Below, one piece after another: positions 1-64,000 of a stretch of 64,000 bases of DNA. Origin of the DNA: Planctomycetota bacterium (GTDB taxonomy: Bacteria; Planctomycetota; Planctomycetia; Planctomycetales; Planctomycetaceae); assembly GCA_022600195.1 (NCBI GenBank), contig JAHZKX010000003.1:62001-126000 (forward strand). Direction: 5' to 3'. Within the stretch, counting starts at the first letter, position 1; each line of letters begins with the position of its first letter. The notes under the pieces are model-generated. The model ran no database searches and had not been told where the DNA came from. It saw nothing but the letters and a program-made list of their open reading frames with translations. A program made the position numbers and the translations under genes.

Positions 1-2
1 AG

Positions 3-707
3 TTAACGCAACGTCTAGACGTTGTACACGATGTGCTCTACTTGATGTTTAATGAAGGCTACAGCACTTCACATGGCACCGAACCGATCCGCGACGACAT
101 CTGTGAAGAAGCAGCACGACTGTGTTATCTACTATGTGAGAGTCCCTTCTCAGCGCCGACAACGAAAGCATTGTTGGCACTGCTGTTGTTCCATGCCGCT
201 CGATTTGATGCAAGAACCGATGAGGCCGGAACCATAATCTTGCTGGAAGACCAGGACCGCTCGAAGTGGGACCATCGCTTGATCTGTGCCGCTCAAAGCT
301 GGTTGGCGAAGTCAAAATCCGATCAGCCTACGACGTTTCATCTGGAAGCGGCGATCGCGATGCAGCACTGTATCGCTCCCAGTGTTGAAGAGACAAATTG
401 GGATACCATAGTCATCCTTTACAGTCGGTTGCTGCAGCTACGCGAGTCGCCAATTTACACATTGAATAGAGCGATCGCTGTGGGGCAGGCAGGACATACA
501 CGCGAGGCCATGGCGCAATTGCAGTCGCTACAGAATCATGAGGAGATGAAACACTATCTGCTGCTGGATTGTGCCCTCGCCCGAATGTATGAGTTGGATG
601 GTAATACAGCAAAAGCGATAGACTCTTACCTGATAGCGTTACCCAAGGCAGTCGCTCCGCACGAGAAGGAAGTACTGGAAAAAAAACTTCGCAAACTTAC
701 CGAATAA
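3..707 (+). CDS. ECF-type RNA polymerase sigma factor, C-terminal part (5' end outside window)
   Basis: The reading frame is open from base 3, so the gene starts upstream of the window. The visible 234 residues match the C-terminal extension of ECF42-like sigma factors (DUF6596): the hallmark YLMFNEGY lies right at the start (about 12 codons in), followed by helical, TPR-like repeats with pairs such as LNRAIAVGQAG and ALARMYELDG near the end. In this family the sigma2/sigma4 domains come first and the TPR-like tail replaces a separate anti-sigma factor, often next to a DGPF/YCII-domain gene; no such gene follows here. A GTG at 33 could be read as a start, but the upstream codons continue the family sequence, so I treat it as internal. 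It ends in TAA and a 232-base gap follows. Confidence 0.85.
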   Translation, partial: LTQRLDVVHDVLYLMFNEGYSTSHGTEPIRDDICEEAARLCYLLCESPFSAPTTKALLALLLFHAARFDARTDEAGTIILLEDQDRSKWDHRLICAAQSWLAKSKSDQPTTFHLEAAIAMQHCIAPSVEETNWDTIVILYSRLLQLRESPIYTLNRAIAVGQAGHTREAMAQLQSLQNHEEMKHYLLLDCALARMYELDGNTAKAIDSYLIALPKAVAPHEKEVLEKKLRKLTE

Positions 708-939
708 AGGTAGGACAATTCGATTCAATTTCCGCTTCATCCACTTACAGTTTCTTCCATGTTGTGAGATAGTTGATTACAACTTGTGAGAACATGCCCG
801 ATAATTTGAAAATCTATCTAAGACTTGACAAGCCAACTCACGTATACGCACTATTGGGTAGTGCACACCAATTGAAACCCCAGGTTCTCCAGACAAGGAT
901 CGGATTCTGGTTCTCCCTTCCTATTGCGAGAAGAATACA

Positions 940-1248
940 ATGCCAGCACCACTGAGAATTTTGATCTACACGATTGGACCGATCCTCGCCTTTTTTCTGT
1001 TCTGCGTATTGATCTCCTACATTAGTGCCCAACCACTCTCTCAGCTTCCCAAAACGGCAACTCCTCCCTTATGGGCACGTTCTTTTATCAAGAGTCAGGG
1101 CACAATCCACTATTTTAAACATGGAGTACCATCTGAGGAAATTATTTCATGTGTCATGATATCTGTCGCTTTATTGAGTGTCCTGTGGACGATCGCCATT
1201 ACCTATATTTTGAATGATAAAACAGGTGAAACAGAAGAAGAACAATGA
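940..1248 (+). CDS. Small predicted membrane protein of unknown function
   Basis: A 102-residue protein that I do not recognise. It has two hydrophobic segments, about residues 7-28 and 69-90, with a polar stretch between them and an acidic tail (GETEEEQ), which suggests two membrane passes. The start is preceded by a purine-rich GAGAAGAA stretch at a suitable distance. It sits alone between the sigma factor and the six-gene cluster, with about 140 bases before the next start, so it may be its own transcription unit. It is most likely real because of its transmembrane pattern and ribosome-binding site, but no domain supports it. Confidence 0.5.
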   Translation: MPAPLRILIYTIGPILAFFLFCVLISYISAQPLSQLPKTATPPLWARSFIKSQGTIHYFKHGVPSEEIISCVMISVALLSVLWTIAITYILNDKTGETEEEQ

Positions 1249-1385
1249 GGAACTATTCTCTTAGAAGGTGCAGTACAACGTGTAAGTCTGGATCTCGCGT
1301 TTCCACCCGAATTTGAATAATTGAAAAAATATTACCAAAGAAACAGACTCGAATTCGACCACTGGCAAAGCAGGAAGGAACCAAA

Positions 1386-2606
1386 ATGGGACAAATCATC
1401 TATGCGATGGCTACCATGGACACCAAAGGCGACGAACTCTGCTTCGTGGCCGACTGCATTCGCCGCATCGGCCTTGACGTGGTGCTGGTTGACTTAAGCA
1501 CTCAAGGTAGCTCGAATCGTGCAGACATCACAGCTCGTACGGTCGCCCAGGCTCACCCCGCAGGGCCAGATCAGGTGTTGGGACAATCTGACCGTGGTCA
1601 AGCGGTGACAAAGATGTCGGAAGCGCTGCAACACTGGTTGTCTGCTGAGGTCAGTTCTGAAACAGTGGCGGGAGTCATCGCCCTCGGCGGAAGTGGTGGA
1701 ACGGCTATCGTCGCTCCCGCCCTGCAGGCACTTCCCATCGGACTGCCCAAACTGATTGTCTCAACCGTCGCCAGTGGAAACACGCAGCCTTATGTAGGGC
1801 ACAGCGACATCACCATGATGTATTCGGTAGTCGATGTCGCGGGCCTCAACTCAGTCTCGCGGCAAGTATTAAGTAATGCCGCCCATGCGATCACCGGCAT
1901 GGTCGCCCACGCATGTGTCATCTCGGGTGACAGACCAGCCATCGGCATGACCATGTTCGGCGTCACAACTCCCTGCGTAGACATGGTTCGCGAAACCCTG
2001 GAAACGAAAGGATTTGACCCCCTGGTCTTTCACGCAACCGGAACCGGAGGACAGGCGATGGAAAAACTCGTTTCCGATGGCCTCATTGGTGGCGTACTCG
2101 ATATTACGACCACCGAAGTGGCCGACGAAGTGGTAGGTGGTATCATGCCCGGCGGTCCACATCGTTTCGATGCCATCATCGAAAGCGGAATCCCATATAT
2201 TATGAGCCTCGGCGCACTCGACATGGTCAACTTTGGAGCCCGTCAGACGGTCCCGGAACGGTTTACCGACCGCCACTTTCTTATACACAATCCGCAGGTC
2301 ACTTTAATGCGAACAACCGTGGAAGAAAACCGGCAGATTGCAAAATGGATCGCCGAGAAGGTCAATCGGTCGACGGCGCCTGTAGAAATCCTGATCCCTG
2401 AACAGGGCGTCTCGATGCTCGATAGCGAAGGGGAAGCCTTCTATGATCCCCAAGCCGACCAGGCCCTTTTCGACACATTAGAACAAGAAGTCCAGCAAAC
2501 AGACACGCGACGCATCACGCGCCACCCTTGCCACATCAACGACTCGGTTTTTGCAAAGGCACTCGTCGCAGCATTTGAACGAGTGTGCGAAAATCGCATT
2601 CAATAG
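1386..2606 (+). CDS. Tm-1-like ATP-binding domain protein (UPF0261)
   Basis: The 406-residue length and the N-terminus (MATMDTKGDE) fit the UPF0261/Tm-1-like ATP-binding family. A glycine-rich loop GGSGGT (residues 101-106) and STVASG (126-131) are typical of its nucleotide-binding core; conserved DVAGLN (140-145) and SLGALDMVNFGA near residue 270 also fit. In plants and fungi this domain is fused to a TIM barrel of the type encoded next door; tomato Tm-1 is a viral-replication inhibitor, but the bacterial role is unknown and probably metabolic. The start has a strong GGAAGGAA site 5 bases upstream. The next gene begins 27 bases after the stop, so the two are likely co-transcribed and may act as a complex. 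Confidence 0.85.
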   Translation: MGQIIYAMATMDTKGDELCFVADCIRRIGLDVVLVDLSTQGSSNRADITARTVAQAHPAGPDQVLGQSDRGQAVTKMSEALQHWLSAEVSSETVAGVIALGGSGGTAIVAPALQALPIGLPKLIVSTVASGNTQPYVGHSDITMMYSVVDVAGLNSVSRQVLSNAAHAITGMVAHACVISGDRPAIGMTMFGVTTPCVDMVRETLETKGFDPLVFHATGTGGQAMEKLVSDGLIGGVLDITTTEVADEVVGGIMPGGPHRFDAIIESGIPYIMSLGALDMVNFGARQTVPERFTDRHFLIHNPQVTLMRTTVEENRQIAKWIAEKVNRSTAPVEILIPEQGVSMLDSEGEAFYDPQADQALFDTLEQEVQQTDTRRITRHPCHINDSVFAKALVAAFERVCENRIQ

Positions 2607-2633
2607 ACACAATCAACACTGAGGAATTCATTC

Positions 2634-3470
2634 ATGCCAGAATCAAGAAGTGCCATCCTGAACCGGCTACGTGAAAAAGTTTCGCAAGGCAAACCCATCA
2701 TCGGAGGTGGCGCAGGAACGGGCTTGAGCGCAAAATGTGAAGAGACAGGCGGCATCGATCTGATTGTCATCTACAATTCGGGGCGTTACCGCATGGCCGG
2801 AAGAGGATCGCTTTCGGGACTCATGCCCTACGGCAACGCCAATGAAATTGTCAAAGAACTCGGACGTGAAGTCCTGCCCGTCGTCGAACAGACTCCCGTA
2901 TTGGCAGGGGTCTGCGGAACCGACCCGTTTATGATTCGCGATCTGTTCCTCAAGGAACTCCAGGCGATGGGCTTTGCAGGCATCCAGAATTTCCCGACCG
3001 TTGGACTGATCGATGGACAATTCCGAGCCAATCTCGAAGAGACCGGAATGGGCTTTGAGCTGGAGGTCGATTGTATCCGCGCCGCCCACGATCTCGACAT
3101 GCTCACCACACCCTATGCCTTTGACCCCAAGCAGGCACGCCAACTTGCGAAAGCGGGAGCTGATATCCTGGTAACCCACATGGGCCTGACCAGCGGCGGA
3201 ACAATCGGCGCAGAGACAGCGAAGACCTTAGACGATTCGGTAGAGGAGATCCGCAACATGGTCGACGCAGCCAGAAGCCAACGAGAGGACATTCTTCTGC
3301 TTTGTCATGGGGGACCGATTGCAATGCCGGAAGACGCCCAATATATTTTCGACCGTGTCGCTGGTATCGACGGTTTCTACGGAGCCAGTTCGATGGAACG
3401 CCTGCCGACGGAAGTAGCGGTGACAGCACAGGTACGCAAGTTTGGGGACCTCCAATTACCAAATCCATAA
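2634..3470 (+). CDS. Phosphoenolpyruvate hydrolase-like TIM-barrel protein
   Basis: A 278-residue protein of the predicted TIM-barrel/PEP-hydrolase family (PF09370 type). Visible family motifs are [11 protein letters not shown] (24-34), [20 protein letters not shown] (48-67), THMGLTSGG (181-189), CHGGP (224-228) and [12 protein letters not shown] (247-258). The family resembles isocitrate lyase/PEP mutase-like barrels, but the substrate is not established; the name PEP hydrolase is inherited. It directly follows the Tm-1-like gene, the same order as the domains of eukaryotic Tm-1 proteins, which supports a shared function. A GAGGAATTC site precedes the ATG. The following EthD-like gene starts 60 bases downstream. 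Confidence 0.85.
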
Positions 3471-3530
3471 CCGCATCTCCTTCTTTTCTCACCCGGCCTT
3501 TTCTCAAACACTTTATCGAAGGAATTCAAC

Positions 3531-3869
3531 ATGCATCGCTTGACTGTACTTTATGGGCACCCGGAAAACCCCGCCGAATTTGACCGCTATTATCACGAGG
3601 TACACATTCCGCTGGCAAAGAAAATGAAAGGTCTCACAGGCTGGACGATTGGAAAATGCAGCTCCGCCGATGCTGACACAGACGCCGCCTACTATCTCAT
3701 CGTCAGCCTCTATGCTGAATCAGCTGATGCAATGCAAGCCATTCTCAACAGCCCCGAAGGACAGGACACCGTCGCTGATGTCCCCAAATTTGCAACGGGT
3801 GGCGTCACTTTTTTATTCACCGATGAGGATGTACTGGTCCCCTGCAATTTACAGGCATCGACCAAGTGA
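3531..3869 (+). CDS. EthD-like dimeric alpha+beta barrel protein
   Basis: A 112-residue protein with the EthD family pattern: LYGHPENPAEFDRYYHEVHIPLAKK at the start, where the DRYYHEVH segment (about residues 19-26) is the conserved core, then a ferredoxin-like beta-alpha-beta repeat ending in GGVTFLF. EthD proteins form dimeric barrels and are accessory or enzymatic partners in ring and ether degradation; some related barrels act as monooxygenases or decarboxylases. An AAGGAATTC site lies just before the ATG. It is third in the co-directional cluster and may handle an unstable intermediate of the pathway; that role is inferred only from context. Confidence 0.8.
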   Translation: MHRLTVLYGHPENPAEFDRYYHEVHIPLAKKMKGLTGWTIGKCSSADADTDAAYYLIVSLYAESADAMQAILNSPEGQDTVADVPKFATGGVTFLFTDEDVLVPCNLQASTK

Positions 3870-4150
3870 CTTTCGATCTCCCAGCAATTGCCCTTGCTCT
3901 ATAGCGTCGCAGTTTGCTGCCATTCACAGATCATCACCGTTTTTGAATCGTCCCGAAAAAGAAATGATTCTGTTTACCCCTTCCGCTTTTCAATGGATAA
4001 ATTAGTCCGATATTGGTATAATATTGCATAGAGTTGGGGAGTTGGTTTGAGCAAAAAATAAGCACAAAACGCCCGACCACACTCTCTGATTCAGGCACTG
4101 GAAGTTAACGCGAATCTTTTTTCTGAACCAAGATAAAAGGAGGCGAGACG

Positions 4151-4768
4151 ATGCCTCATGAAACGGACGCGGCACTGATTCAGCTTGATGTGTCTTCGCC
4201 TATCTGGAATCAGTTTTTCACGGTCGCCCCACTGGTCGTAATAGGCAGTCGTGAGCCGGACGGCGCAGATGACCTTGCCCCCAAACACATGGTGACGCCA
4301 ATGGGTTGGGATAACCTGTTTGGCTTCGTATGTGCAGAGAGTCATGGCACCTATCAGAATATCAAACGGGAAGGTGAATTCACGGTCAGCTTTCCCAATC
4401 CGGATCAAGTGGTTCTGACCAGCCTGAGTGCTACGCCACGTTGCGAAGATAACACGAAGCCCGCCATCAATGCGTTGCCCACCTTTCCTGCAACAATGGT
4501 CAAAGGAGCTCTCCTCAAAGACTCTTATCTCTTTCTGGAATGCAAACTGGATCGAATCATTGATGATTTCGGAAAGAACAGCCTGATCACCGGTTCGATT
4601 GTGGCAGCCCAAATCATACCGAGTGCCATCCGCGCCAACGACCGCGACGACCAGGACATTTTGCAGGAGGCGCCTCTGTTGGCATACGTTTCACCAGGCC
4701 GTTACACAACCATTGATCGTAGTTTTTCCTTTCCGTTTCCACTTGGGTTTCGACGGGGTGATGAATGA
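4151..4768 (+). CDS. Flavin reductase-like, FMN-binding protein
   Basis: A 205-residue protein resembling the flavin reductase-like domain family (split barrel). The N-terminal segment VAPLVVIGSREPDG and the following LAPKHMVTPMGWDN match the family's substrate/FMN-contacting strands, and the GEFTVSFPNPDQV segment matches its central strand. Such proteins supply reduced flavin to two-component monooxygenases or bind FMN as part of a larger complex. No oxygenase lies in the cluster, so the partner is unknown. A near-perfect AAGGAGG site precedes the ATG. The stop overlaps the next start (ATGA at 4765-4768), indicating translational coupling with the M20 peptidase gene. Confidence 0.8.
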   Translation: MPHETDAALIQLDVSSPIWNQFFTVAPLVVIGSREPDGADDLAPKHMVTPMGWDNLFGFVCAESHGTYQNIKREGEFTVSFPNPDQVVLTSLSATPRCEDNTKPAINALPTFPATMVKGALLKDSYLFLECKLDRIIDDFGKNSLITGSIVAAQIIPSAIRANDRDDQDILQEAPLLAYVSPGRYTTIDRSFSFPFPLGFRRGDE

Positions 4769-5946
4769 CCGTTGTTTCTTCAAAACAGACAGTAGGCTTG
4801 CTCAACTATCTTAGTCGCCATAAGACAAATATGGTTGAACAGCTCACCTCACTGGTGACAGCAGAATCGCCATCGCACGTGCCGGAATCTCAGATACCAG
4901 TTCAGGAGCTACTTCGAAACTTATTGCAAGACAGCGATTTTCGAGTGCGGCATATCTCGGGAACCAATACCGGCGGTCATCTCCTCGCAGTTCCCAAGTG
5001 GCATACGACTGGCCAGCCAATTCAATTGCTGCTGGGGCACTGTGATACTGTTTGGCCCCTGGGGACTCTTGAAGAAATGCCAGTTGAAATCCGAGAAGGC
5101 CGACTGCATGGCCCTGGCGTTTACGATATGAAGGCGGGGCTGATTCAATCCATTTTTGCCGTGCAGGCCATACGCGATGTCGGCATCACGCCACAAATAG
5201 CGCCGGTCATTTTCATTAACTCTGATGAAGAAATCGGCAGCCCGGAATCATCATCGCACATCCAGCAACTTGCCGTTCGTGCCGACCGTACTTTTGTGAT
5301 GGAACCATCGCTCGGCCCGGAAGGAAAATTGAAGACAGCCCGCAAGGGAGTCGGCCGATTTGTAATCCGCGTCATAGGCCGTGCTGCACATGCTGGTCTC
5401 TCACCGGAAGAGGGAATCAGTGCGATTCTCGAACTCTCGCATGTGATCCAGAAACTGTTTGCGCTCAACGATCCGGAACGTGGTATCACGGTCAATGTGG
5501 GAACCATTGATGGCGGACTGCGCCCCAACGTCATTGCACCCGAAAGCAGTGCGCAAGTTGATGTGCGCGTGGCAACTCATCTTGACGCCGAAAACATTGA
5601 GAAAGAAATACATTCTATTGAACCTGTGACGGCGGGAATTCGCCTGGATATCAGTGGACGCTTCGGACGCCCCCCCATGGAAAGGACGCCGGGAAATCAG
5701 AAACTCTGGCAACTCGCTCAGGAAGCAGCCGATGAACTGGGTCTACAAATCGATGAAGGAGCTGCCGGTGGAGGGTCAGACGGAAATTCCACCAGCCTGA
5801 TGACACCCACTCTCGATGGTCTCGGTGCAGTCGGCGGTGGCGCTCACGCACTCACGGAATTTATCTATATCGATCAGATGATCGAACGGGCAGCGCTGCT
5901 AGCTCGTATGATGCTGCATTCACCGCTGAAGGAATCAAGTACTTAA
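4765..5946 (+). CDS. M20 family metallopeptidase (carboxypeptidase G2-like)
   Basis: A 393-residue zinc hydrolase of the M20 peptidase/acylase group. Metal and catalytic residues are visible: H92 and D94 in GHCDTVW, D121 in VYDMKAG, the SDEEIG pair E155/E156, E180 in VMEPS, and H361 in GGAHALTEF. A dimerisation domain of the usual size lies between about 195 and 305. No signal peptide is present, so it is cytoplasmic. Relatives hydrolyse N-terminal or N-acyl amino-acid bonds, for example of glutamate. Its ATG overlaps the stop of the flavin reductase gene, and the P-loop gene follows after 23 bases. In this setting it could deacylate or cleave an amide intermediate; the substrate is not visible. 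Confidence 0.88.
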   Translation: MTVVSSKQTVGLLNYLSRHKTNMVEQLTSLVTAESPSHVPESQIPVQELLRNLLQDSDFRVRHISGTNTGGHLLAVPKWHTTGQPIQLLLGHCDTVWPLGTLEEMPVEIREGRLHGPGVYDMKAGLIQSIFAVQAIRDVGITPQIAPVIFINSDEEIGSPESSSHIQQLAVRADRTFVMEPSLGPEGKLKTARKGVGRFVIRVIGRAAHAGLSPEEGISAILELSHVIQKLFALNDPERGITVNVGTIDGGLRPNVIAPESSAQVDVRVATHLDAENIEKEIHSIEPVTAGIRLDISGRFGRPPMERTPGNQKLWQLAQEAADELGLQIDEGAAGGGSDGNSTSLMTPTLDGLGAVGGGAHALTEFIYIDQMIERAALLARMMLHSPLKESST

Positions 5947-5969
5947 TTCACTCGCTGGAGGACTCTCCC

Positions 5970-6983
5970 ATGTTGACAAAACCTCTCATGGCATCTCTAT
6001 CCCGTATTAGCGATCTGGAACCGGGTTCATTCGAAATCACGCAACTAAAAAAGGATGCATGGGCGACCGGGGACTACGTCGTAGGCGAAGTAGAGTCACA
6101 GGCAAATGCACGTACTCCGATTGAGTTAACGACCGGACGAATGACGGAAGTCACATCCGGAGATCACGTCATTGGCGCGCTGGGAGTTCGGGCTGCCACC
6201 CTGGAAGCAGTGGGGCACTGGAACGCCATCCAAGATGACCTGCGCATGCAGGCTCTCACCGCTGCAGGGTTATTCGGACGAGCAACTTCCGTCTCTACTT
6301 TTATTGCCAACCCGATGTGGTTGACATACTGCGGTCACGTCACAAGAAACGGTGTGCCTGTAAGAATGAGAGACTTTGTTAAACAGCAGGACGGCTCACT
6401 CTATGACCGACCAACGATCCTGCTGATTGGCACTTCAATGAGTTCCGGAAAGACGACCTCTGCAAAGATCATTATTCGTCAGTTGGTCCGACTGGGTTTG
6501 AAAGTTGCCGGTATCAAATTTACTGGAGCTGGTCGGCTGAAAGATACACTGGCCATGCACGATGCCGGTGCCAGTTCCATCTTTGATTTTGTCGATGTCG
6601 GGCTTCCATCAACGGCTTGTGCACCAGATGAATATCAATCTGTTCTCTCAACGCTTCTTGGTAAAATCCAGAACGATGGCCCCGATGTTGTCGTTGCCGA
6701 AGCGGGTGCATCTCCCCTCGAACCATATAACGGCGATGTTTTGATAGATACGATTCGTTCTCACATCAACTGCACAGTACTCTGTGCCTCCGATCCTTAT
6801 GCCGTTGTGGGTGTGACGAAAGGTTTTGGATTCACGCCCGATTTTATTGCGGGTCTGGCCACGAGCACCTCTGCAGGCGTTGAAGTCATTCAAAAACTAA
6901 CCGGATCACTGGCATTGAATCTGCTAGATCCATCAACCCACGATGAACTAAAGCAACTGCTCACTGAAAAGCTTGGCCTCTAA
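5970..6983 (+). CDS. P-loop NTP-binding protein, DUF1611-like
   Basis: A 337-residue cytoplasmic protein. A clear Walker A motif, GTSMSSGKTT, spans residues 154-163, followed by a switch-like segment GIKFTGAGRLKDT and VVAEAGASPLEPYN around 230-245, where the acidic residues probably replace Walker B. The N-terminal 140 residues form a separate domain with no motif I know. The arrangement resembles the DUF1611 P-loop family, which includes the D-glutamate N-acetyltransferase DgcN, but similarity is limited to the P-loop fold features, so I do not transfer that activity. A GGAGGA site precedes the ATG. It is the last gene of the cluster; the next gene is convergent. Confidence 0.7.
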   Translation: MLTKPLMASLSRISDLEPGSFEITQLKKDAWATGDYVVGEVESQANARTPIELTTGRMTEVTSGDHVIGALGVRAATLEAVGHWNAIQDDLRMQALTAAGLFGRATSVSTFIANPMWLTYCGHVTRNGVPVRMRDFVKQQDGSLYDRPTILLIGTSMSSGKTTSAKIIIRQLVRLGLKVAGIKFTGAGRLKDTLAMHDAGASSIFDFVDVGLPSTACAPDEYQSVLSTLLGKIQNDGPDVVVAEAGASPLEPYNGDVLIDTIRSHINCTVLCASDPYAVVGVTKGFGFTPDFIAGLATSTSAGVEVIQKLTGSLALNLLDPSTHDELKQLLTEKLGL

Positions 6984-7085
6984 ATCGCGAACGTTGACCA
7001 ATTTTACGCCGAGAGAAATGAAAGTAGAATAATTGATTGCTCCAAAACCACGACAAACGGCCGTTTTTCTTTCACAAACATACTA

Positions 7086-8123
7086 CTAATGATCTACTTT
7101 CTTCTGATGGGAGAAAGTTTTCAGGACTCTTAACCATCCTGTGAACAAAACGGTTAATATAAACACGCCCAGATAGTCAATCACCGGAATCCGGAACACT
7201 TCATTCACGTGAGAGAATCCACGTTCGCGATATACCAGAAAGAGTGCCAGCAGATATAACGCGAGTATGACCGCGCGCTTGAGTCGACTCCAACCCAGAC
7301 CATGCATTTGCGTAATCACAAAGATCGACCCAAACCCAAAAGCAAACATAGGCCACATCCCTGCCCCCTGCAAACGTGCGACAACAAAAGCGTGTACCAG
7401 CACAAGGACCTCCAGTAACAGGGTCCAATATCGATTGGTGTGCATGCGGGTAAAGAATAAACTACCTTGCAACATGATCAGCAACAAGTAGAAAAAGCCC
7501 CACAAATGCCCCAGGGATGCCTCTGCAGGGTGGAACCAGAACGTATAGATAATCGCCCAGGAGAAATAATACCCGTGATATTTCTTCGCAAAGTCTAAGA
7601 CCTCAGTACGAATCGGAACCTTGACTCCAAAGAATAAGCCACGCCGGGGAGTCTCCATCATCAAAACCCAGATCAGTAAAATAGCAACTGAGACCAGAGA
7701 TGAAAAAACGTGCGTATCCTGAGCAAGACCGTCATACCACAGATGCGTCTGCGCCAGATGTAGTATGATAAAAACCGCATTCACCACCAATGCAATGATA
7801 TTTATTTTGTGCAGCTGGTTTGAGTAGCGAATTCCCCCCGCTTCAATCGAGCGAAGGGAAAGTTGTTTTGCGCGGTAGATCAACGCAAAGTTGGCAAGCT
7901 GATGTAACAGGTACCCTCCCCAGGCGGTGATGCGACCCATCATCGTCGGTTCTGGCAACTTCCAGAAATACCAACCAGCCCCCTGGTCTGGCAAGTGTGG
8001 AACTTGCGCGAGACGAGGCCCCAACAGCCAGATTAAGGCGACGTAAGCAAGTATGAAACCAGTACTGGCTAGCACAACTCGTAAATCAGCAGGAAACGAA
8101 TTCCCTTTTTTATTTTCAGACAT
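7086..8123 (-). CDS. Polytopic membrane protein of unknown function
   Basis: A 345-residue protein with about ten hydrophobic segments spread along its whole length, starting with LRVVLASTGFILAYVALIWLL and ending near YLGVFILTVLFTGWL. Charged residues cluster in short loops, and the C-terminus is basic (KTFSHQKK). I see no transporter or enzyme signature. It lies downstream of the TIGR03067-like gene on the same strand with only a 30-base gap, so the two may be co-transcribed. The opposite end converges with the six-gene cluster; a short AAACGGCCGTTT palindrome at 7055-7066 lies between the two stops. Confidence 0.75.
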   Translation of the reverse strand: MSENKKGNSFPADLRVVLASTGFILAYVALIWLLGPRLAQVPHLPDQGAGWYFWKLPEPTMMGRITAWGGYLLHQLANFALIYRAKQLSLRSIEAGGIRYSNQLHKINIIALVVNAVFIILHLAQTHLWYDGLAQDTHVFSSLVSVAILLIWVLMMETPRRGLFFGVKVPIRTEVLDFAKKYHGYYFSWAIIYTFWFHPAEASLGHLWGFFYLLLIMLQGSLFFTRMHTNRYWTLLLEVLVLVHAFVVARLQGAGMWPMFAFGFGSIFVITQMHGLGWSRLKRAVILALYLLALFLVYRERGFSHVNEVFRIPVIDYLGVFILTVLFTGWLRVLKTFSHQKKVDH

Positions 8124-8153
8124 ACCGCTTATTTCTCAGCATGGTCCTGTCGT

Positions 8154-9014
8154 CTAATCAAGCTTGGTGGCACTCTCGATACGACCCCAATGATCAACAA
8201 AGATCATATCTCGATTGGAAATCGATCGAATCGAAAACGATAAGAGTTGATTCACTCGCTCAATACGAATTGAACTCAGAATGTGAGCCGTCATCGTACC
8301 ATGCTTAACAGTCCAGGTTCCACTTGAAGAAGGAGTCTGTACGAAGGACTTGTGAAAGAGGCGGAGTTTTTGATATTCCCGCACCGTGCTGAATGTCCCG
8401 TTGGCGTTAAATTTAATGTAAAGGTGGCCTACAGAATCTTTCATCCTCCAGTTTCCGACAAGTCGCTTTGAGACTTCCGCATCTGTCAGAATCCTGGCGG
8501 CCTGTCCCTCTTGCTTAGGCTTCTCAGAAATGGTTCTAGACTTGATCGTCGTTAATGGCTCTTGGGCTTGAGGAGTCGTTCGCTTCAATACCATCAACAT
8601 CCGTTTTGAACCGGCCTTGGCAGAAAAGTCGCCTGGTTTTTTCGCTTCATCTGGATGAACGATGCAGATTACCAGTCTCCCATCATCGAAACGATAAATG
8701 CCTGTACTGGCTTTTTCATCGGGTGAATTGATCTCTATACCATTAGGATAAGTTGTCGCATCAATCGTAAAAACCTTCGCGTGTTTTTTGCCATCGAGAC
8801 GTGACTTGAATATGATCGCATTCTCAATAATTTCAACACGGCCACCGGAAGGTAGCCAGTCTTTGATTGCTTCTTTGGGAATCACGTGTCCATTCTCAAC
8901 AAGTGATTCTACCTGCCAATGCCCCTGAAATTCTTTGAATTCAGGACTCTTATCCTGACCAACTACGGGACTGGCGAAAACAAGAATAGCGAGTAACACA
9001 ATACGGTTGATCAT
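8154..9014 (-). CDS. TIGR03067-like secreted protein (lipocalin-like)
   Basis: From the ATG at 9014 the protein has 286 residues. This start gives a clean signal peptide (MINRIVLLAILVFASPVVGQ) and has a GGAG site about 8 bases upstream, so I prefer it to an in-frame start at 9053. Residues ~27-135 match the planctomycete-expanded TIGR03067 domain: a FQGHWQVESL opening, an internal GIYRFDDGRLVIC strand and a final LKR strand. The second half (from about residue 185, LVGNWRMKDSVGHLYIKFN) looks like another lipocalin-type beta barrel. The function of the family is unknown. It follows the first kinase gene on the same strand after 182 bases. Confidence 0.75.
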   Translation of the reverse strand: MINRIVLLAILVFASPVVGQDKSPEFKEFQGHWQVESLVENGHVIPKEAIKDWLPSGGRVEIIENAIIFKSRLDGKKHAKVFTIDATTYPNGIEINSPDEKASTGIYRFDDGRLVICIVHPDEAKKPGDFSAKAGSKRMLMVLKRTTPQAQEPLTTIKSRTISEKPKQEGQAARILTDAEVSKRLVGNWRMKDSVGHLYIKFNANGTFSTVREYQKLRLFHKSFVQTPSSSGTWTVKHGTMTAHILSSIRIERVNQLLSFSIRSISNRDMIFVDHWGRIESATKLD

Positions 9015-9196
9015 TTCTACGACTCCATTCATTAGATTGATATGAGAACTCAATTACCCTACTTGAGTCAGTATGATAGCACTCTATAACAAACTGACAA
9101 GTATCCTGATGGGCACTGCAGAATGACCCACTCATAGAAGATTCAGATGTGATGCACCTCAGAAATGCATGAGTTTCCTGATTACAACAAGTCAAG

Positions 9197-12100
9197 CTAT
9201 TTACCTGATTTTGACTTGCGTTTTCTCGGAGTCTCGCGGTTTTCCCAGAACAGTTCCGCGCATTCGAGTGCCTGGTTTCGGACTCCGTCGCTCAGCGACT
9301 GGTCCTCAGTAATCCGTTTCTGTAATTCGTTCAGCGATTGAACACGCTCCCGAAGTGTTGTTAACAATCCTTTTGCATAAGATTCTGATCGTAGTTTGTT
9401 CGTCGTTCGCCGTGCATCCCAGATCTTCACAGTCCTGTCCGAACTCGCTGAGATGAGTCGTTTCCCGTCCGGACTAAACATCACTCTGACGATCTTGTCT
9501 GTATGTCCTTCCAGCGTAAGTGATTCCTGACCTGTATTTGCATCCCAGATTTTCACCTTTTGATCCATTCCTGCAGAAGCCAGACGCTTCCCATCGGGGC
9601 TGAATGTAACATCTATGACATTCCCTGCATGACCTATCATCGTGCGAATTTTTTCTCCTGAAAGAGAGTCCCATAAACTGACCTTACCATTTGTCATCCC
9701 GGTAACCAGTTGAGTCCCGTCCGGGCTGAACATGACACTTTTTAAATTGTGATTCGTTTTCAGGATTGTGAGTACCTCCGAAACATCGAGGAAGTTATAG
9801 ACCTTCAAAGTCTTTATCCCCTCTATCAAGGCCAACCGCTTTCCATCGCGGCTGAAAGCAACACCTCTGGCTAATCCTTTGTACCTTTTAAGAGTGTGAA
9901 TCACCTGACGGGTGGCAAGGTCCCAGATTTTTGCTGACCCATCACTACTTGTTGAGACGAGTCGAGAACCATCCGGGCTGATCAATAAGGCAATAATTCT
10001 GGCAGTATGCGCTTTCAGAGAAAATATCTCTTGCCCTGTGACCGTGTCCCATAGTTTCACTGTCCCGTCTTCATCACCTGATACTATTTGTGTTCCGTCT
10101 GCGTTAAATGCCACACTTTTAATCCAACCGGTATGTCCAGTCAGAGTACGTATTACCTGACCTGAGAACGAGTCCCATAGCTTTACAGTCTTATCCGCAC
10201 TAACCGAAACCAGTCGCGTTCCGTCTGCATTAAAAGCCACATCATCAACCGATCCCTTATGCTTATTGAGCGTGAGATTTTTCTGAGATGCAGCAATACT
10301 CCATAACTTGACCGAGCCATCTAAACTTGCCGAAACCAGCCGTGTACCATCCGGGCTGAACGAAGCACTCAGGATGGGATAAGTATGACCCTTGTAACGA
10401 TTGACCTCTTCCCCTGTTGCGACGTCCCACAACTTCAATAGTCGGTCCGCGCCCGCAGAAACCAATTGCCTGCTATCCAGACTGAATGCGACACTATTGA
10501 CCAACGAAGCATGTCCTTGAATTGTGAATCTCTCCTTGCCCGTAGCCATCTCCCAAAGTTTGATCGTACCATCACCACAGCCCGTTACCAGATGTTCGCC
10601 ATGCGGGCTAAACGAAACATCTTGAACCAATGAAGAGTATCCTTTGAGAGTATTGAGTACTTTCCCTGTCTCAATTTCCCACACCTTCACCGTTCGGCCC
10701 CGACCGGTTGAAGCCAGCCGTTTTCCATCAGGGTGGAATGAAAGACCAAAGACATTACTGTTTTTTCCTTGATGCCCTTTAAACGTCAGTCTCTCCTTGC
10801 CGGTGGCGGCATCCCATACTTTCACCGTTTTATCATCGCTGGCCGAGGCCAACACTTTTCCGTCTGGACCGAATGAAACGTCATGCACAATTTGAGAATG
10901 CCCTTGGAATGAAATCTGCTCTTTTCCTGTGACTACGTCCCAGACCTTCAGCATACCATTAGTGTCTGCTGAGACCAGACGGCTACCGTCTGGACTGAAC
11001 GATAAACATCTAACACCACCAGTGTGTCCTTGAAATGTGAATATCATCTGATTCGTTGCAATGTCCCACACTTTAACCGTTTTATCACCACTGGCCGAGG
11101 CAATTTTTGTTCCATCCGGACTGAGTGCAATGTCGAATATTGTCCTTAAGTGTGCATTGAAAGACAATAAGTTCTCTGCTTTGGTACGGTCCCAGTAATC
11201 CCACTCAAAGCCTCGCAATTCTTTACGCTTCCGATATCGTGCTAGAATTTGTTGAAGCTTGGCAATGTCTGCATCCTGCCATGCTTTTTGCAGCAGCAGC
11301 ATATCTGAGTAATACGCATTCCGTTCAGCAACCTTGTAATTTCGGAGTGCGCTTTCTGCCTCTTGCTTTGCCCTTGCCTCAGCAGCCATCGCTTTCTGTT
11401 CATTTTCCTGAGCAACCTTCTGTGCAATAACGGCTTTCTCTCTAGCAGCGATGGCAACTAGACGTTGCGCTTGCGCTTCCTCTGCACTTCGCTGTGCCTG
11501 TTCTCGCTGGATCGCTTCTTCTTTTTGGGCGGCAAGCGCTTTATCTTGTGCAGCAAGTGCTTTATCCCGTTCGGAATTAATCCACACTGTAGCCACACTG
11601 GCAACAATCGCAACGACCAGACTCGCGCCAAAACTCACACGCTTCAATCGACGAATCTGCTGTTGTCGCGCGTCGCGCTTGACAATCTCTGCCTGAATGG
11701 AATTCCGTAACTTTGAGTGATCCTCATCTGAACCGTCTAATAATGATAACCCCAGATCCAGGTCGCCTCGATCCAGGGCTGTTTTTGCATAGTCGTATTT
11801 GGTTGACTTCAATCCCTCAATCGCACGCACATTCTCCGGCCACTCTTCCAGCGCTGTTTCGAAACCAAAACGCGCACGACTGAATTCATCATACTCGCCG
11901 GAATTTCGTGCGGCTTCAAGTCGTTCTGCTGCTCGCCCGGCTAGCTCGATACTCTCTTCATGAGAAAGATATCCACGGATTGCCTGTTGGAACTCCGATA
12001 CACTTTGATAACGGTCCACAGGATCAGTGGCCATCGCTTTCCGCGCGATGTTCAGCAGCTCGCCCGATTTCTCGGTTGCAGTAATCACATTCTGAGACAC

Positions 12101-13114
12101 AGCCACCAGACAGGCCGTAACTTTCTCACGCTGAGTCTCAGGGGGCGCATCAAGTGTATGCGGAGGTTTGCCCGTAATTATCTCAAACAATATCCCCCCC
12201 AGAAGATACACATCGCTGCATCGGTCAACCTGCTCAACCCCATTCAGCATCTCCGGTGCCATGTAATAAGGCGTTCCACCCGGTGCTGGCGTGTGATACA
12301 CTTCGCGCCGCGGGTGATCATGAGTCGGCATCGCCAGACCCCAGTCCATCACCAGAACTTCTCCAAACGATCCCAGCATGATATTGGCTGGTTTTAAGTC
12401 ACGGTGAATGATGCAACGTGCATGCGCAAAGGCAACCGCATCCGCCACACGCAATAAAATGTCCAGATTCTCCGAGAGACTGTTCGTGCCAATCCGATCT
12501 TTCCATTCAACACCTTCGACCTGCTTCATTGCATAGAATAAGGCATCGTCTTCCTGCTTACCCAGATCATAGATCGGTACGATATTCGGATGATCCAGGC
12601 CGCCAGTAATAATCGCTTCCGAGGTAAAGGCACGTTGACTGCCATCCATCTGCTCGATTTTTGATTTGAGTACCTTGATCGCAACCGGACGATCCATCGA
12701 CTGTTGACGACCGGCATATACGGCCCCCATCCCACCTTCGCCCAACAGTTGATCAACCTCATAGCCGACACCAATTACCATGTCGTCATCGGAGTCGGTA
12801 CGCGCTGGATCTGCGCGCGTGGCATCAAGATCATCGCTCAATCTGACGGTCTTGTCTAAACCGTCAGACTCGGGTGAAGGCATTTTGATGGTCTGACCCG
12901 GATCAACTTCATCGCCTAGTGCAGACTTCCAGTCTTCCAGCATCGTCGCCGCCAGATCGATGTCCGCTGGCAACGTCGCATCGGGAGTCGGAACAGATGA
13001 CGCACCCTTACTCAGTGGGACTGTCCGATTGAGGTCTTCAACCTCTGGTTTTTCACTATTGGCGTCATCGCCGTGCGAGTCATCACCGTGCGAGCCATTC
13101 GAAGATGGGGGCAT
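9197..13114 (-). CDS. Membrane-anchored Ser/Thr protein kinase with 14 WD40 repeats
   Basis: A 1305-residue Hanks-type kinase. The N-terminal ~117 residues are acidic and low-complexity. The kinase domain covers about 118-395: GEGGMG loop at 125-130, VAIK lysine 147, HRDLKPAN with D239, DWG (for DFG) at 257-259, and APE at 286-288. A linker precedes one transmembrane helix at about 493-512, then an Ala/Glu/Lys-rich coiled coil to ~597. From about 650 to 1250 I count 14 WD40 repeats (variants of KGHT...SFSPDG...VKLWD), enough for two seven-bladed propellers, expected on the outside. It is paralogous to the gene upstream at 13252-17142. The substrate is unknown; no sigma factor is adjacent, unlike many planctomycete kinases. 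Confidence 0.95.
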   Translation of the reverse strand: MPPSSNGSHGDDSHGDDANSEKPEVEDLNRTVPLSKGASSVPTPDATLPADIDLAATMLEDWKSALGDEVDPGQTIKMPSPESDGLDKTVRLSDDLDATRADPARTDSDDDMVIGVGYEVDQLLGEGGMGAVYAGRQQSMDRPVAIKVLKSKIEQMDGSQRAFTSEAIITGGLDHPNIVPIYDLGKQEDDALFYAMKQVEGVEWKDRIGTNSLSENLDILLRVADAVAFAHARCIIHRDLKPANIMLGSFGEVLVMDWGLAMPTHDHPRREVYHTPAPGGTPYYMAPEMLNGVEQVDRCSDVYLLGGILFEIITGKPPHTLDAPPETQREKVTACLVAVSQNVITATEKSGELLNIARKAMATDPVDRYQSVSEFQQAIRGYLSHEESIELAGRAAERLEAARNSGEYDEFSRARFGFETALEEWPENVRAIEGLKSTKYDYAKTALDRGDLDLGLSLLDGSDEDHSKLRNSIQAEIVKRDARQQQIRRLKRVSFGASLVVAIVASVATVWINSERDKALAAQDKALAAQKEEAIQREQAQRSAEEAQAQRLVAIAAREKAVIAQKVAQENEQKAMAAEARAKQEAESALRNYKVAERNAYYSDMLLLQKAWQDADIAKLQQILARYRKRKELRGFEWDYWDRTKAENLLSFNAHLRTIFDIALSPDGTKIASASGDKTVKVWDIATNQMIFTFQGHTGGVRCLSFSPDGSRLVSADTNGMLKVWDVVTGKEQISFQGHSQIVHDVSFGPDGKVLASASDDKTVKVWDAATGKERLTFKGHQGKNSNVFGLSFHPDGKRLASTGRGRTVKVWEIETGKVLNTLKGYSSLVQDVSFSPHGEHLVTGCGDGTIKLWEMATGKERFTIQGHASLVNSVAFSLDSRQLVSAGADRLLKLWDVATGEEVNRYKGHTYPILSASFSPDGTRLVSASLDGSVKLWSIAASQKNLTLNKHKGSVDDVAFNADGTRLVSVSADKTVKLWDSFSGQVIRTLTGHTGWIKSVAFNADGTQIVSGDEDGTVKLWDTVTGQEIFSLKAHTARIIALLISPDGSRLVSTSSDGSAKIWDLATRQVIHTLKRYKGLARGVAFSRDGKRLALIEGIKTLKVYNFLDVSEVLTILKTNHNLKSVMFSPDGTQLVTGMTNGKVSLWDSLSGEKIRTMIGHAGNVIDVTFSPDGKRLASAGMDQKVKIWDANTGQESLTLEGHTDKIVRVMFSPDGKRLISASSDRTVKIWDARRTTNKLRSESYAKGLLTTLRERVQSLNELQKRITEDQSLSDGVRNQALECAELFWENRETPRKRKSKSGK

Positions 13115-13173
13115 TGTTATTTTCTCAGGGTTGATAATAGGAATAATTTCGTTGAAAGGCGGGTCTGTTTATT

Positions 13174-13204
13174 ACATTAGAAGCAGGTAACAGACTAATT
13201 GCAA
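13174..13204 (-). promoter_or_regulatory. Candidate promoter of the first kinase gene, shared with its paralog
   Basis: On the minus strand TTGCAA (13199-13204) and TAATGT (13174-13179) are separated by 19 bases. The same layout, with TTGCTT and TAATGT at the same 19-base spacing inside a larger conserved block (TTAGTCT and GACC boxes), precedes the paralog at 17218-17248. Coding sequence aside, this is the best conserved part of the two upstream regions. The -10-like box ends about 60 bases before the start codon. Calling it a sigma-70-type promoter is an inference; a regulator site is equally possible. Confidence 0.35.
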
Positions 13205-13251
13205 ACAAGACAATTACTGCGAATCACTATTTCTTCATTGAGAAATTGCTT

Positions 13252-16041
13252 TCATTGACCTGGTTTCGCTGCTGGAATTGGTTTGCCTGCTGATTTTGAT
13301 TTACTCCGAATCGGTGCCACACGGTTTTTCCAGAACAGTTCTGCCCACTCGAGCGCCAGATTTCTCACAGGGTCGCTGAGTGTCTTGTCCTCAGTAATCC
13401 GCTGCTGCAATTCTTCCAGCGATTCCACACGCTCTCGAAGTGTCGTTAACATTCCTCTCGCATAAGACTCTGCTCGTAATTTGTCTGTCCAGGGCCGTGT
13501 GTCCCACACTTTCACCGTATTGTCTGGACTCGCCGAGACCAGTCGTTTACCGTCCGGACTGAAAATCAATCTGACGATCGTATCAGTATGTCCCTTTAGC
13601 GTCAGCGCCTCCTGACCTGTAGTTGCATCCCAGACTTTCACCATTGAATCTTGTCCTGCAGAAGCCAGGCGTCTCCCATCAGGACTGAATGCCACATCAC
13701 GGACCACCCCTGCGTGACCTTTCATCGTGAGAATTTCTTTCCCCGTAGTAGAATCCCATAATTTCAGTATCCCGGCCGCCATCCCGGAAGCGAACTGCGT
13801 TCCATCCGGGCTGAATGCCAGGCTATTCAACTGGGTACCTTTTGGTAACTTGATTGTGTGCATTTCCGTACCATTGATGACATCCCACACCTTTATGGTC
13901 CCAGCCTTAATAGCTAAGGCCAAGCGCGTACCATCAGGGCTGAATGTGATATCTGAAACTAGCTGGGTATGCCTTTTGAAAGTATGTATCAACTGACCTG
14001 TGTCAATATCCCATATTTTTGTTAACCCATCCTTTCCAGTCGAAGCCAGTTGGGTCCCATCCGGGCTGATTAATAATCGAATGAGTTCTCCCTTATGTGC
14101 TGCAAAAGACAATATCTCTTTCCCCGCGACAGTATCCCAGATCTTCACTGTCCCACTCTTATCACCTGACGCTAATCGTGTTCCCTCCGCATTCAATGAC
14201 ACACTGAGAACCGAATTGGAATGCCCATTCAGAGTGCGTGTTTCCTGACCTGTGCGTGGGTCCCATAACTTTATTGTCCTATCCCGACTTGCCGAAGCCA
14301 GGTGAGTACCATCCGCGCTAAGAGTAATATCGGTAACAAAATTTTTGTGTTTGTTTAGTGTCAGGGACTCTTGCTTCCCAGCCCTACTCCATAACTTCAC
14401 CACGCGGGCAACATCCGCCGAGACTAACCGTGTTCCATCTGGACTGAACGCAACACTCGTAAGAGAATGCGTGTGACCTTTAAGACGAAGAACTTCTTCC
14501 CCTGAAACGATGTCCCACAACCTCAATAATCGGTCCCAACCCGCAGAAACCAGTTGCCTGCCATCAGGACTGAACGCCACACTATTAACCCTTCGTGAGC
14601 CCACTTTGATCGTGAGCCCCGCTTTTCCTGTGTTGGTATCCCATAGCTTGATGTTAGCATCCCAACCTGCTGAAGCCAGTTGACGACCATCCGGGCTGAA
14701 GGATATACAGCTCACAGTATCTGAGTGCCCTTTGAAAGTGAATAATACCTTTCCTGTGACTGTATCCCAGAGCTTTACCGTATTATCCCGACCAGATGAA
14801 GCCAGCCATTTCCCTTGCGGGTGGAATGCAAGACCTAAGACTTGATTGGTATGTCCTTTGAAGGTGAGTTTCTCTTTACCTGTGATTGAATCCCACAGTT
14901 TGACCGTTCTATCTTTGCCTGCCGAGGCCAACCATTTTCCGTCCGGACTAAACTTAACATTGTACACATCGTTAATGTGTCTTTTGTATGAGCCTGACTC
15001 TTTCCCGTTAACTGCGTCCCATACCTTTACTAATCCATCACTACTTGCTGTAGCCAACCGGCTGGCGTCAGGACTAAAAGCGACACTGTTAACAGAGGCA
15101 GTGTGCCCTTTAAGAGTGAATATCAACTTTTCAGCGGCAATATCCCATACTTGCACTGTTTTATCCTGACTCGCCGAGGCCATCCTGGTCCCATCCGGGC
15201 TGAATGTAATGTCGTAGATTGAATCTGAATGCTTCCTGCGACTAAACAAACCATCACTGGCCATCCGGTTCCAATAATCCCACTCGAAGCCCCGCAGGTC
15301 TTGACGTCTTCGATAACGGTTCAGGATCACTTGAAGGTTGGCAATGTCTGAATCCTGCCATGCTTTTTGCAGCAATAGCATGTCCGAGTAATAAGCATTC
15401 CGTTCGGCAACCTTGAAATTTCGGAGCGCGTTCTCCGCCTCTTGCTTCGCTCTTGACTCAGCAACTATCGCCTTCTGTTCATTTTCCTGAGCAATCTTCT
15501 GTGCAGCAACGGCTTTCTCTCTGGCAGCGACGGCAACCAGACGTTGCTCTTGGGCTTCCTGTTCGCTACGCTGTGCCTGTTCTCGCTGTATCGCTTCTTC
15601 TTTCTGCGCAGCAAGTGCCTTATCCCGTTCGGAATTGATCCACACTGTAGCCACACTGGCAACAATCGCAACGACCAGACTCGCGCCAAAACTCACGCGC
15701 TTCAATCGACGAATCTGCTGTTGTCGCGCATCGCGCTTGACAATCTCTGCCTGAATGGAAGTCCGTAACTTTGAGTGATCCTCATCTGAACCGTCCAATA
15801 ATGATAACCCCAGATCCAGGTCGCCTTGATCCAGGGCTGTTTTTGCATAGTCGTATTTGGTTGCCTTCAATCCCTCAATCGCACGCATATTCTCCGGCCA
15901 CTCTTCCAGAGCGGTTTCGAAACCAAAACGCGCACGGCTGAATTCGTCATACTCGCCAGACTTCCGGGCGTCATCCAATCGTTCTGCTGCTCGCCCGGCT
16001 AGCTCGATACTCTCTTCATGAGAAAGATATCCACGGATTGC
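13252..16041 (-). pseudogene. Severed 3' part of the second kinase gene: linker, membrane helix, coiled coil and 14 WD40 repeats
   Basis: This is the continuation, in the same frame, of the kinase gene starting at 17142, beyond an in-frame TAG at 16042-16044. The codons directly after TAG (AIRGYLSHEES) match the first kinase exactly, so the two parts form one 1297-codon gene broken by one base change. The longest ATG-started frame is 908 residues from 15978, but no Shine-Dalgarno site precedes that ATG, so independent expression is doubtful. Contents in order: end of the kinase/linker, one transmembrane helix, a coiled coil lacking one seven-residue DKALAAQ unit found in the paralog, and 14 WD40 repeats. 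The rest has no further stop or frameshift, implying a recent mutation, readthrough or a sequencing error. Confidence 0.75.
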
Positions 16042-17142
16042 CTATTGGAATTCCGGAACACTCTGATAACGGCCCGCAGGATCAGAGGCCATCGCTTTCT
16101 GTGCAATGTCCAAAAGTTCGCCCGATTTCTCTGTCTCAGCAATCACGTTCTGAGATACCGCCGCCAGACACGCCACAACTTGCTCCCGCTGTGTCTCAGG
16201 GGGCGCATCAAGCGTATGCGGAGGTTTGCCCGTGATCATCTCAAACAATATTCCACCCAGAAGATACACATCACTGCGCCGGTCGACCTGCTCAACTCCA
16301 TTCAGCATTTCCGGTGCCATGTAATAAGGCGTACCACCCGGTGCCGGCGTATGGTAGACTTCGCGCCGCGGGTGGTCCTGCGTCGGCATCGCCAGACCCC
16401 AGTCCATCACCAGAACTTCTCCAAACGAACCCAGCATAATGTTGGCCGGTTTCAGATCACGATGGATAATGCAGCGTGCATGCGCAAATGCCACCGCATC
16501 CGCCACACGTAACAGGATATCCAGATTCTCAGACACACTGTTCGTGCCAATCCGATCCTTCCATTCCACGCCCTCTACCTGCTTCATTGCATAAAACAGC
16601 GCTTCGTCTTCCTGCATACCCAAATCATAAATCGGGACGATATTCGGATGATCCAGGCCACCTGTAATAATCGCTTCCGAAGTAAAAGCCCGTTGACTAC
16701 CATTGATCTGCTCTAATTTGGATTTGAGCACCTTGATCGCCACCGGCCGATCCATCGACTGTTGACGACCAGCATACACGGCACCCATACCACCTTCGCC
16801 CAACAGTTGATCAACCTCATAGCCAACACCAAGCACGAAATCATCATCGGAGGCTATACCCGATGGAACCTGCTGAGTCGCATCAAGATCATCGCTCAAC
16901 CTGACGGTCTTGTCTAAACCGTCAGACTCGGGTGAAGGCATTTTGATGGTCTGACCCGGTTCAACATCATCGCCTAGTGCAGACTTCCATTCTTCCATCA
17001 TCGTCGCCGCCAGATCGATGTCTAGTGGCAACGTCGCATCGGGAGTCGGAACAGATGACGCACTATTATCCTGTGATACAGTACTGTTGAGTTCTTCATC
17101 ATTTGGATTGTCACTGTCCGGTTCCGTAGTTGATGGAGGCAT
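16042..17142 (-). CDS. Ser/Thr protein kinase, truncated after the catalytic domain by TAG
   Basis: A 366-residue product with a complete Hanks-type kinase domain: GEGGMG at 115-120, VAIK lysine 137, HRDLKPAN with D229, DWG at 247-249, and APE about 276-278, ending just after the RYQSVPEFQ segment of the last kinase helix. The acidic N-terminal ~105 residues resemble those of the first kinase. The paralog has CAG (Gln) where this gene has TAG, so the product loses the membrane helix and the WD40 propellers and would be a soluble kinase. The start at 17142 has no clear ribosome-binding site but matches the paralog's MPPS start. A C45 hydrolase gene lies 196 bases upstream on the same strand. 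Confidence 0.8.
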   Translation of the reverse strand: MPPSTTEPDSDNPNDEELNSTVSQDNSASSVPTPDATLPLDIDLAATMMEEWKSALGDDVEPGQTIKMPSPESDGLDKTVRLSDDLDATQQVPSGIASDDDFVLGVGYEVDQLLGEGGMGAVYAGRQQSMDRPVAIKVLKSKLEQINGSQRAFTSEAIITGGLDHPNIVPIYDLGMQEDEALFYAMKQVEGVEWKDRIGTNSVSENLDILLRVADAVAFAHARCIIHRDLKPANIMLGSFGEVLVMDWGLAMPTQDHPRREVYHTPAPGGTPYYMAPEMLNGVEQVDRRSDVYLLGGILFEMITGKPPHTLDAPPETQREQVVACLAAVSQNVIAETEKSGELLDIAQKAMASDPAGRYQSVPEFQ

Positions 17143-17217
17143 AGTTGTATTCTAAGATCTAATGATGGGAACAGTTTTAAGGTATGATGTATTCGTCGCA
17201 AGGTGGGTCTGTTCAAT

Positions 17218-17248
17218 ACATTAGAAACGAAGCAGAGACTAAAAGCAA
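17218..17248 (-). promoter_or_regulatory. Candidate promoter of the second kinase gene
   Basis: On the minus strand TTGCTT (17243-17248) and TAATGT (17218-17223) are 19 bases apart, the same arrangement and surrounding boxes as upstream of the first kinase at 13174-13204. The -10-like box ends about 75 bases before the start codon. It was evidently duplicated with the gene. A promoter role is inferred from conservation only. Confidence 0.35.
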
Positions 17249-17338
17249 ATGAGATTATACACATCAGGAAACCAAGGCGATTCAAGAGTATTCTAATCGA
17301 TTGCAAATGGGCCGGATCCAAACGGGCCGAAGAAGAAA

Positions 17339-18451
17339 TCACTTCAGATAGTCATTCAGTTTGAAGTGTACGAACGGACGTTTATAAGCTTCTTCCTGTT
17401 TCTTGGCGTAAGAAACCCAAAGTTCCAAAGCGGTGGCATCATAAACGACGTCTAGAATATTACCGCCCTTGATCGGAATCTGACAGGCGATGTTTATCAT
17501 TTCCGGGGCACCGATCTTCCCATAGACGCGTTTCAAAGGTCCAAAGGCTCCCCGACCTTCGTCCTGGTAGACCAGGTTTTTCATCACCTTTGGTGCTAAT
17601 TCATCTTTCGGATCATTGTCTTTCCAGATCACCAGATTCGGAGCGTGCGCCAACATCTTTACGGCTCTCAAATTTTTTCCATCGCCAACAACATAATGAT
17701 ATTTTTTAATCCGTCTGGCATTTTTAAAAATGTCAATCGCATGATCCAGCCCATCCGCATCGTACATGACTTGCCGAAACAGAGTGGTAAAATGCACGCC
17801 ATCCAAATTGAATGGATAATCTTTGCCAGGGGAATCTCCCATCTCCGAAAGCACAATTCCATTCGCATTCATGCCAGTATTGGCCCCGATGAATCCTGCA
17901 AATGTAACATTCACGTGCGGCACTCCATCCTTGGGAATGTAGACTGTGATACAGGGATAATTTTGAGCGCCCAAATCCATAGACCAATCCAGATTTCTCG
18001 TCTGATAGAGATGTCCATCCTTTGTCGCAGAACCCCACGCGGCAATACCGCTGCAGGAATAGTCCATCACCACAGGCATGGCATGAGCGCGTTGCAACGT
18101 TTTCAATGACATCCCCGTCCCTTCCGCGAAACCCCGCAGTTCCTCTTTGAAACGGGGATCCGTATGACGAGACACCGATTTCCAGGCCGCATCCAAACTT
18201 GAGTTTGAGCATCGTTCTGGTTCACCGGCCTGGACCTTTTCCATGAGGCTGTGAATCATCCGGGACGCGTCCTCTTTGATCAGTTCCCCCTGCTTCTTAC
18301 CCATTTCATAGGGCGTGCCTTTGACCACGACAACAGGAATCTTGTTAGTACCGGTTCCGATGGATGTCAGATAGCCTTCTGCCTGGGCGATCCCGGAGAG
18401 ACTCAAACAGGCCGTTAAAACGGTCACAACAAACTGAATATTTTTTTTCAT
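17339..18451 (-). CDS. Secreted C45-family Ntn hydrolase (acyltransferase/peptidase-like)
   Basis: A 370-residue protein with a signal peptide (MKKNIQFVVTVLTACLSLSG, cleavage near AQA at residue 24). The C45/acyl-CoA:6-aminopenicillanate acyltransferase-like core is recognisable: the segment DYSCSGIAAWG contains the probable N-terminal nucleophile Cys133 that autoproteolysis would expose, followed by the conserved RNLDW (152-156) and a later GMNANGIVLSE strand. Members hydrolyse or transfer amide-linked acyl groups, including N-acyl amino acids and ceramide-type lipids. An AGGA site precedes the ATG at a usual distance. It is exported, so it probably acts in the periplasm or outside. The second kinase gene is next on the same strand. 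Confidence 0.85.
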   Translation of the reverse strand: MKKNIQFVVTVLTACLSLSGIAQAEGYLTSIGTGTNKIPVVVVKGTPYEMGKKQGELIKEDASRMIHSLMEKVQAGEPERCSNSSLDAAWKSVSRHTDPRFKEELRGFAEGTGMSLKTLQRAHAMPVVMDYSCSGIAAWGSATKDGHLYQTRNLDWSMDLGAQNYPCITVYIPKDGVPHVNVTFAGFIGANTGMNANGIVLSEMGDSPGKDYPFNLDGVHFTTLFRQVMYDADGLDHAIDIFKNARRIKKYHYVVGDGKNLRAVKMLAHAPNLVIWKDNDPKDELAPKVMKNLVYQDEGRGAFGPLKRVYGKIGAPEMINIACQIPIKGGNILDVVYDATALELWVSYAKKQEEAYKRPFVHFKLNDYLK

Positions 18452-18929
18452 TATGAAATTTCCTGAATGGGCCCACTGAGAGAACCCTGAATAATAGAAG
18501 TGATATGTATTGATATGAATATTTCAAATTGAACCGAACATCAATCGAATCATTTTACTAACTGATCACACTATTACCATGATTGATTACATTGATTGAC
18601 CAAATCTACAAAAATCTTGTCGCCGGGAACCGCATATTAATAATATGGAATCCTTTCACTGGATGACCAGAATCTGATTGCCATCCGACCAGACGATACC
18701 CAAGAACACTTTCTTAAAAACATTTCTTAATCACTAATGGAATTCACTCCAGAGTACTCACGTGTCCAACATGTTTATTTATTGCAAAACACTTTTAAAG
18801 GTTGTCTGAATTATTTGACTGTCTAACATTACTTGATATAGTCGATTGGTATTGTTCCACTTCTAATTATAAGTTGAATCCAACTTCTCAAATCTCTTCG
18901 TCTGTCTGAACTGGTCTAAAGGAACTCAA
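18452..18929. other. Divergent intergenic region (478 bases), A+T-rich
   Basis: It separates the starts of the C45 hydrolase (minus) and the sulfatase (plus), so it should hold both promoters. I see no coding frame worth calling. A short inverted repeat, CATATT-AAT-AATATG, lies near 18632-18646, and there are several TTGATT and TTGACT repeats, but no promoter pair I would defend. Confidence 0.5.
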
Positions 18930-21299
18930 ATGCGCTACTCTGTTTACTCTCGGCTTTGTATTTGCTCCTTACTTTCATTTACTTTGTCCGGAACCATTTC
19001 GGCACAAGATCTCAATCGCAAAATCCTTCCAATCCCTGAACCAAAACAACCGACATACAGCGAGTTGGATGCCCGAAATGTGAAGCCGCCACCACGCTTT
19101 GATGTCAAAGCGCCAAAGGGAGCGCCGAATGTAGTTATCGTTCTGATAGATGACATCGGCTTTGGTGGTCCCAGCACTTTTGGCGGCCCCATTCAAACAC
19201 CTACTCTCGACCGTCTCGCCAAAGCAGGACTGCGCTATAACAATTTTCACACAACCGCGCTCTGCTCACCAACACGAGTGGCACTTAAGTGCGGAAGAAA
19301 CCATCACACTGCCAACGCTGGCTCAATTATGGAAACGGCAACCGCGTTTCCTGGAAACACAGGACAAATCCCCAATAGTGTTGCCCCCCTGGCTGAAATG
19401 TTAAGGCTCAATGGTTACAGCACCGGGGCTTTCGGTAAATGGCATGAAACCGCTGCCTGGGAAACGAGTGTGTCGGGTCCCTATGATCGTTGGCCAACAC
19501 ATCAGGGATTCGACAAGTTTTATGGTTTCATTGGAGGTGAGACAGACCAATGGTATCCCCTGGTTTATGATGGCGTCACACGCGTCAATCCTACCAGAAC
19601 AGAAGATTATCACTTTACGAATGACATGACGAATCAGGCAATTGGATGGGTCAAAGCACAACAATCGATGACGCCGGACAAACCTTTCTTTGTCTATTTC
19701 GCGACAGGAGCCGTTCACGCACCGCATCATGTCCCGAAACAATGGATCAAAAAATACAAAGGAAAATTTGATAAAGGCTGGGACCAAATACGAGAAGAGT
19801 CCATCGCACGCCAACTGAAAATGGGAATCATTCCCGCAGATACGAAACTCGGAGAGAAACCAGATGAGATTAAGGACTGGGATGCCCTTAATGATCAAGA
19901 ACAGAAACTGTTCGCACATCAGGCTGAAGTATTTGCTGGATTTCTGGAACAAACAGATCACGAGGTCGGCAGATTAGTGAAAGCGATCGAGGACATCAAT
20001 GAGATGGACAACACCTTGTTTATCTACATTGCCGGTGATAATGGTACCAGTGCGGAAGGTGGATTCGTTGGAATGTACAACGAAATGACCTATTTCAATA
20101 ACGTTACCGAGAAAGTCGAAGACCTTGTTCCACTCATGGAAAAATGGGGAGGCCCTCATACATTCCCACATATGGCCGCAGGTTGGGCTGTTGCGTTTGA
20201 CTCACCATTTTCCTGGACCAAGCAAGTCGCCTCTGACTTTGGTGGAACACGCAATGGCATGGTCATTCACTGGCCAAAGAAAATCAAAGAGCCAGGAGGA
20301 ATCCGTTCACAATTCGGACATGTGATTGATATTGCTCCGACAATTCTCGAAGCCGCCAGTCTCCCCGAACCGCTGTCTGTCAATGGTACGAAGCAGACCC
20401 CCATCGAAGGCACCAGTCTCCTGTATACATTCAATGATGCAGACGCAAAAGAACGGCATACAACCCAATACTTTGAGATTTTTGGAAATCGCGCAATCTA
20501 TCACGAGGGATGGCTGGCACGAACACTGCATCGGGCTCCCTGGCAGACGCTCAAACAACCGCCCCTCAAATCTGATGTCTGGGACCTCTACAACGTTAAA
20601 GAAGATTTCAGTCTTGTGAATAATTTAGCAAGTAAGAATCCAGAAAAACTGAAACAGCTTCAAAAACTGTTTATGAAAGAAGCTGAGAAATATCACGTAT
20701 TACCGATTGATGATCGTGTGATTGAACGCGTTAACCCGGCGCTGGCAGGACGTCCAGATCTTATGAACGGGCGCAATTCACTCACCCTTTATGATGGCAT
20801 GAATGGCATGCTGGAAAACACTTTTATCAATGTTAAAAACCAGTCAAAGAAAATTACCGCAGAACTTAACATACCCAAAAACGGAGCGAATGGAGTGATT
20901 CTGGCACAAGGTGGACGGTTCGGTGGCTGGTCATTGTATATGAAAGATGGAAAGCCATTCTATACTTATAATTTCCTCGGCTTAAATCAGTACACAGTTT
21001 CCGGCAAGAATAAAGTACCTGCGGGACCAGCCAAAGTGATTTTGGACTTTAAATATGATGGCGGTGGTGGAGGAAAAGGTGGTCAGGCAACGATTAAAGT
21101 CAACGGAAAAGTGGTCGCTAAAGGTCGTATCGAAAAGACACAACCGCTCATGTTCTCAGCTGACGAAACCGCTGACGTAGGTCTCGATAACCAGACACCA
21201 GTTGTAGAAGGCATTGGCATTGGTCGTGACGAAACTCGTTTCACGGGCAAAATCGATAAAATCATCATCGAAGTCAGCGATTCACAACAGAAGAAGTAA
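18930..21299 (+). CDS. Secreted arylsulfatase, long form with C-terminal beta-sandwich
   Basis: A 789-residue S1-type sulfatase with a signal peptide (cleavage near SAQ, residue 25). Metal-binding DD at 74-75 (VLIDDIGFGG), the formylglycine motif CSPTR with Cys112, GKWHE further on, and a late GDNGT are visible. The length and the C-terminal ~170 residues (from NGMNGMLENTFINV) match the roughly 780-residue arylsulfatase group that ends in a lectin-like beta-sandwich. The core motif is odd: after CSPTR the usual hydrophobic-Leu-Thr-Gly is LKCG (residues 119-122), which breaks the classical sulfatase signature. Maturation needs a formylglycine-generating enzyme, not seen in this window. It has its own hairpin terminator. 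Confidence 0.92.
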   Translation: MRYSVYSRLCICSLLSFTLSGTISAQDLNRKILPIPEPKQPTYSELDARNVKPPPRFDVKAPKGAPNVVIVLIDDIGFGGPSTFGGPIQTPTLDRLAKAGLRYNNFHTTALCSPTRVALKCGRNHHTANAGSIMETATAFPGNTGQIPNSVAPLAEMLRLNGYSTGAFGKWHETAAWETSVSGPYDRWPTHQGFDKFYGFIGGETDQWYPLVYDGVTRVNPTRTEDYHFTNDMTNQAIGWVKAQQSMTPDKPFFVYFATGAVHAPHHVPKQWIKKYKGKFDKGWDQIREESIARQLKMGIIPADTKLGEKPDEIKDWDALNDQEQKLFAHQAEVFAGFLEQTDHEVGRLVKAIEDINEMDNTLFIYIAGDNGTSAEGGFVGMYNEMTYFNNVTEKVEDLVPLMEKWGGPHTFPHMAAGWAVAFDSPFSWTKQVASDFGGTRNGMVIHWPKKIKEPGGIRSQFGHVIDIAPTILEAASLPEPLSVNGTKQTPIEGTSLLYTFNDADAKERHTTQYFEIFGNRAIYHEGWLARTLHRAPWQTLKQPPLKSDVWDLYNVKEDFSLVNNLASKNPEKLKQLQKLFMKEAEKYHVLPIDDRVIERVNPALAGRPDLMNGRNSLTLYDGMNGMLENTFINVKNQSKKITAELNIPKNGANGVILAQGGRFGGWSLYMKDGKPFYTYNFLGLNQYTVSGKNKVPAGPAKVILDFKYDGGGGGKGGQATIKVNGKVVAKGRIEKTQPLMFSADETADVGLDNQTPVVEGIGIGRDETRFTGKIDKIIIEVSDSQQKK

Positions 21300-21355
21300 G
21301 ACATCGTTCCTCTAGAAACTTGAGCGGCGAATACTATCTTCCACAATTCTTCTTT

Positions 21356-21394
21356 TCGCTGCGTCTGCATGCAGGCGCAGCGATTCATCGTTTT
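21356..21394 (+). terminator. Intrinsic terminator after the long sulfatase gene
   Basis: A strong hairpin: TCGCTGCGTCTG (21356-21367) pairs with CAGGCGCAGCGA (21372-21383), 12 pairs including one G-T, with loop CATG, followed by a T-rich stretch (TTCATCGTTTTA). It lies about 55 bases after the stop. Confidence 0.7.
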
Positions 21395-21756
21395 ACCCTC
21401 TCACAAAGGCATCATCACAAAGTAGAATCTAAAAAACGCAAAACCAATGTCTTTTTGGCTATTGAATTTTCTAAGCAAGATTAAGTTATAAATAAAAATT
21501 ATGTTATTTCCTTGATGCGAACTGCATAGATTGAAATTTCACTGATTGAATTAGAAGATTGACACGTAATAGATTTAACATGCAATCCCATAATTGCCCG
21601 GGACCGCTTTGAAGACTCCTCGTTTGAACAAATATATAAGACGAAACTTAGCCTCAGACTTTCACAATAGTTATTAAACCAATAGAGTATACACTAGGAC
21701 CCGCCCAGCAACACACTGCTGATTATTTTTCCAACTTTATATCCAATGGATAAACC
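21395..21756. other. Intergenic region (about 360 bases), A+T-rich
   Basis: Between the sulfatase terminator and the DUF1080 fusion gene. No coding frame or RNA gene is apparent. A TTGACA sequence occurs near 21560 without a well-spaced -10 partner. It probably carries the promoter of the next gene. Confidence 0.45.
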
Positions 21757-24700
21757 ATGAACTACCGACTCGCTATTTCCGCGATCTGCCTCGCGTTGTT
21801 GATGAACGTCACCTCTGATGCTGCTGATAATAACGGATTCAAACCCTTATTTGATGGCAAGACACTTGATGGCTGGATACAACGTGGGGGGACTGCCAAA
21901 TACGAAATCGTTGATGACACAATCGTCGGCACTTCGGTTCCCAAAACACCCAACAGTTTCCTTTGCACTAAGAAATTGTATGGTAACTTTGAGTTGCAGG
22001 TTGAGTATAAGGTTGATCCCCTGCTGAACTCGGGAATCCAGATCCGCAGTCAGGTTTTTGATAAAGACAAAGTCGTTAAAATAAAGGACAAAAAGGGAAA
22101 AGAATCGAAACGAAAAATTGCAGCCGGTCGAGTACACGGTTATCAAGTCGAAATCGATCCGTCAGACCGCGCCTGGTCAGGTGGAATTTACGACGAAGGT
22201 CGACGCGGATGGTTGAATGACCTCTCCAAAAACGAACCTGCTCGCAAAGCGTTTAAGCAGAATGACTGGAACCATTACCGGATCGTCTGTCGAGGCAACT
22301 CGATCAAGACCTGGGTCAACGGTGTTCCCGCCGCTGATCTCAAAGACGGACTGACACCTAAAGGCTTCATTGCACTTCAGGTTCACGGCGTGGGTAAACA
22401 CCCCAAAAAAGTCGGCAAGCAGGTCGCGTGGCGAAATATCAAAATCAAAGAACTCCCAGCAAAAAAGAACGCAAAACCAAAGCAGCGACCCAAAAAACGG
22501 CCGAAGCAGACCGTCGGGCCGGCCATTGGTGGCAACAAGGCAACTCCCATCAATCGCATCAAAGCGGCAAAAGGATTTCAGGTCGAGTTGCTCTACTCCG
22601 TTCCCGGTCAGGATCAGGGTTCCTGGGTCAATCTTTGTACCGATGATAAAGGACGAATTCTCGTTAGTGATCAATTCGGTGAAATGTATCGGATTACACC
22701 ACCACACGCTGGTAAAACGGTGACCGCCGCTACCATTGAAAAAGTGCCAGCTAAAATTCGAGCAGTAAACGGCATGGTCTGGGCTTTCGGTGCACTCTAT
22801 GTGGGCGTAAACGACTACGAACAAAAGATCTCCTCAGGCCTGTATCGGATAACCGATAGCAACGGCGATGACCAGCTCGATAAAGTCGAGTTACTCCACG
22901 AAGTTCAATCAAAGAGCGATCACGGCGTTCACGCCCTTATGCCCACACCAGACGGTAAAGCGCTCTACCTGATTACTGGTAACAATACGATTCCACCCGA
23001 ACTGGCAAAGAGTTCTCCCGTACGACGTGTCTGGGGAGAGGATCATCTGCTGCCCAGCATGCCCGATGGACGTGGTCATAACCGAGGTGTCCTGGCACCA
23101 GGCGGCATTATCTATCGTGTCTCTCCTGATGGAAAAAAGTTCGAAGCATACGCATCTGGATTTCGAAATATTTTCGACGCTGCTGTCAATCGTGAAGGCG
23201 AGCTGTTCACATACGATGCCGACATGGAATACGACTTCAATACACCCTGGTATCGTCCCACTCGAATTTGCCATGTTACCAGTGGAGCAGAATTTGGCTG
23301 GCGAAATGGCGCAGGAAAACGCCCCCCCTTCTATGCGGACAACCTGCCCGGAGTACTCGACATTGGCCCCGGCTCTCCGACTGGAATGACATTCGGCTAT
23401 GGAGCAAAATTTCCCGCGAAGTACCAGAATGCTCTGTACGCTCTCGACTGGAGTTGGGGTAAACTTTATGCCGTCCATCTAAAACCAAGCGGCTCTTCCT
23501 ACAAGGCAACAAAAGAAGAGTTCGTCACCGGAGCACCTCTCCCAATCACCGATGCCATCATCCATCCGCAAGACGGCGCGATGTATTTCACAATTGGCGG
23601 ACGACGCGTACAATCGGGCCTATACCGGGTGACCTATGTTGGCGACGAATCCACCGCCCCCGTTCAGCAAACACCTTCAGAAAACGAAGCACGAAAAACC
23701 CGACACACTCTGGAAGCGTTTCACGGCAAGCAGGATCCAAACGCAATCAAAGTCGCCTGGCCTTACCTGGCAAACAAAGATCGCTTCATTCGGTTTGCAG
23801 CGCGAACAGCCATTGAACACCAACCGACAGAGTCCTGGGCTGACAAAGCTTTAACGGAATCTGACCCAGCCAAACAGGTCGAAGCCTTGCTGGCACTGGC
23901 ACGCGTCACTGGCGTCTGCCCGCAACATCGAAATGAACAGACCCCCGCAGTGGATACCAACATGAGAGATCAACTGCTCTCAGCGGTCATTTCTATCGAT
24001 GCTTCCAACCTGAAATTACCACAACAGCTCACTTTACAACGGGCAACACAAATTATTCTCAACCGTTTTGGCCGACCCGATGATTCTACGGTTCAAAAAT
24101 TGATCGACAGTTTCGATCCGCTTTTCCCTTCCAAATCTCCTGAGTTAAACTGGTTGTTATGCGAAACACTGGCCTGGCTTCAGTCGCCGACTGTCGCAGA
24201 AAAGACCATGGCGCTTATTCAGGCCGCGCCCGCTCAGGAAGAGCAAATGCAATACGCACGATCCATTCGGATGCTCAAAGTCGGCTGGACGCCGGAACTG
24301 CGCACTGCCTATTTCAACTGGTTCCTGAAAGCGGCCAACTATAAAGGTGGTGCCAGCTTCGAAAAATTCATTCAGTTCGTACGCGACGACGCCGTCGCAT
24401 CCCTCAGTGAAGTTGAAAAGAAATCCATGGCGGAACTTCTTGCGAAAAAACCGGTCAAGAAATCAGCTCTTGAGAACCTGGGTGAAGTCTTTGCAGGACG
24501 TCCTGAGACAAAATGGACTCTTGAAGAACTCTCAGGATTAGCTCGCAATGGACTGAAAAAGCGAGACTTCGTCAATGGCCGAAAAATGTTTGCAGCTACC
24601 GGATGCTTCGCTTGCCACCGCTTTGGAAATCAGGGCGGCATGACCGGCCCTGACCTGACATCCGCAGGCCGCAGGTATTCACCACATGATTTAATGGATC

Positions 24701-25008
24701 AGGTCATCAATCCCAGCAAAGTGATCAACGAACAGTTTTCTGCGATCTCAGTGGTTACAGACGATGGCAAGGTTCACACTGGCGTCGTTGTGAACCTGAA
24801 TGGTGACACGATGACACTCAATACAGACCTGACCGACCCCAACAAACGCGTGAGTATTGACCGTAAATTAATCGACGAGCTCGTCGTTTCAAAAACGTCG
24901 CCCATGCCAGCCGGCCTGTTCAATCGTATGACTAAAGACGAAATCCTCGACCTGATCGCCTACCTGATCAGCGCCGGTGATTCACAGCATGAATTCTTCA
25001 AAGACTAA
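21757..25008 (+). CDS. Secreted fusion of DUF1080, six-bladed dehydrogenase-like propeller and cytochrome c domain
   Basis: A 1083-residue exported protein (signal peptide to about residue 22). Domain 1 (about 27-232) is a DUF1080/3-keto-disaccharide hydrolase-like jelly roll, starting FKPLFDGKTLDGW. A basic linker follows. Domain 2 (about 255-640) resembles the L-sorbosone dehydrogenase/PQQ-type propellers of planctomycetes. Then come HEAT-like helical repeats (about 660-910). The last ~150 residues are a planctomycete heme-binding domain with CFACH at 950-954 and a later PMPAGL segment that could give the axial methionine. The order suggests sugar oxidation or cleavage coupled to electron transfer in the periplasm. 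All three functions come from domain resemblance. An overlapping hairpin pair follows the stop. Confidence 0.9.
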   Translation: MNYRLAISAICLALLMNVTSDAADNNGFKPLFDGKTLDGWIQRGGTAKYEIVDDTIVGTSVPKTPNSFLCTKKLYGNFELQVEYKVDPLLNSGIQIRSQVFDKDKVVKIKDKKGKESKRKIAAGRVHGYQVEIDPSDRAWSGGIYDEGRRGWLNDLSKNEPARKAFKQNDWNHYRIVCRGNSIKTWVNGVPAADLKDGLTPKGFIALQVHGVGKHPKKVGKQVAWRNIKIKELPAKKNAKPKQRPKKRPKQTVGPAIGGNKATPINRIKAAKGFQVELLYSVPGQDQGSWVNLCTDDKGRILVSDQFGEMYRITPPHAGKTVTAATIEKVPAKIRAVNGMVWAFGALYVGVNDYEQKISSGLYRITDSNGDDQLDKVELLHEVQSKSDHGVHALMPTPDGKALYLITGNNTIPPELAKSSPVRRVWGEDHLLPSMPDGRGHNRGVLAPGGIIYRVSPDGKKFEAYASGFRNIFDAAVNREGELFTYDADMEYDFNTPWYRPTRICHVTSGAEFGWRNGAGKRPPFYADNLPGVLDIGPGSPTGMTFGYGAKFPAKYQNALYALDWSWGKLYAVHLKPSGSSYKATKEEFVTGAPLPITDAIIHPQDGAMYFTIGGRRVQSGLYRVTYVGDESTAPVQQTPSENEARKTRHTLEAFHGKQDPNAIKVAWPYLANKDRFIRFAARTAIEHQPTESWADKALTESDPAKQVEALLALARVTGVCPQHRNEQTPAVDTNMRDQLLSAVISIDASNLKLPQQLTLQRATQIILNRFGRPDDSTVQKLIDSFDPLFPSKSPELNWLLCETLAWLQSPTVAEKTMALIQAAPAQEEQMQYARSIRMLKVGWTPELRTAYFNWFLKAANYKGGASFEKFIQFVRDDAVASLSEVEKKSMAELLAKKPVKKSALENLGEVFAGRPETKWTLEELSGLARNGLKKRDFVNGRKMFAATGCFACHRFGNQGGMTGPDLTSAGRRYSPHDLMDQVINPSKVINEQFSAISVVTDDGKVHTGVVVNLNGDTMTLNTDLTDPNKRVSIDRKLIDELVVSKTSPMPAGLFNRMTKDEILDLIAYLISAGDSQHEFFKD

Positions 25009-25061
25009 ACACAATCACGATTGCGACATCAAACAAGAGAGTCGTCACCTGACATCAAAGA

Positions 25062-25107
25062 CCGCCAGCTCAAAACAAATCTGTGAGTCAACTGGCGGGA
25101 TTTGTTT
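25062..25107 (+). terminator. Two overlapping hairpins between convergent genes
   Basis: CCGCCAG (25062-25068) pairs with CTGGCGG (25092-25098), and AAACAAATC (25073-25081) pairs with GATTTGTTT (25099-25107). The two stems cross, so only one can form at a time. They lie between the stop of the DUF1080 fusion (25008) and the stop of the convergent sialidase-like gene (25119). Termination in one or both directions is likely. Confidence 0.5.
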
Positions 25108-25118
25108 CAAGGCAACGA

Positions 25119-26156
25119 CTACTTCGTCGACGCAGAGTCACTCAACCGTTTGATCGGAACCTTGAGAAAATGAACACCCTCTCTGTTCATGAATACGGTA
25201 CCCACGTTCTGGTCATCAATCTGAATCGTACGTGCTGAATAGTAACGGGCTGTCACAGCAGTCTCAGACAGCAGAATCTTCGTGCGACTCGCATCCCAGG
25301 TCTGCCCGTCATCTGTTGACAGGTTATATCGCAAACCCAGATTCTTGTTGCCGATACCCCATGTAACCAGAACGCGCCCATCGGAAAGAACCGTCAGATA
25401 CCGACCTTCAGCGTTGTCACGTTTGTCTGGGACTGCGGGAAATTTTTTGATCAGATTCCATCGCTGTCCGTTATCAGAGGAATGAAGCAGAACCGGCCCC
25501 ATAGCCAAAAGGGAACCCGGCGCCGTGCGCACAATTTGCTGGAACTCGTGCTGAATTCCATCGGGTCCAATAACAGGGAATTTCGTGAGCGTTCCACTCT
25601 GCGGTGAAAACAGTCGTGGCGGACCCACACGTAGCGGCAATAACCATCTCCCCTTACTCCAGGACAGTACGTTGTGACGAACCGCGCCGAGATGTGTGCC
25701 GTCAATCGGACCAATCAAATGCTGCTCACTCCAGGTGCGTCCCTGATCTTCACTCAAACTGTAAAGTAACGCCCGCTCGTAATACCCGTCCTTAGCCTTA
25801 TCGTCGGCAATGTAATTCCAAGTCACCAGAATCCGACCATCAGGCAGAGTGTCGACAGTCCCGGGATAGACTTCAAATTTCTTCACCTCACGAATGGAAT
25901 CAGGTCGCTTCGCGGACGTCGAAATCGGCTTGGGGGTTGACCACCTCGTACCCTGATCCGAAGAACGAGAACACATCAGCACGTTCGCTCCCTTGTAAAC
26001 CACAATCAACGTGCCATCGCCGGCCCGACAGATTGACGGATGAATGTGACCACCTATCCGTTTCGCAAGAATAGACACAAAATTGTCATCCGCCCGCACA
26101 GTTTGGCAAAGGGAAAGAACCGCAGTAACCAACAGTACCTTGTAAGTCTGTCTCAT
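25119..26156 (-). CDS. Secreted sialidase-like protein with Asp-box repeats
   Basis: From the ATG at 26156 the protein has 345 residues with a signal peptide (MRQTYKVLLVTAVLSLCQTVRA). An in-frame GTG at 26165 is possible, but the ATG has an AGG site 8 bases upstream. Four Asp-box motifs (S-x-D-x-G-x-x-W) are visible: SSDQGTRW, SEDQGRTW, SSDNGQRW and STDDGQTW, spaced as in a six-bladed sialidase/BNR propeller. An early GGHIHPSICRAGDG matches the first blade of exo-alpha-sialidase-like proteins. Planctomycetes have many such proteins; whether this one cleaves sialic acid or another sugar cannot be told. It converges with the DUF1080 fusion gene. Confidence 0.85.
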   Translation of the reverse strand: MRQTYKVLLVTAVLSLCQTVRADDNFVSILAKRIGGHIHPSICRAGDGTLIVVYKGANVLMCSRSSDQGTRWSTPKPISTSAKRPDSIREVKKFEVYPGTVDTLPDGRILVTWNYIADDKAKDGYYERALLYSLSEDQGRTWSEQHLIGPIDGTHLGAVRHNVLSWSKGRWLLPLRVGPPRLFSPQSGTLTKFPVIGPDGIQHEFQQIVRTAPGSLLAMGPVLLHSSDNGQRWNLIKKFPAVPDKRDNAEGRYLTVLSDGRVLVTWGIGNKNLGLRYNLSTDDGQTWDASRTKILLSETAVTARYYSARTIQIDDQNVGTVFMNREGVHFLKVPIKRLSDSASTK

Positions 26157-26588
26157 TTCAAACACCTGATCAAAACGCGTTTACAAACCATGAATTCCTT
26201 ATTTTATTCGTTTGACTCCAGTAACTCCAGCTGAATACTTCAACTTCTCTTTGCGTTCTCTTTAAAGAAGATGATCATTCGCCTGGCTTCCCGCTAACGA
26301 AGATCTCATACACAAACATTTGAAACCTGCATTCAATTTGCTCAACCAATCAGTTTAACAACGACCGCCACCGCTGGTCTGTTCTTTTAGCAATCACCTT
26401 CACCGGAGACTGACAGGATTTCTTTCAATAAACACAATCGCCACACAAATTCTTAACAATTCTAAATTAGACTGCCATAGATTTGATGAAGAGAGAAAAA
26501 AGCAATTTTCATTCATAATTGGCATGCTTGAAAGAACAAAAATCAATACTTGGATTAGTTAGATACTCCACATTACTCTAGAGGAAAT
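26157..26588. other. Divergent intergenic region (432 bases)
   Basis: It lies between the starts of the sialidase-like gene and the DUF1559 gene. I see no coding frame, hairpin or RNA gene. TTAACA near 26455 could be part of a promoter for the DUF1559 gene, but the matching -10 box is poor. Confidence 0.45.
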
Positions 26589-27542
26589 ATGATGAAGAAA
26601 CGAAAAGGTTTTACATTGATCGAACTTCTGGTAGTCATCGCGATCATCGCAATATTAATCGCTTTACTGTTACCCGCAGTCCAGCAGGCACGCGAAGCAG
26701 CTCGTCGTAGTAGCTGCAAAAATAATATAAAACAAATCGGCCTGGCACTACACAATTACCATGAAACTTATAATTCCCTCCCACCGGGAAGTATCGTCCA
26801 ACTCAATTCAGCGGGAACCACCTACAGTGGTCATGGCTGGACCTGGCACGCAACCCTTTTGCCCTACATTGATCAGGCTCCACTTTACAATCAAATACAA
26901 GGCCCCGGCTCCAGTGGAATGGGTGCTGAATCGGGTGGTTCAACCAGCACCAAACAACGTCTGGCTGGCAGGACAGCCATTTCAGTTTTTTGGTGCCCTT
27001 CACAGCCAGATGTAAGAAAAGGAGTTCAGAAAGATTTATACGCCACATCCAACTACAACGGGAACATGGGAACCCTCATTGGTAGCTCTGGCGACAACTG
27101 CTACAGTGGCGGGATTACGACAGCAGCACAAATGGCGGCTACCGGTGGGTGCATGGGTGCGGATGGTATATTCTTCATCAGCAGTAGTGTCAAATTCCGT
27201 GATGTCACCGATGGTCTCTCTAACACCATCTTTGTCAGCGAAGTCATCGACTCTGGTGGTGACTCTAGCATGCCAGGTGGCGCGGGCAGTGACCGCAAGC
27301 ATTGCTTCTCGGGCGGGGCAGATTCTAATCCTCCCACAGAAATGACTGAATATCTCATTGCAGCAGAAAGCAATGACCCCATCAACTCTTATGGCGAGGA
27401 AGCTGCCGGCAGCTATCACGTCGGCGGGGCGCACTTTGTATTTGGCGATGGCAGAGTACGATTCCTCTCTGAAAACATCGACATGACACTCTATCGTGCC
27501 CTCAGCACACGTGCAAAGGGAGAAACCCTCGGTGAATTCTAA
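26589..27542 (+). CDS. DUF1559 protein with prepilin-type N-terminus
   Basis: A 317-residue planctomycete-type DUF1559 protein. The N-terminus has a class III/IV prepilin signal: short basic leader MMKKRKG, then [20 protein letters not shown], to be cleaved before Phe8 and N-methylated by a prepilin peptidase. It continues with [17 protein letters not shown] and LGLALHNYH, typical of the family, and ends with the H-x-GG...[11 protein letters not shown] motif. Such proteins occur in many copies and probably form pseudopilus-like surface structures. A GAGGAAAT site precedes two adjacent ATG codons (26589, 26592). A hairpin separates it from a small lipoprotein gene, a common pairing in Gimesia-like genomes. 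Confidence 0.92.
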
Positions 27543-27560
27543 TCATAAAAGAAACCAAAT

Positions 27561-27588
27561 TGCGCCGTTCAACACGGCGCAGTTTTCA
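27561..27588 (+). terminator. Hairpin between DUF1559 and lipoprotein genes
   Basis: TGCGCCGT (27561-27568) and ACGGCGCA (27574-27581) form a perfect 8-pair stem with loop TCAAC, followed by GTTTTC. The T-run is short, so it may act as a partial terminator or RNA-stabilising processing site between a highly expressed prepilin-like gene and the next gene. Confidence 0.55.
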
Positions 27589-27663
27589 GAGAAAACGAAT
27601 TCATGCAAGATCAATGAATTCCAACGACTGAGATCAATACAAAAAAATGAAAGCAGACCAACA

Positions 27664-28119
27664 ATGGATAACAAAATAAATAATTTTTTGCTCATTACAT
27701 CAGTGATTCTCTGTTTGACCTTGTCAGGCTGCAGCGGTGCAGAAAATGATCAGCCCGATTTAGGATTGGTCAATGGGGTCGTCACTCTCGACGGACAACC
27801 ACTTTCCGGAGCATCCATTTCCTTTTTACCAGATTCAGGTCGCACAGCCTCAGCAAGAACAGACGCGAATGGATATTACGAATTAACTTATATTCGAGAT
27901 ACTCTCGGATGCAAATTAGGCCAAAACAAAGTCGTCATCACTACGTTAATTGATAATGTAGAAGACGATAATGCACTTGAAGGAGATGATGCCGTCATAA
28001 AAATCAAACGTGTGAAAGAAACGCTGCCTGCGAAATACAATAGAAAAACTGAACTTGCAGCCATGGTAAAACCGGGGGAAAACACTTTTGATTTCAAGCT
28101 GACTAAATCAGGAAAGTAA
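27664..28119 (+). CDS. Small lipoprotein with transthyretin-like (carboxypeptidase regulatory) fold
   Basis: A 151-residue protein from the ATG at 27664. This start gives a lipoprotein signal (MDNKINNFLLITSVILCLTL) with lipobox LSGC, cysteine about residue 23; a longer in-frame start would bury the signal. After it, VNGVVTLDGQPLSGASISFLPDSG and TDANGYYELTY are typical of the carboxypeptidase-regulatory/transthyretin-like domain found next to DUF1559 genes in planctomycetes. The end (NTFDFKLTK) is the last beta strand. It is probably membrane-anchored on the periplasmic face. Its function is unknown; genomic pairing suggests work with the upstream prepilin-like protein. Its ribosome-binding site is weak. 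Confidence 0.8.
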   Translation: MDNKINNFLLITSVILCLTLSGCSGAENDQPDLGLVNGVVTLDGQPLSGASISFLPDSGRTASARTDANGYYELTYIRDTLGCKLGQNKVVITTLIDNVEDDNALEGDDAVIKIKRVKETLPAKYNRKTELAAMVKPGENTFDFKLTKSGK

Positions 28120-28480
28120 TTCACAAGAAGACTGCCAAATATTCGCCAACAACAATCATCCGGAGAATCTCTCTTTATGTCGGCACCAAACGAGACTTAC
28201 ATGGAAATTCAGATGCAACAATATCGAAAAGAGACTTTCTAATAAGCCAAAAGCCAGGAGAAAGGGTTGTCTCAGGGGAGGACTTGGGATTAGAATTGAT
28301 GCTCTACCTAAATTAACCCCAGAGTCGATGCTTAATAGATCATGAGATCTCCTGCAAACTGCCGATGCCACTCTTCCCAATTATAAGGGTGAAATCGAGA
28401 CCAGCTTAGTTTTTACCCGCTGGTCATCACAACCTCCCAGGCGTCGGCTGGATCCTTCAGGCTGAAAGTCAGTTTTCGGA
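28120..28480. other. Intergenic region (361 bases)
   Basis: A 21-codon frame starting at 28177 has a CGGAGAA site upstream but no recognisable product, so I do not call it. Downstream (about 28290-28470) one frame reads fairly codon-like but has a stop and matches nothing I know; it may be a relic of a gene. The promoter of the DUF1553 gene should lie here. Confidence 0.35.
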
Positions 28481-30916
28481 ATGAATCACCAGCGATACCA
28501 TAGCACGATCATCACAACAATTTTTTTCGCGCTGATGGCATCCACTCAGAACGCCCTCAGTGCGGAACCTGTGAACTTCATCCGCGATGTTGCACCGATC
28601 TTCGAGCGCCATTGCCTGATCTGTCACAATCAGCGCGTTCGAATGGGCGAACTCTCTCTGCATTCAGCTGATGCCCTTGTTAAAGGTGGCGAGAATGGTG
28701 AAGCCCTGGTGCCAGGCGATCCGGAATCAAGTTATTTAATGGATCTTGTGACCTCGACAGACGGCGTCGCTGAGATGCCCAAAGAGGAATCGCCACTCAG
28801 CAAAAATGATGTCGCAATCATTCGTCGGTGGATCACTGAAGGCGCGACATGGCCAAAGGATCTAATGCTCAAGCCGCCAGTCCTCTGGTCAATGAAACCA
28901 CTACAACGCCCCGCCCTTCCTGCAAACTTCAGACCCACTCCCCAGTTTCGCATCCGAACGCCCATTGATGTGTTTGTCGCTGCCCGACACCAGAAAGCCG
29001 GGATAAAACCGGCGCCCCAGGCAAATCGTCGCACACTCATTCGTCGTTTGTACCTGGATCTTGTCGGCTTACTCCCCGCACCGCAAGTTGTCGAAGCGTT
29101 TGTCGCAGACAAAGATACACTCGCTTATGAAAAGTTGGTCGACCAACTTTTGTCTTCCCCACATTATGGTGAGCGCTGGGGACGTTACTGGCTGGATCTT
29201 GCACGTTACGCTGACAGCGACGGCTATCTCGGCGACAGCATGCGACCCCATGCATGGGTTTATCGTGAATGGGTCATTAATGCGATCAACGAAGACTTAC
29301 CCTTCGACCAGTTCACCATCGAGCAGTTGGCAGGCGACCTGTTAGACAAACCAACTGCGTCGCAGAAAATCGCCACTGGATTTCACCGCAACACACTCAG
29401 CAATACAGAGGCCGGCGTCGACCTGGAATTGTATCGCACGAAGGAAATCGTAGATCGCGTGAATACAACCGGCATGGTCTGGCTCGGTTTGACTCTCGGA
29501 TGTGCTGAATGTCACGATCATAAGCATGACCCCATTTCGCAGAAGGAATTCTACCAGCTCTACTCATTCTTTAATAACACCGTCGAATCCAGCGTGAAGG
29601 TACAAAACTCCTGGGAGAAGGAAGAGTACGAACAGGACATGCAAAAGTGGCAACCCGCCTATGATCAACTACAGGCTCAACTCAAGTCTTACGAAATCAA
29701 AGACCTTACAGAAAAACAACGGGCCGAGATCACCAAGATCATTGCTGCCTACAAAAAATCAACCGACCTCAAGAAGCTTGTCAGTTTCTACCAGACAAAA
29801 AAAAACGGCTGGGACAAAATCAACTCGAAACTCGATCAACTTCTCAAAACGAAACCAGCAAAACCGTCTACCAAAGCTCCCAGCTTCACCGAACGAAAAA
29901 AAGATCGGCGTGATACCTTCATCCATGTCCGCGGAATCTACAATCGCCCCGGCGAAAAAGTAACCCCGGGCACACCGACAGTTCTTCCGGGATTACCATC
30001 GAAAAACAACAACCTCAATCGGCTGGATTTCGCGCAGTGGCTGTTTCAGGAAAATCACCCAATGACCGCACGCGTCGCCGTCAATCGCATCTGGCAACAA
30101 CTCTTCGGTCACGGAATCGTAGCGACTCCCAACGATTTCGGCACGAAGGGAGCAAAACCGACACACCCCCTGCTCCTCGATTGGCTTGCGGTCGAGTATC
30201 GAGAACGTCAATGGAGCCGCAAGGCCATGATTCGCATGATCGTTTTGTCATCCACCTACCAGTTATCATCGGCAGCAAACGCAAGCCCGAACAACAAGGA
30301 TCTAAACAACCAACTACTCTGGCGCCAAAACAGTTACCGCGTCAATGCAGAAATCGTACGCGACATTCACCTGACAGCCAGCGGGCTACTCGACCGCACC
30401 ATTGGTCGTCGCGGCATCAGACCACCACTTCCAGCGTTCGTAACCGATGTCGGACGTAGTGTAAAATGGCCAGCCAGCCAGGGGAGCGAGCGTTACCGCC
30501 GTGGCATGTATATCGTCTTCAAAAGAACCGTCCCCTACCCGATGCTGATGACCTTCGATGCACCCGACGCCACCGTTTCATGCAGTCGTCGAGAACGCTC
30601 GAACACACCATTGCAGGCACTCACACTATTGAACGGCCCTATGTTTTATGAATGTGCTCAAGAGTTGGGACGACAGATGATCAAGCAACATCCCGACAAT
30701 CTACAAGCCGCCATTCAGGAAATGTTCATGCGATGTTTCTCTCGGCCGGCCAGCAAACAGGAACTGAAATACCTCAGCGCCGCCTATTCCGACCTGCTGC
30801 AGTTAGCAGATAAGCAAAGTAAAGAGACAAAACAAACAGAGCCTCCCCAACTCACAGCAATGGTTCAAGTGGCGCGAATCGTCATGAATCTGGATGAGTT
30901 TATCACACGAGACTGA
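28481..30916 (+). CDS. Planctomycete cytochrome-like DUF1549/DUF1553 protein
   Basis: An 811-residue exported protein (signal peptide to about residue 28, ending ALSA). The N-terminal PSCyt1 domain has a heme c motif CLICH at 45-49. The DUF1549 (PSCyt2) domain follows, with YGERWGRYWLDLARYADS and a second CxxCH motif in LGCAECHDHKHDPI. After a Lys-rich insert (about 390-480) comes the DUF1553 (PSD1) domain, with TARVAVNRIWQQLFGHGIV, FGTKGAKPTHPLLLDWLA and the SCSRRERSNTPLQALTLLN segment. The family is almost confined to planctomycetes and relatives; it is thought to act in extracytoplasmic redox chemistry on carbohydrates, but is not proven. The DUF1501 gene starts 2 bases after its stop, a standard two-gene unit. 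Confidence 0.95.
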   Translation: MNHQRYHSTIITTIFFALMASTQNALSAEPVNFIRDVAPIFERHCLICHNQRVRMGELSLHSADALVKGGENGEALVPGDPESSYLMDLVTSTDGVAEMPKEESPLSKNDVAIIRRWITEGATWPKDLMLKPPVLWSMKPLQRPALPANFRPTPQFRIRTPIDVFVAARHQKAGIKPAPQANRRTLIRRLYLDLVGLLPAPQVVEAFVADKDTLAYEKLVDQLLSSPHYGERWGRYWLDLARYADSDGYLGDSMRPHAWVYREWVINAINEDLPFDQFTIEQLAGDLLDKPTASQKIATGFHRNTLSNTEAGVDLELYRTKEIVDRVNTTGMVWLGLTLGCAECHDHKHDPISQKEFYQLYSFFNNTVESSVKVQNSWEKEEYEQDMQKWQPAYDQLQAQLKSYEIKDLTEKQRAEITKIIAAYKKSTDLKKLVSFYQTKKNGWDKINSKLDQLLKTKPAKPSTKAPSFTERKKDRRDTFIHVRGIYNRPGEKVTPGTPTVLPGLPSKNNNLNRLDFAQWLFQENHPMTARVAVNRIWQQLFGHGIVATPNDFGTKGAKPTHPLLLDWLAVEYRERQWSRKAMIRMIVLSSTYQLSSAANASPNNKDLNNQLLWRQNSYRVNAEIVRDIHLTASGLLDRTIGRRGIRPPLPAFVTDVGRSVKWPASQGSERYRRGMYIVFKRTVPYPMLMTFDAPDATVSCSRRERSNTPLQALTLLNGPMFYECAQELGRQMIKQHPDNLQAAIQEMFMRCFSRPASKQELKYLSAAYSDLLQLADKQSKETKQTEPPQLTAMVQVARIVMNLDEFITRD

Positions 30917-30918
30917 AT

Positions 30919-32385
30919 ATGATTCCCGAACAGTTTAACAATCAAACAAACGAACTTGACGCACTGAACCGGCGCCGATTTTTTGCCACCAGTGCCAGCG
31001 GACTGGGAACCCTGGCTCTGGCATCCTTGATGAAACAGGACGGTCTGTTTGCCAGCGACCCGACAACACAACTCTCACACATCGCACCACGCGCGAAACG
31101 CTGCATCTACCTCTTCATGGAAGGGGGCCCGAGCCAGATGGATCTGTTCGACCCCAAACCAAAGTTGAATGAACTCGATGGGCAACCCATGCCCGAATCG
31201 ATTTTGAAAGATATTAAATTCGCATTCATCCAGAAAGAAGCAGCCCGCTTAATGGGCAGCCCACGCACATTCCGCCGCTACGGTGAATGTGGTATGGAAC
31301 TCTCCGATCTACTACCCCACCTAAGCACATGCGTCGACGACATCGCCATGATCCGCTCCATGCATTGTGAGCAGTTCAATCACCTCCCCGGCCAACTCAT
31401 GATGCTCAGCGGATCCGATTTACAAGGCCGACCGACGCTGGGATCATGGCTCAATTATGGCCTGGGCAGCGAATCACAAAACCTGCCGGGTTATGTCGTA
31501 CTCGCCACACTGGGTCGAGGCTTACCCGGCGGCGCATCCAGTTGGTCAAGCGGGTTCCTGCCCTCTCAATACGCGGGAACCCTGTTTCGAAATCAGGGAA
31601 GTCCGGTATTAAATCTGGCCAACCCAACGGGGCTCTCATCGCAGGCCCAACAACGCAGCCTGCAAACCATCAACGAATTGAACGGCTTGCGCTTTGATCA
31701 AATTGGGAATCCCGAAATTGCCAGCCGCATCAAAGCCTATGAACTCGCATTCCGCATGCAGCAGACCGCACCAGAACTACTCGACCTCTCGGGAGAAACC
31801 AAAACAACTCTGGAAGAATACGGCGTCACCCGTGAAGACACTTCAAAAACAAATACCGGTTTCATGGGCTCCTATGCCAGAAACTGCCTGCTGGCACGCC
31901 GTATGGTGGAACGGGGTGTCCGCTTCGTAACACTGTTTCTATCAACCTGGGATCACCATAGTTCCCTCGACAGCGGCTTGAAACGTTACACTCAAATCTC
32001 CGATCAACCAATCGCCGCATTACTCAAAGACCTCAAACGTCGGGGCCTGCTCGATGAAACACTGGTCGTCTTCGGAGGCGAATTCGGCCGTACCCCCCTG
32101 GGTGAAAATAGAGTCAACTTCAAGAAAGTCACAGGCCGCGATCATCATCCCTATTCCTATAGTATGTGGCTAGCCGGCGGTGGAATCAAAGGCGGTCAGG
32201 TCATAGGCGAAACAGACGAAATCGGCTGGGGTGTCACCAAAGACCCCGTCCACGTACATGATCTCCACGCCACCATCTTGCAACTGTTTGGCCTCGACCA
32301 TAAAAAACTCACATACCAGTTCCAGGGCCGCGATTTCCGACTGACCGACGTTTCCGGAAACGTCGTTGAAAAACTACTGGCCTGA
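30919..32385 (+). CDS. DUF1501 protein with twin-arginine signal
   Basis: A 488-residue DUF1501 (sulfatase/alkaline-phosphatase-like) protein. The N-terminus has a twin-arginine-like signal: NRRRFFATSASGLGTLALASL, about residues 16-36. Family motifs include CIYLFMEGGPSQMDLFDPKP, SMHCEQFNHLPGQLMMLSG, GSWLNYGLGSE, RGVRFVTLFLSTWDHHSSL and VVFGGEFGRTPLGEN. Tat export would suit a protein folded with its cofactor in the cytoplasm. It is the partner of the preceding DUF1549/DUF1553 gene and probably acts with it outside the cytoplasm on an unknown substrate. Near its 3' end (32346-32365) a perfect 10-base inverted repeat lies inside the coding sequence, and the convergent gene ends only 10 bases away. 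Confidence 0.95.
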   Translation: MIPEQFNNQTNELDALNRRRFFATSASGLGTLALASLMKQDGLFASDPTTQLSHIAPRAKRCIYLFMEGGPSQMDLFDPKPKLNELDGQPMPESILKDIKFAFIQKEAARLMGSPRTFRRYGECGMELSDLLPHLSTCVDDIAMIRSMHCEQFNHLPGQLMMLSGSDLQGRPTLGSWLNYGLGSESQNLPGYVVLATLGRGLPGGASSWSSGFLPSQYAGTLFRNQGSPVLNLANPTGLSSQAQQRSLQTINELNGLRFDQIGNPEIASRIKAYELAFRMQQTAPELLDLSGETKTTLEEYGVTREDTSKTNTGFMGSYARNCLLARRMVERGVRFVTLFLSTWDHHSSLDSGLKRYTQISDQPIAALLKDLKRRGLLDETLVVFGGEFGRTPLGENRVNFKKVTGRDHHPYSYSMWLAGGGIKGGQVIGETDEIGWGVTKDPVHVHDLHATILQLFGLDHKKLTYQFQGRDFRLTDVSGNVVEKLLA

Positions 32386-32395
32386 CAACTGAAAT

Positions 32396-33403
32396 TCAAA
32401 ATGTAATCACCGCCCCCGTCTGTGAAGACTCAGTCGCAGCCGCCATCCAGGCTACAGCCGCACAAGACTCGACTGGCGTAATCCGATCTGGCCGTTCCCC
32501 CTTTCGTATGCAGTTAGCGAAGTAACGCAGCTCCTCCTGCAGCACACCAAAATAGTTACCAAAAGGACGTGGCCAGTACATCGTATCCGGCATCTTAACG
32601 CCATTCGCATCGTGAATCGCCAGACCAGCCTCCCCGCAGTTGATATACAATGCCCCCTCTGTACCAAGAACTTCCAGTCGTGCGTCAATCGTGTAAGGCG
32701 TGCTCTCCGGCAAATGCCACACCGATTCAACCACAGCCACCGCACCGTTATCCAGCCGCGCGATAGACCAGCCACCATCAGGATATTGATTCTGACCCGG
32801 ATGCACCTCCTGAGCATAAACCGTCGACACCTTCGCCTGACTGAACCAGAGCATCAAATCTGCGTCATGAATACCATCACCCATCAATGCCGAAATATCA
32901 TCCAGAACCATTTTACCAATTTCTTTGGAAAGATTCCGTCGGGCATGCATCGAAATAATCTTACCAATCCGCCCCTCTTCAATCGCCTGCTTCGCCATTG
33001 TCACGCGCGGATCAAATCGGCAAATATGTCCCACCATCAAAAAGCCTTCAGCATTCCGCGCCGCCTCAACAATCTGTTCACAATCAGCGACCGTCGGAGC
33101 CATCGGCTTTTCCAGCAGCACATGTTTTCCACTACGCAACGCATCGATGGCGATGTCACGGTGATCGTTGATATGCGTCGTAATGCTCACCACATCAATC
33201 TCGGGATCAGCCAATAAATCGCGATAATCAGTATATCGCCGCTTCACTCCCAATCGGTCGGCCACCTCGCCCAAACGTTCGGGACGTCGCGTACAAAGTG
33301 CCGCCAGTTCGATATCCGGCATCTCAGACAGATTGTCAGCGTGAACCTCACCAAACCACCCCAGACCAATCACACCCCAGCGAACAGTCTTTGACTGACT
33401 CAT
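32396..33403 (-). CDS. Gfo/Idh/MocA-family NAD(P)-dependent oxidoreductase
   Basis: A 335-residue cytoplasmic dehydrogenase. The Rossmann fold opens with RWGVIGLGWFGEVHADNL (GxGxxG), and the catalytic EKP motif is in HVLLEKPMAPT around residue 97. The second half is the alpha/beta domain that binds the sugar substrate. Members oxidise or reduce sugars, inositols and related alcohols. The FAD-dependent oxidoreductase gene upstream ends 51 bases before its start on the same strand, so the two are probably co-transcribed and may act on the same substrate. It converges with the DUF1501 gene. Confidence 0.92.
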   Translation of the reverse strand: MSQSKTVRWGVIGLGWFGEVHADNLSEMPDIELAALCTRRPERLGEVADRLGVKRRYTDYRDLLADPEIDVVSITTHINDHRDIAIDALRSGKHVLLEKPMAPTVADCEQIVEAARNAEGFLMVGHICRFDPRVTMAKQAIEEGRIGKIISMHARRNLSKEIGKMVLDDISALMGDGIHDADLMLWFSQAKVSTVYAQEVHPGQNQYPDGGWSIARLDNGAVAVVESVWHLPESTPYTIDARLEVLGTEGALYINCGEAGLAIHDANGVKMPDTMYWPRPFGNYFGVLQEELRYFANCIRKGERPDRITPVESCAAVAWMAAATESSQTGAVITF

Positions 33404-33454
33404 CTCATCACCTCATATAAGTTTCGAACTTTTAAACCATCGACAGAAAATAAA

Positions 33455-34831
33455 TTAAATAACAGCACCCTGCTCCCGGAGTTTTGTACGCAGTGCTTCA
33501 ACATCAATTTCACGCGGCGACACCTTCTGCTGAAGAGAAAGACCCGCCGCCGTACCCGCTGCTTCACCGGTCGCATAACAGGGGGGAATCACTCTCGCAG
33601 ATGCCGCTCCTTCATGGTCAGCCGAGATCGGTCGGCCTGCAACTAACAGGTTATTCACCTGTCGTGGCACAAGACAACGATACGGAATCTCATAATGATC
33701 GGCGTTAATTCCCTCCAGGCGACCGCGGGGACCCGACGGATCATGAATATCAATCGGATACGAACACTGGGCAATCCCATCTTCAAATTGACGCCCCTCC
33801 AGTACGTCCTCTCCGTTAAGCACATAATCTCCCAGGATGTGTCGCGTTTCGCGAACGCCCACATGGCTGCCCGTCGCAACCAATTGCGCATTTTCCAGAC
33901 CGGGACAATGCGATCGGAAAAAACGAATCAAATCCCAAGCCTGGCGACGACTCTCAATTTCCGCACGAGACAGATCATCGGGGTTCGTCCCATCCACATC
34001 ATGTACTCGCGTCGTGTTCACCTTCCATTGCCCCGCTGTCGGCTCTCGATAGAGATTCAAAAAATCGCGATCCAGTGTCCATTCACCTTTGGCCCGGGCC
34101 TCTTTCACAATGCACTCAAACAGTCGCTCCCCCGGATGTAGTTTTTCATGCTCCCGCATCCAGGCTATCACCCGCTCATCATCCACTCCACCAATGGTAA
34201 TAAACAAAGTAACCGGCATCATCTTGCCATCTTCACGCCGACCCACTTCAAAAGGAGCACCCGCTTTGGCAGCAATATCACCATCGCCAGAGGTATCAAT
34301 CACAACTTTTGGACGCAGAAATCCAAGGCCCCCTTTATCCAGAAAGATCAGCTCCGAAATGCGTTCCCCTTCCATCACCACATCCACAAACGAGGTATGA
34401 AATCGAATGTTTGCGCCCGCATCACAAACCATTTCCAGCGCCGCCATCTTGAGCGATTCCACATGAAAGGGCGTCACATTCGCATGACCCAGCTCAATAA
34501 ACGACCCCCACTCCGACCCCGCTTCCGTTGTCGAAGGATCGACGGCTCCCCCCATGGCCACCATTCGATCAATGATTTCCTGAAAGATTCCAGCAACCAG
34601 TTGCCGTTTGCCGTCCGGCGTATAGGAAGTCATAAAAGGACCAACCATACCCGCCGTCGAAGTGCCACCCAGGAAACCATATTTCTCGACAAGTACCGTC
34701 GATGCACCTGTCCGCGCCGCAGCAGTCGCAGCAGCAATTCCAGCAGAACCACCTCCAATCACGGCCACATCCACTGTGTCCCGCAAGGGAATGTCCCACG
34801 TACGGCTGATTGTTTCGGATAGGTCCGACAT
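33455..34831 (-). CDS. FAD-dependent oxidoreductase
   Basis: A 458-residue protein of the FAD-dependent oxidoreductase group (FAD_oxidored type). The dinucleotide-binding motif GGGSAG (26-31) lies in DVAVIGGGSAGIAAATAAARTGA, followed by the typical EKYGFLGGTSTAGMVGPF. Further marks are VVIDTSGDGDIAAKAGAPFE and the C-terminal NNLLVAGRPISADHEGAASARV with ATGEAAGTAAGLSL, which closes the FAD site. Many planctomycete members are exported, but this one has no signal peptide. It is upstream of the Gfo/Idh/MocA gene on the same strand, and a CTCCAGAGGGAT-type purine-rich site precedes its ATG. The substrate is unknown. Confidence 0.92.
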   Translation of the reverse strand: MSDLSETISRTWDIPLRDTVDVAVIGGGSAGIAAATAAARTGASTVLVEKYGFLGGTSTAGMVGPFMTSYTPDGKRQLVAGIFQEIIDRMVAMGGAVDPSTTEAGSEWGSFIELGHANVTPFHVESLKMAALEMVCDAGANIRFHTSFVDVVMEGERISELIFLDKGGLGFLRPKVVIDTSGDGDIAAKAGAPFEVGRREDGKMMPVTLFITIGGVDDERVIAWMREHEKLHPGERLFECIVKEARAKGEWTLDRDFLNLYREPTAGQWKVNTTRVHDVDGTNPDDLSRAEIESRRQAWDLIRFFRSHCPGLENAQLVATGSHVGVRETRHILGDYVLNGEDVLEGRQFEDGIAQCSYPIDIHDPSGPRGRLEGINADHYEIPYRCLVPRQVNNLLVAGRPISADHEGAASARVIPPCYATGEAAGTAAGLSLQQKVSPREIDVEALRTKLREQGAVI

Positions 34832-35856
34832 AGTTCACGATCCCTCTGGAGTCAGTTATTAATTCAAAGTTGCAAAAGTCTGTTCGCTGAAAATCATAAT
34901 AACGCGAACCACCATCCAGTTGTAGTCCCACATCATATCCATAGGCTTTGACGGAACCAGTTCACTTTGTGCACATCGCAGAAACCACCCGACTCCTAAG
35001 CCACTACACTGAAGAGGCAAGAATTTTGTCCGTCCCCATTTTTTCTTCGAGACACTGAAAAAACAGGACTTGACAACGTCTCGCCTTTCGAGAATATGCG
35101 TTATAAGCGTCGCGCGCGAGATGAGTGATTTGCGCACTGCTTATCACGAACACTGAAAATCTCACTACTATAAAAGTCCCTGAGTTTTCTAAATCTTCAC
35201 CTGATAAGTCAGCACCGGTTCCCGTTGTCTCGTACTTTATCGACACGCTTCGGTCACGATTCGACGCATATAAACCAGCGTTCGAACACGTATCGACAGC
35301 TATCAAACACGCTTCACGCATATAAATGAACTTGACCCCCAGCTGCCCTTCGCAACAATCTTTCGCAGTCAATAAAAACCCGGGCAGGCGCAACACAGCT
35401 TCAGCCAACAACAACAAGAATCTGAGCAGCACGGCACGAGCCGCCGTTAGAAAGTAACAAACAGAATACCAGAAGAACAAATCCATAGAAGGCAGCCCCC
35501 TGTTGAAAGTAGCGCGTCAGGCAGGATGCGGCCCCATGTGACCGCCCACCAGAAAAACGACCAACCCGCGAACAGCAATTCTACCCGATAGCCTCAATCA
35601 GGTAGCAGATGAAAATACAGCAGTGCACACAGAACAGTACAATCCATAAATCAAAAAATGAACAGCATCGACCGGGTGGCACTTTTGGCTCGCATTCAGA
35701 CCGGACACAGCACACAGGAAATCTGATAAAATACAGAACAATGCACAAAAATCCTGTTTTCCAGCACGCCAGATATTGATAGGCTGAAACTTAATCGGAC
35801 GAACAATTCATTTCGATATTAACAACATTTTCAATCCTGTATTAAGAGTACCCGAT
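34832..35856. other. Long non-coding region (about 1 kb) between divergent genes
   Basis: I find no convincing gene; open frames here lack domain or codon patterns. It contains an imperfect direct repeat of about 36 bases: 35238-35274 and 35291-35326, both starting TATCGACA and ending ACGCATATAAA. TTGACA occurs at 35070-35075. A 22-codon frame at 35657 (MNSIDRVALLARIQTG) could be a relic. The length is unusual compared with the rest of the window and could hide a small RNA or a decayed element. Confidence 0.45.
35238..35326. repeat. Imperfect direct repeat pair in non-coding DNA
   Basis: Two copies of roughly 36 bases, at 35238-35274 and 35291-35326, share TATCGACA at the start, a central CACGCTTC or CGCTTC box and the terminal ACGCATATAAA. 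They differ by small insertions. They could be regulator-binding repeats or duplicated relic DNA. Confidence 0.5.
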
Positions 35857-36834
35857 ATGTCATACCGCTCCCGAAGATTCGTTCCCTTTCTGTTCGTCTT
35901 ATCGCTATTCATTTTCAACGAAACGAATTCCCTGTCCCGGGCGGCTGATAAGAAAGAGACACTCAATGTTCTCTTTATCGGAAACAGCTATACCGCGCGC
36001 CACAAGCTGGCGCAAGTCGTCAAAAAAATGGCAGAAGCCGGTAACCCATCCCTCACATTCAATCCCACAACGGTCATTTACGGCGGGAGAAGACTCGTCG
36101 ATCACTGGAATCTGGGATCCCAAAACTACGTCAAACTGCATGCGTTAACACGAGCCGAACAGGAACAGACCGTTGCCTCTCTGGAAAAAGCTTCCAAGGA
36201 CCCGAAGAATCGTTATGCCAAAGGCGCCCTGTCACGGCATCGAAAACTGCTCAAAGATTTCGAATCACAACGCACAAAATGGGATGTGGTGATCTTACAG
36301 TCTTATCGTGATGACCTGAATGGAAAAGAATCACTCTACGCCGAGTATGCTCCCAGGTTCGTCGCGCTGGCCAAAGCGCAAAATGCCCGCGTGATACTCT
36401 ACGAAACAACGCCCACAACTCAAAACGCCAAACCATTAAAAACCCCACCCAATCCAAAAGCGGTATTGAAAAAGGCGGGAGAGATCGCAGCCCTGGCGAA
36501 ACAACTGGATGTCACAGCCGCCCCGATGTCACTGGTGGGCTTGAATTGTCAAACAGAACGTCCCGACCTCACACTCCGTTTTGTGAATGACGCCCACCTG
36601 AATCAAACCATGGCTTATCTCACTGCATGTACTTTGTATGCCGCACTATTTGACCGAAGCCCGGAAGGCTTGCCCGTGGATTCAATTACCGATATTCGGT
36701 TTCTCGATAACAAAGACCGAACGAAAGACCGCGACGGCAAACCAATCACAACCACATTTTCCAAAACAGACCGTACCGACTTGCAACGCATTGCCTGGAA
36801 AAGCTACCAGCAATTCAAAAAACTTCGCGATTAA
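35857..36834 (+). CDS. Secreted SGNH/GDSL-like hydrolase
   Basis: A 325-residue exported protein (signal peptide to about residue 30, ending SRAA). SGNH hydrolase features are visible: block I as LFIGNSYT, with the probable nucleophile Ser44; a block with VVILQSYRDD; and the C-terminal DAHLN with Asp245 and His247 as the likely rest of the catalytic triad. The family hydrolyses esters, often acetyl groups on polysaccharides. The insert around residues 105-130 (Lys-rich) is not typical of small esterases. No partner gene is adjacent; the long gap upstream may hold its promoter. The function is a reasonable inference, the substrate is not. Confidence 0.75.
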   Translation: MSYRSRRFVPFLFVLSLFIFNETNSLSRAADKKETLNVLFIGNSYTARHKLAQVVKKMAEAGNPSLTFNPTTVIYGGRRLVDHWNLGSQNYVKLHALTRAEQEQTVASLEKASKDPKNRYAKGALSRHRKLLKDFESQRTKWDVVILQSYRDDLNGKESLYAEYAPRFVALAKAQNARVILYETTPTTQNAKPLKTPPNPKAVLKKAGEIAALAKQLDVTAAPMSLVGLNCQTERPDLTLRFVNDAHLNQTMAYLTACTLYAALFDRSPEGLPVDSITDIRFLDNKDRTKDRDGKPITTTFSKTDRTDLQRIAWKSYQQFKKLRD

Positions 36835-37048
36835 TCGTTTCAAAATTTAACCCGTCAGGAATCTATTTTCGCCCCAACAGCAGATGAATATCTACGAGTA
36901 CTGATAATATTTAAGGAGCTGGATTGCCCCTCTCAACCGTCGCGTATTCGCGATGAGCCGCAGGGCACTCGCCCCGGTTCTTAGCGAACCAGAGAGATAA
37001 ACGGACTGGACTCAACATATACAGTCCCAACTCCATTGATGTTTGTGG

Positions 37049-38266
37049 TTATAAATCCAACTGAACGCGCAGGCCGACCACGAGAGCATCGGAATGGATG
37101 CCGGAGGGAGTTTTGATGTATTGGAGGTCGGGTTGGATGCTCAGCGTGTCGTTGACTTTAGCTTTGTAAAATAGCTCCATCATGACTTCCTCATTGGTCC
37201 CCCCCTGCTTTAGCTGGACCCAGCCAAAACCTGCACCCGCGACATCTTCGTCGCGTCCGCGAAGCGGCCCCGTATAAGTAATTCCTGCTAATGCGTCTTC
37301 GGGGATCGTGTGAAAGGGTGAGTTGCCACTAACATTGGTGGGATAATGTTGTGCGAAGAAAGACAGTCCCTGCGGATTTTCTGCGGTACTATTAGTCTCG
37401 CGAAACAGAACTTGCTCAAACTGAATGTAGTAGCCGAACGATCTGGGAATGATACCAGCGGGAACTTCGCCTGGCGTTTCATAAGTCATCCCCAGTGTAA
37501 TTTTACCCGGTAAATTTTTAGCGGGAGTTGTGAATCGGTATTCGAGTTCGCCAATAAAAAGCGCCGAACCATTTTGGGAGAATGCACCATTTCCATCATT
37601 GCGATAGGCATCCCACACGCCGGCCTTGAATCCGATTGCAGGAGAGAATTCGGCCAGCAGGCTCACCGCCGGACTGGGAGCAGGAAAAGAAGGCAGTCCG
37701 GCTGAAGGTGATAAACTAAATGCAGAGTTAATAAAATCAGCGGCCATATCCATCGTGATAAATTCGGTACTCAGGTCTTGCTTGCCTGTTCGAAGGGTGA
37801 CTTTATTTTCAAACAGACTAAATTCCCACCAGAGCTCACTGATCTGGGTAATGTTTCTCAGCGAGTTGATATTACTGACAATTTGTGTCTCGCCGACATA
37901 ATTTGCGGTCAGGCTGCGACCATGCGTATTTTGTGCCAGTACGAAAGCTTTTCCCGGAATCGGCAGATTCATCTTGTCGAAATCGAGCGAGAGAGCAAGG
38001 TCGACCAGACCTTCGTAGTGTGTTGAATCTTTAGTCGCGATGCCGCCATGTGCGTTGCTGAAGACTTCGCCGTAGTAGACAGGCTGAAATGAGATACCAT
38101 TGTCAGAATCGAGCCAGGAAGACAGGAAACGCTGGTTTTCTTCGTTTTCTAAAACGCATTTGAAGGCTTCGGCTTCTTCCTCGACCGCGCATTCCTGACC
38201 GGCTGCCTGAGCGACAGGCAAAGCCAGAATCATGAGAATCAGCTGAAAGAAATTGTCAAGCCGCAC
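37049..38266 (-). CDS. OprB-family carbohydrate-selective porin
   Basis: I start the gene at the GTG at 38266, giving 405 residues: it has a GGGAG site 6 bases upstream and yields a clean signal peptide (MRLDNFFQLILMILALPVAQA). A longer in-frame start at 38329 would add 21 residues ahead of the signal. The mature part is rich in alternating strands and matches OprB-like porins: FQPVYYGEVFSN, ELWWEFSLFENKVTLRTGKQD, the GELEYRFTTPAKNLPGKITLG strand and a final VVGLRVQLDL ending in the outer-membrane style, although the last residue is Leu rather than Phe. It probably takes up sugars through the outer membrane. A short inverted repeat (GGACTG/CAGTCC, 37003-37027) downstream could be its weak terminator. 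Confidence 0.85.
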   Translation of the reverse strand: MRLDNFFQLILMILALPVAQAAGQECAVEEEAEAFKCVLENEENQRFLSSWLDSDNGISFQPVYYGEVFSNAHGGIATKDSTHYEGLVDLALSLDFDKMNLPIPGKAFVLAQNTHGRSLTANYVGETQIVSNINSLRNITQISELWWEFSLFENKVTLRTGKQDLSTEFITMDMAADFINSAFSLSPSAGLPSFPAPSPAVSLLAEFSPAIGFKAGVWDAYRNDGNGAFSQNGSALFIGELEYRFTTPAKNLPGKITLGMTYETPGEVPAGIIPRSFGYYIQFEQVLFRETNSTAENPQGLSFFAQHYPTNVSGNSPFHTIPEDALAGITYTGPLRGRDEDVAGAGFGWVQLKQGGTNEEVMMELFYKAKVNDTLSIQPDLQYIKTPSGIHSDALVVGLRVQLDL

Positions 38267-38507
38267 TGCCCACTCCCAGATACCGCAACACGCGCGATGC
38301 CAGAATAATATATAGCGTTCTATACACAATATTCGGCATATTCGAGGGCTATGATCCAGTCTGGCAAATTGGCAAATCTAGGGGATAGTCAACGGCTGAT
38401 TTAATAGTCCTCAAGCAAGCGAGACTCTGTGATAGAATCCACAAAAAGTGCGGTGTCTTTCTTTGAACTTCCCACTGACCGAATGTGAACGAGGGTCCAA
38501 AAGGATC
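38267..38507. other. Upstream region of the porin gene
   Basis: About 240 bases with no credible coding frame on either strand. It holds the porin promoter and borders the transposase relic that begins at 38508. Confidence 0.4.
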
Positions 38508-38823
38508 AAAGGGGTCAGGTCTCTTTTCTGGGTCTTCCTCGAGGGCGAGTTGTGCTTTCGAGGGACAATCGTACTACGGTGTTCCTGGTCCATTTATCAT
38601 CGCCAAAGGGTGTGCCTCTGATAATGCACTTTCTGACGGCAGCCAGTTCGGCGTCCGTTTGTAGTTTGTTAACCAGTGAACGCCATAGTCGTGGTAGCGG
38701 TTTTTTTAAGTTTTGTCAGCCACCCAGGTGTGTTCTGTTTTTGCTGTCGCGCCCAGACGGAACCTTACTCCTATTCCTCGGCACGTTTGTCGAGGCGAGA
38801 AAAAAAGAGACCTGCCCCTTTTT
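38508..38823 (-). mobile_element. Deleted RAYT-type element with inverted terminal repeats
   Basis: A 316-base element. The left end, AAAGGGGTCAGGTCTCTTTT (38508-38527), and the right end read in reverse, AAAAAGGGGCAGGTCTCTTTT, are near-identical inverted repeats of the kind flanking REP-associated tyrosine transposase genes. Between them on the minus strand lie a possible GTG start (38784) and then the C-terminal third of a RAYT protein, with its stop inside the left repeat. Most of the gene, including the catalytic HUH and Tyr segments, is gone, so the element could only be moved by an enzyme from elsewhere. Confidence 0.7.
38515..38715 (-). pseudogene. C-terminal fragment of a REP-associated tyrosine transposase
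   Basis: An open stretch of 66 codons plus stop (TGA at 38515-38517), without a start. The motifs ELAAVRKCIIRGTPFGDD, KWTRNTVVRLSLEST and RPRGRPRK match the conserved C-terminus of RAYT/Y1 transposases (usual form: R-C-V-x-R-G-x-P-F-G-x-x-x-W, then LGLESTLRPRGRPRK). It is preceded by a stop and a poly-A tract suggesting a frameshift or deletion join. The catalytic domain is absent. Antisense reading produces a 126-codon frame that is not a gene. Confidence 0.75.
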
Positions 38824-38939
38824 CTATCCATTGATGATAAAATACTATATTCAACTTTTACTTAAGAGCTATGATGGCTCTTTGCTTTATCAAGAACTAT
38901 TAGAATCCCTAGAGGTGAGTGGGGATCTGTAGTAAACTT

Positions 38940-41372
38940 TCAGTTCACCCCCAGATGCGTCTTCAAAAAGTTCAGACGCTTCCGTGAAGCCCAGGGGGTT
39001 TCTGCAGAGCCATGTCCGACTCCTGTTACCAGGACAAACTCAAAGTCTTTATTATGTTGAATCAATTGATGAACCACCTGGGTGGTGCTGGCAGGATCGA
39101 CGTTTCGATCCAGTTCACCCACAATCAACATCAAGTTTCCCTCAAGCAAATGTGCGTTTGCAGAATTGGAATTGGCGATGTAACTTTCGTCGACGGGCCA
39201 ACCCATCCACTGCTCATTCCACCAGATTTTGTCCATCCGATTGTCATGACAGCCACAATCAGCAACAGCGACCTTATAAAAATCATGATGCCAGAGCAAA
39301 GCCGCCATTGCATTTTGGCCTCCCGCTGAACCACCGTAAATTCCAACTCGGGAAATATCCATCTGCGGGTATCTGGCTGCTGCTGCTTTGATCCAGGCAA
39401 TGCGATCTGGAAACCCCGCATCGCGGAGATTCTTATAACAAACATCATGAAATGTTTTTGACCTCCAGGCTGTCCCCATACCATCGATCTGCACCACAAT
39501 CATCCCTGCATCAGCAATTCGATGCTGGTGCCGATACCGGGTTCGAAAGGACTTGGGCACGTGGTGGCCATGAGGACCGGCGTAGATGTTTTCCACCACG
39601 GGATACGTCTTGTTAGGGTCGAACTCAAGTGGCCAGTGAATGATCCCCCAGATGTCAGTCTTTCCATCGCGTCCTTTGGCAACGAACCGTTCCGTCATGC
39701 GTCGCTTGCCGAATTTTGCGAGTGAATCATCATGGTGCAGTTCACAAATCAGTTCGCCCGATTGACTGTCACGCAATTCTGAAACCGGAGCCAGATCGAC
39801 CCGAGAATAGGTGTCGAGAAAGTACTTGCCTCCTTGTTCGAATTGAATCTGATGCGTGCCATCCCCTACTGTAAGAACCTCGAACTGACTCCCATCATAA
39901 TTGACCCGGCAGAAATGTTCGTGGTAAGGGTCTTGATTTTTGTGTACGCCGACAGCGTAGAACCAGATTTGTTTCGCCCATGGATCAATTTTTTCAATCC
40001 GTTTCACATTCCAGTCACCGCTGGTCACCTGGTTTAAAAGTTGACTGGTAGCACGACTGTACCGATAGAGATGATTCCAGCCACTCCGTTCACTCGCCCA
40101 GAGAATTTCATCCTGCCCTAATTCTTTAAAGACAAGTTTTCCTGAATTAGAATAGTGAATGAAGGTCTCGCTGGCTTCCTCAATAAACGTTTTTACCGAA
40201 CCATCAACGACAGAGACTTCTAGCTCACGGACCATTTGATGTCCGCGCCGGTTGTAATGTAACCAGAAACGATCACCGGACTCTGACCAGCCACGAAATC
40301 GCAAGTTCCAGGGATTATCAAACAGGCGATCAGATATCGGAATCTCTTTTTTACTTGGCAGGACAAATAACCTTAAAGTCTGTTTTGGTAATTCGTCTCC
40401 CGGCTTTCGATAGGTGTGACTCTGAATCCGTGGTTGCAACTGATCAGCAGGCGACGATTCGATGAGATGCACTTGAGGCTCTGCCACACGATTCGTTTGA
40501 AATGCCAGCAGGTGTTTGGAATCGGGAGACCAGCGAACGTCGGGAGCTTCGTGCCCCCTGAACTGAAACGTATTGTCCGGAGCTCCATCTGAAGTCAGTT
40601 GAATCTTCTGATCGTCGTGGCGAATCCATAGATTATGATCCCGAACGAAAGCCGTCCATTTCCCATCTGCAGAAACAGTTTTATTTTGCGTTTTTGCTCC
40701 CGTTCGACGTGGTGTATCTCGACGGAGATTCTTCAGGACCCCCTCATCGATAACCAAAGAATCATCTCCTCTGGCGATAAAGCAACCCAGGTCGTTCCCT
40801 GATTTCTTACGAAGTAACCATGCGTGTCCTACATATGTGTGTTGCTTAAATTTCTGATTCGCGTCGATACTGCCATACAATCGCTTCTCACCAGAAGGAC
40901 TGACCCAGTAAGCATTGATCGGCTCCTTCAAATGGTTGTGAACAATAATAGAAGTCGATTCTCCACCACCTTTACTTTTGCGCGCCGGCAGAAACAACCG
41001 CGAATCATTGCTTGTCGCTTTCATATCCTCAGAAGTAATCAATTCATATTCAGGCAACTTCAGTAGCCATGTGGTACCACGAATTTTCAAAAGGTGCTGT
41101 TGCTGAGACTCAGTCAAACGGAACTGTTCGACGACGAGTTTTTCAGCCGACACCTGCTCCTGAAGCACTTTCAACATCGCTTCAGCAAGTCGATGTCTGT
41201 CGAAGGCCGGCGTGCATTGGCGATCGGGAACGTTGACAACAAAGTAGTCCTTCTTAACTTGAAACCAACATCGATGGGAATCTTTGGTCCAACTCAGCCG
41301 GAGGGACTGTGCCACCGCGGGATACATTATTGAAAGGACGAATAAACAAGTGAGAAGAGTTTTTCGTATCAT
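38940..41372 (-). CDS. S9 family peptidase (dipeptidyl peptidase IV-like), exported
   Basis: An 810-residue serine peptidase with a signal peptide (MIRKTLLTCLFVLSIMYPAVA). The N-terminal half is a DPP IV-like eight-bladed propeller (for example DGKWTAFVRDHNLWI and SGDWNVKRIEKID). The C-terminal alpha/beta hydrolase has its catalytic triad at Ser682 (GIYGGSAGG), Asp755 (GELDRNVDP) and His787 (GVGHG). DPP IV-like enzymes remove N-terminal dipeptides after proline or alanine; a planctomycete variant of unknown specificity is likely. It lies downstream of the RAYT-type solo repeat, and its 3' end is next to the transposase relic. It has no obvious operon partner. Confidence 0.93.
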   Translation of the reverse strand: MIRKTLLTCLFVLSIMYPAVAQSLRLSWTKDSHRCWFQVKKDYFVVNVPDRQCTPAFDRHRLAEAMLKVLQEQVSAEKLVVEQFRLTESQQQHLLKIRGTTWLLKLPEYELITSEDMKATSNDSRLFLPARKSKGGGESTSIIVHNHLKEPINAYWVSPSGEKRLYGSIDANQKFKQHTYVGHAWLLRKKSGNDLGCFIARGDDSLVIDEGVLKNLRRDTPRRTGAKTQNKTVSADGKWTAFVRDHNLWIRHDDQKIQLTSDGAPDNTFQFRGHEAPDVRWSPDSKHLLAFQTNRVAEPQVHLIESSPADQLQPRIQSHTYRKPGDELPKQTLRLFVLPSKKEIPISDRLFDNPWNLRFRGWSESGDRFWLHYNRRGHQMVRELEVSVVDGSVKTFIEEASETFIHYSNSGKLVFKELGQDEILWASERSGWNHLYRYSRATSQLLNQVTSGDWNVKRIEKIDPWAKQIWFYAVGVHKNQDPYHEHFCRVNYDGSQFEVLTVGDGTHQIQFEQGGKYFLDTYSRVDLAPVSELRDSQSGELICELHHDDSLAKFGKRRMTERFVAKGRDGKTDIWGIIHWPLEFDPNKTYPVVENIYAGPHGHHVPKSFRTRYRHQHRIADAGMIVVQIDGMGTAWRSKTFHDVCYKNLRDAGFPDRIAWIKAAAARYPQMDISRVGIYGGSAGGQNAMAALLWHHDFYKVAVADCGCHDNRMDKIWWNEQWMGWPVDESYIANSNSANAHLLEGNLMLIVGELDRNVDPASTTQVVHQLIQHNKDFEFVLVTGVGHGSAETPWASRKRLNFLKTHLGVN

Positions 41373-41702
41373 CGCTTTGACTCAATCTTAGTTCCAAAAT
41401 ATACTTCTTTTCCCCGCACGGGGTTAAAAGAGGCACAGGGCAAAATAAAGGGTCAGGTTTCTTTGATTTGAATCCTGCCCCCTTTTCATACTTTGTATTA
41501 TTCCTGTCAGGAATATTTCAATAGCGTTTTACATTTTTTTACATTCCACAATTTTTACAATCAGAGTTTCGTTACGAACACTGATTGAATCGTTTCTGGG
41601 TAGACAGTAAAAGATGCCAGGAAACTTTAATTGACGGGACGAGCGCAGCGAACAGAAAATGGACCGTGAATCTGGGCGATCAAACATCGACCTCTTTGGA
41701 TT
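41373..41702. other. Intergenic region with a RAYT-type solo repeat
   Basis: About 330 bases with no gene. It holds the repeat at 41447-41487, a perfect ATTCCTG-T-CAGGAAT inverted repeat at about 41500-41514, and T-rich runs near 41530. The sequence GACGAGCGCAGCGAACAG near 41640 is a further small inverted-looking segment without clear meaning. Confidence 0.5.
41447..41487. repeat. Solo REP-like palindrome related to the RAYT element ends
   Basis: AAAGGGTCAGGTTTCTTT on the left and CCTGCCCCCTTTT on the right face each other across about 12 bases, forming an imperfect palindrome. Both halves match the terminal repeats of the element at 38508-38823 (consensus AAAGGGG-CAGGT-TCTTT). It is probably a solo copy mobilised by a RAYT in trans. 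Confidence 0.6.
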
Positions 41703-42038
41703 TTAGTATGAAATAAAAGAGGGAAGAGCGATAAACAATACAAACATTCCGATCCCAATAACGAGTGCTATCACATAGAAAAGCCATCGCCATGACAATT
41801 GGGATATTTTTTCCTTTTCGTTCGGGTCACGTACTATCACTCCAGCTAATATGACAATTATTGGAATATATAAAAACGGGACGAGTAGCAGAGAGAGCCA
41901 GCAAACAAGGAATCCGAAAAAAGGACCTAACTTTGATGAAAGCGATTCGCGTTTAGAAAGATAGAGAAATGTAAGACCCCAATATGCCAGAGACAGAACA
42001 ATATGAATGCCTAACAAAACCCAGTCATTAAAATACAT
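41703..42038 (-). CDS. Small predicted membrane protein
   Basis: A 111-residue protein I do not recognise, with three or so hydrophobic helices: about residues 7-26 (VLLGIHIVLSLAYWGLTFLY), 40-68 and 87-110. The loop between the last two is charged (RDPNEKEK). The N-terminal stretch MYFNDWVLL and lack of other motifs give no function. It lies in a run of three minus-strand small genes between transposase relics and the DUF1080-like gene, a setting typical of accessory DNA. Purine-rich sequence precedes its ATG. Confidence 0.55.
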   Translation of the reverse strand: MYFNDWVLLGIHIVLSLAYWGLTFLYLSKRESLSSKLGPFFGFLVCWLSLLLVPFLYIPIIVILAGVIVRDPNEKEKISQLSWRWLFYVIALVIGIGMFVLFIALPSFISY

Positions 42039-42118
42039 TCCTCAATCCAATCATGCCGTATGTTACCTGCTCCTCGTTTAACACATTCAACCCTGCCTTT
42101 TTATACCCACTACGAAAC

Positions 42119-42496
42119 TTAGTGAGATCGTTGCCATTTTTTAAAAAGTTCAATTTGTGTAGCCAGTATTGAAGCAGGCCAACCACTCATATGACCAGCT
42201 CCATAACCCGGAACTGGTTTTGATAATGTGCCTCCAATCACGACTCGCTTCCCCGACCATCTCTTAAGTACTTTTTCATTCAAGGCAAAAGCTTCTGATC
42301 CAATATCAATCCATAAGCTGGAATGTTCCCAACACCAACTCACATCCGAAGATTGTCTTCTTTCTAATTTAGGCCAATGAGATACAGAATGGTCTTCAAA
42401 TTCAAAACTTAATAGTCCACTAACAAAAATGTATTTCCCATCTAAAGTCTCTAATCCATCTATAGCATCATTGACCGTCATTATTTTGATGTTCAT
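42119..42496 (-). CDS. Hypothetical protein, OB-fold-like pattern
   Basis: A 125-residue cytoplasmic protein of unknown function. The strand pattern GKYIFVSGLLSFEFED, WIDIGSEAFALNEKVLKRWSGKRVVIGGTLSKP and a final GHMSGWPASILATQIEL resembles an OB-fold-like small barrel (inference from strand order and GKxVxVxG repeats). Related free-standing proteins occur scattered in many bacteria, often near phage-defence or toxin loci, which is compatible with the accessory setting here, but no partner gene identifies a system. No signal peptide or membrane segment is present. Confidence 0.55.
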   Translation of the reverse strand: MNIKIMTVNDAIDGLETLDGKYIFVSGLLSFEFEDHSVSHWPKLERRQSSDVSWCWEHSSLWIDIGSEAFALNEKVLKRWSGKRVVIGGTLSKPVPGYGAGHMSGWPASILATQIELFKKWQRSH

Positions 42497-42619
42497 TAAA
42501 ATTTAACTTTTCATTATTCATCATAATCAAAACACTGAAATCCTTAGACACAAAAACATGCCTCATGTTTGCGTTTCAAATCTGCACAAAGAGACAAAGA
42601 AATCAGGAATCAATAAAAC

Positions 42620-43117
42620 CTAACTCTGTAGTTCTTGCAACCTATTCATGTGGGCATTAATAAACCGGTCAACTTGAACCCAAGCTTCTGAGTCATGTTT
42701 GTCTCTGTAGGTAGTGATATATTTTTCATATTGTTCTTGAGTCTTTTTCAGTGCTTTTCCGCGAAGGCTCAGAATGATATTATTCTCAAATAAACCCTCA
42801 TTTGCTCCGAAACATAAATATTCGTATTGATTGAGAACTGCAAACACATGACCTTCAAGTTCCTTATTCTCTGAAATTGTTTCATAAACGAGATCCTTGG
42901 AATTCGAACAAAGTTGCATAATCACAGTAACCGATGCTGACACACGATGATTGAGTTCATCTAGCTCTCGCAATGTTCGTGCCTCTAATGATTGCTTTAT
43001 GTTTTCCTTGTGCTGTCTGTGCCCCCACCACGCAAGTACCAGCGGAATGGAAACTGTAGCTAATGCCGAGACAACAGAACTCATTGATGATACATCATCA
43101 GGACAGTTACAGTTCAT
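42620..43117 (-). CDS. DUF4760-like membrane-anchored protein
   Basis: A 165-residue protein with one N-terminal helix (about residues 12-30, VVSALATVSIPLVLAWWG) after the short MNCNCPDDV start, then a long helical region. The region EYLCFGANEGLFENNIILSLRGKAL matches what I know of DUF4760-like proteins, where a membrane helix precedes a cytoplasmic helical bundle of unknown role. The mid-part SVTVIMQLCSNSKDLVYETISENKEL is also helical. It is the first of the three small minus-strand genes of this stretch. The identification is moderate; the function is unknown. Confidence 0.6.
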   Translation of the reverse strand: MNCNCPDDVSSMSSVVSALATVSIPLVLAWWGHRQHKENIKQSLEARTLRELDELNHRVSASVTVIMQLCSNSKDLVYETISENKELEGHVFAVLNQYEYLCFGANEGLFENNIILSLRGKALKKTQEQYEKYITTYRDKHDSEAWVQVDRFINAHMNRLQELQS

Positions 43118-43307
43118 AAGATATCCTTTACTCTACCCCTAATACCCAACCATAAATTCTAATAGTTTGATTACAAATCAAGCGAAGATGCTATATTCTT
43201 TCTGATGTAGATATAAACCTGCCATGTCTTTTTGTCATCCAGCAGTTACGATAATCTGATCACCAATTTCTACAATACTATTCCTGGTCCGTGTATTCAT
43301 CATTCTC

Positions 43308-44036
43308 TTACTCACTCTTCGCAGCTCGCGAATAAATCTTCACATCATCCACCACGGCATTTTTGGGAACCGACAATCGCAGCGTGCGCTTGGTAGGATG
43401 AGCAATCCCTTCAGATGAGAAGGCCCCAACTTTCTTACCATCAATGGAAACCGTCATTGTGTCGCCTGTCACGTCTACGAGCAGCGTATACCATTTACCG
43501 GTTTTTAATTTATGGGGAAACCGTTTTCGCTTCGTCTTCAACAGTTCCTGAAGTGCGGGTGGCACTTTTTTCGCTTTCCTTAACTCGCGTGTTTTCAAAT
43601 CCATGTTACCCGTTTTCAGGTCGGTCAATTCCACGTTTCTCGTATTGACTTTCGCTAAGAATAAATGGCCTGCGTGAACTTTCTTGTACTTCAAATCTGC
43701 AAAGTTCAGGCCCAGACTGTCCTTTGCATCTTCCAGCATGAACCGGAGTTCGATCGCGCCATCCCGGAACTCTGCCGGATGCGTCACAGAAACAGCGTGG
43801 TCGGCATCCTTGTGCATAAATATATACATGGCCCCGTTTTTGAGATCCACCTGTTTGTTCCCCGCGGCGCGCCAGCGACTGTTAGATCCCCAGCCCTTCC
43901 CGATTTCATCTTTCGTTTCCTGAGACTCATTCCGCTCGAAATCATCTTCAAAGATCAACGTACCCCGGTCTTCGGCAAATATAATAGAGGTGAAAGAAAG
44001 CAGGAACATAAAACTAAATACGAGGTGTCTTGTCAT
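43308..44036 (-). CDS. Secreted DUF1080-like (concanavalin-type) domain protein
   Basis: A 242-residue exported protein (signal peptide to about residue 21, ending IFAE). The rest is one jelly-roll domain of the DUF1080/3-keto-disaccharide hydrolase and family-16-like type: TLIFEDDFERNES at the start, GAIELRFMLEDAKDSLGLNF in the middle and GKWYTLLVDVTGDTMTVSIDGKKVGAF near the end, the last segment being the usual strand pair of this fold. It follows the ceramidase-like gene by 63 bases on the same strand, suggesting one transcript. A catalytic role is possible but not shown; binding of a polysaccharide is equally likely. Confidence 0.8.
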   Translation of the reverse strand: MTRHLVFSFMFLLSFTSIIFAEDRGTLIFEDDFERNESQETKDEIGKGWGSNSRWRAAGNKQVDLKNGAMYIFMHKDADHAVSVTHPAEFRDGAIELRFMLEDAKDSLGLNFADLKYKKVHAGHLFLAKVNTRNVELTDLKTGNMDLKTRELRKAKKVPPALQELLKTKRKRFPHKLKTGKWYTLLVDVTGDTMTVSIDGKKVGAFSSEGIAHPTKRTLRLSVPKNAVVDDVKIYSRAAKSE

Positions 44037-44099
44037 GACGGGTTACCTTTATATTGAAAATATCAGTATGGAATGAAAATTAACGGCAGAGTCTTTCAA

Positions 44100-45635
44100 T
44101 CAGTCCTTCAGACCGCGGTTCGCACGGTTATTATCATCGGCTTTGGCCTGCTTGAGCGCCTTTCGCTGTTGATCGTTATAGAAATCAACTGTAAGTGGTT
44201 TCCGTTTTTGACCAGACAACTTTTCCATTAACCCGAGCAGCCTATCAACAATTTTGGGTTCGGCCTCCGTTTCCAACCCGGCAGTTCGCGCAGGCCAGGT
44301 GGTATAGCCACCCAGGTAATGCTGTTCCGTGGGAGGAATGTAACCAGCGGCACCGTTGGCAAGCCCCATATTGAACGTCGCTTTGAACGGACTCTGCGCT
44401 TTGAGCTTCAAGCCGGTAATGCCGTAGACTTCATTCGGAATCGCCGTGATGGCAAGATCACCCACGCGAAGCACCTGCAGAATAATCTCTTCCTGGGGAT
44501 GCTCCACAAACCACGCAACCTGCTCGGCGTAAACTTCAGGCCGACTTTTCGGACGCCGATCACCCCGTTTGGTATTAAGTTCGTTCGCCCACTTGATGCG
44601 TTCCTTACTCGGAAGTCGACGCTTGAATACCAGCATCGTCTCGGCCATTGCCAGCTTCGGCTCACCTGTTTCATATTGAATTTTCTGATAGGCATTAAAA
44701 GCAATCTCAGCAAGCTCGGCAGAGTACACGTCGATGCTGTAATCTTTTTTTCGAGGCTGCCCATAATTCATCCACTGTAAATCACCCGACGTCCCCTGTG
44801 ACATCGCAGCCACAAAAGGCGCTTTCGCAGAATCAGTCGTCGCAATTTTCTTTTCCATCAGGCTGCTGAATTTGCCGTAGTAGTCCGCGGAAAATCCACC
44901 ACCCGAACCAAAGTAGTGCATGGAATAATTGGCGATCAGGCCGATAGGACGTTTCCCGTCAGCAGACTGAAGACTCAACAGCGAAAGACCAGAATCTACG
45001 GGGCCCGCTGGTCCAATGAATTCCGGGTTCTGATACCCGGGATGCATGATCGCCCTCACCGTTTTATCTCCAAACGGATCGTCGGCATATTTATCAGGAT
45101 GCTTCAACCAGCGTCGGCAGTGTGTATGATTGGGTGCATCCACAACCGTCACGCCCACGCGTGCCGGCTCCAGGTTGGCATAGGCTTTCGCAATGCCTTC
45201 TGCCAGTTTGGGAGGCAGAAATCGTTCGTAATTGGAGTCGCTTCTCGTTCCCAGACACAGATTCATCACACTGGGCGCCGTATGCGTATGCGTCGACGCG
45301 ATCAGAATCCGATTGACGGGAATACCGGTCTGCTTTCTCACCAGAACCTTGGCCCGATAACAAATGTCGCGCGGGATCATACAGGAATCAACCACCGCGA
45401 TGGCCACAACTTCCTCTGCCGATTTCAAAACGAAACAGCGTGCATGCAAACGATCGAGAACTTGCTTCTGACTTCGTTCGAGAAACCCGCCGTTCTGAAT
45501 CGCCGGCAATGTTTCAGGAGAGATGTCCACCGAAAAAGCACCTGCCAGAAATTCACAGTATGCCGATTGCGGCAGAACAACAAGAAAAAAAGAAAGGTTA
45601 AGAAAAATTGACTTTGATAGTAGGAGCGGTCGCAT
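44100..45635 (-). CDS. Secreted neutral/alkaline ceramidase N-terminal domain-like protein
   Basis: A 511-residue exported protein (signal peptide to about residue 27). The start of the mature part, AGAFSVDISPETLP, the RLHARCFVLKSAEEVVAIAVVDS strand and the ILIASTHTHTAPSV motif (His at 116 and 118) match the neutral ceramidase N-terminal domain, in which histidines bind zinc. A later QGTSGDLQW and the GYIPPTEQHYLGGYTTW segment fit as well. Planctomycetes have many such proteins with no known substrate; a sphingolipid role is uncertain and they may be general amidases. The downstream partner is the DUF1080-like gene. Confidence 0.88.
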   Translation of the reverse strand: MRPLLLSKSIFLNLSFFLVVLPQSAYCEFLAGAFSVDISPETLPAIQNGGFLERSQKQVLDRLHARCFVLKSAEEVVAIAVVDSCMIPRDICYRAKVLVRKQTGIPVNRILIASTHTHTAPSVMNLCLGTRSDSNYERFLPPKLAEGIAKAYANLEPARVGVTVVDAPNHTHCRRWLKHPDKYADDPFGDKTVRAIMHPGYQNPEFIGPAGPVDSGLSLLSLQSADGKRPIGLIANYSMHYFGSGGGFSADYYGKFSSLMEKKIATTDSAKAPFVAAMSQGTSGDLQWMNYGQPRKKDYSIDVYSAELAEIAFNAYQKIQYETGEPKLAMAETMLVFKRRLPSKERIKWANELNTKRGDRRPKSRPEVYAEQVAWFVEHPQEEIILQVLRVGDLAITAIPNEVYGITGLKLKAQSPFKATFNMGLANGAAGYIPPTEQHYLGGYTTWPARTAGLETEAEPKIVDRLLGLMEKLSGQKRKPLTVDFYNDQQRKALKQAKADDNNRANRGLKD

Positions 45636-46004
45636 TAGATTAGCAGTCTCCAGAGAATTCGTAGATTGTAGAACAATGCATCAGAAGCATACTGACAAGA
45701 GAACAGCGATCAAGTTAGGAATTGATTAAGAGACAACTTTCTCTAATAGTCTCATTCGTTATTGTAACCTATGGTCTAAAAAAGTGAAATCAGCAAAGAC
45801 AACAACAGGCACCTGGATTCGTCCAAATAATTTGAAACAGAAAACACTGGAATTTTTGCACTGTTGCCTTTAAACTATGTAAAAATCAAATCTTTTAAAC
45901 GTTTTCGATACACCCAAAAAGAAACGCTACGATTGTCATCTTGCGGATTCTTGGTGAGCAGGCCTGCCGAATGCGTGAAACCATCGACCGGGGTCACAAG
46001 CTAC
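45636..46004. other. Divergent intergenic region (369 bases)
   Basis: It lies between the ceramidase-like gene (minus) and the redox membrane protein gene (plus). An open frame reaches back to a TTG at 45864, but it lacks a ribosome-binding site and a sensible protein sequence, so I leave it non-coding. A+T-rich, with no clear hairpin. Confidence 0.45.
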
Positions 46005-47795
46005 ATGAGGAAATCGTTGTTAAAAGAAAACATTCTACCTCGCCATCTAACGCCAGGACCTGCAATACTGGCATGGGTACTCATACTTTGCAGCAGTGAT
46101 GTTATTCCCTGCTTCGCACAGGATACCGAGAACGCACCAAAAATACGTTGTGCCGTTCTCGAATTATTCATCCGCAACGACTGTGAGGATTGCCCTGTCG
46201 TCGTCAGCAAGTTCAAAAATTTTGCCGAAACCCGCGGTAAAGCACAACTGCATATCTACAATCTTGATGAGCCGGGAAAGCACGTTGATCGCTATCAACA
46301 GATCCTAAAATATTTCCAGGTCCAAAATGCCCAGGCTCCTGTCGCTTATGGTTGTAACAGCCTGCTGCTGAAACTCAAGCCGGATGAATCGACAGATCGA
46401 AAATTGGAAGCACTGCTGACTGTAGACGTTTATGTCCGCTCAGGATGTTCCCGTTGTGCCGCAGCTAAGGTGTTCCTTGCCGGACTCAAGCAGCGTTATC
46501 CCCGATTTAAATTTCAACTTCACGATCTGGTCAGCGACGCCAATGCGGTTGACAAAGTTCAGGAATTATCCAGCCGATACAGAAAGCAGGCCGTCAGTGT
46601 TCCCGTTTTCCATTTCTGCAATCAACTGATGATAGGCTGGGCCGGCGAACATTCAACGGGACAGGCACTGGAAGAGAAATTAAAATACTGGACCACATCC
46701 TGCCCACAGCCAAAGAAAATAGACGTCGATCAAAATTCCAGCAGCATCAACCATGATCAACAACCAAATGCAGAAACACCGTTTTTTCAGTTTGTCTCTT
46801 TCTCAGATGATAACAACAAGGTCAACAACAGCAATTCAACAAACGCGCCCAAGCCGGAACCAAAGCAGAACGAGGAACCACTTTCACCAATTCCAGGCGG
46901 CCCCCCACCCGGAGGACCCCTGCCCGGCAATCCAACTGACAATCCACTTCCACCAGTTCCAGGTGGCGGTTCCGGCGGCCCCCCTCCTCCGATAGGATTA
47001 CCACCGCCGGTCGACGGCGAAACACCACTTCCGCAGCCCCAGAGCACGGTGAGTGATACCATTGAAGTTCCCCTCTTTGGAGAATTGAGCAAAAGCCGGT
47101 TGGGTATGCCGGCTTTTACTTTTTTAATCGGTCTGGTTGATGGCTTTAACCCCTGCGCCATGTGGGTTCTGCTCTTTCTATTATCGGTGTTGGTCAATCT
47201 GCGCAGTCGCACAAAAATCGTGGCCGTGGCAGGCACATTCGTCCTCATTAGCGGATTGGCTTATTTTGCATTTATGGCAGCCTGGCTGAATGTGTTCCTG
47301 TTTATTGGCTATCTGCCGAAGGTCCAGTTGACGCTGGGAATCTTTGCCACGGTAATTGGTCTGATTCACATTAAAGACTTCTTTGCTTTCAAAAAAGGAA
47401 TTTCACTTTCGATTCCTGAATGGGCCAAGCCGGGACTCTACGCCAGAGTCCGCAAGATCGTGATGGCGGAAAACCTGACGGGAGCCATTATTGGTGCGTC
47501 TATTCTTGCCGTTCTGGTGAATATCATCGAACTGCTCTGCACCGCCGGCTTACCCGCTTTGTACACAGAAGTACTCGCCATGCAAAACTATCCTGCCTGG
47601 AAACAATATGCCTACCTGGGTCTCTATATCCTCGCCTACATGCTTGACGATGCCATTATGGTTACAATCGTGGTTGTCACCCTCGGTAAACGTAAACTGC
47701 AGGAAAACGAAGGACGCTGGCTCAAACTCTTCAGCGGAATAGTCATCCTCATCCTGGGTCTCGTTCTGATCTTCAAACCATCACTACTTCTTTAA
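46005..47795 (+). CDS. DsbD/CcdA-like membrane redox protein with two N-terminal thioredoxin-fold domains
   Basis: From the ATG at 46005 the protein has 596 residues and a signal peptide (cleavage near CFAQ, residue 39). Two thioredoxin/glutaredoxin-like domains follow, with C60-E-D-C63 and C148-S-R-C151. A Pro/Gly-rich linker (about 270-345) leads to a six-helix CcdA/DsbD-type membrane domain (about 360-596). This has the conserved NPC motif with Cys384 (GFNPCAMWV) and a second membrane cysteine at 512 (IELLCTAGLPAL), which are the two positions used by DsbD-type domains for electron transfer. It probably passes reducing power from the cytoplasm to the outer face through its own thioredoxin domains. 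The next gene starts 36 bases downstream. Confidence 0.82.
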   Translation: MRKSLLKENILPRHLTPGPAILAWVLILCSSDVIPCFAQDTENAPKIRCAVLELFIRNDCEDCPVVVSKFKNFAETRGKAQLHIYNLDEPGKHVDRYQQILKYFQVQNAQAPVAYGCNSLLLKLKPDESTDRKLEALLTVDVYVRSGCSRCAAAKVFLAGLKQRYPRFKFQLHDLVSDANAVDKVQELSSRYRKQAVSVPVFHFCNQLMIGWAGEHSTGQALEEKLKYWTTSCPQPKKIDVDQNSSSINHDQQPNAETPFFQFVSFSDDNNKVNNSNSTNAPKPEPKQNEEPLSPIPGGPPPGGPLPGNPTDNPLPPVPGGGSGGPPPPIGLPPPVDGETPLPQPQSTVSDTIEVPLFGELSKSRLGMPAFTFLIGLVDGFNPCAMWVLLFLLSVLVNLRSRTKIVAVAGTFVLISGLAYFAFMAAWLNVFLFIGYLPKVQLTLGIFATVIGLIHIKDFFAFKKGISLSIPEWAKPGLYARVRKIVMAENLTGAIIGASILAVLVNIIELLCTAGLPALYTEVLAMQNYPAWKQYAYLGLYILAYMLDDAIMVTIVVVTLGKRKLQENEGRWLKLFSGIVILILGLVLIFKPSLLL

Positions 47796-47831
47796 TTGAG
47801 CATCGTTTCAATATTCAGAGGTGGCCAATAA

Positions 47832-48626
47832 ATGACTCCCGTTGACGACTCTTTCAACTCGCAAATTGAACTTTGGGCAGCACGTCAGCTAGCCGATTAC
47901 GACGCGCACCAGCCAGGCTCCCTGTTTGCCGAAGGAGTTTTGTTGAACGTGGCGGAAGGCTATGCGCTTCAATCAGCGGTTGCAGAGTTACGTAATCGCC
48001 GGGGTGAGCGAGTGATTGGATATAAGGTCGGCTGCACTTCACCCAAAATACGCGAACAACTGAAAATCGACCATTGCATCACAGGCAGGTTATACGATAC
48101 AGAGCAACACTCCACGGGTGCCGTTCTCTTGCGAAAAAACTTCGCAAATCTTGCCATCGAAGGTGAGCTGGCTGTGGAACTATCACGCGAGCCAATGGCT
48201 GATAATTTTTCGAGTGACGATCTTCCCCCGTGTATCGCCCGCGTCTTTCCCGTCATCGAATTGCACAATCTCGTAATCCGCGGTGAACAACCCTCCGCCG
48301 GTGAGTTAATCGCACACAACGCGATTCACGCCGGCCTCGTCGCAGGATCTGGAGTCAGGCCTGAAGAAGACATTGGTGAACCATCACTAGCGATATTTGC
48401 CAATGATCAATTGCTCGATTCGTGCGAAGGCCCTGCTCTAATCCACACGATTAGTTCATCTCTGAAATGGCTCAGCGAAATCGTACAATCGCGAGGCAAT
48501 CGACTCAGAGCGGGACAGATCATTTTGACCGGATCGATCCTGAATTTGTTTCCCATCGAGGAAAACTGTAACATCAGGGTCGAAGCCCCACCCTTTGGGC
48601 AGGTAGAAGTAGAATTTGATGCCTGA
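47832..48626 (+). CDS. 2-keto-4-pentenoate hydratase-like protein (FAH superfamily)
   Basis: A 264-residue cytoplasmic protein resembling MhpD-type 2-keto-4-pentenoate hydratases and 4-oxalocrotonate decarboxylases. Marks: RVIGYKVGCTSPKIRE, IEGELAVELSREP (acidic metal ligands), FPVIELHNLVIRG, and the end GNRLRAGQIILTGSI followed by VEAPPFGQVEVEF. The family binds a divalent metal and acts on 2-keto acids in aromatic-ring degradation. It is 36 bases downstream of the redox membrane protein but has no obvious functional link. The next gene's frame opens before its stop, but its likely start is 40 bases later. Confidence 0.82.
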   Translation: MTPVDDSFNSQIELWAARQLADYDAHQPGSLFAEGVLLNVAEGYALQSAVAELRNRRGERVIGYKVGCTSPKIREQLKIDHCITGRLYDTEQHSTGAVLLRKNFANLAIEGELAVELSREPMADNFSSDDLPPCIARVFPVIELHNLVIRGEQPSAGELIAHNAIHAGLVAGSGVRPEEDIGEPSLAIFANDQLLDSCEGPALIHTISSSLKWLSEIVQSRGNRLRAGQIILTGSILNLFPIEENCNIRVEAPPFGQVEVEFDA

Positions 48627-48666
48627 AAATGAAATTCCTGACCAGTGTACGAAACAAAGAAAATCA

Positions 48667-50241
48667 ATGACACAGATGAAACGAATACTGAATTTGCTGG
48701 CAAAAATCACAGTGCTAATATTGCTCTGTATGCTGCTCTCACCGCTTCGCGCTGACGATGACAAGCGCTCTCGTGAAGAAGTAGGAAAATCCTGTGCGAA
48801 ATTAGTGAAACAAATTGAAACAGAAATGCAGCGCTGGGCTTCTGCAGGAAAATCGCCAATTGAGTTTCATAAAAAAATGCATGCAGAATTCTTTCCACAG
48901 ATCAAAGCGGGAAAATATCGAGAGGCAGAAAAAGTCGCAAAACTTGTTCTAAAAACAATGAAACAGGGACTACCCGCTTATAAACCAAAAGACCTCACAC
49001 AATATCGCCGAAAAACAAATGAGACGCAGTATCTCATTTTGCCACTCCATCCAGCGGGTCAACTCTATGGCGGAGAAACCAGCGCACTGCAACAAGTGAT
49101 TCAGGATACGTCCGCTCAACTGGGTCAGCCCAACGAACCCAAAAAACGAAACTGGGGATTCCATTTGATTATTCCCACCTGGAGATTCGATCCAAAATAC
49201 ACAACGAACAAACGCGCGGATATCGCCAGGGCAATCAACGCGGCATTCGATGTTGCCCTTCGCAATGATGTCGCCGTGCATCTCACCGTGGAAAGCCATG
49301 AGTGGGAGAACCGCCCAGATCTCTGGAATTATGCAGACAAAGACAAACCCGGATATGACCCGAAAAACCGTGCCAACGTGGAATGGAGCAACTGGGATGG
49401 CACGCCGCATCCACATCGTTATCGTAACTGGGGAACAGCTGAAAGTATGCCACCAGTGATCTGCTACAACAGCCCGAACGTACTTAGGGAAGTCTCACGA
49501 ATGATCGGTGAAGTTGTAGCTCCCCCCATCAAAGCGGGATTAGCGCGACTCAAAAAAGAAGGCAAGCAACACCTCTTCGCCGGCTTGACCGTCGGTGCAG
49601 AACCAGCACTGCCAAATTATGAAAACATCGATCAACTCAACCCCACCATCGCCAAACTGATGACTCAGGATGGCTCTCCCAAGACACGACTCGGCTACAA
49701 TGCGCTAACCAACAAAGGATACAGTAAAGACAAACCACCAAAAGATTTTGCGAAAGCATTGGCAGAGATCAATCGGGACTACACATCCTTCTGGGCACAA
49801 AAACTGGTCGAGGGCGGCATTCCAGCACATAAAATGTATACTCACGTTGCCGCAGGTGCCGGCGTCGTTGGCTCGCCTCAAGTGGGAATGACCAATGCCC
49901 CTCTGGAGATTGCCTTCATAAACCAGGCACGCCCCGGCTGGACAACGTATCCGGTGGGTCCATTTCGAAATGATTTCAGCTTACTCTATGAGCAACTGAA
50001 ACGTCATGGAAATCCACATTGGGCCAGCACCGAAGCCGGCCCCACCATGGGACCTTCTGCCGGGAAAAACCCGATATCGATGAAAGACTATCTGACCAGG
50101 CACTTTGATTATGGAGCGACAGTCGTCGTGTTCAATACCGGCGCCACAAGTAAATCGCTAACCGACATCTTAACAGAAAGCGTCTGGGGGAAATCGGCCA
50201 TCGACGCCTATCAGGATTTTCTGTCCCCTGAATCGAAGTAG
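48667..50241 (+). CDS. Secreted protein of unknown function, possibly TIM-barrel hydrolase
   Basis: I place the start at 48667 (MTQMKR; ATG at 48676 is also possible), because the signal peptide (MKRILNLLAKITVLILLCML...PLRA) begins here; the open frame reaches back to 48616. About 524 residues. A helical segment comes first (to about residue 95), then a region of alternating strands and helices: NWGFHLIIPTWRFDP, VAVHLTVESHEWENRPD, FAGLTVGAEPALPN and HWASTEAGPTMGP. The two acidic positions in TVGAEP and STEAG sit where retaining glycoside hydrolases of clan GH-A have their acid/base and nucleophile, but this is inference. Planctomycetes encode similar unassigned proteins. It converges with deoC 27 bases away. 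Confidence 0.75.
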   Translation: MTQMKRILNLLAKITVLILLCMLLSPLRADDDKRSREEVGKSCAKLVKQIETEMQRWASAGKSPIEFHKKMHAEFFPQIKAGKYREAEKVAKLVLKTMKQGLPAYKPKDLTQYRRKTNETQYLILPLHPAGQLYGGETSALQQVIQDTSAQLGQPNEPKKRNWGFHLIIPTWRFDPKYTTNKRADIARAINAAFDVALRNDVAVHLTVESHEWENRPDLWNYADKDKPGYDPKNRANVEWSNWDGTPHPHRYRNWGTAESMPPVICYNSPNVLREVSRMIGEVVAPPIKAGLARLKKEGKQHLFAGLTVGAEPALPNYENIDQLNPTIAKLMTQDGSPKTRLGYNALTNKGYSKDKPPKDFAKALAEINRDYTSFWAQKLVEGGIPAHKMYTHVAAGAGVVGSPQVGMTNAPLEIAFINQARPGWTTYPVGPFRNDFSLLYEQLKRHGNPHWASTEAGPTMGPSAGKNPISMKDYLTRHFDYGATVVVFNTGATSKSLTDILTESVWGKSAIDAYQDFLSPESK

Positions 50242-50268
50242 ATCACCAAATCAACATCACGATAGTCG

Positions 50269-50994
50269 TCAATAACCATCTGGAGTGATTGGTTCAGCGA
50301 TGGTGATTCCAGGAAGACCGAGCCTCGAACGACATTCATCAAGAATCGTTTTCGTAGCGCTGGCACCGCACCGCGTCACTCCCAGCTCGCGGACCGCCAG
50401 CAATGCATCAAGATCACGCACGCCTCCCGCAGCTTTGACTTGAACGGCTTCCGCAGAGTGCGCCCGCATCAGTTTAAGATCCGCATGCGTGGCACCTCCG
50501 GTACCATAGCCGGTTGATGTCTTCACCCAGTCGGCACCCACTTCGCTGCAGATTTCACACAAACGAATTTTCTGGTCATCATTCAGATAACAATTTTCGA
50601 AGATGACTTTCACTTTTTGTCCCGCTTCATGCGCCACGTCGACGACTGCTTTTATATCCTGGCGAACATAGTCCCAGTCACCACTCAGCACCTTGGAAAT
50701 ATTGACCACCATGTCGAGTTCTTCACAACCTTCTGAGATGGCACGCTTCGCTTCAGCTTCTTTGATGGCTGTGGTATGACCCCCATGCGGAAATCCGATT
50801 GTCGTCGAAGCCTTGACGGTACTGCCTGAAAGACGTTCCACACATTCTTTGAGGTAGTAAGGTAAAATACAAACGCTGGCCACATCGTATGCCAAAGCAA
50901 GTTTGATTCCGGATTCGAGATCGCTCACCGTCAATGTCGGATTCAACAGCGAATGATCGATCATTTTTGAAATATCCTGGTATTGAAATTCCAT
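50269..50994 (-). CDS. deoC: Deoxyribose-phosphate aldolase
   Basis: A 241-residue class I aldolase that splits 2-deoxyribose 5-phosphate into glyceraldehyde 3-phosphate and acetaldehyde in deoxynucleoside breakdown. The Schiff-base lysine is K158 in the classic VKTSTGYG motif; the other active-site residues D94 (EELDMVVN) and K187 (VQVKAAGGVRD) are present, as are IDHSLLNPT at the start and VKVIFENCYL. The length fits the short DeoC form. An AGGA site precedes the ATG. No other deo gene is adjacent. I am confident in the name. Confidence 0.96.
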   Translation of the reverse strand: MEFQYQDISKMIDHSLLNPTLTVSDLESGIKLALAYDVASVCILPYYLKECVERLSGSTVKASTTIGFPHGGHTTAIKEAEAKRAISEGCEELDMVVNISKVLSGDWDYVRQDIKAVVDVAHEAGQKVKVIFENCYLNDDQKIRLCEICSEVGADWVKTSTGYGTGGATHADLKLMRAHSAEAVQVKAAGGVRDLDALLAVRELGVTRCGASATKTILDECRSRLGLPGITIAEPITPDGY

Positions 50995-51228
50995 TATTTT
51001 TTCCTGCCTTAGTACTTTATTTAACCTGCCCGGCGAATGTGAAATAATAAATACAGTTTATAAACCAGAATAACACATTCTAGAATAACACTGAGATGAT
51101 CAGTTCCAAATGCTCACAATGCAAACTAACATATTTGAGAGCATGATTCGAGTGCATTCACGCGATCCCTCAATCTCGTACATCAAAGAAACAGTATTCT
51201 CAGTCTTTAGCCAACCAAGAGAACATCC

Positions 51229-53019
51229 ATGATGAAACAATTCATAACAACCTTGCTCGCCTGCCTGACAACGAGTATTGCATCGGCAGACGAAAATAAA
51301 AATACCAGCGTAAAAAAATCGCAGCACCCCAATATTGTCGTGATTCTCGCCGATGATCAGGGATGGGGAGATGTAAGTCATAACGGCAATACCAATTTGA
51401 AAACACCGAATATTGACGCTCTCGTCAAAGAGGGAGTCCGCTTTAATCGTTTCTATGTCGGGGCGGTGTGTGCTCCCACACGGGCCGCATTCTTAACCGG
51501 ACGATACCACGCTCGCACGGGAACCACCGGCGTCTCTACTGGACAGGAACGATTGAATTCCGATGAATACACAATCGCCCAGGTTTTCAAGTCGGCAGGT
51601 TACGCGACCGGCGCGTTTGGGAAATGGCATAACGGCACACAATACCCCAACCACCCCAACGCACGCGGTTTTGAAGAATACTACGGCTTCACCTCCGGAC
51701 ACTGGGGCCACTACTTCAGTCCCATGCTCGATCACAATGGCACCTTTGTGAAAGGCAACGGCTACATCACCGACGACCTCACAACCAAAGCCATCTCATT
51801 TATCGAAAAGCAAACCCAAAGCGGCAAACCATTTTTCACTTACTTACCCTACTGCACACCCCACTCACCAATGCAGGTCCCCGACCAATTCTGGGATCGC
51901 TTTGCTGATAAAAAACTGGAGATGCATCATCGTGATCCCAAGAAAGAAAAATCGGATCACCTCCGCGCTGCGCTGGCAATGTGTGAGAACGTCGACTGGA
52001 ATGTAGGTCGTGTACTCAAAAAACTGAAGAAACTGGGAATCGCCGACAACACCATCGTCATTTACTTCTCTGATAACGGCCCTAATGGCTTCCGCTGGAA
52101 TGGTGATATGAAAGGTCGAAAGGGCTCTCTGGATGAAGGCGGCGTTCGCTCACCTTTTGTCATTCGCTGGCCAGGACATCTACCCGCCGGACATCAGGTC
52201 GACAAAATCGCCGGGGCAATTGACCTCTTGCCGACACTCACAGATTTAGCCGGCATTCCTCGACCTGAACCGAAACCCATCGATGGAGTCAGTCTTAAAC
52301 CACTCATGATGAATCAGGCCGACAACTGGCCCGAACGCATGATCTTTTCCAGCTTACGTCAACGCGTCAGCCTCCGTACCGATCAATACCGCTTGTCTGA
52401 AAAAGGTCAGCTCTTTGATATGCTCAAAGATCCCGGCCAGAGAAAAGACATCTCAAAACAGAAACCCAAAGTGGCTGCCAAACTGAAAAAGGCGACCGCT
52501 GCATGGAAAGCTTCAGTCTGGCCACAGGGCTTCTCCAATACACCACGCCCGTTTTTAATCGGATATGACGGCTGTCTTACCACCCAGCTACCAGTGCGGG
52601 ACGCCAAATCTCAGGGTGATATCAAACGCTCTTCCCGGCACCCCAACTGCTCTTTCTTTTTCAATTGGACCAACACTCAAGATCGTATCACCTGGAATGC
52701 AGAAGTCGTCGAAGGCGGGGTCTATGAAGTGGTGCTCTTCTACACTTGCCCTCAGGCAGATGTGGGATCCACGGTTGAATTAAGCTTCAACGATAGTAAA
52801 GTGCATGGCAAGATCACAAGAGCACATGATCCACCGCTGGAAGGCGAAGCACAAGACCGCGCGGTACGCTCGGAATCGTTCGTCAAAGACTTCAGGCCCA
52901 TGTCGCTCGGAAATATCACACTAGCTAAAGGCACCGGCCAGCTCACCCTGCGTGCCCTGGATGTCCCCGGTAGCCAGGTCATGGATTTCCGTCTGTTGAT
53001 CCTCAATCGAATAAAATAA
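51229..53019 (+). CDS. Secreted S1 sulfatase with C-terminal beta-sandwich domain
   Basis: A 596-residue exported sulfatase (signal peptide to about residue 20, ending IASA). Metal ligands DD at 42-43 (LADDQGWGD), the formylglycine motif CAPTR with Cys81 in full agreement with the classical signature (CAPTRAAFLTG), GKWHNG and YFSDNGPNG are present. After the usual sulfatase end (around residue 435) there is an extra ~150-residue domain of strand-rich sequence (GVYEVVLFYTCPQADVGSTVEL, GTGQLTLRALDV), probably a carbohydrate-binding beta-sandwich. It is followed after 55 bases by another sulfatase on the same strand; the two could serve one polysaccharide. Confidence 0.93.
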   Translation: MMKQFITTLLACLTTSIASADENKNTSVKKSQHPNIVVILADDQGWGDVSHNGNTNLKTPNIDALVKEGVRFNRFYVGAVCAPTRAAFLTGRYHARTGTTGVSTGQERLNSDEYTIAQVFKSAGYATGAFGKWHNGTQYPNHPNARGFEEYYGFTSGHWGHYFSPMLDHNGTFVKGNGYITDDLTTKAISFIEKQTQSGKPFFTYLPYCTPHSPMQVPDQFWDRFADKKLEMHHRDPKKEKSDHLRAALAMCENVDWNVGRVLKKLKKLGIADNTIVIYFSDNGPNGFRWNGDMKGRKGSLDEGGVRSPFVIRWPGHLPAGHQVDKIAGAIDLLPTLTDLAGIPRPEPKPIDGVSLKPLMMNQADNWPERMIFSSLRQRVSLRTDQYRLSEKGQLFDMLKDPGQRKDISKQKPKVAAKLKKATAAWKASVWPQGFSNTPRPFLIGYDGCLTTQLPVRDAKSQGDIKRSSRHPNCSFFFNWTNTQDRITWNAEVVEGGVYEVVLFYTCPQADVGSTVELSFNDSKVHGKITRAHDPPLEGEAQDRAVRSESFVKDFRPMSLGNITLAKGTGQLTLRALDVPGSQVMDFRLLILNRIK

Positions 53020-53074
53020 GTCTGTTGAGTTACTAAAAAATAAATTGATTCGTATCCTTCCACTTAATTTCTGA

Positions 53075-54487
53075 ATGACCATTATGAAGAGTACACTGTC
53101 AAAAATAATTGTGCTGGTGCTGTTAACCATTTTTTTCTCTGTAAATAGTACGATGATACAGGCCGCCGAGCGCCCCAACATCGTATTCCTCTTCGCGGAT
53201 GACTGGGGTTGGGGTGACCTCAGTTGCCATGGTCATCCCTATGTCAAAACGCCCAACATCGATCGGCTGGCAGCCGAAGGGACTGACTTTTATTGCTTTA
53301 CCGTTGCCAGTGGAGTCTGCTCCCCCAGCCGCACGGCAGTCATGACGGGACATTTCCCGGCCCGCTATAATATTGATGGGCACTTCGCCTGGCCAAAGAA
53401 CAACCAAAAACGCAACATGCCTGACTGGTTGGACCCCAAGGCGCCGCTCCTGCCTCGTTTTCTGCAGAAGTCAGGCTATGCCACCGCACACTTTGGCAAA
53501 TGGCATCTCTCAAATAACATGATTCCCGATTCCCCTCTGCCCGGCGATTACGGCTACGACACTTACGGCGCCTTCAACTGTGCCGGAGAACAAATGCCGG
53601 TACACGAAGATGCGCGTCACGCCAACACCTTCATTGAAAAATGTCAACGAGAGGGAAAACCATTCTTTATTAACTTGTGGCTTCACGAACCGCATACCCC
53701 TTTTCACACCGTACCCAAGTATCGCTGGCGTTTTCGAGATCTTGATGAAGCTGACAACATATATGCTTCGGTGTTATCTCATGCCGACGATCGAATTGGA
53801 GAAGTCCTGGACACATTGGATCGTCTGAAGTTGACCGACAACACACTCGTCATATTCAGTTCAGACAACGGACCCGCTCGCGCCGCGCGCCCGACAGAAC
53901 TGAAACTGATGCATGATACCGCAACCGGTGCCGGATATGGAATCGGCGCCTCAAGAGGTATCACCGGAGGCAGAAAGGGTTATAAAGGCGCACTGTTTGA
54001 AGGCGGAATCGGCGTTCCCTTTATCGCACGCTGGCCCGGTAAAATTCCGGCAGGAAAAATTGATCGTACTTCACAAATTTCAGCCGTCGATCTGCTTCCC
54101 ACCTTTTGCGAAATTGCGGGAGCGAAGCTGCCAGCATCGTATGCACCCGATGGCATCAGTCAGTTAGCAACACTGATGGGCAAGAGAAAACAACGACGCG
54201 AAAAACCACTCTTCTGGAAAATGAAATCAGCCTGGCCCGCGAATAAAACCAGACCCTACCACTGGGTTTCTTACGCAATTGTAGACCAAAACTGGAAACT
54301 GGTAACCAACAATGAATCCAGTTACTGGGAACTCTTTGATATCGTAAAAGACCCCTATGAAAAAACCGATTTAAAAAAAGAGAACCCGCAAGTCGTCACG
54401 CAATTACGCAAAAAAATTGCACAATGGAAAACGACCCTGCCCTCCAAACCAGATCAAAGTCTCTTTTCTTCAGAGAGAACGGAATAA
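53075..54487 (+). CDS. Secreted S1 sulfatase
   Basis: A 470-residue exported sulfatase. The start at 53075 (or the ATG at 53084, MKSTLSK) gives a signal peptide ending near IQAAE, residue 31. FADDWGWGDLS (metal ligands D42-D43), the formylglycine motif CSPSR with Cys82 in GVCSPSRTAVMTG, GKWHLSNN and FSSDNGPAR are all present. The substrate-binding part (residues 150-280) resembles N-acetylgalactosamine-6-sulfatase-like enzymes, but specificity cannot be assigned. It lies 55 bases after another sulfatase gene and 14 bases from the convergent HAD gene. Confidence 0.93.
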   Translation: MTIMKSTLSKIIVLVLLTIFFSVNSTMIQAAERPNIVFLFADDWGWGDLSCHGHPYVKTPNIDRLAAEGTDFYCFTVASGVCSPSRTAVMTGHFPARYNIDGHFAWPKNNQKRNMPDWLDPKAPLLPRFLQKSGYATAHFGKWHLSNNMIPDSPLPGDYGYDTYGAFNCAGEQMPVHEDARHANTFIEKCQREGKPFFINLWLHEPHTPFHTVPKYRWRFRDLDEADNIYASVLSHADDRIGEVLDTLDRLKLTDNTLVIFSSDNGPARAARPTELKLMHDTATGAGYGIGASRGITGGRKGYKGALFEGGIGVPFIARWPGKIPAGKIDRTSQISAVDLLPTFCEIAGAKLPASYAPDGISQLATLMGKRKQRREKPLFWKMKSAWPANKTRPYHWVSYAIVDQNWKLVTNNESSYWELFDIVKDPYEKTDLKKENPQVVTQLRKKIAQWKTTLPSKPDQSLFSSERTE

Positions 54488-54501
54488 GTCACGCTGGCTC
54501 T

Positions 54502-55533
54502 TTACTCCTTCCAAGGAAAAATCTGCTTCCAGTCTTTCTTCATATTCACAATGATCCAGCCATTCTCTTTCGCGACGTCAAGGGCTTTGTCCAGCTTACC
54601 AATGTGGCTCTTGCGGTCGTAGGCGTACTCACGAGCTGCATCGGTATGATGCACGAAGAGCCCTAAACGCTTCCCTTTACCGGACGTCGTGTATTCAACC
54701 ATTTGCATATCAGAATCGGAATTCCCAAACGCCAGAATCGGCCGGCGACCAATATGCTTCTGAATACCAACAGGCTTACCCGCTTTATCATCAATGAAGT
54801 CGATCTTTGGCATCCGAATAAGAGCCGGTTTACCATCTTTGATCTGATATTCAAGCACGACGCTGGAACCAACAACCTGCTCCGGCGGTATGCCGTAAGC
54901 TTTTTCAGTAATCGGACGCATGAACGCGATTCCGCCGCCCGAAACGATAAAGGTTTTGAATCCGTTTGACCGTAAGAAGCCGAGTAATTCTAGCTGAGGC
55001 TGATAAACGCATTCAGCATAGGGACGCTTAAATCGAGGCTGTTGTGTGTTTCTCAACCAGTTGCCAGCTTGCTCTGAAAACTCACTAGAAGTCATCCCGG
55101 AATGTGTCGCCATCATAATTTCCATTACGCCTTTCATTCCCGAAGCACTCAGTGTTTTCATATCATCCTCCAACACAGCTTTGAAAGGCTGTTTGGTTTT
55201 CCACTCCGGATGCAGTGGCGCAAGCTCCTTTACACGATCAAAGGCAAAGAGCAATTGAGTATACATCGGATACTCAACCCACAGAGTGCCATCATTGTCG
55301 AACGTTGCAATTCGATCAGACGGCTTAACATAGTCTTTGCCGTCTTTATCCGTGACTGCAGTTACAAATGCGATGATCGCTGTTTTAGTTGCACCCTCAT
55401 TCCACGAAGGAAGCGGGTCTTGTCCGTATCCTGAGGAACTCAAACAGAGAGTGACTAATCCAATACAAAAGAGGGAGAAGGCTCGAAGATAATGCAGGCT
55501 AAAGACAGATCCTGGAGTAGTAACATCATTCAT
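54502..55533 (-). CDS. Exported HAD-superfamily phosphatase
   Basis: A 343-residue HAD-like hydrolase with an N-terminal signal (FSLHYLRAFSLFCIGLVTLCL, then SSSGYGQ). HAD motifs: DNDGTLW with nucleophile Asp79 and acid/base Asp81, VSGGG near 197 (motif II), a lysine before it, and FGNSDSDMQM (motif IV) near 275. The cap region is large and Lys/Arg-rich. An exported HAD phosphatase may dephosphorylate small molecules in the periplasm. A GAGAG site precedes the ATG. It sits between sulfatase genes but on the opposite strand from the two upstream ones, so a functional link is only suggested. It resembles phosphoserine phosphatase-like enzymes. Confidence 0.82.
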   Translation of the reverse strand: MNDVTTPGSVFSLHYLRAFSLFCIGLVTLCLSSSGYGQDPLPSWNEGATKTAIIAFVTAVTDKDGKDYVKPSDRIATFDNDGTLWVEYPMYTQLLFAFDRVKELAPLHPEWKTKQPFKAVLEDDMKTLSASGMKGVMEIMMATHSGMTSSEFSEQAGNWLRNTQQPRFKRPYAECVYQPQLELLGFLRSNGFKTFIVSGGGIAFMRPITEKAYGIPPEQVVGSSVVLEYQIKDGKPALIRMPKIDFIDDKAGKPVGIQKHIGRRPILAFGNSDSDMQMVEYTTSGKGKRLGLFVHHTDAAREYAYDRKSHIGKLDKALDVAKENGWIIVNMKKDWKQIFPWKE

Positions 55534-55564
55534 TTTTTTCTCTCATACTCATTTGTGTAGACAT

Positions 55565-55595
55565 AAAAAAAGCGGGCGTGCCGTAACACGCCCGC
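55565..55595 (-). terminator. Intrinsic terminator of the minus-strand sulfatase
   Basis: Read on the minus strand, GCGGGCGTG (reverse of 55587-55595) pairs with CACGCCCGC (reverse of 55572-55580), a perfect 9-pair stem with a 6-base loop, followed directly by seven T (55565-55571). It lies just after the stop of the sulfatase at 55610. A textbook intrinsic terminator. Confidence 0.9.
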
Positions 55596-55609
55596 GGAAT
55601 CATACTAGA

Positions 55610-57349
55610 TCACTTCGCGTGTGCAGATTGAACCTCTGCCAGTTTTTTCTTCACTGCTTCGAGATTGAAACTGGCACCATCCTGCATCGGCGGAAATTCT
55701 AAGGCTGTCTTTGCCAACTTGGCAACTTCTTCCTGCACTAAAATAAATCGCCAGAACTCATACGCCCACCAGTTGTAAGCATTTAACGATTGGCCAATGG
55801 TAGTCCGTTCAAAAGGATCGAGACGCAGATTAACGATCCCGGGCCAGCCAGCTTGTACTTTCGGTCCAAACCAGCCATCAGGTTGGATTAGAAATGTGTA
55901 CTTATAGTTCCCAACGCGGGCTGCTCCCAGGGTACTCTCTGCAAAGTACCAGAGTTCGTTCCGGGCAGACTTGGAACCTCGTGTCAGCATTTCTGTCTGG
56001 TCATATCCATCCAGATGCACTTTATACATCTTTCCGTTGAGCTCTTTGCCTTTCTTGAGCTCTTCAATAATGTTTGGATTACCAGCCGCTGCTACGAAGG
56101 TAGGGAACCAGTCCATCCCTGAAGTCACACCGTTGATCACCCGGTTTGGACGCACTGCACCTGGCCAACGCAAAACCATAGGAACCCGAAATCCCCCTTC
56201 TTGTACCATACCCTTCGCACCTGCAAAAGGAGTCTGCCCGCCATCGGGCCAGGTGAAGTTCTCGGTTCCGTTGTCAGTAGTCACTCCGATAATAGTATTA
56301 TCATTGATACCCAATTTCTCAAGATGAGCCATCACAGCACCTACGATATCATCAAACTGAGCCATCCCGGCTTCTTCTATCGTCCATTCATTTTCAGAAT
56401 TCCGCATGCCCTCATACTTATCGTTGAGATGCGTAACGACATGCATCCGAGTCGGGTTAAGCCATACAAAAAACGGCTTGCCATCCGCATGAGCTCGATC
56501 GATGAAATCAATCGTCAACTTTAAGATTTCATCATCGATATCCTCCATGTTATGTTTGATGCCTTTGATTGGATGCGGAGGCAACGGCCCCGCGTCGACA
56601 ATTTTCTGTTTGCCAACTTTACCCCAGCGCGGTTCGACGGTGGCGTCATCCACGTCTGTCGCCCAGGTATGCAACAGATTGCGAGGGCCGTATATATCTT
56701 TTAGTTTCTGAGGGTATCCTGGATGAAAAGGATCTTCCATCGCATCCAGGTGGTACAAATATCCAAAAAATTCGTCGAAACCATGCACCGTTGGTAAATA
56801 CTCGTTTCGGTCTCCCAGATGATTTTTTCCAAATTGACCTGTAGCGTATCCCATATCTTTGAGGACCGTCGCAATCGTCGGCGCTTTGTCAGGCATCCCA
56901 ATCTTCGCGCCGGCCTGACCAACGGTCGTCAATCCCGTGCGGATCGGCAGTTGACCAGTAATAAAGTTAGCGCGACCAGCCGTACAACTTGCTTCGGCAT
57001 AATAATCTGTAAAAATCACTCCCTCACGGGCGAGTTTATCAATATTCGGCGTTCGACCAGCCATCATGCCCCGGTGATAAGCACCAATATTCCACATGCC
57101 AATATCATCACCCATAATCATAATGATATTGGGTTTCTTGGCCTTCGATTGCGTCGCTACAGTTGATGCCAGTACGGCAGGATTAGTTACCTGAGCCAAA
57201 GATTCTGAAGTGACTGGTTGTGGTAATTCAGGTTTTGCTTCAACTGCAGGGTTGTCAGCACGTCCTTCCAGATTCCAATCCAATGCTGAAGACAGATATC
57301 CAAGCACTGCTCCGACAGCTAAAGTAAAAAGAATGGATTTTTTTGGCAT
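55610..57349 (-). CDS. Membrane-anchored or secreted arylsulfatase
   Basis: A 579-residue sulfatase. The N-terminal helix (ILFTLAVGAVLGYLSSALDW) is followed by a Pro/Glu-rich linker and the catalytic domain from about residue 72. Metal-binding DD at 81-82 (MGDDIGMWNIG), Cys122 in CTAGR, GKNHLGDR and TTDNGTENF are visible. The formylglycine motif is C-T-A-G-R, the variant in which Ala replaces the usual Pro; such arylsulfatases exist. The sequence after it (ANFITG) keeps the rest of the signature. The C-terminal end is helical. A GGAG site precedes its ATG and a strong terminator follows. It is probably kept at the membrane by the N-terminal helix. Confidence 0.92.
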   Translation of the reverse strand: MPKKSILFTLAVGAVLGYLSSALDWNLEGRADNPAVEAKPELPQPVTSESLAQVTNPAVLASTVATQSKAKKPNIIMIMGDDIGMWNIGAYHRGMMAGRTPNIDKLAREGVIFTDYYAEASCTAGRANFITGQLPIRTGLTTVGQAGAKIGMPDKAPTIATVLKDMGYATGQFGKNHLGDRNEYLPTVHGFDEFFGYLYHLDAMEDPFHPGYPQKLKDIYGPRNLLHTWATDVDDATVEPRWGKVGKQKIVDAGPLPPHPIKGIKHNMEDIDDEILKLTIDFIDRAHADGKPFFVWLNPTRMHVVTHLNDKYEGMRNSENEWTIEEAGMAQFDDIVGAVMAHLEKLGINDNTIIGVTTDNGTENFTWPDGGQTPFAGAKGMVQEGGFRVPMVLRWPGAVRPNRVINGVTSGMDWFPTFVAAAGNPNIIEELKKGKELNGKMYKVHLDGYDQTEMLTRGSKSARNELWYFAESTLGAARVGNYKYTFLIQPDGWFGPKVQAGWPGIVNLRLDPFERTTIGQSLNAYNWWAYEFWRFILVQEEVAKLAKTALEFPPMQDGASFNLEAVKKKLAEVQSAHAK

Positions 57350-57641
57350 TTGAAATCGCTCCGTAAATTAATTAAGAAATGAATTGTTCAACTCGTACGA
57401 ATTTTCAGGCCCAAAAAACGCAGATAAACTGGTTCAGCCGTGTGTTAACTCACCTGAACAACATAGCAGATCGTGATATAATTAAATCAGGAATGAAGAG
57501 CATCTTCATTAATTGAGAATTTGATTAATCCAATAAATTCAAACTTACATTGAGATATGATATTGAGTGACTTTAGATCTGTTCTGATTCCCATTAATAA
57601 TTGATAGTAGAATCCAGCCTTTTTCTAAGTACTTAATTTCT
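57350..57641. other. Intergenic region upstream of the minus-strand sulfatase
   Basis: About 290 A+T-rich bases with no gene that I can support. It should carry the promoter of the sulfatase gene ending at 55610. No strong hairpin apart from the one at 57642-57666. Confidence 0.4.
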
Positions 57642-57666
57642 AAAAAATCAAATCGGGTGTCCGATT
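57642..57666 (-). terminator. Weak intrinsic terminator after the Arg/Ser/Pro-rich gene
   Basis: On the minus strand, AATCGG and CCGATT form a 6-pair stem around ACAC, followed by a run of six T (57642-57647) a few bases later. It lies about 60 bases after the stop of the low-complexity protein gene. Stem and spacing are modest. Confidence 0.45.
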
Positions 57667-57728
57667 CGGCAGGAGGTTTTCCACTACCGAACCGACACCA
57701 CAGTTCAGAGAATCATCTGTTGAAAGGA

Positions 57729-59075
57729 TCAGGGAGTAGGCGGTGTATCTTCTTTCGACTCTTTAGGCTCTTCCATCCTGATCAGCAACCACTGTTGAGT
57801 CTCACCACTTTCGAAATGCACCAGTGCAGGCGCGTCATCTTTCGTTAAATTCGAAAGACCTGTTTCCATGATCGGCCACTTTTTACCTTCTATTGTCCAG
57901 GCGACCCGCTGGCTTTTTTCATCCACCATGCCCTCGACGGGTTGATTTTTATCTGTAGCCGTATTGGAAAACGTACCCGCAATGATCCCTTGCTTGTTAA
58001 CAGCCAACTGCACAAACATTGTCGGAGGTGGTCCGGAATCTTCGCCATCCTTTGTGATGGCAAATACACCCAGTGACATCCATTCAGACGATTCATCCAC
58101 TTCGGGAGCACTCTCGGCAAGCGTTTGTGCCTGCTCCGCATACTCTTCGGTGGTCGCTACTGCTTCATCCCCATAATAAACTTGATCGTCCTGGTAGTAG
58201 ATGTTTTCGCCATAGTCGTATTCATAGGCTGTCGTGTCAGTCCCATATCCTGCGAACCAACCTGTCATTAGGCCCCAGGTTGCCCAGCGATAGGGACGAT
58301 TCCAACGATATCGGGCCCAACTGGGATGATCTTTCCAGAAGTTAGCGCGAGGATGATGGTCGTGAAACTGATTACGCGCTTCGTTACGACGATCGGTGCG
58401 TTGCGTTTGCCGCTCGCCACGATTCTCAATTCGATCAGGGCGATTGCCTGCAGGTCGATTCTCCCGACGATCACTGCGATTACCGGCCCGGTCGCTTTGA
58501 TTCCCAGCACGATTTTCCGATCGATTACCCGTTCGATCAGATCGGTTAGCAGCGCGATCGCCTCCGGGGCGTTGACCAGCTTCATTATTTCGCAAAAAGT
58601 CACCCGCTGCACCACCACCGGTAGCAGGCCTGTTACCAGCGCCCGATCCGGGTCGACCGCCTGAGGAGTTTGGAATATTCAAAAAGTTATTTAATTGTGA
58701 TTGTGAGGGTCGGCTGCCCGCATTCGGTCGCGATCCTGTTCCTGGTCGCGATCCTGTTCCCGGTCGCGTTCCCGCACTTGGACGCGAAGGAGTCGCTGAC
58801 GGACGCGTGCTGGGTCGACTGGTGCTGGGTCGACTGGTACTGGGGCGACTATAATTAGATCGCCCTGTGCTGGGACGGCTCATTGAGGGAGAGCGACTCG
58901 GCGCAGGTCGTGAATAACCGCCACCACCGCCGCGACCGCCACCGCTGAATCCGCCACCGCCACGGCCTCCTCCGCCGCCTCGACCACCGCGACCGTGAGC
59001 ATCAAAAGAAAAAGCAAAAATGATAATTGAAATTGCAGAAATAAAGTATGTGATTTTTTTCATATCATAATCCAT
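57729..59075 (-). CDS. Exported Gly/Arg- and Ser/Pro/Arg-rich low-complexity protein
   Basis: A 448-residue exported protein (start ATG at 59075 or the MKKITYF ATG at 59063; signal ends near AHG). Right after the signal lies an RGG-type run (about residues 29-55), then tandem SRPST-type repeats and RPGTGS repeats (about 60-120), then an Arg/Asn/Asp-rich region (NRSDR, NRPDR units) to about 235. The second half is folded-looking: a Trp/Tyr-rich segment (WKDHPSWARYRWNRPYRWATW), an acidic stretch with YYQDDQVYYGD, and a final beta-rich domain (from about 340). Such proteins are often annotated as mu-protocadherin-like cell-surface proteins in planctomycetes. It follows the SgcJ/EcaC-like gene after 23 bases. 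Confidence 0.75.
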   Translation of the reverse strand: MDYDMKKITYFISAISIIIFAFSFDAHGRGGRGGGGGRGGGGFSGGGRGGGGGYSRPAPSRSPSMSRPSTGRSNYSRPSTSRPSTSRPSTRPSATPSRPSAGTRPGTGSRPGTGSRPNAGSRPSQSQLNNFLNIPNSSGGRPGSGAGNRPATGGGAAGDFLRNNEAGQRPGGDRAANRSDRTGNRSENRAGNQSDRAGNRSDRRENRPAGNRPDRIENRGERQTQRTDRRNEARNQFHDHHPRANFWKDHPSWARYRWNRPYRWATWGLMTGWFAGYGTDTTAYEYDYGENIYYQDDQVYYGDEAVATTEEYAEQAQTLAESAPEVDESSEWMSLGVFAITKDGEDSGPPPTMFVQLAVNKQGIIAGTFSNTATDKNQPVEGMVDEKSQRVAWTIEGKKWPIMETGLSNLTKDDAPALVHFESGETQQWLLIRMEEPKESKEDTPPTP

Positions 59076-59098
59076 GTGATTTGTGAGTTGAGATTAAA

Positions 59099-60001
59099 TT
59101 ATTCAGCAGCCGCGTCGCGCTTTACGACAACTTCGTCAATATTCGGCAGTAGACTGCCACCGACTGTGCGATTGATCGACTGCCATTTGAACTGGTTCTC
59201 ATCGATCATGGTGAAAATATTTGTGGAGGTCGCCTTCCGACCATCGGGAAGTGTACCCTTCATCGATACGTACCAGCTTTTTTCTTTTTTGGCCCAGGTA
59301 CCTTCAGCAAAACCACCATCGGAATCAAAAACCCACGAACGGATCTGTTTCGCTGCCGGGTCCCACCCGATGATCTGCATGCCTGAAATGTCAATTCGAT
59401 CTTGAGTCGAAGCAACAAACGAGCGTCTGATGAAGTTCTTATTTTTCGTCCATTGGCAGGTCGTTTTGATCAAACCCCGCTCATCGCCATCGGTCCAGCT
59501 GCCGATGAGCCATTCCAGCTCTTTAAGATGTTTGTAATTTGATAAAATAACGGGAACTTCTTCCTCACTAATACGATCTAGGAACCACTTTCCGTCACGC
59601 TTAACGTGAATGGCAGTGTAAGTCGATTCTCTCGGTTCCCCTTTCGCTAAAATCAATTTTGAAGTTCCATGTTCGACAGCGACACCAGGTGACAAAAATT
59701 GAATCGATTGCACATCGACCGAAAGCTTTGCCCCTTTCACTGCAGTCAGGATACCTGCCATCTCTTTTGTTATAGCATCACGGCCTTCAACCTGTGTACC
59801 AGTCAGAGGATTGTTGTAAACCGCATCAGTCCCCCAGTGTGAGGCAAGCGCTTTAGAGTCACCCGCATTGAAGGCAGCAGTATAGGACGCAATCGATTTC
59901 TCAATGGCCTGTTTGTCCTTTGCCTGGTCGGCTGCAAATGCCCCATGCGCTCCACAGAGAACTCCAACACAAAGAAATAATACGCAGAGAGCGTGCTTCA
60001 T
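59099..60001 (-). CDS. Secreted SgcJ/EcaC-type (NTF2-like) protein
   Basis: From the ATG at 60001 the protein has 300 residues and a signal peptide (MKHALCVLFLCVGVLCGAHGAFAA); a GGGAAAAG site lies directly upstream and overlaps an earlier in-frame ATG (60019), so I prefer 60001. Residues ~30-150 match the SgcJ/EcaC-type NTF2-like domain (SIASYTAAFNAGDSKALASHWGTDAVYNNP; a cone-shaped pocket for small ligands). The second half (from about 155, LKELEWLIGSWTDGDE) is a lipocalin-like barrel also seen as a separate DUF in planctomycete proteins. No catalytic residues are evident. It probably shares a transcript with the low-complexity protein downstream. Confidence 0.8.
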   Translation of the reverse strand: MKHALCVLFLCVGVLCGAHGAFAADQAKDKQAIEKSIASYTAAFNAGDSKALASHWGTDAVYNNPLTGTQVEGRDAITKEMAGILTAVKGAKLSVDVQSIQFLSPGVAVEHGTSKLILAKGEPRESTYTAIHVKRDGKWFLDRISEEEVPVILSNYKHLKELEWLIGSWTDGDERGLIKTTCQWTKNKNFIRRSFVASTQDRIDISGMQIIGWDPAAKQIRSWVFDSDGGFAEGTWAKKEKSWYVSMKGTLPDGRKATSTNIFTMIDENQFKWQSINRTVGGSLLPNIDEVVVKRDAAAE

Positions 60002-60019
60002 TATCTTTTCCCTTTCCAT

Positions 60020-60766
60020 TTCGTAGCGGTTTACTTGGTTCTGATCTTCCTGCTAACGCTTTCTCCCCTCCAACAAAAGAGGAATTCCAGGGTTTTCAGG
60101 AGTTGGCTTTATCTGATTCTGAGTTTTATTTGAATTGAAATTGAACATACTCCAGTAGACACGGAATCAGAATGGAAAACCAATGTCGAATGAAGTGGAC
60201 GCGTTCCGCAGTGGGCCGTTCAGTCAAATGTGATAATCACCTTGCTGACTGCTCGGATTCACCTACTGGTTCTGACGGTGAGGTGCTCAGTGACAGGGGT
60301 TTCCGATCAACGCCAACGCGCAAAAGTCGCTATGGCAGGCCCATTGAACAAGAAGTTTCTTTACGAAGAGAGATCACCATTCCAGTTGTGGAATCACTAC
60401 TCTGATATTACAGGGAGTAAACGAATTTAGCAAATCAGAAGAGATCAGATTTCAAAAACCATTCATCAATCAGATTCACACTCACTTCGATAGATATAGA
60501 TATGTTTCGTTCTATTATTTTAAGAGTGATCGTAATTTAACTAATTTTAGAAATGAATTGAATAGATATACCTCCACCAAAATAATATCACTACTTCAAG
60601 GAGAAATAATCGAAAAGCAGCTTTAAATGAGCACTTCCCTGCCCCAGAGAGTTAAAGAAAATCCTTTCCGGGTCAATTCTGTTTGAAATTCAAACTGAGA
60701 TCGTTAAAGTCGTAAATCTACCATGCATTCTGTCATTCCCGGACGATCATTCGAGAAAGAAGTACG
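60020..60766. other. Long intergenic region upstream of catalase (about 750 bases)
   Basis: The part 60170-60410 is richer in G and C than the flanks and has two overlapping short open frames (77 and 66 codons) without recognisable content, so I do not call them. The stretch 60420-60650 is very A+T-rich. A regulatory region for the catalase, a small RNA or a gene relic are all possible. No clear OxyR- or Fur-type palindrome was found by eye. Confidence 0.4.
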
Positions 60767-62206
60767 ATGAACAAAAAACCGAAACTGACAACCACGGGCG
60801 GCGCACCCATTGCTGATAATCAAAATTCATTGACAGCCGGACCACGTGGGCCTGTTCTCCTGCAAGACTATCAGTTAATGGAAAAGCTGGCGCACCAGAA
60901 TCGTGAACGAATTGCCGAACGTGTTGTTCATGCGAAAGGCTGGAGAGCTTACGGTACACTGAAAATTGAAAAAGATATCAGTAAATATACAAAAGCAAAC
61001 GTGCTGCAACCCGGTACACAAACTGAGATGATTGCGCGTTTCTCAACGGTAGCAGGTGAAGCAGGAGCCGCGGATGCGGAACGAGATGTTCGAGGCTTTG
61101 CTTTAAAATTTTATACGGAAGAAGGGAACTGGGATCTGGTTGGCAATAACACACCGGTCTTCTTTATCAGAGATCCCTATAAATTCCCGGACTTCATTCA
61201 TACACAGAAAAGAAATCCCCGTTCGAATTTACGTTCGACGACAGCCATGTGGGATTTCTGGTCGCTTTCGCCTGAATCTTTGCATCAGATTACGATCCTG
61301 TTTTCAGATCGAGGCTTGCCGGTCGGCGTTCGACACATCAACGGTTATGGAAGCCATACCTTCAGTTTGATCAACGCCAATAATGAACGGTTCTGGGTTA
61401 AATTCCACTTCAAAACATTACAGGGACACAAGCACTGGACCAACGACGAAGGCGCACAGGTCGTCGGTAAAACACGTGAAAGCACACAGGAAGATCTGTT
61501 TTATGCGATTGAAAATGGAGATTTTCCAAAATGGAATTTTCAAGTGCAGGTGATGCCGGAATCAGACGCGGACCAGACGCCTTATAATCCGTTCGACCTG
61601 ACCAAAGTCTGGCCTCACAGTGATTACCCCTGTATTGATGTTGGAACTCTGGAATTGAATCGTAATCCGGAAAACTATTTTGCGGAAATTGAACAAGCTG
61701 CTTTCTCACCTTCTAATATCGTTCCCGGCATTGGATTTTCGCCGGATAAAATGCTGCAGGCTCGCATTTTCTCTTATGCTGATGCACATCGTCATCGACT
61801 GGGCACACACTACGAATCTTTGCCGGTCAACGCACCGAAGTGCCCGGTACACCATTACCACAAAGATGGCGCCATGTGTTTCAAGTCCAATGGCACTAAT
61901 TCGGATGCGTATTACGAGCCCAATTCATTCAATGGCCCTGTCGAACAGCCGGATGTTGCGGAACCGCCGTTGAAAATTTCAGGAGATGCGGCACGATATA
62001 ATCACCGTGAAGGCAATGATGACTACGCTCAACCGCGTGAGCTTTTCAACCTGTTTGACGACGGGCAGAAAGCACGTTTGTTCTCAAACATCGCAGCCGC
62101 CATGCAAGGCGTTCCCGATAATATTGTTGACCGCCAGCTAAAACACTTCGAATTGATTGATTCTGCCTACGCTTCCGGAGTTCGCGCAGCACTCGATTGT
62201 TCTTAA
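60767..62206 (+). CDS. Heme catalase
   Basis: A 479-residue monofunctional catalase, removing hydrogen peroxide. The distal His55 (RVVHAKG), Asn128 ([11 protein letters not shown]) and proximal heme ligand Tyr337 ([14 protein letters not shown]) are in their expected places, and the length is that of small-subunit catalases. The segment after the catalytic His reads GWRAYGTL, where most have GWGAYGTF or GAGAFGYF; it is a mild variation. No signal peptide. An ACGATG start with GAGAAAGAAG upstream is used. The gene stands alone with its own strong terminator. Members are called katA or katE depending on clade; I cannot choose. Confidence 0.97.
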
Positions 62207-62227
62207 GAAAGAGTCAACTAAAACATC

Positions 62228-62275
62228 GCATTGAAGGAAAGTAAGAATCCTTTTCCTTCAATGCGTCATTTTTTT
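62228..62275 (+). terminator. Intrinsic terminator of the catalase gene
   Basis: GCATTGAAGGAAA (62228-62240) and TTTCCTTCAATGC (62252-62264) form a perfect 13-pair stem with an 11-base loop, followed after four bases by seven T (62269-62275). It lies 22 bases after the catalase stop and just before the convergent DUF1501 gene's 3' end. Confidence 0.9.
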
Positions 62276-62285
62276 ACCTGCTGAT

Positions 62286-63710
62286 TCAACCAATCAGTTC
62301 TGGAATCGGTTTACCCTGATCCGCGATGATCGGAGTCGGACGGCCATTGAAGTCTTCAATCAGCACGTTGGAAGAATCGATTCCCAAATGATGGTAAATC
62401 GTAGCCAGAAAATCGCCAGCGCCGCAGATCCGGTCGATTGAGTCTTCACCCAGTTTGTCTGTGGCACCGATGAAGCGACCAGTTTCAATGCCGCCACCGG
62501 CCCAGATATTGGAAAAAGCACGCGCCCAGTGATCTCGGCCTGGTTGTTTTGTACCAGCCGGAGCACTCGCGTTACCAGCACCCGTACTGGGTTGATAGTT
62601 TATTTTGGGAGTACGGCCGAATTCTCCCGTCACAACAACCATCACACGCTCGTCCAGACCACGCTCATAGATATCTTCAATCAAAGCAGATATCGCCTGA
62701 TCATAGACTTGAGAACGATATCGCAATGCGTCAAAAACATGGTGATTGACTGCATGATCATCCCAGTTATTAACGCGACCACATAACGGCCCACTCAAAC
62801 TGGTCGTGAGAATATCCACGCCGGCTTCTACCAGACGACGCGCCATCAGCAATTGCTGACCCCAGGTATTCCTTCCATAACGATCACGTGTTTTATCATC
62901 CTCCTTACTCAAATCGAATGCGTCTTTTGTTTTTGGGTTCGTCAACAGGGTCATTGCCTGAATCTCAAATTCATCCAGTGCTTTGAGTTCACCCTCCTGG
63001 TCAAAAGTCCGCTCCAGTGTATCAAGTTTCTGGCGAAGCGTTGCGCGACGATCTAATTGCTTGACTTCAGCCGCATTGGACAACCCAATGTTCGGAACAC
63101 TGAAATTAGGTTTATTGGGATCACCGGATACCGTAAAGGGCCCATAGGCATCTCCAAGATAAGCCGCACCCACTCGTTGTGAAGAAAAATTCATACCGAC
63201 ATAAGGTGGCAGTGGATTTTTCCGCGGCCCCTCTTTTGAACGCAGGTAATTAGTCACCGACATCCAGTCAGGATATTTTGGAATTTCCTTATCCCGTGAA
63301 TCCGTATCGCCTGTCAACATTCTCAACGTGCCAGCCGGGTGTCCGGGGCTGCCATGTCTCATCGACCTGAGAACCGTAAATTTATCAGCGATCTTGGCCT
63401 GCATTGGCAGTAGTTCAGTGAAGTTCATACCCGGGATTTTCGTCGGAATCGTTCCGAAAGGGCCGCTGTACTCACTGGGTGCGTTGGGCTTGGGATCGTA
63501 TGTGTCAATGTGCGAACATCCACCCGGTTGCCAGACCATAATGACCGCAGTTTTATCCTTCTTTTTCGTAACAGGGCTTGCTGCCTGGAGTCGCAGAATC
63601 CCCGGTAAAGTCAACGAAGCGAACCCGGCCAGACCCATTTTAAGGAAACCACGACGGTTCTCCGGTCCCGGGCAGGGGCTGATCGATGAAGCATTAAATG
63701 GATCTGTCAT
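62286..63710 (-). CDS. DUF1501 protein with twin-arginine signal
   Basis: A 474-residue DUF1501 protein. The Tat signal is ENRRGFLKMGLAGFASLTLPGIL, about residues 17-39. The start, with Cys in PCPGPENRR, is typical. Further marks: VIMVWQPGGCSHIDTYDPKP, SMRHGSPGHPAGTLRMLTGD, YVGMNFSSQRVGAAYLG and VVTGEFGRTPKINYQP. It belongs to the branch found with DUF1549/DUF1553 and related secreted proteins. Its start lies 2 bases after the stop of the next gene upstream (63713), so the two are surely one transcript. The function is unknown; the fold is alkaline phosphatase/sulfatase-like. Confidence 0.95.
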   Translation of the reverse strand: MTDPFNASSISPCPGPENRRGFLKMGLAGFASLTLPGILRLQAASPVTKKKDKTAVIMVWQPGGCSHIDTYDPKPNAPSEYSGPFGTIPTKIPGMNFTELLPMQAKIADKFTVLRSMRHGSPGHPAGTLRMLTGDTDSRDKEIPKYPDWMSVTNYLRSKEGPRKNPLPPYVGMNFSSQRVGAAYLGDAYGPFTVSGDPNKPNFSVPNIGLSNAAEVKQLDRRATLRQKLDTLERTFDQEGELKALDEFEIQAMTLLTNPKTKDAFDLSKEDDKTRDRYGRNTWGQQLLMARRLVEAGVDILTTSLSGPLCGRVNNWDDHAVNHHVFDALRYRSQVYDQAISALIEDIYERGLDERVMVVVTGEFGRTPKINYQPSTGAGNASAPAGTKQPGRDHWARAFSNIWAGGGIETGRFIGATDKLGEDSIDRICGAGDFLATIYHHLGIDSSNVLIEDFNGRPTPIIADQGKPIPELIG

Positions 63711-63712
63711 CT

Positions 63713-64000
63713 CTATTTCGCTTTCTTGGCTGGATTAACACGAATAGTTATGGGCGTTGAAACGATGATATCTACAATGTCTTTTGGCTTTGCTCTCGCT
63801 GTGGCACTTTTCAATAGCTTGTCTGATGAGGCCACAATCGCTTCCGCAGACTTTACTTTTTTCGCGGCCTCTTTGGCAGCGGTATCTGCATTCACTCTTT
63901 GTGCATCAGGAGCGGTCTTTGCCGCTTCAGCCAGTTTTTTTGCTTCCACCGCCAGTGCTTCTGCTTCCTGATGGGCCTGCATGAGTGCCGTTTTTGCTGA
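63713..64000 (-). CDS. C-terminal part of an Ala/Lys-rich helical protein (5' end outside window)
   Basis: The frame is open to the window edge, giving 95 codons. The first ~75 residues are Ala-, Lys- and Glu-rich with heptad-like spacing (AEALAVEAKKLAEAAKTAP, ATAAKEAAKKVKSAEAIV), a likely coiled coil. The last ~25 (DIVDIIVSTPITIRVNP) form a beta strand-like end. I have seen this kind of ending in exported planctomycete proteins placed before DUF1501 genes, but I cannot name the family from the visible part. It is translationally close to the DUF1501 gene (2-base gap). Confidence 0.7.
   Translation of the reverse strand, partial: SAKTALMQAHQEAEALAVEAKKLAEAAKTAPDAQRVNADTAAKEAAKKVKSAEAIVASSDKLLKSATARAKPKDIVDIIVSTPITIRVNPAKKAK

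Follow-up and report, generated by a model that had tools for sequence, protein, structure and literature searches.

An established architecture of the Planctomycetota is the transmembrane Ser/Thr kinase with a C-terminal WD40 array; predictions place the kinase of such proteins in the cytoplasm and the array mostly in the periplasm (PMC11032199). The association of WD40 repeats with kinases has also been described in PMC5587647. Tandem duplication of Ser/Thr kinases has been reported for other bacteria.

In the stretch of 64,000 nucleotides analysed here (referred to as the window), which comes from a draft Gimesia genome of 6.58 Mb in 84 contigs, two genes of this kind, A and B, lie in tandem on the minus strand. 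Both resemble the Planctomycetota kinase-WD40 proteins in having a predicted cytoplasmic kinase, one putative membrane helix and C-terminal WD40 repeats, the sole departure being a stop codon within gene B. Among the genomes searched, only three, all of Gimesia, contain members of the subfamily that they form (at about 73% identity or above). Like recent bacterial nonsense pseudogenes, gene B combines a transition to TAG with an intact downstream frame and a second, unbroken copy of the gene in the genome. Unlike in typical nonsense pseudogenes, that intact copy is its adjacent conversion donor, in a recombining tandem pair of kinase-WD40 genes. We consider it probable that the stop arose recently, and specifically in this lineage, by a nonsense mutation in one copy of a redundant tandem pair, with gene A as the buffer.

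A single premature TAG in gene B

Gene B runs on the minus strand from 17142 to 13252 and, if uninterrupted, would be 1296 amino acids long. Its codon 367 (16044-16042) is TAG, in the context ttc caa TAG gca atc cgt, and closes a frame of 366 amino acids (16042-17142). The open part before the stop (16045-17142) consists of an N-terminal tail and the Ser/Thr kinase domain (PF00069, residues 108-359, 140.5 bits), the catalytic motifs of which are all present and all precede the TAG. After the TAG, the frame continues for another 929 codons and ends at 13252 (13252-16041), and no second stop or frameshift is found in these 929 codons. They encode, in order, a helical linker, a putative membrane helix, a coiled coil and the WD40 propeller repeats. 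The putative single membrane helix, VSFGASLVVAIVASVATVWI (15637-15696, minus strand), was read from the sequence by eye as an obvious 20-residue hydrophobic stretch between kinase and WD40, and is absent from the short product. All 14 WD40 stretches of gene B (PF00400) lie beyond the stop. The tandem paralog A (9197-13114, minus strand) is intact, with 1305 amino acids, a kinase and 12 such stretches.

The codon aligned with the stop is CAG in paralog A (11984-11986), and CAA-TAG in gene B thus stands against CAA-CAG in A. It is also CAG in the syntenic ortholog of another Gimesia genome, G010, a fragmented MAG that provided the only syntenic ortholog found, and GAG in a homolog from G014. As the homologous frames of A, G010 and G014 are open, the TAG is premature relative to intact homologs. 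Gene B, tail included, aligns end to end with paralog A (72.7% amino acid identity over the gene) and with the G010 ortholog (74.7%), and the open frame beyond the TAG is therefore not due to chance. The initial annotation, made from the window alone, had described an in-frame TAG where the tandem paralog reads CAACAG and a frame intact for more than 900 codons past it; both statements are confirmed, and the comparison of the aligned codon in relatives now adds CAG in G010 and a GAG codon in G014. The window is identical to the genome record across its first 20 kb, TAG site included. Viral contigs were also scanned for the TAG site, with no match. Another in-frame TAG of the window (2604-2606) was considered and set aside as an ordinary gene end, followed by a different gene. 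A plus-strand frame opposite the kinase (16018-16512) was taken to be a mechanical one.

The stop interrupts the predicted last helix of the kinase fold

The stop had been placed right after the catalytic domain. This is not where it falls in an AlphaFold2 model of B residues 101-470, computed from a 52-sequence alignment with the TAG read as Gln (mean pLDDT 91.8). There, the stop corresponds to model residue 267, within one continuous 34-residue helix (model residues 262-295). This predicted helix, alphaI and its continuation, spans B residues 362-395 (15958-16059, minus strand), with the stop at its sixth residue. Solved kinases superpose on the model as far as residues 272-279, most of them to at least 273 (B residues 373-379), and their superpositions thus end 6-12 residues beyond the stop. 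The best structural match is PknB of Mycobacterium tuberculosis (PDB 1o6y, 5u94; Z 31.8, rmsd 1.9, 35% identity over 251 residues), which has its kinase fold in common with gene B and superposes up to its own residues 277-281, beyond the point where gene B is cut. PknB carries PASTA repeats in place of the WD40 repeats of gene B. Judging from the model, the kinase fold ends with alphaI, and the stop cuts this helix after five residues. A conserved continuation, FQxAxxxYxxHxESIxLxxRA, lies just past the stop in the family alignment, and the truncation removes this conserved family sequence together with most of alphaI.

Could the truncation nevertheless be functional, B having become a soluble cytoplasmic kinase that acts, for example, on or with A? 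All catalytic motifs precede the stop, no part of gene B evolves more slowly than its kinase half (dN 0.014 against the G010 ortholog), and Ser/Thr kinases that consist of the kinase alone are common among Planctomycetota, accounting for 242 of the 525 in Ca. Uabimicrobium (PMC11032199). We regard this as quite improbable, however, as the stop comes at residue 6 of the 34-residue alphaI and 6-12 residues short of the ends of solved kinase domains, the truncation is absent from all relatives found in the genomes searched, and decay of the gene B tail has not yet begun. As to the slow rate of the kinase, it is common to the full-length relatives and is therefore older than the stop. The initial annotation, which described a soluble kinase detached from its membrane helix, is correct for the parts lost and the catalytic motifs kept, but since most of alphaI and the conserved helical region are removed, a stable and active kinase is doubtful. 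We infer that "soluble kinase domain" is probably too strong a term for the product, AlphaFold2 providing no measure of stability.

Suppression, readthrough and restart

Rfam identifies 62 tRNAs in the assembly and ARAGORN assigned an anticodon to 60 of them. None of these 60 is CTA, the anticodon of an amber suppressor, and the Rfam alignments give UGA and probably UCG for the other two. Productive readthrough of the TAG is unlikely. Were it to occur at a useful level, a short and a long kinase would both be made, which would suit the intact tail of gene B and the purifying character of past selection on it. The base directly following the TAG is G, and in E. coli readthrough is favoured where the sequence after a stop is high in G and low in T (PMC11126739). 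But TAG readthrough in E. coli reporters averaged less than 1% at each of the temperatures tested (PMC11126739), the assembly yielded no tRNA with a CTA anticodon, TAG is a normal stop here, terminating 10 of the 44 long frames in the window, and the stop is not conserved, paralog A and the G010 ortholog having plain CAG. The chance that both kinases are made in this way is very slight.

Genome-wide recoding of TAG was also considered and rejected, as the two in-frame TAGs found in this genome replace different residues (Gln in gene B, Trp in a sulfatase) and TAG is a common terminator. Rejected as well was a restart that would yield the tail as a separate protein: the nearest in-frame start codons past the TAG are a TTG (15978) and an ATG (15888), and inspection by eye showed no convincing ribosome-binding site at either. 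Two dense tRNA arrays were noted during this survey, 11 tRNAs at C34:21259-22447 and 5 at C36:2509-3073, many of them low-scoring and with anticodons duplicated elsewhere; a mobile element or phage may be their carrier.

Age of the stop and selection on gene B

In the tail of gene B, 4.3% of random substitutions would create a stop. With zero lesions observed, neutral divergence since the stop is at most about 0.025 (95%), a bound that falls to about 0.012 if indels are assumed to occur at 5% of the substitution rate. For scale, dS between B and the G010 ortholog is 0.21 in the kinase. An ancient loss is excluded by the intact tail and the lack of a second lesion in it, and the stop is thus either young or not real.

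Selection was compared along the gene. The dN/dS values are 0.014/0.207 for the kinase (B against the G010 ortholog), 0.031/0.213 for the linker and membrane helix, which are converted (A against B), and 0.30/1.04 for the WD40 part (A against B). The ratio is well below 1 everywhere past the N-terminal tail, indicating that the entire protein was under selection until recently. When kinase changes were polarised, B had 4 nonsynonymous and 7 synonymous changes and the G010 ortholog 4 and 15, a comparison that reveals no clear relaxation of selection in the B kinase. This fits a very young stop, and equally an error.

In-frame stops elsewhere in the genome

The T might indeed be a sequencing or assembly error, or a minority allele in the consensus, with gene B intact in the organism. 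A single base in an otherwise pristine frame is exactly the signature that an error would leave, the assembly is a draft in 84 contigs, and the 300 nt over which A and B are 97% identical, just downstream, can confuse short-read assembly. Mis-assembly between the copies, however, cannot supply the T, which is found at this site in neither A nor the ortholog. A base rate was obtained from three families only, and within the source genome in-frame stops were seen in 0 of 40 kinase, 1 of 104 sulfatase and 0 of 84 PSD1 matches inspected. One stop in 228 matches does not describe an assembly riddled with errors. The one case, a sulfatase on contig C40 (L164:1184-1186), has a single TAG where 13 of 13 genus orthologs have TGG, the remaining frame being intact; as a second single-base TAG in the same assembly, it makes a small number of base errors possible. 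On balance, an error at the gene B site is unlikely, although its probability is appreciable and it is the strongest competitor of the preferred reading.

Each of the two TAGs of the source genome represents a G:C to A:T change, which is the most frequent type of spontaneous mutation in bacteria. An ortholog of the sulfatase in G011 (C44, L181) has a TAG near the signal peptide where two relatives have CAG, and here a downstream start is possible. TAGs in unrelated genes show that single-base stops recur in the genus, and the case of gene B is in this respect ordinary. Single in-frame stops are also present in three weaker WD40 homologs, from G003, G025 and G041 (TAA, TGA and TAG, respectively), and a sulfatase copy of G012 is listed with one TAA.

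A probable recent inactivation of B beside an intact paralog

Among the four options that the initial annotation had left side by side, recent loss is the best supported, given the single substitution, the intact tail, and CAG in both paralog and ortholog, in a comparison that covered one genome per species. According to this mechanism, one C-to-T transition, CAG to TAG, would recently have inactivated gene B in the lineage of this genome. Ribosomes would stop at the TAG and release a 366-amino-acid fragment lacking alphaI, the helical linker, the membrane anchor and the propeller. Such a fragment would probably be unstable and would neither sense nor localise. The loss of gene B would be tolerated since the tandem paralog A, with its intact frame, would cover the function.

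The stop would leave 2.8 kb of untranslated message ahead of A. The 137-bp intergenic region between B and A (13115-13251, minus strand) resembles the region upstream of B, with about 75% identity over about 57 nt as counted by eye, and for this reason A is probably served by a duplicated 5' control region of its own, which would spare it from polarity. A promoter and terminator scan returned no more matches than expected from shuffled sequence.

The locus would thus present a snapshot of the first step in gene loss within a bacterial kinase family that is expanding: a single base would have broken one duplicate, beside an intact neighbour with which it recently exchanged sequence. It also calls for caution in annotation: the 366-amino-acid frame should not be taken for a new soluble kinase, nor the 908-amino-acid frame for a separate WD40 protein.

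Exchange between the tandem copies

A and B share, a short way downstream of the stop, a tract of 300 nt with 97% identity (15605-15904 in B and 11547-11846 in A, minus strand). Within this tract A-B dS is 0.21, against 0.64 in the flanking kinase and 1.04 in the flanking WD40 part, and its excess of identity was reached in 0 of 5000 permutations, pointing to gene conversion after the split from the G010 ortholog. At the TAG site itself, A matches B for 66 nt downstream and for 7 nt on the other side.

G010 has a single kinase-WD40 copy (L109:1305-5210) at the corresponding position, flanked by relatives of the same neighbour genes. In its kinase this copy sides with B (91 against 14 informative sites, columns 80-359), in its propeller with A (173 against 58, columns 680-959), and close to the C-terminus once more with B (21 against 2 sites). 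Because B lies upstream of A, one unequal crossover in a tandem ancestor would yield such a 5'-B/3'-A copy, and a later exchange would account for the stretch near the end. It is also possible that the mosaic is an assembly chimera, G010 being a fragmented MAG.

Under the preferred reading of a recent inactivation, continued exchange between A and B by gene conversion and unequal crossing-over might erase the stop, spread it or delete it with its copy. A reversible switch, in which conversion from A would toggle B between stop and full length, goes further. The conversion tract adjoins the stop, the 66 matching nucleotides lie downstream of the differing base, and the G010 ortholog is a B/A mosaic. 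Yet A, having no stop, can only erase the one in B, no relative has a stop at the site and no slippage tract was seen there, and we consider the probability of such a switch close to negligible. The phase-like switch of the initial annotation likewise has no support, the change being a single transition and no slippage tract. More elaborate still would be a recombining cassette in which one copy is silenced by a point stop and then restored, fused or deleted via its neighbour, the short B serving meanwhile as a soluble kinase or decoy partner of A; this we hold to be very unlikely.

Two further features of the relatives were observed. In the G010 kinase, two residues of helix alphaE before HRD are absent (DAV--AHARC, as opposed to DAVAFAHARC in close relatives), a gap that may impair the enzyme. 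The G014 homolog, at another locus (L110:10914-13169), keeps the kinase, linker, membrane helix and coil, nearly all of its WD40 repeats having been lost by an in-frame internal deletion.
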